This document shows, piece after piece, positions 1-33,062 of a stretch of 33,062 nt of DNA. The notes under the pieces were generated by a model. That model was not told where the DNA came from. It searched no databases and saw only the letters and a program-made list of their open reading frames with translations. The DNA is from Prevotella sp. (GTDB lineage Bacteria > Bacteroidota > Bacteroidia > Bacteroidales > Bacteroidaceae), in assembly GCA_017524385.1 (NCBI GenBank), contig JAFWSS010000041.1:1-33062 (forward strand), read 5' to 3'. The translations under genes and the position numbers were made by a program. Every line of letters begins with the position of its first letter. The first letter of the stretch is position 1.

Positions 1-425
1 GTCTGTTTGTAGGCACGTTGGATGAGGCCGGAAAACAATGCTCCCGGAGTGGTTTCTATGGGGTTGTTGCCATACACTTCTGCAAGAGGTAGCAATTGCC
101 TCATCAATGCTCGTCGCAATTCCTCCTTGTTTTCCTGTCCCTTGGCCATGCTCACGTCGATGTGCAACACAGGGTAGCGTTTCCACTCCTTCTCCAGCGC
201 CATCACCTTCAACCCCTCGAAGAGTTCGCGCTCGCCCCTGAAGAACGAGCACAACGTGGTGGTGAGCAGCGACTTGCCAAACCGGCGAGGACGACTCAGG
301 AAGATGAAGGGGCTTACTCTTGTCATCTTCCATATCAGGTCGGTCTTGTCGATATATACATAACCTTCACTTCTCAACCGTGAGAAGGTCTGTATGCCTA
401 CTGGATAGCGTCTTTCCTGTTCCAT
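1..425 (-). CDS. AAA-ATPase-like protein (PF09820 type), partial
   Basis: This is the N-terminal part of a minus-strand gene that runs off the left edge, with 141 codons visible from an ATG at 425. The start MEQERRYPVGIQTFSRLR, followed by a YVYIDKTDLIW segment and the Walker A-like stretch FLSRPRRFGKSLL at about residues 43-55, is the classical opening of the Bacteroidota AAA-ATPase-like family. In full-length members a PD-(D/E)XK nuclease-like domain (DUF1703) usually follows, but that part lies outside the window. Here the usual Gly before RPRRFGKS is Ser. These genes occur as many divergent paralogues in Bacteroidales genomes and their role is not established. A promoter-like TAACTTTG lies at 461-454 on the same strand. 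The family call is firm; the function is unknown. Confidence 0.85.
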   Translation of the reverse strand, partial: MEQERRYPVGIQTFSRLRSEGYVYIDKTDLIWKMTRVSPFIFLSRPRRFGKSLLTTTLCSFFRGERELFEGLKVMALEKEWKRYPVLHIDVSMAKGQENKEELRRALMRQLLPLAEVYGNNPIETTPGALFSGLIQRAYKQ

Positions 426-453
426 TGTCAATGCTCATTGTTGAAAAACGCTT

Positions 454-520
454 CAAAGTTAGTGAAAAAATCCGATTATGTGACCAAAAAGCTATTATTT
501 AGTGAAAAAAAACCGATTAT
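454..520 (-). promoter_or_regulatory. Promoter region of the AAA-ATPase gene with a direct repeat
   Basis: On the minus strand TAACTTTG (461-454) fits the Bacteroidota -7 consensus TAnnTTTG and sits about 30 nt before the ATG. Upstream lie two near-identical words, AGTGAAAAAATCCGATTAT at 461-479 and AGTGAAAAAAAACCGATTAT at 501-520 (plus-strand reading), spaced about 40 nt apart. No clear -33 TTTG is seen at the right distance. The paired words could be operator-like or recombination-related; that is inference. Confidence 0.4.
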
Positions 521-660
521 TAGATAATCTGAAAAATTATCATTATCTTTACACCGTCATTTGAGAAATTGCACCGTGGCTAAGTGCTTGGAGGCTAAAA
601 CCGACATGCTGCAAGGCTCTCGCTACTGTCTTTGATTCAAATGATTGTGGACAATTGAAA

Positions 661-1866
661 ATGAAAATGAAAATACGTAGTATATTTTTCCACTTGTTAT
701 TGGCATGCCTCCCTGTCATCATCGTGGCTGGTTGCAGGAAAATGGAAGGTGACAACACTGCCGAAGAAAAAAGACAAGGGCAGCCCTTGCCTGTGAAGGG
801 CAGCCAACTGACATTGGTGTTTGTTGGAGACATCATGCAGCAAGAAGACCAAATCAAGTCGGCCATGCGCGACTCGGACAGGTTTGACTATTCCGGAGTC
901 TTCGACTTGGTGAAACCGGAAATCAGTGGTGCCGACCTTGCCGTCGCTAACTTGGAGACTACTTTTGGAGGCAAACCCTATGTCGGCTTTCCTCGCTTCA
1001 GTTCGCCTGACGAATGGATGGATGCCATTAAGGACTGTGGTTTCGACATCGTGACCACCAGCAACAACCATACCATGGACACGGGATTGGAGGGGGCACT
1101 GAGAACCCTGGACATCATCGACAAAGCACAACTTTTGCGCCTTGGCTCCTACCGCAACTCGGAAGAACGCGAACAAAACTACCCGCTGCTCGTGGAGAAG
1201 AACGGCATAAAACTGTGTCTGCTTAACTTCTGCTATGGCACCAACGACATTGAAGGGCATGAGATAAAGAAAACAGTCAAATATACAAAACATGTGCCAC
1301 CACCTCTTGTCGTCAACTTCATCGATACCGCCGTCATTGCGAAAGACCTCGAAAAAGCCAAGGCCATGAAACCAGATGTCATCATTGCACTACCACACAC
1401 GGGGTTTGAATACGAAACAATCCAAAGCCAATTGCAGGAAGACATGGCACAATGGCTCTTCGACAAAGGGGTGGACCACGTACTCTTCTGCCACCCACAT
1501 GTGGTGCAACCGTTGGAAGTGAGAACTTTCAACGGGGGGCGACACCTGGTGGCTTTCTCCCTCGGTAATTTCATCTCTGCACAGACACCATCTCCCACAA
1601 ACGGCGGAATCATCGTCAAACTAACCCTGGAGAAAACAGAGAGCGGTACGAAAATGGTTGATTGCTCATACGATTTGACATGGCTCTCAAGACCTTTCCT
1701 TTCTGGAAAAAACGTGTTCACCATCTATCCGGAAAATTATCCCACAGACCAATTGAACTACTTGGAAAAGGAAAGGCGCGACCTCATCTTCGGCAACTTG
1801 CACAAGTTGATGGAAAAACACAACAAGGGCTTTGAAAATGGAAGAATGAAGAAAAATAATAATTGA
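661..1866 (+). CDS. CapA-family lipoprotein (PGA_cap metallophosphatase fold)
   Basis: The 401-aa product belongs to the CapA/PgsA family (PF09587), named for poly-gamma-glutamate capsule synthesis but structurally a calcineurin-like phosphatase. It starts with a lipoprotein signal peptide ending in VAGC (Cys25), so it should be membrane-anchored on the periplasmic side or exported. Family motifs appear in order: GDIM near residue 56, NLETTF near 97, TSNNHTMD near 134, PHTGFEY near 247, CHPHVVQPLE near 280 and SLGNF near 305. I chose ATG 661; an in-frame TTG six bases upstream is a weaker alternative. The gene stands alone, bounded by a tRNA array and a terminator, with no capsule genes nearby, so a capsule role is not supported by context. 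The substrate is unknown. Confidence 0.85.
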   Translation: MKMKIRSIFFHLLLACLPVIIVAGCRKMEGDNTAEEKRQGQPLPVKGSQLTLVFVGDIMQQEDQIKSAMRDSDRFDYSGVFDLVKPEISGADLAVANLETTFGGKPYVGFPRFSSPDEWMDAIKDCGFDIVTTSNNHTMDTGLEGALRTLDIIDKAQLLRLGSYRNSEEREQNYPLLVEKNGIKLCLLNFCYGTNDIEGHEIKKTVKYTKHVPPPLVVNFIDTAVIAKDLEKAKAMKPDVIIALPHTGFEYETIQSQLQEDMAQWLFDKGVDHVLFCHPHVVQPLEVRTFNGGRHLVAFSLGNFISAQTPSPTNGGIIVKLTLEKTESGTKMVDCSYDLTWLSRPFLSGKNVFTIYPENYPTDQLNYLEKERRDLIFGNLHKLMEKHNKGFENGRMKKNNN

Positions 1867-1923
1867 AGCACCGAATTGGGCACCCAAAATGAAGTCCCAA
1901 ATGACAACGCTATATTTCACATT

Positions 1924-1954
1924 GCATCGCCAAGTTTTTGGCGATGCTTTTTTT
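1924..1954 (+). terminator. Rho-independent terminator after the CapA-like gene
   Basis: A perfect 10-bp stem (GCATCGCCAA at 1924-1933 with TTGGCGATGC at 1938-1947) with a GTTT loop is followed by seven T residues. It lies 57 nt after the stop codon and closes the CapA-like transcription unit. Confidence 0.9.
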
Positions 1955-2165
1955 ACCTATTGAATCCTCTCTGCTTTTTCAAAAATACATTATTTCATTC
2001 ACATTGCGCCCGTTGTCCGATTAACTTACTGATTCTCAATAGTGTCATTTTTAATAATAAGGCTTTGGGTGTACCACGGATTTCTCTTTTTCATAAGGAA
2101 GTGAAGAAAAAACACACTTTTTTTTGATTTTTTCCGCTACGCAAATACTCTGCGGAGCACCTGCG

Positions 2166-2173
2166 TACCTTTG
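2166..2173 (+). promoter_or_regulatory. Putative -7 element of the tRNA array
   Basis: TACCTTTG matches the Bacteroidota TAnnTTTG element and lies 50 nt before the first tRNA, a usual distance for a tRNA operon. No convincing TTTG is seen about 19 nt upstream, so the call rests on one box. The stretch 1955-2165 before it contains no gene I can support. Confidence 0.45.
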
Positions 2174-2222
2174 CATCGGAAAAAGAAAACAAAGCCTGAC
2201 AAGTGAGTCAGAAAGAATAGAA

Positions 2223-2296
2223 GGGAATATAGCTCGAAGGTCGAGCGGGTGGCTGTTAACCACCTGGTGATGGTTCGATTCCATCTGTTCCCGCCA
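2223..2296 (+). tRNA. tRNA-Asn (anticodon GTT)
   Basis: A complete cloverleaf can be folded: acceptor GGGAATA/TGTTCCC with one G-T pair, D-stem GCTC/GAGC with a short 7-nt loop, anticodon stem GGTGG/CCACC around the loop CTGTTAA (GTT at its centre), and T-stem GATGG/CCATC with loop TTCGATT. The discriminator is G2293 and CCA is encoded at 2294-2296. The acceptor and D-loop look unlike the standard chromosomal tRNA-Asn as I remember it, suggesting an accessory isoacceptor. Confidence 0.85.
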
Positions 2297-2309
2297 CAAA
2301 AGAAAAGTT

Positions 2310-2382
2310 GCATCGTTGGTGTAGTGGAAAGCATAAGGAGATCGCCATTCTCCAGAGGTCAGTTCGAATCTGATACGATGCT
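2310..2382 (+). tRNA. tRNA-Gly-like (anticodon GCC, C33)
   Basis: Acceptor arms GCATCGT/ACGATGC, T-arm GTCAG-TTCGAAT-CTGAT and anticodon stem GGAGA/TCTCC are perfectly paired. The seven-base loop TCGCCAT puts GCC in the anticodon, reading Gly codons GGC/GGT, but position 33 is C where tRNAs almost always have U. Position 26 also seems to be two bases (AA). No CCA is encoded and the discriminator is T. It may be a working unusual tRNA or a decaying one. Confidence 0.6.
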
Positions 2383-2408
2383 CAATATGATAAAGGATGG
2401 ATTTAATT

Positions 2409-2482
2409 CGGGATTTAGCTCAGTTGGGTAGAGCTGCTGTCTCTTAAACAGTAGGGCGTGGGTTCGAGTCCCACAATCTCGA
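2409..2482 (+). tRNA. tRNA-Lys (anticodon CTT), copy 1
   Basis: This is a regular 74-nt cloverleaf: acceptor CGGGATT/AATCTCG, D-stem GCTC/GAGC, anticodon stem GCTGT/ACAGT around CTCTTAA with anticodon CTT, variable loop AGGGC, and T-arm GTGGG-TTCGAGT-CCCAC. Discriminator is A2482; CCA is not encoded. It reads AAG. It differs from copy 2 only by one base in the variable loop. Confidence 0.92.
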
Positions 2483-2492
2483 CAAATATCAT

Positions 2493-2566
2493 GGGGGGTA
2501 ACTCAGTGGATAGAGTCACTGTTTCCTAAACAGTTTGGCGCAGGTCGAATCCTGCAATCCTCACCA
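2493..2566 (+). tRNA. tRNA-Arg-like (anticodon CCT), probably decayed
   Basis: The anticodon arm is ACTGT-TTCCTAA-ACAGT, giving anticodon CCT (AGG codons), and CCA is encoded at 2564-2566. Compared with the intact copy at 2657-2729, the 5' acceptor reads GGGGGG in place of GGGGATT, so its inner pairs with AATCCTC are lost, and the T-loop has six bases (TCGAAT) in place of seven. Both defects suggest a non-functional copy, though sequencing error in a homopolymer cannot be excluded from one sequence. Confidence 0.6.
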
Positions 2567-2572
2567 ACAATT

Positions 2573-2646
2573 CGGGATTTAGCTCAGTTGGGTAGAGCTG
2601 CTGTCTCTTAAACAGTAGGCCGTGGGTTCGAGTCCCACAATCTCGA
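2573..2646 (+). tRNA. tRNA-Lys (anticodon CTT), copy 2
   Basis: The sequence equals the first tRNA-Lys of the array except for one variable-loop base (AGGCC for AGGGC). The cloverleaf is complete with anticodon CTT and discriminator A2646; CCA is not encoded. Confidence 0.92.
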
Positions 2647-2656
2647 CCTATTTCTT

Positions 2657-2729
2657 GGGGATTTAACTCAGTGGATAGAGTGACTGTCTTCTAAACAGTT
2701 TGGCGCAGGTTCGAATCCTGCAATCCTCA
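2657..2729 (+). tRNA. tRNA-Arg (anticodon TCT)
   Basis: A complete 73-nt cloverleaf: acceptor GGGGATT/AATCCTC, D-stem ACTC/GAGT, anticodon arm ACTGT-CTTCTAA-ACAGT giving TCT (AGA and AGG codons), and T-arm GCAGG-TTCGAAT-CCTGC. Discriminator A2729 is followed by CA only. It is the last gene of the array. Confidence 0.9.
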
Positions 2730-2920
2730 CATAGTGTTTCACCAGCTTCCATATCGGTTGCAGTTCCAAGAACCACATTGATTGTCACACAGAACTTTTT
2801 TAACTGCATTTTTTCAAGGAATAGTGAAATAAGGTGTCCTTTTTGTAATCTGTTTTTTCATAAAGATTACGTTTCGCTTTCTTTGCCAAGAGGTTTCGTT
2901 CAATAATCGGTGCGCATATC

Positions 2921-2953
2921 CTCTCCCCGGGGAGGGGCGGGGTGGGGGCTTTG
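2921..2953. repeat. GC-rich palindromic repeat-like element
   Basis: The 12-bp palindrome CTCCCCGGGGAG (2923-2934) is followed by a G-rich tract (GGGCGGGGTGGGGG). It stands out in an AT-rich gene-free stretch. Similar CCCCGGGG-plus-GGGGTGGGG words occur as dispersed elements in Bacteroidota genomes, from memory. No other feature is seen in 2730-3090. Confidence 0.45.
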
Positions 2954-3095
2954 ATTAACAGTCGATACAACAAATTGGACATCCTAATAGTGAAATCAGT
3001 GTTTCAATCCACTGAAAATGAGGAGTTATATCCTTTATGTTACAAAATTAACAAAATTTAACCCAACATAGGTGATAGATTTTTGATTTCCGTTA

Positions 3096-3200
3096 TATAT
3101 TTGTAGTTGGAATCAGCATTGCAATAAGTGTAAGTAAAGGTTTGAACAAAAGATGTTTTAGGAATGGCCGTCGCCGACCCGTGAGGAAAGGTGGCGGTTT
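3096..3200 (+). ncRNA. Candidate small RNA or orphan terminated transcript
   Basis: TATATTTG at 3096-3103 fits the -7 box, and a terminator-like hairpin follows: CCGTCGCC with GGTGGCGG near 3169-3191, then six T residues. Between them is about 90 nt without a reading frame worth calling. The next gene is on the opposite strand, so the hairpin serves no known plus-strand gene. No good -33 box is seen. It could also be the end of readthrough transcription from the tRNA array. Confidence 0.4.
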
Positions 3201-3208
3201 TTTCATTT

Positions 3209-4189
3209 CTAAAACTCCACGTAGGGGGCTAACTTGCTGATGACCTCTGGTGTGAAGTCGGGTAGGAGGGAGAGCTCGTCGAGTGAATGGAGCGGTCCCT
3301 TGAGCCTGACGCGGTCGACGATGGCTTTTGCCATATAAAAATTGATATAAGGATGCTTGCGCAGTTGTGCAAGTGTGAGATGGTTGACATTGAGTTTCCT
3401 CACATCCGACGGTTGAAGTACGAAGAAGTTGGTGGCCTCCTGAGGGAAACCCTCGATTTCCATAAGTTGGTTGATGGAGCAGAATCCTCCCAGACTTTCC
3501 CTGTAGGCCACTACTTTCCGGGCATAATAACTACCAATGCCCGGCACTTTCTTGAGTGTCGTGGTGTCTGCCCGATTGAGGTCGAGGTGCTCCCCCGCCT
3601 TGAGTTTGACAGGGTACATCAAGGTGTCTCTCGTGTAGGAGGGCGTGGCATCGTCTGCCCCACGGGCACTCGACGTGTAGCCGGAAGAGGAACCGCTCCT
3701 CTGGGTATAGCCACCCCTTGACGGGTAGCTTTGACTATGAGACTGGTTCCCATAAACGTCGGCGGCGGGACGGAAATCGGGGGAGATGTGGATATAGGGC
3801 TCCAGTTCCCGGTATTGCTTCACCGTAAGCCCATACACCCTGGCGAAGTCTGTCGGTTGGCGAAACACTCCACCCTTTGCCCTGTATTTCAGGATGTTCT
3901 TCACTTGCCAAGGTTGAAGCCCCAAGGAGAGTAACTGCGCACTGTCTGCAAGATTGGGGTCGAAAGGCGCAAGTCTCACCTCCCGCCCTTCAACGGCAAA
4001 CCCTTCGGCATCTTGGCGGGCGGCAACTTCCACATTCACATCATCTTCACCGACAGGTTCACCGCCCTCAGTGGCATCATTGCTCTTTCCCACAAGCCAG
4101 ATGCCAACAACGGCTGCCACTGCTACGGTCAGGGCAACAAGGATGGCCTTGCGGTCGGACTTGGGAAAATAGAAGAATTCCTTGAACAT
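3209..4189 (-). CDS. Membrane-anchored helix-hairpin-helix (ComEA-like) protein
   Basis: The 326-aa product has a short cytosolic N-terminus (MFKEFFYFPKSDRKA), one transmembrane helix at about residues 14-34, a Ser/Tyr/Gly-rich low-complexity linker around 140-185, and three helix-hairpin-helix-type segments. The second, DLNRADTTTLKKVPGIGSYY, is the best match to the ComEA DNA-binding consensus, and the third begins LNVNHLTLAQLRKHPYI. ComEA proteins bind incoming DNA during transformation, but many Bacteroidota proteins of this kind have no proven role. I start at ATG 4189, before the membrane helix; an open frame reaches back to 4267 but its extra residues look non-coding. It is separated from the transporters by a repeat-rich gap. 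Confidence 0.8.
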   Translation of the reverse strand: MFKEFFYFPKSDRKAILVALTVAVAAVVGIWLVGKSNDATEGGEPVGEDDVNVEVAARQDAEGFAVEGREVRLAPFDPNLADSAQLLSLGLQPWQVKNILKYRAKGGVFRQPTDFARVYGLTVKQYRELEPYIHISPDFRPAADVYGNQSHSQSYPSRGGYTQRSGSSSGYTSSARGADDATPSYTRDTLMYPVKLKAGEHLDLNRADTTTLKKVPGIGSYYARKVVAYRESLGGFCSINQLMEIEGFPQEATNFFVLQPSDVRKLNVNHLTLAQLRKHPYINFYMAKAIVDRVRLKGPLHSLDELSLLPDFTPEVISKLAPYVEF

Positions 4190-4297
4190 GGTGAAAACAG
4201 GTATATGACTTTTACAATATTGAAAAATAGTGATATGTGGTGTAGGGACTCGTAAAAAGTCAACCAAGTAAAAATGGAACTACAAGTAAACATATGC

Positions 4298-4375
4298 CTC
4301 CCAAAAGTGAACATATGCCCCTTTAACTCCTCTTGATAATTATAAATTATAAATTATTAATTATTAATTATTTAA
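4298..4375. repeat. Dispersed ACATATG/TTTAACTCC element and AT-rich repeats
   Basis: Positions 4298-4334 match 26569-26605 in the array before obg, in the same orientation, with two differences in 37 nt. Core words are AAGTGAACATATG and CCCCTTTAACTCC. It is followed by AT-rich tandem words (ATAAATT, ATTAATT) to 4375. The element lies in the gap after the distal transporter gene. Confidence 0.7.
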
Positions 4376-4394
4376 CCCTCCCCTTCAACTCCAG

Positions 4395-5762
4395 TTACAC
4401 CACTCCTAATTGATGCAGGAACACTGCAATGATGCAGATGGGGCATACGAAGCGCACGAAGAAGAGGAAGATCTTGTAGACCGTGGCCGGCAAAGAGTCC
4501 CAATTGGTAACTTGGTCACGCACCACCTTCCTTGGAACATACCATCCCACGAAGAGGCAGGTGAGCAGAGAGCCTAATGGAAGCAACACCTGGGCCGTCA
4601 ATGCATCGCACGCATCGAGGATGTTCATCCCCATCACCTTGGCTGAAGACAACATGCCTTGTGAAAGCGAACAGAAAACGGCGATGACACTGCAGCAGAT
4701 AGTGACAACCCACGCCCCGGCATTGCGCGAGATATGCAGTTCCTCATGGAAGAACGCTGTCCCAATCTCATGCATGGAGATGGTGGAAGTGAGGGCGGCC
4801 AGGGCAAGCAACGCATAGAAAAGAATGGAGATGACATAGCCCAGTGCCGGCATGGTGGCGAACGCCTCGTTGAAGACATTGGGCAATGTGATGAAGATGA
4901 GCGAAGGACCCGAGTCGGGTGCGACACCCACTGAGAATGCAGCGGGGAAAATCATCAGGCCGGCGAGGATGGCGATGAAGGAGTCGATCAGCGCAATCTG
5001 AACCGCCGAACCCACTAAATTCGTCTCACGCTTGAAATAAGAAGCGTAGGTGCACAGACACGCAGTACCAAGGCTGAGTGAGAAGAATGCCTGCCCTAAG
5101 GCCTCGAGAAACACGCTGTGTGTGACCTTGGAGAAGTCGGGATGAAAGAGGAAGCGAACACCCTTCATCGCACCAGGTAGCATGCACGATGCCACGATGA
5201 TGACCAGCAGCAGCACGAAAAGCGTGGGCATGAGGAGTTTGGAGGCTTTCTCTATGCCATTGCGCACACCGCGTGCCACCACCACATGGGTGGCAACGAT
5301 GAACGCCACCGCCCACAACACAGGCTTCCACGGATTGCTGGAAAAGTCTTGGAAATAAGTCTGAACATAGCCGGCGTCACCATCGAGATGGCCCACTATG
5401 GAGGCCAGGAGGTATTGCAGACACCAACCGGCGACGACAGCATAGAAGCCGAGGATGATCATCGAGGTGACCACGCCGAGGTATCCGATGACACGCCAAG
5501 GGGTGCGACCGGCCAACTTGTCATATGCCTTGGCGGCGTTGGAGCCAGAATGACGCCCCACGACAAACTCGGCCACCATTCCGGAGATGCCTAGGATGAA
5601 AACGCAGAAGAAATAGATGAGTATGAAGGCGGCACCTCCGTTCATCCCTGTCATATAGGGAAAACGCCAGATGTTGCCTAAACCCACGGCGGAACCCGCC
5701 GTGGCGAGGATGATGCCCATCTTCGAACCGAAGCTTCCCCTTGTATGTTCGTGCTTCGTCAT
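4395..5762 (-). CDS. Sodium-dependent transporter, NSS (SLC6) family, downstream paralogue
   Basis: The 455-aa protein is a neurotransmitter:sodium symporter family member, an inner-membrane carrier that usually takes up amino acids with Na+. The family hallmark in helix 1, GSAVGLGNIWRFPYMTG, is at residues 23-39 and supplies sodium and substrate contacts in LeuT-type structures. Another conserved stretch, GVAPDSGPSLIFITLPNVF, lies near residue 282. Hydrophobic segments fit 11-12 helices and the length is normal. It follows its paralogue by 12 nt and must share its transcript. The substrate cannot be read from the sequence; a branched or aromatic amino acid is plausible by family. Confidence 0.9.
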   Translation of the reverse strand: MTKHEHTRGSFGSKMGIILATAGSAVGLGNIWRFPYMTGMNGGAAFILIYFFCVFILGISGMVAEFVVGRHSGSNAAKAYDKLAGRTPWRVIGYLGVVTSMIILGFYAVVAGWCLQYLLASIVGHLDGDAGYVQTYFQDFSSNPWKPVLWAVAFIVATHVVVARGVRNGIEKASKLLMPTLFVLLLVIIVASCMLPGAMKGVRFLFHPDFSKVTHSVFLEALGQAFFSLSLGTACLCTYASYFKRETNLVGSAVQIALIDSFIAILAGLMIFPAAFSVGVAPDSGPSLIFITLPNVFNEAFATMPALGYVISILFYALLALAALTSTISMHEIGTAFFHEELHISRNAGAWVVTICCSVIAVFCSLSQGMLSSAKVMGMNILDACDALTAQVLLPLGSLLTCLFVGWYVPRKVVRDQVTNWDSLPATVYKIFLFFVRFVCPICIIAVFLHQLGVV

Positions 5763-5774
5763 ATCCGCAAATGA

Positions 5775-7139
5775 TTAGATGAGACCCAGTTGGTGAAGGA
5801 AGATGAGCAGGATGCTCAACGGGCAGATGAAACGCACGCAGAAGAGATACAACTGGAAGAAGGTGCCTTTCAGCGTGCCCCAGTTGGTGAACTCGTCACG
5901 AACAACCTGTTTCGGGGCCACCCATCCAAGGAAGATGCAAGTGAGCAGACCGCCGATGGGCAGGAAGATTTGACCGGTGACGTAGTCGAAGATGTCGAAC
6001 AGAGGCTTGCCGAAGAGGCTCAGCACATCCCAGGCGCCCAAGGATAGCGAACAAAACACCCCCATCACCATGCAGGCGACTGTAACCAGAACCGCTGCCT
6101 TCGAACGCGACACCTTCATCTCTTCCTGGAGGAAGGCGGTGCTCACTTCATGGAGGGAGATGAGCGACGTGAGAGCCGCCACGGAGAGCAGGACATAGAA
6201 CAGCACTGACACTACGACACCAAGCACAGGTATGGATGCGAAGGCTTGTTGGAAAACATTGGGCAGGGTGATGAACACAAGGGAGGCTCCTGAGTCGGGG
6301 GCCACGCCAACGGAGAATGCTGCGGGGAAAATCATCAGTCCGGCGAGGATGGCCACCATGCAGTCTACAACGCTGATTTGCAATGCCGACTTGAAGAGGT
6401 TGGTATGTCGAGAGAAATAGGAGGCGTAGGTGCAGATGCATCCCATGGCAATGCTGAGGGAATAGAACGACTGTCCCAAGGCGCCCAGAAACACACCCCT
6501 GTCCACCTTTCCGAAGTCGGGCTTGAAAAGGAAGGTGATGCCCTTGCCTGCACCGGGGAGAAGGCACGATGCCACTACTAGCACCAGCAGAAGGATGAAC
6601 AAAAGGGGCATCATCAACTTTGACATCTTTTCTATGCCATTGCGTACGCCACGGACAATGATGAGATGGGTGATGGCGAGGAAAGCTACTGTGGTGATGA
6701 TGGGCTTCACCGGGTGGGAAGAGAAATCCTTGAAATAATTCGTCACGTGTGAGGCGTCTCCGTTGAGTGTTCCCACTGCAGAGCCGAAGACATACTGCAG
6801 GCACCATCCTGACACCACAGCATAGTATCCGGAGATGAGGAATCCTGTCAGTACGCCGAGGTAGCCCACGCATTTCCATGGACTGCCACCGGCCATACGG
6901 TCGTAGGCTCTCGCAGTGTTGGCTGCACCATGGCGCCCGATGATGAATTCGCTCACCATGCAAGGTATGCCCAGCATGAGCACGCAGACGATGTAGATGA
7001 TGATGAAGGCGGCACCGCCGTTCTCACCTGTCATGTATGGGAAGCGCCATATGTTGCCCAAACCAACGGCGGAACCCGCCGTGGCCAGCACCACGCCCAA
7101 CTTGCTGCCAAAACTGGCTCTTTCTGTTGCTTTCGACAT
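5775..7139 (-). CDS. Sodium-dependent transporter, NSS (SLC6) family, upstream paralogue
   Basis: This 454-aa membrane protein is the first gene of the tandem pair. The helix-1 motif GSAVGLGNIWRFPYMTG is at residues 22-38, and GVAPDSGASLVFITLPNVF recurs at about residue 281. The two paralogues align along their whole length without obvious gaps but differ at many positions, so the duplication is old. Different substrate choice, or assembly of related carriers, would be reasons to keep both; neither can be decided here. Confidence 0.9.
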   Translation of the reverse strand: MSKATERASFGSKLGVVLATAGSAVGLGNIWRFPYMTGENGGAAFIIIYIVCVLMLGIPCMVSEFIIGRHGAANTARAYDRMAGGSPWKCVGYLGVLTGFLISGYYAVVSGWCLQYVFGSAVGTLNGDASHVTNYFKDFSSHPVKPIITTVAFLAITHLIIVRGVRNGIEKMSKLMMPLLFILLLVLVVASCLLPGAGKGITFLFKPDFGKVDRGVFLGALGQSFYSLSIAMGCICTYASYFSRHTNLFKSALQISVVDCMVAILAGLMIFPAAFSVGVAPDSGASLVFITLPNVFQQAFASIPVLGVVVSVLFYVLLSVAALTSLISLHEVSTAFLQEEMKVSRSKAAVLVTVACMVMGVFCSLSLGAWDVLSLFGKPLFDIFDYVTGQIFLPIGGLLTCIFLGWVAPKQVVRDEFTNWGTLKGTFFQLYLFCVRFICPLSILLIFLHQLGLI

Positions 7140-7335
7140 ATCCTACCCTTGTAAACTAAAGACTTGTCTTATTCGAAGTCATAGAAGTTAAAGAAGTTAG
7201 TGAAGTCACTCCCCAATCTTCAAAGTTGCGATTAAGCGAGGGCAGGCTAAGCTTGCTTGGAGTCTGCCAAGCGTGAGCAACTTCGGCCGCAGGCCAATTT
7301 TCAATCTTCAATCTTCAATTTTCAATAAAAAACAT
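7140..7335. other. Gene-free divergent region with short repeats
   Basis: The stretch contains GAAGT-rich words at 7176-7208, a small hairpin GCTTGG/CCAAGC at about 7253-7270, and a run of CAATCTT/CAATTTT words at 7299-7325. No reading frame is convincing. It must contain the promoters of both the transporter pair and the VanZ gene. Confidence 0.5.
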
Positions 7336-7343
7336 TACTTTTG
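7336..7343 (+). promoter_or_regulatory. Putative -7 element before the VanZ gene
   Basis: TACTTTTG matches TAnnTTTG and lies 20 nt before the ATG at 7364, which implies a very short leader. A TTTG box at the right distance is not clear. Confidence 0.45.
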
Positions 7344-7363
7344 CATGTTCATTATCAACAAAG

Positions 7364-7753
7364 ATGCGATACCTCATACACCTGGTCACCCACTACCCGT
7401 TTTCATGCATGCTGATTGCCGTCATCTGGTGTCTGTGCTTTTTCACGCCGCCAGAGACTCCGTTGGACGATGTGGCGTTCATAGACAAATGGACGCACAT
7501 CGCGATGTATCTGCTCACCTGTTCCGTCATCTGGGAGGAATACCTGCGCCGTCACCACCGTGTGGAGTGGTGCAAGGTGCTGATGTTGGCATGGGGGGCG
7601 CCCATCGTGATGAGCGGTGTTATAGAGGTCTTGCAAGCCACTTGCACGGCAGGACGTCGCAGTGGGGAATGGCTCGACTTTGCCGCCAACGCAACAGGAG
7701 TCACGTTGGCGCTGCTTATCGGAATTCTTCGGGCACGGAACCGCGCCAGATGA
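7364..7753 (+). CDS. VanZ-family membrane protein
   Basis: A 129-aa integral membrane protein of the VanZ family (PF04892), with about four hydrophobic helices. The conserved VIDKWTH-like start (FIDKWTHIAMYLL near residue 40), the Glu in VIEVLQ near 87 and the final GEWLDFAANATGV segment near 101 are the typical VanZ pattern. In Enterococcus VanZ gives low-level teicoplanin resistance; in Bacteroidota the small stand-alone members have no proven function. The gene converges on the CYTH gene, overlapping its 3' end by 38 nt. Confidence 0.85.
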   Translation: MRYLIHLVTHYPFSCMLIAVIWCLCFFTPPETPLDDVAFIDKWTHIAMYLLTCSVIWEEYLRRHHRVEWCKVLMLAWGAPIVMSGVIEVLQATCTAGRRSGEWLDFAANATGVTLALLIGILRARNRAR

Positions 7754-8216
7754 CATACGGTATCACACGCAAGTTCTTGTTGGTGAAGCGACCGTCGCGT
7801 GTCACCTCGATGCCGATGAAGTCGGGCTTCTCAAAGGACTCATCCTCGCTACCCAACTCAACCTCGGCTATCACCAAACCCTCATTGTCGCCATAGAACT
7901 CGTCCACCTCGAAGACATGGTTGCCACTCTTTACCAAGTAGCGGGTCTTGTCGATGACGCCAGGCTCGCAAAGGTGGAACAACTGCTCTGCCTCCTCGAG
8001 TGTGATCTCCTTCTCAAACTCGTATCGCTTCAGCCCTCCATCTACAGAGGGTGCCTTGATGGTGAGGTATCCCTTGTCATCTCTGATGCGCACCCTCACT
8101 GTTGCTCCCTTCGCCGGGATGTAGCCTTGCTTGATACGACTGGACGAGTAGGCACGACTTTTGAAGTCCCTGTCCTTGTAAACGAGAAACTTCCTTTCTA
8201 TTTCATATCCACTCAT
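7716..8216 (-). CDS. CYTH-domain (triphosphate tunnel) protein
   Basis: The 166-aa protein is a single CYTH domain, the fold of class IV adenylate cyclases and thiamine- or inorganic triphosphatases. The N-terminal EIERKFLV at residues 5-12 contains the metal-binding ExExK signature, and alternating charged beta strands follow (TVRVRIRDDKGYLTIK, YEFEKEITLEEAEQLF). Such short bacterial homologues generally act as tripolyphosphatases, so cyclase activity should not be assumed. Its 3' end overlaps the convergent VanZ gene. The next gene upstream on the strand is the 47-aa membrane protein, only 12 nt away. Confidence 0.85.
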   Translation of the reverse strand: MSGYEIERKFLVYKDRDFKSRAYSSSRIKQGYIPAKGATVRVRIRDDKGYLTIKAPSVDGGLKRYEFEKEITLEEAEQLFHLCEPGVIDKTRYLVKSGNHVFEVDEFYGDNEGLVIAEVELGSEDESFEKPDFIGIEVTRDGRFTNKNLRVIPYVIWRGSVPEEFR

Positions 8217-8228
8217 ATCTTAACGAGG

Positions 8229-8372
8229 TCAATTCATGACTGTAATGAAGTAGAAAGCATAGGCAAGGGCCAGGATGATCAAAGCCACCATGATCCATAG
8301 CACTACCTTCTGTCCTTGTTTCTCTTGTTTCTCAACGTAAGCTTGACGTTTCTTGTTAATTTTTTTTGACAT
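8229..8372 (-). CDS. Small single-helix membrane protein, 47 aa
   Basis: This short gene starts with ATG at 8372 and ends with TGA at 8229-8231. The product has a basic, Lys/Gln-rich N-terminus (MSKKINKKRQAYVEKQEKQG) and one strong transmembrane helix (VVLWIMVALIILALAYAFYF). It lies between prfB and the CYTH gene on the same strand, 12 nt before the latter. The clean charge and hydrophobicity split and the snug fit between neighbours argue that it is real. The function is unknown; the positive-inside rule puts the N-terminus in the cytosol. Confidence 0.7.
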   Translation of the reverse strand: MSKKINKKRQAYVEKQEKQGQKVVLWIMVALIILALAYAFYFITVMN

Positions 8373-8419
8373 GATTGTTGTTGTTTTTATGGTTGTTTCT
8401 TGATTTCATTTCCTTCCAC

Positions 8420-9541
8420 TTACTGCTCTTCATTCACGGGGAATTCCATAAGGTAAGCCTTGATGAAACCATCGATTTTCCCGTCCATAACGCCGTCGAC
8501 GTCGGTGGTCTGGTAATTGGTGCGATGGTCTTTTACACGACGGTCGTCGAAAACATAACTTCTGATTTGGCTGCCCCACTCGATTTTTTTCTTACCTGCC
8601 TCGATCTTTGCTTGAGCTTCAAGGCGTTTCTTCATGGCGCGGTCGTAGAGTTGCGACTTGAGGAGTCGCATGGCATTGTTGCGGTTTTCCAACTGCTTGC
8701 GGCTCTCCGTGTTCTCTATGAGGATTTCCTCCTCCTCGCCCGTGTCTGGGTCAACATATTGGTATCTCAGGCGCACGCCCGTCTCAACCTTGTTGACGTT
8801 CTGGCCTCCTGCACCTCCGCTCCTGAAGAGGTCCCACGACACTTTCGAGGGGTCGACATACACCTCTATGGTGTCATCGACGAGCGGTGAGACGAAAACG
8901 CTGGCGAAACTGGTCATCCGCTTACCTTGGGCGTTGAAGGGTGAGACCCTCACCAGGCGGTGAACGCCGCTCTCACTCTTGAGGAAGCCATAAGCGCTGT
9001 CGCCACCCTCTATCTCCATGGTGACACTCTTGATGCCGGCCTCGTCGCCGTCCTGCAAGTTGCTCACTGTCACCTTGTGACCATGGGCCTCCGCCCAACG
9101 CATGTACATGCGCATGAGCATCTGGGCCCAGTCCTGGCTCTCGGTGCCTCCTGCGCCGCTGTTGATCTTGAGTACGCAGTCCATGGGGTCTTCCTTCTGC
9201 CGAAGCATGTTGCGAAGTTCTAGTTCTTCGATGGCTTTCACGGCAAGGGCGTAGTCGTTGTCCACCTCGTCCTCGGTGACCATGTCGTCGTGATAGAAGT
9301 CAAAGGCTAACTGCAGCTCGTCGGCCTTGTCGCGGACGTCCTTGTAGCCGTCGAGCCATTTCTTGATGCCCTTCACCTTCTTCATCTGCTCTTGGGCACG
9401 CTTCGGGTCGTCCCAGAAGTCGGGTGCCTGGGTGCGCAAGTCTTCCTCTTCGTATTCTATCTTCTTCTTGTCTATCTCAAGGTATTTGTGCAAAGCGTCG
9501 GCACGCTCTAGCACATCCTTCAGTTGGTCGCTGGTTATCAT
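8420..9541 (-). CDS. prfB: Peptide chain release factor 2
   Basis: The 373-aa class I release factor ends translation at UGA and UAA. The tripeptide SPF in RVSPFNAQGKR, which distinguishes RF2 from RF1, and the catalytic GGQ in GGAGGQNVNKVETGVRL are both intact. The frame is continuous from ATG 9541: the place where many bacteria carry the in-frame UGA autoregulatory frameshift (after about codon 21-25) reads CTT GAG ATA GAC, with no stop. Length agrees with full-size RF2. The only plausible partner is the small membrane gene downstream. Confidence 0.95.
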   Translation of the reverse strand: MITSDQLKDVLERADALHKYLEIDKKKIEYEEEDLRTQAPDFWDDPKRAQEQMKKVKGIKKWLDGYKDVRDKADELQLAFDFYHDDMVTEDEVDNDYALAVKAIEELELRNMLRQKEDPMDCVLKINSGAGGTESQDWAQMLMRMYMRWAEAHGHKVTVSNLQDGDEAGIKSVTMEIEGGDSAYGFLKSESGVHRLVRVSPFNAQGKRMTSFASVFVSPLVDDTIEVYVDPSKVSWDLFRSGGAGGQNVNKVETGVRLRYQYVDPDTGEEEEILIENTESRKQLENRNNAMRLLKSQLYDRAMKKRLEAQAKIEAGKKKIEWGSQIRSYVFDDRRVKDHRTNYQTTDVDGVMDGKIDGFIKAYLMEFPVNEEQ

Positions 9542-9595
9542 TTTCGCTGGGTTCTACAAAGTATGTTAGTATTCAAGCACCTTTCTTTGTTTCGT

Positions 9596-11404
9596 TCACT
9601 CTTGGTACATGGCCTCTATCTCCGAGGCGTAGTTTTTGAGAAGGACGTTTCGCCTGATTTTCAAGGTGTTTGTCAGTTCACCATTTTCCATGCTGAAAGG
9701 TTGGGAAAGGAGCGTGAAACGCTTGATGCGCTCGTAGCTGGCAAGTCCTTGCTGCAGGGTTTCTATCCTCTCTGCCATCATGGCTATGATTCTTGGGTTT
9801 TTGCATAGAGCCTCCTGGCTGTCGGTCTTGATGCCGTTGTCGCGTGCGTATTCCTCGAGAAGTGCGAAATTGGGTACGATGAGGGCGGAGACGAATTTCC
9901 GCTGGTCGGCGATGACTGCGATTTGCTCCACGAACTTATCAACGAGCATTTTCGACTCTATCATCTGAGGGGCGATGTATTTGCCGTTGGAGGTTTTGAA
10001 GAGGTCCTTGATGCGCTCCTTGAGGAATAGTTCGCCGTTTCTCATATATCCCGCATCGCCGGTGCGGAAGAAACCCTCCTCGTCGAAAGCGGCGGCGGTG
10101 AGGGCCTCTCGCTTGTAATAACCCTTCGTAATGGTGGCTCCACGAAGCAGGATTTCGTCGTTCTCACCTATCTTCACCTCAACGGAGTCGAGTGGCCTTC
10201 CCACCGAACCTATCGTGTATGGGGCGTTGTAATGGTCGTGGGAGACGGTTGCAAGGCTCTCGGTGAGTCCATAACCCACCATCATGTTGATGCCGATGGA
10301 ATGGATGAACTCTTCCACCTCTGGTGAGACGGTGGCTCCCGCTGTGGGGAAGAAATGCGCGTTTTCCAAACCTAGTTCCTTCCTGATGAGGTTGAAGACG
10401 GTCTTGTTGAAGAAGGCATACTCCATCTGCAAGTGGAGTGGGGGCCTCTTGCCGTGGCTCAGGTATTCCACATTGTATCGCCTGCCCACGGAAAGGGCTT
10501 TGTTGAACAGAGCGCGCTTGGCGCCGCTTGACTTTTCCACTTTCGCCTTCACGCCAACGAAGACTTTCTCCCAGAAGCGGGGCACGGAACTCATGCAGGT
10601 GGGGTGTATCTCACGAAGCGTTTCTTGTATCTCCTTGGGATAGGTGTTGATGACGAGCCGGGCACCAACGGTGAGGCACAGTATGGCCCAGCCCCTTTCA
10701 AAAACATGGGTGTAGGGGAGGAAGTTCATCACCACGTCCTTTTCATCGACGGGAACAGTCTTGTGGTTGGCCTCCATCGCGGCATGGTATTGGCCGTGTG
10801 TGAGGATGACACCCTTGCTGTCGCCTGTGGTGCCGCTGGTGTAGAGTATGTTTGCGATGTCGTCCATCCTGGCATCCTGGCATCGTTTCTCCACCTCGGT
10901 CTGCCGCGGAAGGTTCTCGCCAAGTTTGAGGAAGTCGTCGAAATAGATGGCGTTGGGGTCTCCTGGCACCATGGTTACTGCCTTGTCGAAGATGATGATG
11001 CGTTCCAGAGAGGGGCAGTGAGGGAATATGCGGTGCGCCTTGTCGTATTGTTCCTGCTCTCCGACGAAGAGGATGCGCACCTCGGCGTCGGCTATCATGA
11101 AGCGGATTTGCTCTTCGCTGCTCGTCGCATAGAATGGAACGGTGACAGCCCTCACGCCAAAGGCTCCGAAGTCGGTGTATAGATACTGCACAGCGTTTTG
11201 CGAGAATACGCCGATGTTTTCCTGTACCTTGACACCCAAGTTGAGCAATGCGCTTGACACTTGCTTGACGATGTCGGAGAATTGGTTCCAAGACACCGAC
11301 TTCCACTCACGGCTACCAAACTCTCGATAGGTGAGTACGGGTTTGTCGCCCAAAATCTTGGCTTGTTCGTGTACGAAGACCGAAAAATGGCAATTTGTCT
11401 GCAT
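9596..11404 (-). CDS. Long-chain fatty acid--CoA ligase (AMP-binding)
   Basis: The 602-aa enzyme belongs to the ANL adenylate-forming family. The P-loop-like motif ILYTSGTTGDSKGVILTH lies at about residues 187-204, the YGLTES motif near 374, the FRTGDAGYM hinge region near 447 and the C-terminal KTSNGKYIAPQMIE near 470. This fits the long-chain acyl-CoA synthetase (FadD15/FAA) subgroup, which activates fatty acids with ATP and CoA at the membrane. No beta-oxidation genes are nearby, so the likely role is recycling or incorporation of exogenous fatty acids. It lies 54 nt upstream of prfB on the same strand. Confidence 0.9.
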   Translation of the reverse strand: MQTNCHFSVFVHEQAKILGDKPVLTYREFGSREWKSVSWNQFSDIVKQVSSALLNLGVKVQENIGVFSQNAVQYLYTDFGAFGVRAVTVPFYATSSEEQIRFMIADAEVRILFVGEQEQYDKAHRIFPHCPSLERIIIFDKAVTMVPGDPNAIYFDDFLKLGENLPRQTEVEKRCQDARMDDIANILYTSGTTGDSKGVILTHGQYHAAMEANHKTVPVDEKDVVMNFLPYTHVFERGWAILCLTVGARLVINTYPKEIQETLREIHPTCMSSVPRFWEKVFVGVKAKVEKSSGAKRALFNKALSVGRRYNVEYLSHGKRPPLHLQMEYAFFNKTVFNLIRKELGLENAHFFPTAGATVSPEVEEFIHSIGINMMVGYGLTESLATVSHDHYNAPYTIGSVGRPLDSVEVKIGENDEILLRGATITKGYYKREALTAAAFDEEGFFRTGDAGYMRNGELFLKERIKDLFKTSNGKYIAPQMIESKMLVDKFVEQIAVIADQRKFVSALIVPNFALLEEYARDNGIKTDSQEALCKNPRIIAMMAERIETLQQGLASYERIKRFTLLSQPFSMENGELTNTLKIRRNVLLKNYASEIEAMYQE

Positions 11405-11599
11405 AATCCATTAGGTTTTATAACGTCATGTGAGAAAGAGCGGGCATTCCTTGGACAAAGGCAACACCTCTCTGTGCCGCATGTCTCGCATTTTATTGCA
11501 AATATACGGCAAAATCGAAGAAAAACAAAAAAAAATGGAAATTATCGTCCTACTTGAATGATTTTTGTCTGAAAAACCATCTTTACTGCCATTGGAAAC

Positions 11600-11671
11600 C
11601 CCTAAAGCCTCTAAGGACCTTAAAGACCCTAAAGCCTCTAAGGACCTTAAAGACCCTATGGCCTCTAAAGG
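11600..11671. repeat. 27-bp minisatellite
   Basis: Two copies of a 27-bp unit (11608-11634 and 11635-11661, beginning CCTCTAAGGACCTTAAAGAC) differ at three positions, with partial copies on both sides. It lies in the gap between the cupin gene's stop and the acyl-CoA ligase. The period is a multiple of three, so both strands stay open, but the resulting peptides are plain repeats and I do not call a gene. Confidence 0.8.
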
Positions 11672-11689
11672 CTTATGCCGCCTCTTCAC

Positions 11690-12028
11690 TCACAAGAAGT
11701 CCTGGCGCATGGGACTGAAGGTGTCGATGAGTACGCCTGCCTCCAGGCATTCGCATCCGTGCAAAATGTCGGGTTCCACATAATAGCCGTCGCCGGGACC
11801 TAGCTCGCGCCGGCTCTCGCCGATGGTGAGCATGAACCTTCCACTTGCCACATAGGTGGCTTGGCTGTGGTAATGGGTGTGGGGCGTACCAATGGCACCT
11901 GTCTCAAACTGCACCTTTACCATCATCAGCTGGCCGTCATAGGCCATGATTTGCCTCTTGATGCCTGGACCGGCGTCTTGCCATGGCATCTCCTTCTCGA
12001 TTTGATAGACGCTGCTTCTTGTCTTCAT
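11690..12028 (-). CDS. Cupin-domain protein (KdgF-like)
   Basis: A 112-aa single-domain cupin. The first cupin motif is seen as GTPHTHYHSQATYVASGRF near residues 47-65, with the His-x-His-x3-4-Gln metal ligands, and the second as PGDGYYVEPDILHGCECL near 78-95 with the closing His. Size and pattern resemble KdgF, which helps turn unsaturated uronates into linear keto sugars, but cupins of this size have many roles and no uronate genes are near. It lies 68 nt after the TPR gene on the same strand. Confidence 0.75.
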   Translation of the reverse strand: MKTRSSVYQIEKEMPWQDAGPGIKRQIMAYDGQLMMVKVQFETGAIGTPHTHYHSQATYVASGRFMLTIGESRRELGPGDGYYVEPDILHGCECLEAGVLIDTFSPMRQDFL

Positions 12029-12096
12029 GGAATATTCGGGGTTATGGTGAATAAAGGGATTCCTGGAATCCTTGTACTAACAAAGTGATGAAGGGG

Positions 12097-12918
12097 TCAT
12101 CCCTCAAATTGTCCGTTGATGTTGTCGAGTGCGCTGGGGTCTACCTCCAGGAGTTGGCGCATGTCGCTCTCCGCGCCTTCCTTGTCGCCTATGGAGAGGC
12201 GCAATGCTCCCCGGCCTTTCAGTGCAGCGATGCAGAAAGGATTGGCATCGATGGCCTTGTCATAAAGCGCGATGGCATCTGCCTGACGCTTTTGGACCAC
12301 CAGGACTTCGGCTTTGAAGAGCATCACCTCTTCGGCGTCTGGCACTATCTCCATCAGGTGGTTGGCATCATCCGCGGCGCCTTCTACGTCGCCCATCTCC
12401 AGGAGGAGCCTCCCACGTTCGAGATAGGAGTCGGCGAATTGCTCGTTGAGCATGGTGGTCTTGGTGTACAGCGCCACGGCGTTCACCAAGTCGCGCTGAC
12501 CTTTCATTGCCCTGGCATAGAGGAACATCACCTCGGCGTTCTCGTTGTCGATAAGCGTGGCTTTCTCGCACACCATGGCCATGGCGTTGTAGTCTTCCAT
12601 CATATAGTCCACCCTGGCCATCATCATCAGGATGCGGACGTTGTCGGGCTCTGCATCTGCTAGTAGCTCGAGTTGCTTTCTTGCCTCAGGCAACCTGTCA
12701 CAGCGGATGAAGGCTTGCGAGAGATAGTCGCGGGTCTCCAGGTCGTCCTTGATTTCCAAGGCTTTGGTGAAACACTTGACGGCATGTTCGCCCTGCCCCA
12801 TGCGGAGGGCTCGCACTCCATCGGTCTTGAGCACGTCGAAATTGCGTGCATCCTCTCTCTCTTTCTTCTCCTCGGGGCTTTCGTCCTTGCCGCCGAACAG
12901 TGATTTCAGAAATCCCAT
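12097..12918 (-). CDS. Tetratricopeptide-repeat protein
   Basis: The 273-aa protein begins MGFLKSLFGGKDESPEEKKE, a charged start without signal peptide, and then consists of about six TPR-type helical pairs from residue 30 on (for example GQGEHAVKCFTKALEIKDD and RQADAIALYDKAIDANPF). TPR arrays bind other proteins; the partner is unknown. No enzymatic domain is visible. It is preceded on its strand by the secreted unknown protein, with a GC-rich hairpin in between. Confidence 0.8.
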   Translation of the reverse strand: MGFLKSLFGGKDESPEEKKEREDARNFDVLKTDGVRALRMGQGEHAVKCFTKALEIKDDLETRDYLSQAFIRCDRLPEARKQLELLADAEPDNVRILMMMARVDYMMEDYNAMAMVCEKATLIDNENAEVMFLYARAMKGQRDLVNAVALYTKTTMLNEQFADSYLERGRLLLEMGDVEGAADDANHLMEIVPDAEEVMLFKAEVLVVQKRQADAIALYDKAIDANPFCIAALKGRGALRLSIGDKEGAESDMRQLLEVDPSALDNINGQFEG

Positions 12919-12938
12919 TGACTTACAGATTAGTGTTT

Positions 12939-12960
12939 CCCCTGGCGGGTGCGCCAGGGG
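12939..12960. other. GC-rich perfect hairpin between two co-directional genes
   Basis: CCCCTGGCG at 12939-12947 pairs perfectly with CGCCAGGGG at 12952-12960 around a four-base loop. There is no T tract on either strand, so it is not a standard terminator. It sits 6 nt after the stop of the secreted-protein gene (minus strand) and 21 nt before the TPR gene's start, where it could stabilise the upstream mRNA part or lower downstream expression. Confidence 0.6.
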
Positions 12961-12966
12961 ATGGTT

Positions 12967-13545
12967 TCATTTCTTGAGCAACTTCCCGTAGACCTCGTTG
13001 GTGAGTACGTCGGTGCGTATCCACAGGGGCCATTTCACAAGGTTGTTCATAGTGGCATCGCCCACTTTCTTTTGACGCTCGAAGACAAACTTCGCATTGA
13101 CATAACCCTCATTGCCATCCTTCGCGATGATGTAGCAATAAAGAGTCTGGGCATATCCTTCCACCTGCCCGTCGACCTCAACGGTGGTGGTGGCCCAGTC
13201 CAGCTGGGGGATCACTACCGACTTGATGACCATGGCAGGGTATTTCTCTTCAAACTCTTTGCGGCACAAGGCACACAATTCAGAACTGTCGGAGCCCTTG
13301 TAGATGTTGGTGTCATACAAGTGCATGTAATACTTGCCGTTCACCCGGTGCAAACCGGAGTTTTCTGTCTCAAAATTGTCTTGAACCTTGGTGGCCACAC
13401 CGTTTATCGCATCTTTGGACAGATGCCATAAATTTGTCACGCGCTCCTTGAACGGACCTGTGCCGGTGGGCTTTTTTGTCATCTGCGCACTTGCCCCAAA
13501 ATAGGTCAGCAAGGAAAGCAGCAACATTGTAATCAATCTTCTCAT
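12967..13545 (-). CDS. Secreted protein of unknown function
   Basis: The 192-aa product has a clear signal peptide (MRRLITMLLLSLLTYFGASA, cut before or after Gln). The mature part contains a CALC motif (LCALCRKEFEEKYP) that could bind a metal or haem or form a disulfide, but nothing else fits a known family. I chose ATG 13545 with AGGAG upstream at good distance; a TTG six bases further up is possible. A TACTTTTG box lies 94 nt upstream. I do not recognise the family. Confidence 0.7.
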   Translation of the reverse strand: MRRLITMLLLSLLTYFGASAQMTKKPTGTGPFKERVTNLWHLSKDAINGVATKVQDNFETENSGLHRVNGKYYMHLYDTNIYKGSDSSELCALCRKEFEEKYPAMVIKSVVIPQLDWATTTVEVDGQVEGYAQTLYCYIIAKDGNEGYVNAKFVFERQKKVGDATMNNLVKWPLWIRTDVLTNEVYGKLLKK

Positions 13546-13638
13546 TTCCAATTCTCCTTTCTTTCAAGTAAACTTAAGTGACACCATCCTGCGCTTTGGT
13601 TTTCTTTGTAACGCAACGTAAAATAATGGTGGTCGCTG

Positions 13639-13646
13639 CAAAAGTA
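13639..13646 (-). promoter_or_regulatory. Putative -7 element of the secreted-protein gene
   Basis: On the minus strand TACTTTTG fits TAnnTTTG; a T-rich GTTTTTC word about 18 nt upstream could act as the -33 box. It lies in the 390-nt gap between divergent genes; the stretch 13650-13890 otherwise shows no gene. Confidence 0.5.
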
Positions 13647-13897
13647 CAACAATTCCATTATAAGAAAAACATCTCGCATGCGAAAAAAAATTAAAAATAC
13701 TTTGAAAAATGAAAAAGGAGATTTGGACGTCTATACCCATATAAGGCTCTATGGTTTCCATATTATTAATATATGAATCATATTATTTATATAGATAAGG
13801 TAATGTAAATCCATGCTCTGCTACATCCCATGAGTGAGCGGCATCATACAACAAAGACGCAAAAACACATTTTCGTAAAAAAAAACGGCAAAATGTT

Positions 13898-13927
13898 TTT
13901 GAAAGTCAAGAAAAAGTTATAATTTTG
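13898..13927 (+). promoter_or_regulatory. Promoter of the aromatic amino acid operon
   Basis: TTTG at 13898-13901 and TAATTTTG at 13920-13927 are separated by 18 nt, close to the Bacteroidota sigma-ABfr spacing. Transcription should begin at about 13934, some 20 nt before the leader peptide ATG. Confidence 0.75.
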
Positions 13928-13954
13928 CACCCACAACAACAAAAGAGTGACAAA

Positions 13955-14029
13955 ATGAGAAGTCTCAGCGCATATTATTACTTTTACCTCTACTTTGCAA
14001 ACTGTTGCGAAGCGGGAAATTGCGTGTAG
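13955..14029 (+). CDS. Tyr/Phe-rich leader peptide of the aromatic operon
   Basis: The 24-aa frame runs from ATG 13955 to TAG 14027-14029. Residues 7-14 are YYYFYLYF, so five Tyr and two Phe codons fall within eight codons. After six to ten further residues (ANCCEAGNCV) it ends inside the attenuator. The 3' codons GAA GCG GGA form the 5' arm of the antiterminator. A leader peptide enriched for the end products of the following genes is the hallmark of ribosome-mediated attenuation, as with pheL in enterobacteria. The peptide itself is probably not functional. Confidence 0.88.
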   Translation: MRSLSAYYYFYLYFANCCEAGNCV

Positions 14030-14105
14030 ATTCCGATATCACTCCTAAAAGGCCAGAGGCCTGCTTAGTTTCCCGCTTCAAACAAGAGGCGGGATTGTTT
14101 GTTTT
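14009..14105 (+). promoter_or_regulatory. Transcription attenuator: antiterminator and terminator hairpins
   Basis: Segment GAAGCGGGAAA (14009-14019, inside the leader frame) is exactly complementary over 11 bp to TTTCCCGCTTC (14069-14079). The latter can instead pair with GAGGCGGGA (14086-14094) to form a terminator with a six-base loop and a T-rich tail (ATTGTTTGTTTTA). A small hairpin AGGCC-AGA-GGCCT (14050-14062) lies between. A ribosome stalled on the last Tyr/Phe codons (13991-13996) would stop just short of 14009 and leave the antiterminator free; one that reaches the stop codon covers it and lets the terminator form. The geometry is seen in the sequence; the mechanism is inferred. Confidence 0.87.
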
Positions 14106-14158
14106 ATAAAGCGGCATTCCATCAACGCTGCAAATAGGAAGGGTGTAAAAACAACGAT

Positions 14159-15001
14159 ATGAAGAGAATCGCCATACAGGGCCGCATAGGGTCGTTCCAC
14201 GACATCGCCGCCCATCTGTTTTTCGAGGGAGAGCAAATGCAAATCATCTGCTGCTCAACATTTGAGGAGGTCTATGAAAATATACGCATCGACCCCACAA
14301 TCATCGGCCTCACCGCCATAGAGAACACCATCGCCGGAAGCTTGCTGCACAATTATGAGTTGTTGCGCGACTCCGGAACAACGGTGGTGGGAGAGCACAA
14401 GTTGCACATCAAGCACTGCATCTGTTGCCTGCCCGAAGACGACTGGGACAGCCTCGACGAGATACATTCACACCCCGTCGCGCTGATGCAGTGCAGGCAG
14501 TTCCTCGCCAAGCATCCCACGCTCAAAGCAGTGGAGACCGAGGACACGGCTGGGGCGGCCGAGGAAATAATGGCCCGCCAACTGAGAGGGAAGGCAGCCA
14601 TCTGCCATGCCGAGGCTGCAAGGCTGTACGGCATGAAGGTCCTCGAGGACTCCATCGAGGATAACAAGCACAACTTCACACGATTCCTCGTGGTGTGCGA
14701 CCCAAGGAAGGCCGACTTCCTACGCTCATTGGAGAAGTCTAACAAGTCGAGCATCGTCTTCTCGCTCCCTCACGAGGAAGGGTCGCTCTCGAAGGTGCTC
14801 ACCATCCTCTCCTTCTACAATATCAATATGACTAAAATACAGTCGCTGCCCATCATCGGCCACGAATGGGAATACCTCTTCTATGTGGATGTCACATATA
14901 ACAACATCACTCGCTACAGACAGAGCATCGACGCCATCACCCCACTGACCAAAGAACTGAAAATTTTAGGAGAATATGAAACAGGAAGACAAACCAGTTA
15001 A
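14159..15001 (+). CDS. pheA: Prephenate dehydratase
   Basis: The 280-aa enzyme turns prephenate into phenylpyruvate, the committed step to phenylalanine. The prephenate dehydratase domain fills about residues 1-180 (AIQGRIGSFHDIAAHLFF, ENTIAGSLLHNYELL, TEDTAGAAEEI and the catalytic-loop NFTRFLVV), and an ACT regulatory domain follows at about 198-275 (EEGSLSKVLTILSFYNINMT), which in the family binds Phe for feedback inhibition. No chorismate mutase domain is attached; that activity is supplied by the DAHP synthase fusion two genes downstream. It is the first structural gene behind the attenuator, and its end overlaps the aminotransferase start by 26 nt. Confidence 0.93.
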   Translation: MKRIAIQGRIGSFHDIAAHLFFEGEQMQIICCSTFEEVYENIRIDPTIIGLTAIENTIAGSLLHNYELLRDSGTTVVGEHKLHIKHCICCLPEDDWDSLDEIHSHPVALMQCRQFLAKHPTLKAVETEDTAGAAEEIMARQLRGKAAICHAEAARLYGMKVLEDSIEDNKHNFTRFLVVCDPRKADFLRSLEKSNKSSIVFSLPHEEGSLSKVLTILSFYNINMTKIQSLPIIGHEWEYLFYVDVTYNNITRYRQSIDAITPLTKELKILGEYETGRQTS

Positions 15002-16160
15002 CATCGTCCCGGCAGAACGGCTCAGCCTGGTGCAGGAGTATTATTTCAGCCGGAAACTGAAGGAGGTGGCTCGGCTCAACGCGGAAGGGCGCGACATCAT
15101 CAGCCTGGCCATAGGAAGCCCCGACATGCCACCGTCGGAAGAAACCATCGAAACCCTCTGCCAAGTGGCACGACGCCACGACGCACACGGATACCAACCC
15201 ACCATGGGTACGCCGGAACTGAGACAGGCAATGGCATCTTTTTATAAAAGGTGGTATGGCGTGACTCTCGAACCCGCAACAGAGATACTACCCCTCATCG
15301 GAAGCAAGGAAGGAATACTCCACGTCACGCTGGCTTTCGTCAACCCAGGAGACGGAGTCCTGGTGCCAAATCCAGGATATCCCACATACACATCGCTGAG
15401 CAAAATACTCGGCGCAAGAATCGTCAACTACAACCTCAGGGAGGACAACGCATGGCAACCCGACTTCGACGAACTGGAGCAAATGGACCTCGAAGGAGTG
15501 AAACTGATGTGGACCAACTACCCCAACATGCCTACTGGAGGCGACGCCAGGATGGAAACCTATGAAAGGCTCGTCGATTTCGCAAGGAGAAAGGGCATCG
15601 TCGTCGTCAACGACAACCCTTATTCTTTCATTCTCAACCAGAACCCAAAATCGCTGCTGCAAGTGGAGGGGGCAAAGGAATGCTGCATTGAGTTCAACTC
15701 CATGAGCAAGAGCCACAACATGCCGGGATGGCGCGTGGGACTATGCGCCACCAACGCTACCTTCATCTCATGGATACTCAAGGTGAAAAGCAACATCGAC
15801 AGCGGAACTTTCCGTGGCATACAACTCGCAGCTGCTCAAGCATACGCCAACGACGACGAATGGCATCAAGAATACAACAGAGTCGTCTACACACGACGAA
15901 GAGCCATCGCTGAGGACATCATGAGAACTCTCAAATGCACCTTCGACCCAAGGCAGGTGGGCATGTTCCTCTGGGGAAAAATACCCGACAAATACGACGA
16001 CGTGGAGCAACTCACCGAACGTGTGCTACATAAGGCAAGGGTCTTCATCACGCCGGGATTCATCTTCGGTTCCAACGGAAAACGATACATCCGCATCTCC
16101 CTCTGCGCAAAGGAAGAGAAGATGAAAGAGGCCCTCGAAAGAATACAAAACACACTCTGA
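14976..16160 (+). CDS. Class I/II PLP aminotransferase, probably aromatic
   Basis: This 394-aa fold-type I aminotransferase shows ISLAIGSPDMPPS near residue 40, PNPGYPTYTSL near 131, the NDNPYSF motif near 212 and the Schiff-base Lys in FNSMSKSHNMPGWRVG near 235-248. By position between pheA and the shikimate-entry enzyme it most likely transaminates phenylpyruvate and 4-hydroxyphenylpyruvate to Phe and Tyr, though its sequence would equally fit LL-diaminopimelate or aspartate aminotransferase relatives. It overlaps pheA by 26 nt, which suggests translational coupling. Confidence 0.88.
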   Translation: MKQEDKPVNIVPAERLSLVQEYYFSRKLKEVARLNAEGRDIISLAIGSPDMPPSEETIETLCQVARRHDAHGYQPTMGTPELRQAMASFYKRWYGVTLEPATEILPLIGSKEGILHVTLAFVNPGDGVLVPNPGYPTYTSLSKILGARIVNYNLREDNAWQPDFDELEQMDLEGVKLMWTNYPNMPTGGDARMETYERLVDFARRKGIVVVNDNPYSFILNQNPKSLLQVEGAKECCIEFNSMSKSHNMPGWRVGLCATNATFISWILKVKSNIDSGTFRGIQLAAAQAYANDDEWHQEYNRVVYTRRRAIAEDIMRTLKCTFDPRQVGMFLWGKIPDKYDDVEQLTERVLHKARVFITPGFIFGSNGKRYIRISLCAKEEKMKEALERIQNTL

Positions 16161-16199
16161 CATATCACCACCACAACATCCCACCAAAAATAAAAAACA

Positions 16200-17270
16200 A
16201 TGGAACTCAATCTACAACCACTACACCTCCCCAGCGACCATGAACGCCCAATAGTAATCGCAGGACCATGCTCGGCTGAAACCGAAGAGCAAGTGATGAC
16301 AACTGCAACACAACTGGCCTTGAAAGGATGCCATATGTTCAGGGCAGGAGTATGGAAACCAAGAACAAAACCCGGAGGATTCGAAGGGCAGGGAGAAAAA
16401 GCTATGCCGTGGCTCAAACGCGTGAAGAATGAGACCGGTATGCTCGTCGCAACCGAAGTGGCTACACCTGAGCATGTTAGGATTGCACTTGAATATGATA
16501 TCGACATCCTTTGGATTGGAGCACGCACATCTGCCAACCCCTTCGCCATGCAAGCTCTCGCCGACTCCCTAAAAGGCGTGGAAAAACCCGTACTGGTGAA
16601 AAACCCCGTCAACCCTGACCTCGAACTGTGGATCGGGGCCTTGGAACGCATCAACCAAGCTGGTGTCAAAAAACTTGCCGCCGTGCACAGGGGATTCTCT
16701 AGCTATGACAAGAAAATTTACCGAAACCTCCCCATGTGGCAGATTCCAATCGAATTGAGGAGACGCATCCCCAACCTACCCATCATCTGCGACCCTAGCC
16801 ACATCGGAGGAAGGAGGGAACTCGTCGCACCACTATGCCAGCAGGCGATGGACCTCGGATTCGACGGACTGCTCGTTGAGTCTCACTGCGACCCCGACAG
16901 GGCATGGAGCGACGCCAAGCAGCAAGTCACACCCGACATCCTCGACTATATCCTCTCACTGCTCGTCATTCGAGACGAGAAAGTCACAACGGAGGGCATT
17001 CACGAACTACGCAAGCAAATCGACGAACTGGACAACCAACTGATGGACCTCCTCGCCAAAAGAATGCGAGTATGCCGAGAAATAGGACAATACAAGAAGG
17101 AGCACAACATGACCGTGCTGCAACCCACCAGATACGGAGAAATACTCGACAAGAGAGGCGCACAAGGAGCTCTATGCGGCATGGGGTCCGACTTCGTGAA
17201 GAAAGTCTTCGAAAACGTACACGAGGAGAGCGTCAGGCAACAGATGGAAATACTTAGCCGAAAAGATTGA
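16200..17270 (+). CDS. Bifunctional DAHP synthase / chorismate mutase
   Basis: The 356-aa protein fuses two activities. Residues 1-255 are a class I-beta DAHP synthase of the KDO8P-synthase-like type (AGPCSAETEEQV near 20, FRAGVWKPRTKPGGFEGQG near 46, CDPSHIGGRRE near 197), which joins phosphoenolpyruvate and erythrose 4-phosphate at the entry of the shikimate pathway. Residues about 262-350 are an AroQ-type chorismate mutase (ELRKQIDELDNQLMDLLAKR, then KRMRVCREIGQYKKEH), making prephenate. Such fusions commonly let the mutase domain carry feedback control. It supplies the substrate for both pheA and tyrA in this operon. Confidence 0.92.
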   Translation: MELNLQPLHLPSDHERPIVIAGPCSAETEEQVMTTATQLALKGCHMFRAGVWKPRTKPGGFEGQGEKAMPWLKRVKNETGMLVATEVATPEHVRIALEYDIDILWIGARTSANPFAMQALADSLKGVEKPVLVKNPVNPDLELWIGALERINQAGVKKLAAVHRGFSSYDKKIYRNLPMWQIPIELRRRIPNLPIICDPSHIGGRRELVAPLCQQAMDLGFDGLLVESHCDPDRAWSDAKQQVTPDILDYILSLLVIRDEKVTTEGIHELRKQIDELDNQLMDLLAKRMRVCREIGQYKKEHNMTVLQPTRYGEILDKRGAQGALCGMGSDFVKKVFENVHEESVRQQMEILSRKD

Positions 17271-17289
17271 AAATGGAAGAAGATATTTA

Positions 17290-17351
17290 GAATTTCGGGA
17301 TACCGTTATACCGTTATACCGAAAATCCGTTATACCGTTATGCCGAAATTC
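17290..17351. repeat. CCGTTATA repeats inside a short inverted repeat
   Basis: Four copies of the word CCGTTAT (17303-17342) are framed by the 9-bp inverted pair GAATTTCGG (17290-17298) and CCGAAATTC (17343-17351). The block lies in the 112-nt gap between the DAHP synthase fusion and tyrA. It shares the word TTTCGGGATA with the inverted repeat at 26436-26500. Confidence 0.7.
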
Positions 17352-17382
17352 CGCAAACATCAAAATAAATAAACAAGAGACA

Positions 17383-18183
17383 ATGAGAATATTGGTAATG
17401 GGAGCAGGGAAAATGGGGAGTTTCTTCCTCGACCTGCTTAGTTTCGAGCATGAGACCGCTGTCTATGAGAAAGACCCGCGACGAATGAGGTTCACATACA
17501 ACACACAACGGTTCACCAAACTGGAAGAGATTGAAGCCTTCAGACCTGAACTGGTCATCAACGCCGTCACAGTGAAATACACCATCCCGGCATTCGACGA
17601 AGTGACACCATGCCTACCCGACGACTGCATCATCAGCGACATCGCTTCGGTGAAGACTGGACTGAAGGAATATTACGAGAAGTCGGGAAGGAGATACGTC
17701 TCCACACACCCAATGTTCGGACCCACTTTCGCCAACCTACAGCAACTCTCCGAGGAGAATGCCATCATCATCAGTGAGGGAGACTACATGGGAAGGATCT
17801 TCTTCAAGGACCTCTACAGAAGGCTAGACCTCAACATCTATGAGTACACCTTTGAAGAGCACGACCGCACCGTGGCTTATTCACTCAGCATACCATTTGT
17901 GAGCACTTTCGTCTTCGCTGCAGTGATGAAACACCAGGATGCACCCGGTACCACATTCAAAAGGCATATGCGAATCGCAAAAGGAGTGCTCACGGAAGAC
18001 GACTACCTGCTCCAGGAAATACTTTTCAACCCATACACACACGACCAGGTGGCACAGATAAGAACCGAGCTGAAAGAACTGCTTCAAATCATCGATAACA
18101 AGGACGCAGACGGAATGGCTGCATACCTGGCAAAAATCAGGGCAAATGTGAAACGAGACCTCGAAACTGATACCAGGCGATGA
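17383..18183 (+). CDS. tyrA: Prephenate dehydrogenase
   Basis: The 266-aa enzyme oxidatively decarboxylates prephenate to 4-hydroxyphenylpyruvate for tyrosine. The NAD(P)-binding motif is MGAGKMGSFF at residues 6-15; THPMFGPTFANL near 107 is the conserved HPMFGP substrate region, and SDIASVKTGLKEYY lies near 86. No ACT domain follows, so control is likely to come from the attenuator and from the DAHP synthase. It is the last gene of the operon; a T-rich weak hairpin (TTTTCAC/GTGAAAA near 18257-18275) may help end the transcript. Confidence 0.92.
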   Translation: MRILVMGAGKMGSFFLDLLSFEHETAVYEKDPRRMRFTYNTQRFTKLEEIEAFRPELVINAVTVKYTIPAFDEVTPCLPDDCIISDIASVKTGLKEYYEKSGRRYVSTHPMFGPTFANLQQLSEENAIIISEGDYMGRIFFKDLYRRLDLNIYEYTFEEHDRTVAYSLSIPFVSTFVFAAVMKHQDAPGTTFKRHMRIAKGVLTEDDYLLQEILFNPYTHDQVAQIRTELKELLQIIDNKDADGMAAYLAKIRANVKRDLETDTRR

Positions 18184-18289
18184 CTATTGACAATGCCTCC
18201 TGATGAATGACAAAAAACACATTTTTATAAGCCAAATAGGCAACTCAAAACTTTTTTTTCACTTTTTTGTGAAAATAATGGGAAAAAAA

Positions 18290-18320
18290 ATTGGTGGATG
18301 AAATTTTTTTCTTATATTTG
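18290..18320 (+). promoter_or_regulatory. Promoter of the secreted-protein unit
   Basis: TATATTTG at 18313-18320 fits the -7 box, and ATTGG at 18290-18294 provides a partial -33 box at a spacing of 18 nt. The leader before the ATG at 18430 is about 100 nt. Confidence 0.6.
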
Positions 18321-18429
18321 CACCGCCAAAGGTTTTAAAAGAACCGAGGCAAAACGTTTTTCTTATATATTACCTAAAACTACAAGCACAACAGGTCACG
18401 ACACATTATTATCAATAAACATATACAAT

Positions 18430-19698
18430 ATGAAAAAGAAACTACTATTTTTTGCAATGTGCCTCTTTGCCTTCACTGGCAATTTGATGGCTCAAACCAT
18501 TCCTGGCAAAGGTGACATTTACTACAAGGTAGAGAAGACGGACATCATGCCGAACCACTCTGAGTGGATTACTTTCTACTACTCTGCTGGTGAAGACCAG
18601 GATTTCAGAGGATTCCAAGTGGAGCTTACCATTCCTGATGGATTCACGGTTGTGAAAAGTGAATTGGGTCCTGAAGTTGCAGAGCACAACCCTGACATGG
18701 CTCTGAACTACAACGAAAGAGACGACGGCAACGCTAAACCAACTAACGTGTTCTTGGGTGTGCAGACCAATGCAACTACTAGCATACCTGCTGGTAAGGA
18801 CATTGAGCTGTTCTGCTTCTTGGTGGAAAGTGATGAGAATATCGCTGAAGGTGAATATCCTTTCACAACCACTCACTGCGAGCTCGCCGATATGAAGACC
18901 GGAGCGTCCTACCACGTGGATCCGAAGACCATGATTCTCAATGTTGTTCCCATCGGACCAAGAGTACTTGTTGATACTGACAGGCACGTGCCCGAGGCAT
19001 CCAAAGCTTCAGAAGACGTGATTGTCAAGCGCACCGTCAAGGCTGATGTGTGGTCTACACTCACTCTCCCGTTCCCGATTTCTGGCGAAGAATTTGTTGA
19101 AATCTTCGGCGCAAACGCCAAGGTGGCTGACTTCATACGGTTCCAAAAGAATGATTTGGGACAATATGTGATGGAATTCGAACAACTTGATCCTGCTGAT
19201 GGTATCGATGCCAACTATCCTTACCTCATCAAGTCGGAGAATGCTCTTACTGAGTTCACTGTGAAGGACGTGGAAATTGATGCTGATCCCGAAAACGCTT
19301 ACGTTGAATATGACAATGGTGGTAGAGGCAGTAAGAGGGTTGTGTTTGCTACCATGTATGGCACTATGCAAGGCAACACCAAGGTTCCTGAGGACTTCTT
19401 CCTCCTCCGCGACAACAAGTTCTATGTCTCAACTGGCAATTCCACCATCAACGCATTCCGTGCTTACTTCAACATTGCTGAGTATGTATATGGCGGCGAA
19501 GGAGAAGGTGCTAACATTACCTTCATAGTTAACGATGAGGCTACTGCTATCGACGGTCTCTATATCAACGGCCAAGAGTATCTCACCGGCGACGTTTACA
19601 ACGTGAACGGCACATATATGGGCAAGGCTGAGAACGTGATGAGCAAGCTGCCAAGAGGCGTCTACATCGTGAACAACAAGAAAGTGGTTGTCAAATAA
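18430..19698 (+). CDS. Secreted protein with cohesin-like region and C-terminal sorting-like tail
   Basis: The 422-aa product starts with a signal peptide (MKKKLLFFAMCLFAFTGNLM, cut near AQ22). Residues about 25-165 form a beta-rich region (FRGFQVELTIPDGFTVVKSE) like cohesin or Bacteroidota cohesin-like domains. The last about 50 residues (DVYNVNGTYMG, LPRGVYIVNNKKVVVK) are the compact tail that closes many Prevotella surface proteins and resembles a type IX secretion sorting domain. The middle has no known domain. I start at ATG 18430; an upstream open stretch to 18298 lies within the promoter and is not coding. A binding or surface role is inferred. Confidence 0.8.
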   Translation: MKKKLLFFAMCLFAFTGNLMAQTIPGKGDIYYKVEKTDIMPNHSEWITFYYSAGEDQDFRGFQVELTIPDGFTVVKSELGPEVAEHNPDMALNYNERDDGNAKPTNVFLGVQTNATTSIPAGKDIELFCFLVESDENIAEGEYPFTTTHCELADMKTGASYHVDPKTMILNVVPIGPRVLVDTDRHVPEASKASEDVIVKRTVKADVWSTLTLPFPISGEEFVEIFGANAKVADFIRFQKNDLGQYVMEFEQLDPADGIDANYPYLIKSENALTEFTVKDVEIDADPENAYVEYDNGGRGSKRVVFATMYGTMQGNTKVPEDFFLLRDNKFYVSTGNSTINAFRAYFNIAEYVYGGEGEGANITFIVNDEATAIDGLYINGQEYLTGDVYNVNGTYMGKAENVMSKLPRGVYIVNNKKVVVK

Positions 19699-19729
19699 CT
19701 TGTCTAACAATTAATAAACATATATAGAA

Positions 19730-19924
19730 ATGAAAAAGACATATATCAACCCCACTTGCAAAGTGAGAGTAATGAAGATTGAGGCCATCATGGCAGACAC
19801 CAATCCTGTTGTTGACCCCAATGACCCCAATGGTATCGTCGGTGATGATGAAACCGGCATCGGATGGGGTGGTGAAGACAACGGTGGTGGCGGTGATGCC
19901 AAAAAGGGTGTCTGGAGTGAATAA
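19730..19924 (+). CDS. Small Asp/Gly-rich protein, 64 aa
   Basis: The product begins MKKTYINPTCKVRVMKIEAI and ends in an acidic Gly-rich tail (DPNDPNGIVGDDE, then GWGGEDNGGGGDAKKG). Short proteins with a MKKtYinPt-like start are frequent in Prevotella and Bacteroides, often next to secreted proteins, but I know of no proven function. It lies 31 nt after the secreted protein and is followed by a strong terminator, so the two are co-transcribed. A modified peptide, a chaperone-like partner or a surface component are open options. Confidence 0.7.
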   Translation: MKKTYINPTCKVRVMKIEAIMADTNPVVDPNDPNGIVGDDETGIGWGGEDNGGGGDAKKGVWSE

Positions 19925-19946
19925 TAACCATCACACTAATATTCAA

Positions 19947-19981
19947 CCTCCCTGCGTGGAAAACACGCAGGGAGGTTTTTT
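19947..19981 (+). terminator. Rho-independent terminator after the small Gly-rich gene
   Basis: A perfect 12-bp stem, CCTCCCTGCGTG (19947-19958) with CACGCAGGGAGG (19964-19975), a GAAAA loop and six T residues. It lies 23 nt after the stop codon. Confidence 0.95.
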
Positions 19982-20098
19982 ACTACCATTTTTTTGTTCT
20001 ACTACCATTTATTTGTTCTGGTATCCTGAATACTTGAAGTTGACCGCTTGCTCCTGCCAGGTGGGCACAAGACACATCCCTACGAAAAACCATCCACC

Positions 20099-21037
20099 AT
20101 GCTCGGCCTACTTTTAGCCTCCCTGTTCACGTTGGTTGAACTCAACTGCGAGAACCTCTTCGACTACACACACGACGAGGGGAGGAACGACAATGAGTTC
20201 CTGCCCGCCAGCCCTCGCAAATGGGATAAGGGTAAATATTGGCGAAAGGTGAACGGCATCGCCCAGGAAATCATCGCATGTGGTGGAGATGGCGAAGAAT
20301 GGACTCTCCCCGACCTTGTGGCATTGACCGAGGTGGAGAACGACAGCGTGATGCACGACCTCACCACACGCTCCCCACTTCGCAACGCTGGTTATCAGTA
20401 TGTGATGACCAACTCGGATGATGAGCGCGGCATCGACGTGGCTTTGCTCTATTCTCCGTTCTCCTTCCGCTTAATCGATAGTCATGCCATGCGCGTCACA
20501 CCACCTCAGGGAAAGCATTACACACGCGACATTCTTTACGCAAAAGGGCTGACAGGAGTGACAGACACACTCCATGTGTTCGTCGTGCACGCACCAAGCC
20601 GCGTGAGTGGTGCCAAGGCAACACAGCCCTATCGCTTACGTGTGGCTCAGCGCATCGTGGATGCCATCGACTCCATCCACAACACCTCGCCCGAGGCGAG
20701 CATCGTCGTGGCTGGTGACTTCAACGACCTGGACGACGGCGGCATGGTAGACATGGTCATGCAGCACCAGATGAAACACATCTCACGCTACGCTAAAGGC
20801 AGGAATGGCGCACGAGGCACCTATAAGCACCAAGGAAAATGGGGAAGCCTAGACCACATACTCGTCAGCGACAACATCAGCAACCGACTGCACGACTGCT
20901 GCATACTTGACGCGCCTTTCCTGATCGAAGAAGATGAGAAATACGGTGGAGTAAAGCCATTCCGCACATACATCGGCAAAAAATACCACCGGGGATACAG
21001 CGACCATCTGCCACTCATCGCTAGATGGGAACTCTGA
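20099..21037 (+). CDS. Endonuclease/exonuclease/phosphatase-family protein
   Basis: The 312-aa protein begins with a hydrophobic stretch (MLGLLLASLFTLVEL) that may be a short signal or anchor, and continues directly into the EEP fold (ELNCENLFDYTHDEG). Active-site elements are visible: ALTEVEND near residue 80, VHAPSR near 175, VVAGDFNDLDDGG near 205, SLDHILVS near 258 and the final YSDHLPLIARWEL. The family cuts phosphodiester bonds in nucleic acids, lipids or signalling molecules; substrate is not predictable. I chose ATG 20099 because the longer frame to 20048 begins with TTG and adds residues unlike the family. Confidence 0.85.
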   Translation: MLGLLLASLFTLVELNCENLFDYTHDEGRNDNEFLPASPRKWDKGKYWRKVNGIAQEIIACGGDGEEWTLPDLVALTEVENDSVMHDLTTRSPLRNAGYQYVMTNSDDERGIDVALLYSPFSFRLIDSHAMRVTPPQGKHYTRDILYAKGLTGVTDTLHVFVVHAPSRVSGAKATQPYRLRVAQRIVDAIDSIHNTSPEASIVVAGDFNDLDDGGMVDMVMQHQMKHISRYAKGRNGARGTYKHQGKWGSLDHILVSDNISNRLHDCCILDAPFLIEEDEKYGGVKPFRTYIGKKYHRGYSDHLPLIARWEL

Positions 21038-21157
21038 ATACCATGATTATTCCGATTATTCTGTTTATTCTGATTACTCCGTTGCTACGAAACTATCTTT
21101 TACCACCTTTCGTGCAAAAAAATAATGCAAAAAAGCCATTATTTGCCCTTTTTTTCC

Positions 21158-21240
21158 TAATTTTGCATCCCCATAGCATGCTATGTTTGCATTAGCATCC
21201 TTGGGTTTCATAGGCTCTATGCTTGCTATGGAAATAGAGG
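21158..21240 (+). promoter_or_regulatory. Putative ffh promoter box and structured leader
   Basis: TAATTTTG at 21158-21165 fits the -7 box; no TTTG is found at the right distance. Just downstream lie the 14-bp palindrome CATAGCATGCTATG (21172-21185) and the hairpin CATAG-GCT-CTATG (21209-21221), both in the expected leader RNA. The rest of the gap 21038-21157 contains only TTATTCCGA/TTATTCTG-like repeated words. Confidence 0.45.
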
Positions 21241-21280
21241 ATGGAAATTTAAAAAAGATAATAAATACAAGTATAAAAAG

Positions 21281-22627
21281 ATGTTTGAAAACTTAAGCGA
21301 GAGACTGGAACGCTCGTTCAAAATCCTGAAAGGTGAGGGGAAAATCACTGAACTCAACGTGGCTGCCACCATGAAGGACATACGAAAGGCGCTGATGGAA
21401 GCCGACGTGAGTTACAACGTGGCTAAAACCTTCACCAACGACGTGAAAGAGAAAGCGCTCGGTATGAATGTGCTCACCGCCGTGAAACCAGGACAACTAC
21501 TAGTAAAACTCGTACACGACGAGATGGCCACACTGATGGGAGGGGAAGCCGTGGGGCTCAACCTCACCGGAAAACCTGCCATCATCCTCATGTCGGGGCT
21601 CCAAGGTTCGGGTAAGACCACTTTCAGCGGCAAACTTGCCAACATGCTCAAAACCAGGAACCACAAGCACCCCATGCTCGTTGCATGCGACGTCTATCGT
21701 CCTGCAGCCATCAACCAGCTCCAAGTGGTTGGAGGACAAGTTGATGTGCCTGTTTATTGCGAACCCGACAACAAGGACGTGGTGGCCATCGCCAACAATG
21801 CCCTGAGGGAAGCGAAAGCAAAAGGATGCGACGTTGTCATCATCGACACGGCTGGACGACTTGCCATCGATGAGGATATGATGCGCGAGATAGAGACGCT
21901 GAAGAACACCATCAATCCCGACGAGACACTCTTCGTCGTTGATTCCATGACGGGTCAGGACGCCGTGAACACAGCAAAGACCTTCAACGAGAGACTCGAC
22001 TTCGACGGGGTGGTGCTCACAAAACTCGATGGCGACACTCGCGGAGGTGCCGCACTCTCCATACGCACCGTCGTGAAAAAACCCATCAAGTTCATCGGTA
22101 CAGGGGAGAAGATGGAAGCAATCGATGTCTTCCATCCAGCACGAATGGCCGACCGCATACTTGGAATGGGCGACGTGGTGAGCCTCGTGGAGCGCGCACA
22201 GCAGTTATACGACGAGAAAGAGGCGCAGGAACTGGTGAAGAAGATTCAGAAGAACAAGTTCGACTTCAACGACTTCATGTCGCAAATCCAGCAAATCAAG
22301 AAGATGGGCAACCTGAAAGACCTCGCATCGATGATTCCTGGCGTGGGAAAGGCCATCAAGGACGTCGACATCGACGACGACGCATTCAAGAGCATTGAGG
22401 CCATCATACAAAGCATGACACCGCAGGAACGCGCCAACCCGCAAATCCTCAACTCTAGCCGCCGAATGCGCATCGCCAAAGGCTCTGGAACAACCATTCA
22501 GGAAGTCAACAAACTCCTGAAGCAGTTCGACCAGACTAGAAAGGTGATGCAGGCGGTGACCAACACTTCGAAAATGAACATGATGATGGGCGCCATGCGT
22601 GGAAAAATGCCCAAAATGCCACAATGA
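21281..22627 (+). CDS. ffh: Signal recognition particle protein Ffh
   Basis: The 448-aa GTPase binds signal sequences of nascent membrane proteins together with 4.5S RNA and delivers them to FtsY. The N domain (residues 1-90) is followed by the G domain with [15 protein letters not shown] at about 107-121, DTAGR near 191 and TKLDGD near 248, and then by the M domain with its Met-rich end ([15 protein letters not shown]). Length and motifs are standard. Its stop overlaps the folD start as ATGA, so the two are translationally coupled. Confidence 0.96.
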
Positions 22628-23517
22628 AACCTGAAAACATGACACTCATAGACGGAAAAGCCACGGCTGCTGCCATCAAGCAGGAAATTGCCGAAGAAGT
22701 GAGACAAATCATAGCTCAAGGTGGAAAACAGCCACACCTGGCTGCCATATTGGTTGGACACGACGGTGGCTCTGAGACCTATGTGAAGAACAAGGTGCTC
22801 GCTTGCGAGGCTTGCGGTTTCAAATCAACTCTCATAAGATATGAGGAAGATGTCACGGAAGAGGAACTGCTTGCCAAGGTGGCGGAACTCAATGACGACG
22901 ACGACATCGATGGATTCATCGTGCAACTCCCACTGCCGAGGCACATCGACGAGCAGAAAGTCATCATGGCCATAGACTACAAAAAGGATGTCGATGGATT
23001 CCATCCCATCAACGTGGGAAGGATGGCAATAGGACTCCCTTGCTTCATCTCTGCTACGCCTCTCGGCATACTCACACTACTGCGCAGATACGGCGTGGTA
23101 ACCAGCGGGAAGAAATGTGTAGTGCTCGGGAGAAGCAACATCGTGGGTAAACCCATGGCGCAACTCATGCTGCAGAAGCACCTCGGCGACTCGACGGTGA
23201 CGGTCTGTCACAGCCACTCGGCAACACTGAAGGAGGAATGCCGACAGGCTGACATCATCATCGCAGCCATTGGACAACCCGACTTCGTCACTGCCGACAT
23301 GGTGCGAGAGGGGGCCGTCGTCATCGACGTGGGCACAACGAGAGTGCAGGACCCATCTCGCAAGAGCGGATTCCGACTCAACGGCGACGTGAAATTCGAC
23401 GAGGTGTCGGAGAAGGCATCGATGATCACACCTGTACCGGGAGGAGTGGGACCCATGACCATCTGTTCGCTGATGAAGAACACTCTCGCCGCTGCTAAAA
23501 AAGAATATTACCAATAG
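22624..23517 (+). CDS. folD: Methylenetetrahydrofolate dehydrogenase / cyclohydrolase
   Basis: The 297-aa bifunctional enzyme interconverts 5,10-methylene- and 10-formyl-tetrahydrofolate with NADP. Visible signatures are [14 protein letters not shown] near residue 55 (catalytic Lys), [11 protein letters not shown] near 100, [13 protein letters not shown] near 121, the cofactor loop [14 protein letters not shown] near 164 and [11 protein letters not shown] near 270. The first ATG (22624) overlaps the ffh stop; ATG 22639 is an alternative start nearer the usual N-terminus. One-carbon units made here also feed the AICAR transformylase encoded further right. Confidence 0.95.
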
Positions 23518-23519
23518 TG

Positions 23520-23714
23520 ATGGAACAGGAAAAGATGACTGCTGAGGATTATTACCAGATAGGCAACGAATACAGACGCCAAGGAAACTGGCAAATGGCG
23601 CTGAACAACTACCTCGAGGCCATCGCTCTAGACCCGGATAGCCCGGCGGTGCAGGCTAAGGAGATGCTCGACGACATCCTCAATTTCTATCACAAGGACT
23701 ATTATAACCCTTAA
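23520..23714 (+). CDS. Short TPR protein, 64 aa
   Basis: The protein is essentially one tetratricopeptide repeat: YYQIGNEYRRQGNWQMALNN followed by YLEAIALDPDSP, then a short helix. The start is ATG 23520, two bases after the folD stop. It lies 38 nt before the ferredoxin subunit of the 2-oxoacid oxidoreductase and may belong to that operon; small TPR genes in this position seem frequent in Bacteroidales. The role is unknown. Confidence 0.8.
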   Translation: MEQEKMTAEDYYQIGNEYRRQGNWQMALNNYLEAIALDPDSPAVQAKEMLDDILNFYHKDYYNP

Positions 23715-23752
23715 CAACCTACCATATCGCGGAAGGTGAAAAAACGAATGTT

Positions 23753-23986
23753 ATGAGTAAAATCAAAGGTCAAATCTTGGTAAACACGAACAGATGCAAA
23801 GGTTGCGCCCTATGCATTGAGGCTTGCAACAAAGGCGTCATCGCACTTGCTGACAAGAAGGTCAATGTCTCGGGATACCCTTACATCGAGGCTGTCAACC
23901 CCGAAAACTGCATCGGTTGCGCTGCATGCGCAATCGTATGCCCTGACGGATGCATCACTGTCTACCGTAAAAAAATGGAGAATTAG
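23753..23986 (+). CDS. 2-oxoacid:ferredoxin oxidoreductase, ferredoxin (delta) subunit
   Basis: The 77-aa protein contains two complete 4Fe-4S motifs: CKGCALCIEAC at residues 15-25 and CIGCAACAIVCP at 53-64. It is the electron-carrying delta subunit placed first in the order delta, alpha, beta, gamma. Its stop at 23984-23986 directly precedes the alpha ATG at 23987, so translation is probably coupled. Confidence 0.92.
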   Translation: MSKIKGQILVNTNRCKGCALCIEACNKGVIALADKKVNVSGYPYIEAVNPENCIGCAACAIVCPDGCITVYRKKMEN

Positions 23987-25075
23987 ATGATGGCTGAGCA
24001 AGAAGCAACTCTAATGAAAGGCAACGAGGCGATAGCCTATGCTGCCATTCGCTGTGGAGCCGACGGGTATTTCGGATACCCCATCACCCCGCAGAGCGAG
24101 GTCATTGAAACCCTCTGCGCACTCAAACCCTGGGAAACCACCGGAATGGTGGTGGTGCAAGCCGAGAGCGAAGTGGCATCCATCAACATGGTTTATGGAG
24201 CCGCCGGAGCTGGAAAAAGAGCACTCACATCGTCGTCAAGCCCGGGGGTGGCGCTGATGCAGGAAGGTATCGCCTATTTGGCCGGAGCTGAACTGCCCGG
24301 TGTCTTCGTCAACGTGCAACGTGGCGGACCGGGACTGGGCACCATCCAACCTTCGCAAAGCGACTATTTCCAAGCAACAAGGGGAGGAGGAAACGGAGAC
24401 TACTATGTCATCACGCTTTGCCCCTCATCAGTGCAGGAAATGGCCGACTTCGTGGACCTTGCCTTCGAACTGGCTTTCAAGTACCGGAACCCGGCAATGA
24501 TTCTTTCCGACGGCATCATCGGACAGATGATGGAGAAAATCGTGCTGCCTCCACAAAAACCAAGACGCACAGACGAAGAGGTGATGGAGCAATGCCCATG
24601 GGCCTCCTTCGGAAGGAAGAAGGACAGAAAACCAAACATCATCACCTCGCTGGAACTGAAACCTGAGGCGATGGAACTGAGAAACCTACACCTCCAGGCA
24701 AAGTATCAGGAGATACGCGAAAAGGAAGTGAGATACGAGACCATGCACTGCGAGGATGCTGAATATCTCATCGTTGCTTTCGGTAGCGCGGCACGCATCT
24801 CTGAGAAAGCCATCGAAATAGCACGTGCAGAGGGCATCAAGGTGGGACTTTTGAGACCTATCACTGTGTGGCCATTCCCTACTAAGGAGGTCATAGAAAA
24901 TGCACATGGCAAGAAGGGGGTGCTCGTGGTGGAAATCAACGCTGGAATGATGGTCGAGGACGTCAAACTTGCCATCAACGGCGAAGTGCCTGTAGAACAG
25001 TTCGGGCGCCTGGGCGGCATCGTCCCGGAGCCGGAGGAGATTGTGGAAGCATTGAAAACAAAATTGATGAAATGA
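23987..25075 (+). CDS. vorB: 2-oxoacid:ferredoxin oxidoreductase, alpha subunit (VorB type)
   Basis: The 362-aa subunit carries the pyrimidine-binding domain I of pyruvate:ferredoxin-type enzymes (MKGNEAIAYAAIRCGADGYF, GYPITPQSEVIE near residues 30-41, SSSPGVALMQEG near 82) and domain II (VAFGSAARISEKAIEIARAE near 260). Together with beta, gamma and delta it oxidatively decarboxylates a 2-oxo acid to an acyl-CoA and reduces ferredoxin. The form resembles the 3-methyl-2-oxobutanoate (branched-chain) or 2-oxoglutarate enzymes; sequence alone does not settle the substrate. It overlaps the beta gene by four bases (ATGA). Confidence 0.88.
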   Translation: MMAEQEATLMKGNEAIAYAAIRCGADGYFGYPITPQSEVIETLCALKPWETTGMVVVQAESEVASINMVYGAAGAGKRALTSSSSPGVALMQEGIAYLAGAELPGVFVNVQRGGPGLGTIQPSQSDYFQATRGGGNGDYYVITLCPSSVQEMADFVDLAFELAFKYRNPAMILSDGIIGQMMEKIVLPPQKPRRTDEEVMEQCPWASFGRKKDRKPNIITSLELKPEAMELRNLHLQAKYQEIREKEVRYETMHCEDAEYLIVAFGSAARISEKAIEIARAEGIKVGLLRPITVWPFPTKEVIENAHGKKGVLVVEINAGMMVEDVKLAINGEVPVEQFGRLGGIVPEPEEIVEALKTKLMK

Positions 25076-25845
25076 TGGAAGCAAACGATATCATCAGTCC
25101 GGAGAACCTGGTTTACAAGAAACCTACGCTCTTGAACGACACACCGATGCACTATTGCCCTGGATGCTCACATGGCGTGGTGCACAAACTCATCGCTGAA
25201 GTGATTGAAGACATGGGGATGGAGGAAAAGACTGTGGGCATCTCGCCTGTGGGATGCGGAGTCTTCGCCTACAAATACATCGACATCGACTGGCAGGAGG
25301 CTGCACACGGGCGAGCACCTGCTGTTGCCACCGGAATCAAGAGGCTATGGCCCGACCGTCTCGTCTTCACATATCAAGGCGACGGCGACCTGGCATGCAT
25401 CGGTGCATGCGAGACCATTCACGCCTTGAACAGGGGCGAGCACATCGTCATCATATTCATCAACAATGCCATCTACGGCATGACAGGAGGACAGATGGCG
25501 CCGACAACACTCTTAGGGCAGAAAACATCCACATGCCCTTACGGACGAGAACCGGCACTGCACGGCTATCCCTTGAAAATCACGGAAATCGCCGCAACAC
25601 TCGAAGGCACCTGCTATGTCACAAGACAGAGCGTGGAAAACGTCGCTGCCATCAGAAAGGCGAAAAAAGCTTTGCGCAAGGCTTTCGAGGCCTCAATGGC
25701 GGGCAAAGGTTCTTGCCTCGTGGAGTTTGTCAGCACTTGCAGCAGCGGATGGAAACTCACTCCGAAAAAGGCCAACGAATGGATGCAGGAGAACATGTTC
25801 AAATTCTACCCCAAAGGCGACTTGAAAGACACCACTGAAGATTAA
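25072..25845 (+). CDS. 2-oxoacid:ferredoxin oxidoreductase, beta (TPP) subunit
   Basis: The 257-aa subunit binds thiamine diphosphate: HYCPGCSHGVVHKL near residue 24, GVFAYKYIDIDWQEAAHGRA near 61, the GDGDLACIG motif near 104 and NNAIYGMTGGQMAPTT near 129. The CPGC and GCG cysteines resemble those of 2-oxoglutarate/2-oxoisovalerate enzymes. The start is in the ATGATG at 25072; the second ATG is equally possible. Confidence 0.9.
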   Translation: MMEANDIISPENLVYKKPTLLNDTPMHYCPGCSHGVVHKLIAEVIEDMGMEEKTVGISPVGCGVFAYKYIDIDWQEAAHGRAPAVATGIKRLWPDRLVFTYQGDGDLACIGACETIHALNRGEHIVIIFINNAIYGMTGGQMAPTTLLGQKTSTCPYGREPALHGYPLKITEIAATLEGTCYVTRQSVENVAAIRKAKKALRKAFEASMAGKGSCLVEFVSTCSSGWKLTPKKANEWMQENMFKFYPKGDLKDTTED

Positions 25846-25871
25846 AGATGAAAGATTAAAGAGTAAAGAAC

Positions 25872-26414
25872 ATGAAAAAAGAAATCATCATATCCGGATT
25901 CGGTGGACAGGGTGTCCTCTCCATGGGAAAAATCCTGGCCTATTCGGGACTCATGGAGGGCAAGGAGGTCACTTGGATGCCCGCATACGGACCCGAGCAA
26001 AGAGGAGGTACGGCTAACGTGACCGTCATCGTGAGCGATGAAAGAATTTCCTCGCCAATCCTCAGCCGTTACGACATCGCCATCGTTCTCAACCAACCTT
26101 CTCTCGACAAGTTCGAACCGAAGGTGAAGCCCGGCGGAATTCTCATCTACGACAGCTACGGCATCATCAATCCTCCAAAGAGAGATGACATCGAGGTGTA
26201 TAGCATTCGCGCCATGGACAAGGCGGCTGAGATGAAGAATTCAAAAATCTTCAACATGATCGTCCTCGGAGGACTGCTCCACGTCTGTCCTGTCGTCACC
26301 AGCGAAGGACTCGAGAAAGCTCTGCGAAAGACTCTCCCTGAGCGACATCACGACCTCATCCCCCTCAACATGGAGGCAATACGCACTGGAGGTGAAATCA
26401 TGGAGAAACAATAA
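25872..26414 (+). CDS. 2-oxoacid:ferredoxin oxidoreductase, gamma subunit
   Basis: The 180-aa protein is the gamma domain of these complexes (PF01558), opening with IIISGFGGQGVLSMGKILAY and continuing with the typical YGPEQRGGTANVTVIVSDE near residue 38. It probably organises acyl-CoA formation at the active site. It follows beta after 26 nt of AAAGAT/AAAGAG-like words and ends the operon. Confidence 0.9.
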   Translation: MKKEIIISGFGGQGVLSMGKILAYSGLMEGKEVTWMPAYGPEQRGGTANVTVIVSDERISSPILSRYDIAIVLNQPSLDKFEPKVKPGGILIYDSYGIINPPKRDDIEVYSIRAMDKAAEMKNSKIFNMIVLGGLLHVCPVVTSEGLEKALRKTLPERHHDLIPLNMEAIRTGGEIMEKQ

Positions 26415-26435
26415 ACTTCTGGTTTTTCTGGTATT

Positions 26436-26500
26436 TTATCCCGAATTAGAGAATTAGAGAATTCTTGTAAGATTTTCTCCGATTCTCTATTTCGGGATAA
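26436..26500. repeat. Long imperfect inverted repeat after the oxidoreductase operon
   Basis: Arms TTATCCCGAATTAGAGAAT (26436-26454) and ATTCTCTATTTCGGGATAA (26482-26500) are complementary at 18 of 19 positions with a 27-nt loop. No T tract follows, so it is not a classical terminator, though it could stop or protect the upstream transcript. The word TTTCGGGATA is shared with the repeat block at 17290-17351. Confidence 0.8.
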
Positions 26501-26520
26501 TATTAAAAACTCAACAGAAT

Positions 26521-26901
26521 CTTTAACTCCTCATAGTAAACATATGTCCCTTTAACTCCCAGAAATACCTCCCGAAAGTGAACATATGTCCCTTTAACTC
26601 CTCTTTAACTCCTCTTTTAACTCCCAGAAATACCTCCCGAAAGAAAACATATGTCCCTTTAACTCCTTTTTAACTCCTCTTTAACTCCCCTTTAACTCCC
26701 AGAAAAAACTCCCCTTTAACTCCCAGAAAAAACTCCCCTTTAACTCCCAGAAAAAAACTCCCCTTTAACTCCCAGAAATACCTCCCGAAAGTAAACATAT
26801 GTCCCTTTAACTCCTTTTTAACTCCTCTTTAACTCCCCTTTAACTCCCAGAAAAAACTCCTTTTTAACTCCTCTTTAACTCCTAGAAAAAACTCCCCTTT
26901 A
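26521..26901. repeat. TTTAACTCC/ACATATGTCCC repeat array before obg
   Basis: About 380 bp consist almost only of a few words: about 18 copies of TTTAACTCC, four of AACATATGTCCC and several CCCAGAAAA or CCCGAAAG linkers. Units are mosaic, not regular, with spacings of about 10-60 nt. The array ends 7 nt before the obg ATG, so it probably lies in that gene's leader. One related copy lies at 4298-4334. No spacers or cas genes accompany it. Confidence 0.85.
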
Positions 26902-26907
26902 ACAATT

Positions 26908-28074
26908 ATGGAATCCAATTTTGTCGATTATGTGAAAATCTGCTGTCGCTCTGGAAAGGGCGGACGCGGTTCCATGCACCTCAAGCACGTGAAATACAAC
27001 CCCAACGGAGGTCCCGACGGCGGCGACGGAGGTGATGGAGGTAGTGTGTATCTGCGAGGCAACCACAACTATTGGACGTTGCTCCACCTGAAATATCAAC
27101 GCCACATCTTCGCACAGCATGGGGGGAATGGTGGAAAGGATAAATGCCACGGAACAAAGGGAAAGGACGAATACATCGATGTCCCTTGCGGTACCGTGGT
27201 CTATAATGCTGAAACGGGGAAGTTTGTCTGCGACATCAACTACGACGGACAAGTGGTGTGCCTGCTCAAAGGGGGGAGGGGAGGACTAGGCAATTTCCAG
27301 TTCCGATCGCCCACCAACCAGGCGCCTCGATACGCACAACCAGGGGAACCCATGCAGGAGATGACGGTCATCATGGAACTCAAACTACTCGCCGACGTGG
27401 GACTGGTGGGATTCCCCAATGCTGGAAAATCGACACTGCTCTCCTCGCTCTCCAGCGCCAGGCCGAAAATTGCCAACTACCCTTTCACCACACTCGAACC
27501 TTCATTGGGCATCGTGGGATATCATGACAAACAGTCGTTTGTCATGGCCGACATACCGGGCATCATCGAGGGCGCCAGTGAGGGAAAGGGACTGGGTCTG
27601 AGGTTCCTCAGGCATATCGAGCGCAACTCCCTCCTCCTCTTCATGGTGCCGGGCGACACCGACGACATCAAGCACGAATACGAGGTCTTGCTGGGGGAAT
27701 TGGAGAAATTCAACCCCGAGATGTTGGACAAACACCGCGTACTGGCCATCACCAAGAGCGACCTCTTGGATGAGGAGTTGATTGAGATGCTGCGGGAGAC
27801 GTTGCCTGCCGACGTTCAGACCGTTTTCATTTCTGCGGTGACCGGTTATGGATTGGAGGAACTTAAGAACGTGTTGTGGAAGGAACTCAACAGTGAGAGC
27901 AACAAGTTGCAGACCATCACGGCGGAGGACACCCTCGTGCATCGCGACAAGGATATGAGACGTTTCCTGTTCGAGATGGAAGCTGAGGGAGAGGATGGCG
28001 ACATCCTGATGGTGGATGCCGACGAGGTGGAAGACCTTGACGACTTCGAATATGAGGAGGATGAACGGCCATGA
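26908..28074 (+). CDS. obg: GTPase Obg/CgtA
   Basis: The 388-aa essential ribosome-associated GTPase has the Gly-rich Obg fold in residues 1-160 ([27 protein letters not shown]), and the G domain with [15 protein letters not shown] near 168, [20 protein letters not shown] near 214, TKSD near 286 and SAVTGYG near 313. The C-terminal tail is acidic ([15 protein letters not shown]). It acts in 50S assembly and stress signalling. Its start follows the repeat array directly, with no obvious ribosome binding site. It overlaps the next gene by four bases. Confidence 0.95.
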
Positions 28075-28871
28075 AGACACCCGTCTTGCTAGAATATGAT
28101 ATGGCGGAGGGGGTCAGGGCCTTCAGTTCCACCCGAAAGGGAGGGTGCAGCAAGGGGAACTATGCGGACTTCAACATCAACTATTATTGTGGCGACAAGA
28201 GGGAGTGCATAGAGGAAAACCGATTGTCGCTATGCCATTTGTTGGGTATTGGAATGGACAGCCTGGTCTATCCCCACCAGGTGCACGACACGGTAGTGAG
28301 GGTGGTCGACGAGCACTTCCTCGCCCTTGACGTTCATCAACGTGCTGAGGCTCTCGAAGGGGTCGATGCCGTGATGACAAGCCTCAAGGGTGTATGCATC
28401 GGGGTCTCCACCGCCGACTGCATACCCGTGTTGCTATATGATATGGAGCACCACGCCGTATGTGCCATACATGCAGGATGGAGGGGGACGGTCAAACGCA
28501 TCGTTGCCAAGGCTGTGAAAATTATGGCGGACACGTTTGGCACACAACCCGTCATGCTCAAGGCGGTCATCGGGCCAGGCATATCGTTGGAGCATTTCGA
28601 GGTGGGCGACGAGGTCTATGAGGCGTTCCGGATAGCGGGATTCGACATGGCTGCCATTGCAAGACGGGATGCCAAATGGCATATCGACCTATGGGAGGCC
28701 AACAGGCTCCTCCTTGTGGAAAGTGGAGTTTGCACCGACTACATACAAACAGCCGGCGTATGCACTTATGCACATGCCGACCGGTTCTTCTCCGCACGGA
28801 GATTAGGCATTGACTCCGGAAGGATTTTCAGCGGAATAATGCTGGAATTGCATCATCATCGGTGGTGGTGA
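28071..28871 (+). CDS. pgeF: Multicopper-oxidase-like laccase-domain protein (PgeF/YfiH family)
   Basis: The 266-aa protein belongs to the DUF152/YfiH family. The metal-binding residues are in place: PHQVHDTVV near residue 63, the DCIPVLLYD segment near 120 and [13 protein letters not shown] near 138. Members have been described as polyphenol oxidases, as purine nucleoside phosphorylase/adenosine deaminase-like enzymes (FAMIN relatives) and as PgeF, which removes wrongly incorporated L-Ser from peptidoglycan precursors. Which applies here is open. The ATGA overlap with obg suggests coupling. Confidence 0.85.
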
Positions 28872-29015
28872 CACCGATGAAGATGAACCACAAAGGGTGG
28901 CACAATTCAATACCAATCTCTGGGAGGATTAGGATAATTCCCCAAAAAAGACTCTTTTTTCAGGATTGTATTGAAACTGTTCCCACAGGTTCGTTTAATC
29001 CTCTTTTTGTTATCG

Positions 29016-29090
29016 TAGTTTTGTAGCAAAAACAAAGGTTACAAAAAAGGTCGGGTTCCAAACGAGGAACTCGGCCTTCATTTTTTTTTT
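29016..29090 (+). ncRNA. Candidate short RNA: promoter box plus strong terminator
   Basis: TAGTTTTG at 29016-29023 fits the -7 box, with TTTA 18 nt upstream as a weak -33 box. Transcription from about 29030 would reach a strong terminator: GGTCGGGTTCC (29049-29059) with GGAACTCGGCC (29066-29076), loop AAACGA, then TTCA and ten T residues. The RNA would be only about 60 nt. No reading frame exists. The upstream stretch 28872-28993 shows only a weak A6/T6 hairpin (28944-28960) after pgeF. Confidence 0.5.
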
Positions 29091-29156
29091 CAAAAAGTTT
29101 TAGCGGACACCAATAGTCTGAAATACTTTCTGGTTTTCCAGAGGATTCTAGTCTTC

Positions 29157-29210
29157 CTAGGACATCCAGAGAATCTAGGACATCCAGAGAATCTGGGACA
29201 TTCCAGGATT
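29157..29210. repeat. 18-bp minisatellite
   Basis: Two exact copies of CTAGGACATCCAGAGAAT (29157-29174 and 29175-29192) and a third degenerate copy from 29193. It lies between the candidate short RNA and the 3' end of the small basic protein gene. Confidence 0.85.
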
Positions 29211-29220
29211 TCTGGAAAAA

Positions 29221-29427
29221 TCAGCCTTTCTTCCTCCTGTTGGCTCTTTGCTCGCGGTATTTCGCTTTCTGTCTGGCACTTCCGCTGCCGTGGGCGCCGG
29301 TGACGTAACCTTTCTTCTTGGCCTTGGTCTTCACCTTGTCGCGCTTGGAGTCGTCAGGCTCCCTGGAGCCTCGTCCCCATACGATGCCGCCTTGGATGAT
29401 GGCGTCGATATCGTCTCCCTTGCTCAT
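29221..29427 (-). CDS. Small basic protein of unknown function, 68 aa
   Basis: From ATG 29427 to TGA 29221-29223. The product opens MSKGDDIDAIIQGGIVWGRG and then becomes strongly basic (KRDKVKTKAKKKGYVTGAHG, ending RANRRKKG), which suggests binding to nucleic acid or ribosomes. It has no signal or membrane helix. It is 11 nt after the AICAR transformylase gene and so in the same transcript. I do not recognise the family. The frame is open further upstream to 29823, but that part is the shadow of the neighbour. Confidence 0.65.
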   Translation of the reverse strand: MSKGDDIDAIIQGGIVWGRGSREPDDSKRDKVKTKAKKKGYVTGAHGSGSARQKAKYREQRANRRKKG

Positions 29428-29438
29428 GGCTGATGGTG

Positions 29439-30620
29439 TTAATGGTGGAACAACCGCACTCCAGTGAAGGCCATCGCGATGCCATACTTGTCGCAGGTGG
29501 CGATGACATGGTCGTCGCGCACAGAACCTCCCGCTTGGGCAATGTATTTCACACCGCTCTTGTGGGCACGCTCGATGTTGTCGCCGAAGGGGAAGAAGGC
29601 GTCGCTGCCTAGCGCAACCTCCGTGTTCTTGGCTATCCATTCCTTCTTCTCTTCCATGGTGAGCACGGAAGGACGCTCGGTGAAGAACTGCTGCCAGGTG
29701 CCTTCGGACAATACGTCGTCGTGGTCTTCGCTGATGTAGACGTCGATGGTGTTGTCGCGGTCGGCACGACGGATGCCGGGGATGAAGGGAAGACCCATCA
29801 CCTTCGGGTGCTGGCGAAGCCACCAGATGTCGGCCTTGTTGCCGGCAAGGCGTGTGCAGTGGATGCGGCTCTGCTGACCGGCGCCGATGCCGATGGCCTG
29901 GCCGTCTTTCACGTAGCAGACACTGTTGCTCTGAGTGTATTTCAGCGTGATGAGTGCGATGACGAGGTCGCGACGGGCTTCTTCGGAAAAGGTCTTGTTC
30001 GCTGTGGGGATGTTGGCGAAGAGGGCGTCGTCGTCAAGGCGAATCTCGTTGCGTCCTTGTTCGAAGGTGATGCCGAAGACTTGCTTGCGCTCCACGGGAG
30101 CCGGCGTGTAGTCAGGGTCGATTTGGATGACGTTGTAGGTGCCTTTGCGCTTCGCCTTCAGGATGTCGAGGGCCTCGTCGGTGTAGCCGGGTGCTATCAC
30201 GCCATCGGACACCTCACGCTTCAGCAGAAGGGCGGTTTGTGCGTCGCAGGTGTCGCTCAATGCCACGAAGTCGCCGTAGCTGCTCATGCGGTCGGCGCCG
30301 CGGGCACGAGCGTAGGCACTGGCGATGGGCGACAGCTCACCCTCGATGTCATCTACGAAATATACTTTTTTAAGCGTGTCGCTGAGGGGAAGACCCACGG
30401 CGGCGCCGGCGGGGGAGACGTGTTTGAAACTGGCGGCGGAGGCCAGGCCGGTGGCGGCCTTCAGTTCCTTCACCAGTTGCCAACTGTTAAGGGCGTCAAG
30501 GAAATTGATGTAGCCGGGGCGCCCGTTGAGCACCTCCAAGGGCAACTCGCCTTCCTCCATGAAGATGCGGGAAGGCTTCTGGTTGGGGTTGCAACCGTAT
30601 TTCAATGCCAATTCTTTCAT
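29439..30620 (-). CDS. Stand-alone AICAR formyltransferase (PurH-like)
   Basis: The 393-aa protein corresponds to the formyltransferase domain of PurH, which formylates AICAR with 10-formyl-tetrahydrofolate in the penultimate step of IMP synthesis. It starts at the domain boundary (MKELALKYGCNPNQKPSRIF) and has the catalytic Lys-His pair in SFKHVSPAGAAVG (residues 66-67), plus GAGQQSRIHCTRLAGNKAD near 245 and a GGSVRDDHVI-type end near 363. The IMP cyclohydrolase (MGS-like) domain of usual PurH is absent, so a separate cyclohydrolase or a full PurH elsewhere would be needed. Confidence 0.9.
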   Translation of the reverse strand: MKELALKYGCNPNQKPSRIFMEEGELPLEVLNGRPGYINFLDALNSWQLVKELKAATGLASAASFKHVSPAGAAVGLPLSDTLKKVYFVDDIEGELSPIASAYARARGADRMSSYGDFVALSDTCDAQTALLLKREVSDGVIAPGYTDEALDILKAKRKGTYNVIQIDPDYTPAPVERKQVFGITFEQGRNEIRLDDDALFANIPTANKTFSEEARRDLVIALITLKYTQSNSVCYVKDGQAIGIGAGQQSRIHCTRLAGNKADIWWLRQHPKVMGLPFIPGIRRADRDNTIDVYISEDHDDVLSEGTWQQFFTERPSVLTMEEKKEWIAKNTEVALGSDAFFPFGDNIERAHKSGVKYIAQAGGSVRDDHVIATCDKYGIAMAFTGVRLFHH

Positions 30621-30653
30621 CGTGTATGTCGTGTTTGGTGATTTGTTTCAACG

Positions 30654-30684
30654 AAAAAAGAGGCTTCATCATATGAAACCTCTT
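30654..30684 (-). terminator. Rho-independent terminator after rplS
   Basis: On the minus strand AAGAGGTTTCAT (30684-30673) pairs with ATGAAGCCTCTT (30669-30658), including one G-T pair, around a three-base loop and runs into six T residues. It lies 12 nt after the rplS stop. Confidence 0.85.
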
Positions 30685-30695
30685 GTTTCTCTTTT

Positions 30696-31088
30696 TTAGG
30701 ATTGTGCTTTCGGAGCTGTCCACTTCTCCTTGATGCGTGCTTTCTTGCCCGTCAGCCCACGGAGGTAATACAACTTCGCGCGGCGTACCTTGCCTCGCTT
30801 GTTCACCTCGATGCTGTCGATGTTGGGCGACTCGATGGGGAAAATACGCTCCACACCCACGGTGCCTGACATCTTGCGAACCGTGAAGCGCTTCTTCTCA
30901 CCATGGCCGGAAATCCGGATGACAACACCGCGATAGAGCTGGATGCGCTCCTTGCTGCCCTCGATGATCTTGTAGGCTACGGTGATGGTGTCGCCAGGGT
31001 GGAACTCGTCGAATTTCTTGCCTGCGGCCTTGGCCTGCTCGGCTACGTTCGTTGCAAATGCTTGTTCAGCAACTTTGATTAAATCCAT
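30696..31088 (-). CDS. rplS: 50S ribosomal protein L19
   Basis: The 130-aa protein lies at the interface of the ribosomal subunits. Diagnostic stretches are [20 protein letters not shown] near residue 29, [20 protein letters not shown] near 50, [18 protein letters not shown] near 77 and [20 protein letters not shown] near 102. Length is usual, with a short Ala/Lys-rich end. It is a single-gene unit with its own terminator; the usual trmD-rpsP neighbours are absent. Confidence 0.97.
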
Positions 31089-31175
31089 TGTGATGAATGA
31101 TTTTTGTTGGTTGTCATCCTACGCAACATAACAAGGCTACTCTTCTTCCTGTCATCGGTTACGTAAAAAGCGGTG

Positions 31176-31183
31176 CAAAGGTA
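31176..31183 (-). promoter_or_regulatory. Putative -7 element of rplS
   Basis: On the minus strand TACCTTTG is a perfect TAnnTTTG and lies 88 nt before the rplS ATG. A matching -33 box at 18-19 nt is not clear. The leader could carry autogenous control, but no known structure is recognised. Confidence 0.55.
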
Positions 31184-31307
31184 AGCATTTTTTTTGAATA
31201 AACACACCCAAATGAGGAAAAATCAAACCACAACCTTCTTTTTCTTCACAAAAATGTGCATAAAATGATGAAAAATGCATATCTTCGCCGAAAACTTACA
31301 CCAACTT

Positions 31308-32078
31308 ATGCGAAACAAACATTTGACTCTTGCATTCGTGATGCTCACCGCCTTGCTCTCTGCATGTGCCACACATTACCATGTCACTGGAATCTCACGC
31401 ACGAGATGCCTCATCGACGACTCTTACGACAAACATGTGCCGCAACACGTGGCGGATTTCATGCAACCTTACAAGCAGCAGGTGGACCAAATATTCTCAC
31501 CTGTCATCGGCAAGGCGAAGAAAGACCTTGTTCCCGACATGGCGGAAAGCACTTTGGGAAACCTCATGGCCGACATCATGGTGTGGGCGGCGAAAGACTA
31601 TGGGGAGCTGCCCGACTTCGGCGTGTACAACAGGGGAGGACTCAGGGCTTCCATCGCTAAAGGAGACATCACCATCGGCGACGCTACCGCTGTGGCGCCT
31701 TTTGAGAACAGAATATGCTTCCTCACCCTTTCTGGAAATAAAGTGTTGGAACTGATGCAGCAGATTGTAAACAGGGGTGGCCATCCTGTCAGCAAGGAGG
31801 TGAAAATCTTTGCCACCAAGGACAATCAACTCAAACGTGTCACCATCAAAGGGAAGGATGTCGACCCAAAGGCTTCATATCGTGTCGTTACAGTAGACTA
31901 TGTGGCCCACGGCAACGACCAAATGGTTGCTTTCAAGGATGGAACGCTGAAGAGGGAGTTTACTGGTGAGGAGGATCTCACCAGGTCGCTTCTCATCAAG
32001 TATGTCAAGGAGATGACCGCGCAAGGGAAGGTCGTCGACAGTGAAGTGGAAGGACGTTACACCATCGTGGAGGAATAG
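31308..32078 (+). CDS. 5'-nucleotidase C-terminal-domain lipoprotein
   Basis: The 256-aa product has a lipoprotein signal ending LLSAC (Cys20), so it is membrane-anchored outside the cytosol. The remainder is the substrate-binding domain of UshA-type 5'-nucleotidases (PF02872): GNLMADIMVWAAKDYG, VYNRGGLRASIAKGDIT near residue 106, TAVAPFENRICFLTLSG near 128 and ASYRVVTVDYVAHGNDQM near 186. It has no metallophosphatase domain; that is encoded by the next gene, four bases downstream. I chose ATG 31308 in place of the first in-frame ATG at 31275 because the signal peptide starts there. Confidence 0.88.
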   Translation: MRNKHLTLAFVMLTALLSACATHYHVTGISRTRCLIDDSYDKHVPQHVADFMQPYKQQVDQIFSPVIGKAKKDLVPDMAESTLGNLMADIMVWAAKDYGELPDFGVYNRGGLRASIAKGDITIGDATAVAPFENRICFLTLSGNKVLELMQQIVNRGGHPVSKEVKIFATKDNQLKRVTIKGKDVDPKASYRVVTVDYVAHGNDQMVAFKDGTLKREFTGEEDLTRSLLIKYVKEMTAQGKVVDSEVEGRYTIVEE

Positions 32079-32082
32079 GAAT

Positions 32083-32925
32083 ATGAAAAAAAGAATATTC
32101 ATCATCATTGCTGTTTGCGTTCTCGTCACGTCTGGCGTGTTGGCGCAAGGAAAGCAACTCGTCGTGTTGCACACCAACGACACCCATAGCACCATCTTGC
32201 CTCTCAACCCCAACCTCCAGGACAAGCAACTGGCGGGTAGGGGAGGGTTCATCAGAAGACTCGAATTCCTACAGCAACAACGGAAAGAACACCCCGACCT
32301 GCTTTATTTCGACAGTGGGGACTTCTGCCAAGGGTCGCCTTTTTACACCCTGTTCAAAGGTGATGTGGAGATTGGGCTGATGAACATGATGGGCATCGAT
32401 GCTGCAACAATCGGAAACCATGAGTTTGACTTCGGATTGGACAATATGGCACGACTTTTCAAAATGGCCAATTTCCCCATCGTCTGCGCCAATTACGATT
32501 TCACGGGAACGCCTTTGGAAGGGGTGGTAAAACCGTATGTCATCATCAAGAGAAATGGTGTGAAGATTGGGGTCTTCGGCCTCTCTCCACAACCCGATGG
32601 ACTGGTGGAGAAGCGTAATTACCCGGGGGTGACCTTCCTCGACCCGGTGAAGAAAGCACTTGAGGTGGCTACGCTGCTGAAGAAAAAGAAGAAGTGCGAC
32701 ATGGTCATTTGCATTTCACACCTCGGATGGGACACACTACAGGATGACGACATCGAGATGATTCAATCTTCCAGATACATCGACCTCGTGCTAGGTGGAC
32801 ACACCCACTCCTATTTCGAGGAACTCAAATTCGTCAAGGACCTTGACGGCCATGACGTCGCGGTGGACCAGAATGGGAAACACGGCATCTGGATTGGAAA
32901 AATGGTCATCGAATTGAGCAAATAA
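32083..32925 (+). CDS. Secreted metallophosphatase, 5'-nucleotidase N-terminal domain
   Basis: The 280-aa product starts with a signal peptide (MKKRIFIIIAVCVLVTSGVL, cut near AQ22) and is one metallophosphatase domain with all metal-binding motifs: HTNDTHS (Asp33, His35), FDSGDFCQGSPF near 85, GNHEFDFG near 122, CISHLGWD near 219 and GGHTHSYFE near 246. Alone it would hydrolyse phosphate esters; with the preceding C-terminal-domain lipoprotein it makes up the two halves of an UshA/CD73-like 5'-nucleotidase. No C-terminal domain follows the stop codon. Confidence 0.9.
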   Translation: MKKRIFIIIAVCVLVTSGVLAQGKQLVVLHTNDTHSTILPLNPNLQDKQLAGRGGFIRRLEFLQQQRKEHPDLLYFDSGDFCQGSPFYTLFKGDVEIGLMNMMGIDAATIGNHEFDFGLDNMARLFKMANFPIVCANYDFTGTPLEGVVKPYVIIKRNGVKIGVFGLSPQPDGLVEKRNYPGVTFLDPVKKALEVATLLKKKKKCDMVICISHLGWDTLQDDDIEMIQSSRYIDLVLGGHTHSYFEELKFVKDLDGHDVAVDQNGKHGIWIGKMVIELSK

Positions 32926-33062
32926 CTTAAGTTTCGGAAGTAAAAACACCTTACAAAACTAGGATTTATCTTGTATGGCTACCGGTTGTGAAGTGAAGCC
33001 CGAAGGGCTGGGACGACCACAGGCAGGTGGTGGAGCGAAGCGTAACCCCTGCTTGACGATGA
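32926..33062. other. Right end, no gene supported; hairpin-rich GC segment
   Basis: From about 32985 the sequence becomes GC-rich with small hairpins: AGCCC-GAA-GGGCT near 32998-33010 and ACCAC/GTGGT near 33016-33031. An open minus-strand frame enters from the right edge but is short and of odd composition. It may be part of a dispersed repeat. Confidence 0.35.

Follow-up and report, generated by a model that had tools for sequence, protein, structure and literature searches.

The DNA analysed here, which we refer to as the window, is a 33,062-nucleotide stretch of a Prevotella contig whose forward strand carries four genes of phenylalanine and tyrosine biosynthesis preceded by a short leader (Table 1). 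All four genes returned clear E-values, though these lie under the NCBIfam curated cut-offs for the families shown. In 28 of 30 loci, counting that of the window, pheA is followed by the aminotransferase gene; of the two exceptions, L015 ends soon past pheA and L028 has no aminotransferase gene in the flank examined. The named pheA records nearest to that of the window, of which 80 out of 523 were kept, come mostly from uncultured Prevotellaceae and Prevotella, with identities of at most 91%, and the titles of several mention ruminant gut samples. The assembly itself may be mixed: it measures 5.05 Mb with a listed contamination of 6.56%, and the 35 genus relatives range from 1.4 to 4.3 Mb. Elsewhere in the window, two adjacent paralogous membrane-protein genes (4395-7139, reverse strand) resemble, by eye, sodium-dependent amino-acid/neurotransmitter transporters, and a cluster of five tRNA genes lies at 2223-2729 on the forward strand.

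Table 1. Features of the leader region and the operon, in window coordinates; functional names are predictions.
Feature	Coordinates	Strand	Basis or remark
-33 element of leader promoter, TTTG	13898..13901	+	18 nt ahead of the -7 box
-7 element of leader promoter, TAATTTTG	13920..13927	+	Bacteroidota TAnnTTTG; motif also upstream of most leaders
Leader peptide ORF, 24 aa, MRSLSAYYYFYLYFANCCEAGNCV	13955..14029	+	sequence; leader frame in relatives' pheA loci
5' side of outer 1:2 stem, GCGCA	13968..13972	+	partner 14021-14025
Control codons Tyr-Tyr-Tyr-Phe-Tyr-Leu-Tyr-Phe	13973..13996	+	Tyr/Phe run also in relatives
Arm 1, CTTTGCAA	13993..14000	+	last Tyr-Phe-Ala codons; 8-bp hairpin with 14005-14012
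3' side of inner 1:2 hairpin, TTGCGAAG	14005..14012	+	overlaps arm 2; fold and genus alignment
Arm 2, antiterminator 5' arm, GAAGCGGGAAA	14009..14019	+	perfect 11-bp inverted repeat with arm 3
3' side of outer 1:2 stem, TGCGT	14021..14025	+	genus alignment
Arm 3, antiterminator 3' arm	14069..14079	+	14071-14079 doubles as terminator 5' arm
Intrinsic terminator hairpin (arms 3:4)	14071..14094	+	9 pairs, loop of 6
T-rich tail of terminator	14095..14105	+	sequence
pheA, prephenate dehydratase	14159..15001	+	NCBIfam E 1.7e-54, below curated cut-off
Aminotransferase, LL-diaminopimelate/aspartate type	14976..16160	+	NCBIfam, below cut-offs shown
DAHP synthase fused to chorismate mutase	16200..17270	+	NCBIfam, below cut-offs
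tyrA, prephenate dehydrogenase	17383..18183	+	NCBIfam E 1e-17, below cut-off

The initial annotation of this region had described a promoter, a 24-residue leader with the run YYYFYLYF, a perfect 11-bp antiterminator whose 5' arm lies inside the last codons of the leader, and a competing terminator with a T-rich tail. Each of these elements is present where it was placed. The run comprises five Tyr codons, two Phe codons and one Leu codon; its last Phe codon is separated from arm 2 by 12 nt, and the stop codon begins 8 nt past the final base of that arm, in agreement with the spacing given originally. By sharing arm 3, the antiterminator and the terminator are mutually exclusive. What had been missed is a further hairpin, seen in a fold of the whole leader, which joins the last Tyr-Phe-Ala codons to the start of arm 2 and completes the classical set of 1:2, 2:3 and 3:4 pairings; in the genus this gives the leader a protector or pause hairpin that includes control codons. 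The terminator on its own is unremarkable against shuffled sequence, with nine terminator-like sites between 13000 and 19000 and a shuffle mean of 6.7 (sd 2.6), and it is the comparative evidence that carries it. Within the antiterminator loop, a small hairpin (AGGCC AGA GGCCT, 14050-14062) has, by eye, no clear equivalent in most rows of the genus alignment.

The leader promoter fits the Bacteroidota type rather than the sigma-70 type, judging by its two motifs. The upstream TTTG is presumably the partner element of Bacteroidota promoters, and a sigma-70 scan of the window did not include this promoter among its listed sites. We would place the transcription start near 13933, a few bases past the -7 box, whose consensus, TAnnTTTG, is named as that of Bacteroidota in the available text of PMC9723704. 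Of 99 leader loci, 81 have the same motif at most 60 nt ahead of the leader's start codon (shuffle mean 3.8), and 76 of them add an upstream TTG (shuffle mean 0.5); here and throughout, shuffles are of single bases.

Together, these features outline a switch that would work as follows. RNA polymerase would start just past the -7 box, and a ribosome would follow it on the leader frame. When charged tRNA-Tyr or tRNA-Phe is scarce, the ribosome would stall in the Tyr/Phe run and disturb or cover arm 1, leaving arm 2 free to capture arm 3 ahead of the synthesis of arm 4, and the polymerase would read through into all four genes. When both charged tRNAs are ample, the ribosome would pass the last Phe codon and mask arm 2, allowing the 3:4 terminator to form, and we expect termination near 14105. 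If the leader is not translated at all, the 1:2 hairpin would hold arm 2 and termination would be expected again.

How widely the leader occurs was assessed in 110 pheA loci, comprising 30 from a first listing and 80 chosen before their upstream regions were seen. A leader was counted when a short ATG frame with at least six Tyr or Phe in nine residues lay in the upstream span, which was 400 nt for the first 30 loci and up to 500 nt for the other 80. By this measure, 99 of the 110 loci have a leader: all 37 from the genus, all 30 from the rest of the family and 32 of 43 beyond the family. The same scan finds one in only two of the 110 reverse complements and in four of 2200 shuffles, and a chance origin of the frame is therefore rejected. 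The 11 leaderless loci all lie beyond the family (L072, L073, L078, L080, L082, L091, L096, L099, L101, L103 and L106); L073 and L078, although under the threshold, carry a weaker YFWFY frame. Among 80 named loci, a set that partly repeats the 110 (at least six loci: L149, L157, L162, L168, L169 and L171), 78 have the leader; L176 shows none within 400 nt, and L179 covers only 140 nt upstream. Given such a frame rich in codons for the products of the operon behind it, whose translation is predicted, the leader resembles those of known attenuators.

Outside the class, the leader becomes scarce. It is found in four (L112-L115) of 20 loci from other classes of the phylum; these 20 were selected among the upper entries of the listing so as to vary the family. 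The pheA products of these four begin with AIQG, a start shared by only two (L125 and L127) of the 16 leaderless other-class loci, and L125 has a frame just below the threshold, with five Tyr or Phe in nine. On this ground, the leader appears to go with one pheA subfamily, and pheA and leader may move together outside the class.

Within the genus, a pattern of the leader core that leaves six loop bases free was searched, with at most one mismatch, in 200 genomes. It matched 128 of them, once each, and the reversed pattern matched none. Of 26 genus relatives with pheA, 21 have a core match, and the other five carry leaders that fall outside the pattern. Eight of nine genus genomes lacking pheA gave no core match, though some of these assemblies are incomplete. 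One locus (L111; G029:C62:7800-11700) comes from a genome listed as 99% complete in which pheA was not found and the attenuator is kept: its leader, MLNYVYASFYYFYLYFTNTCEAEVCVP, stands immediately before the aminotransferase, DAHP synthase and tyrA genes and retains both Tyr and Phe codons.

Loss of the leader frame and its pairing arms in close relatives was what the initial annotation had named as speaking against it. The comparison was run and gave the opposite, with a leader in 37 of 37 genus loci and arms that remain able to pair. Over the 37 aligned genus sequences, 99.7% of the cells of the 1:2 hairpin pair, as do 83.8% of those of the outer stem and 93.6% of the two combined; versions slid out of register attain 26-63%. 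Neither the share paired nor the covariation score of the 1:2 set is attained by any of 500 shuffles; two of the five measures are, 22 of 500 shuffles equalling its number of pairs with both sides changed and 79 of 500 its number of further pair types. An additional view comes from the pair that closes the 1:2 loop, formed by the first and last of the six free bases and thus unconstrained by the core pattern. It is canonical in 126 of the 128 core matches (A-T 74, G-C 48, T-A 3, T-G 1; non-pairing 2), a figure to be taken as a count rather than a probability, since related sequences are not independent. Over the wider set, the signal is more modest: the 42 nt surrounding arm 1 exceed their shuffles in stability only mildly (a mean z of -1.0 for the 99 leaders), and the outer stem is found in 50 of 99 leaders, against about 30 and 27 for comparison.

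For the 2:3 pairing, 88.9% of cells pair in the genus alignment, against 37-54% for slid versions. Its covariation score there (0.052) does not rise above shuffles, 232 of 500 of which reach it, and lies below the scores of partners slid by -1 to -3 columns (0.059-0.119); four of the nine pairs are invariant. The match between the arms was further gauged by comparing each leader's own duplex with substitutes. Own duplexes average -20.3 kcal/mol in the genus, -17.5 in the rest of the family and -14.9 beyond, against -10.5, -8.8 and -7.3 kcal/mol with a shuffled arm 2 and -14.9, -14.1 and -9.5 kcal/mol with the arm 2 of a leader from another genus or family. Of the 32 leaders beyond the family, 31 have an own duplex stronger than the median of such swaps between families. 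At most two of 50 shuffled versions of arm 2 are as good as the own arm in 33 of 36 genus leaders, 24 of 28 from the rest of the family and 23 of 32 beyond.

These arms also bear on whether selection acts on RNA or on peptide. The small frame might encode a functional peptide, with the terminator an unconnected end signal or a weak attenuator, and the residues FA..CEAG are indeed well conserved in the genus; but they coincide with arm 1 and arm 2, and arm 2 elsewhere stands in another codon phase. Of the 37 genus leaders, 34 have the arm-2 motif in codon phase 0, one has it in phase 2 and two have it past the stop codon. In the 30 leaders from the rest of the family, it lies in phase 2 in 18, past the stop in 10 and in phase 1 in one (L057, where an earlier stretch probably matched the short motif by chance), and it was not found in one. 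Beyond the family, the motif was found in 10 of 32 leaders, its positions covering each of the three phases as well as the region after the stop. Across families, arms 2 and 3 fit each other, and arm 2 persists through changes of its reading frame. Because the RNA arm is retained in other codon phases, peptide-level selection on the C-terminal part of the leader is rejected, and we regard the functional-peptide explanation as highly improbable. For the remaining part of the switch, a terminator-like hairpin with a T-rich tail, one finder gives 98 of 99 leaders, with some hairpins mis-set (such as those of L006, L014 and L015), and a second gives 96 of 99; the three leaders without a terminator by the latter were dropped from the folding and duplex sets.

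A structured leader with a terminator would also suit a quite different sensor of Phe and Tyr, namely a T-box, an amino-acid riboswitch or a leader-binding protein, with the small frame incidental. The window, however, contains no Rfam family at gathering score, and a permissive search returned two sub-threshold matches, both on the other strand. Neither the T-box covariance model nor RF01859 is among the matches of either search. Given in addition that the run of Tyr/Phe codons is conserved, such a sensor is highly improbable here.

Folding of the window reproduces the switch that a ribosome-mediated attenuator would require. In minimum-energy folds of the RNA up to 14100, in which the edge of the ribosome lay 13 nt away from the first base of the A-site codon, a ribosome at codons 13982-13994 leads to the antiterminator, and one at 13973-13979, at 13997 or later, or no ribosome at all leads to the terminator. 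A slightly longer RNA with scripted terminator calling moves the antiterminator stretch to 13985-13997. The modelled switch point is thus the end of the Tyr/Phe run, to within one codon, and the geometry is that of known attenuators, with a ribosome at the control codons freeing arm 2 and one at the stop codon covering it.

The same geometry was examined in 96 leaders (36 genus, 28 rest of the family, 32 beyond), with an outcome that depends on how much RNA is folded. Full-length equilibrium folds switch in only 27 of the 96 at an edge of +12 (14 of 36, 6 of 28 and 7 of 32, respectively), and over edges from +11 to +14 the numbers range over 5-15, 3-7 and 4-9. Folds that end at arm 3, before arm 4 exists, switch in 88 of the 96 (31 of 36, 27 of 28 and 30 of 32). 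Full-length equilibrium folding was therefore dropped as a general test, and its result counts against the attenuator reading; with so few full-length switches outside the window, the model there needs early, kinetic pairing. We accordingly read the modelled switch as kinetic, like the race between ribosome and polymerase by which the trp and his attenuators are modelled in the available text of PMC1183508. At the arm-3 stage, 70 of the 96 loci still let arm 3 pair with upstream sequence when no ribosome is present, so folding does not fix a low basal expression, which in the model would rest on the 1:2 hairpin forming first.

Which amino acid the ribosome would report is a finer matter. The initial annotation had taken the dominance of Tyr codons as expected of one switch serving pheA and tyrA together, and this does not hold as a rule: Tyr outnumbers Phe in 25 of the 37 leaders from the genus, in 8 of the 30 from its other family members and in 5 of the 32 from beyond the family. 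On average, a genus leader has 4.5 Tyr and 3.7 Phe, one from the remaining family 4.8 and 5.6, and one from beyond it 3.7 and 4.8, and with such differences between groups the inference is local at best. In the window, moreover, the first three Tyr codons fall outside the predicted sensing stretch in both folding set-ups. One may then suppose that attenuation is real and that only one amino acid is sensed here, through the codons nearest the arm, the last of which is Phe. The folds do confine antitermination to the codons F, Y, L, Y and F at 13982-13994 or, in the other set-up, to Y, L, Y, F and A at 13985-13997; yet both versions contain Tyr as well as Phe, nearly all listed leaders mix the two (L028 has Phe only), and the pheA-less leader of G029 retains both. 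We consider sensing of a single amino acid unlikely, with a real share of the probability left to it.

Putting these lines together, we conclude that the joint Phe/Tyr operon is very probably controlled by a classical ribosome-mediated transcription attenuator, as first proposed. The argument, made from sequence comparison and modelling, draws on the content of the operon, the presence of the leader in every sampled genus (37 of 37) and other family (30 of 30) locus, the co-varying arms, the retention of arm 2 across codon phases and the 88 of 96 folds that switch at arm 3. Other amino-acid genes of the same genome gave no comparable leader: no His-rich frame was seen upstream of hisG, no convincing Ile/Val/Leu frame near ilvD, and no Trp-rich leader on the gene strand near two chorismate-binding genes.

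The closest textbook relative is the enteric pheA attenuator (pheL), which we take to be what RF01859 (Phe_leader) represents, with Phe codons in its leader. The two have in common a Phe-rich frame, overlapping pairings and an intrinsic terminator before a prephenate dehydratase gene; unlike pheL, the leader described here has mixed Tyr/Phe codons, a four-gene operon that includes tyrA, a Bacteroidota promoter and no Rfam match. Escherichia coli likewise has single leaders, thrL and that of ilvGMEDA, in which codons for two or more amino acids stand before a common operon; these are alike in this respect but concern other amino acids and another lineage.

In part, this arrangement was anticipated by an attenuator listed for Bacteroides thetaiotaomicron in 2005 and a 5' element of pheA named for Flavobacteriaceae in 2021. 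Table 7 of Song et al. 2005 (PMC1173090) lists a putative attenuator, taken from Merino's database, for pheA > hisHb > aroAIb-aroQ > tyrA of Bacteroides thetaiotaomicron; with hisHb read as the aminotransferase, the gene order and the position of the predicted attenuator are those of the window. That entry, as available, names no leader peptide, codons or conservation, unlike the present analysis. PMC9723704 (2021) describes, in its available text, a structured 5' element of Flavobacterium psychrophilum pheA, common to other genera of Flavobacteriaceae and with no Rfam hit, which like the window's leader is a structured part of the transcript ahead of pheA, and it reports strong clues that point to leader-peptide attenuation before operons for amino acids. 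The same text, whose scope is Flavobacteriaceae, does not state pheA among the leader-peptide cases and gives no sequence. A further parallel is the uORFC-13-1 motif upstream of aroF in Acholeplasma (24 examples; PMC8632094, available part), likewise a short frame with Phe codons by a terminator before an aromatic-pathway gene; it belongs to another lineage, with at least one Phe codon and, in that part, no Tyr/Phe run described. Short frames reminiscent of leader peptides have been noted in 5' UTRs of B. thetaiotaomicron (PMC7366714, available text). In 2010, the authors of PMC2965389 wrote, in the text available, that to their knowledge leader-peptide systems had been unshown outside Proteobacteria and Actinobacteria before their own Firmicutes case. 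In a literature search that covered few subscription papers, we found no description of the Tyr/Phe codons of this leader or of its class-wide reach.

The finding extends a textbook switch in a phylum for which we found few such described cases. We somewhat favour, over its opposite, a broader history in which one joint Tyr and Phe attenuator has accompanied this pheA subfamily from roughly the ancestor of the class Bacteroidia onwards, travelling with it into a few other classes. Natural variants of the leader, among them the changed codon phases of the arm, the early stops and the loss of pheA in G029, could separate RNA function from peptide function, and the G029 locus is in itself a natural test of what the attenuator senses. 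The element also offers a test of how one leader weighs two amino acids and of transcription-translation coupling in Bacteroidota. If the broader history is true, it would imply kinetic coupling of polymerase and ribosome across Bacteroidota, which mostly initiate translation without Shine-Dalgarno pairing.
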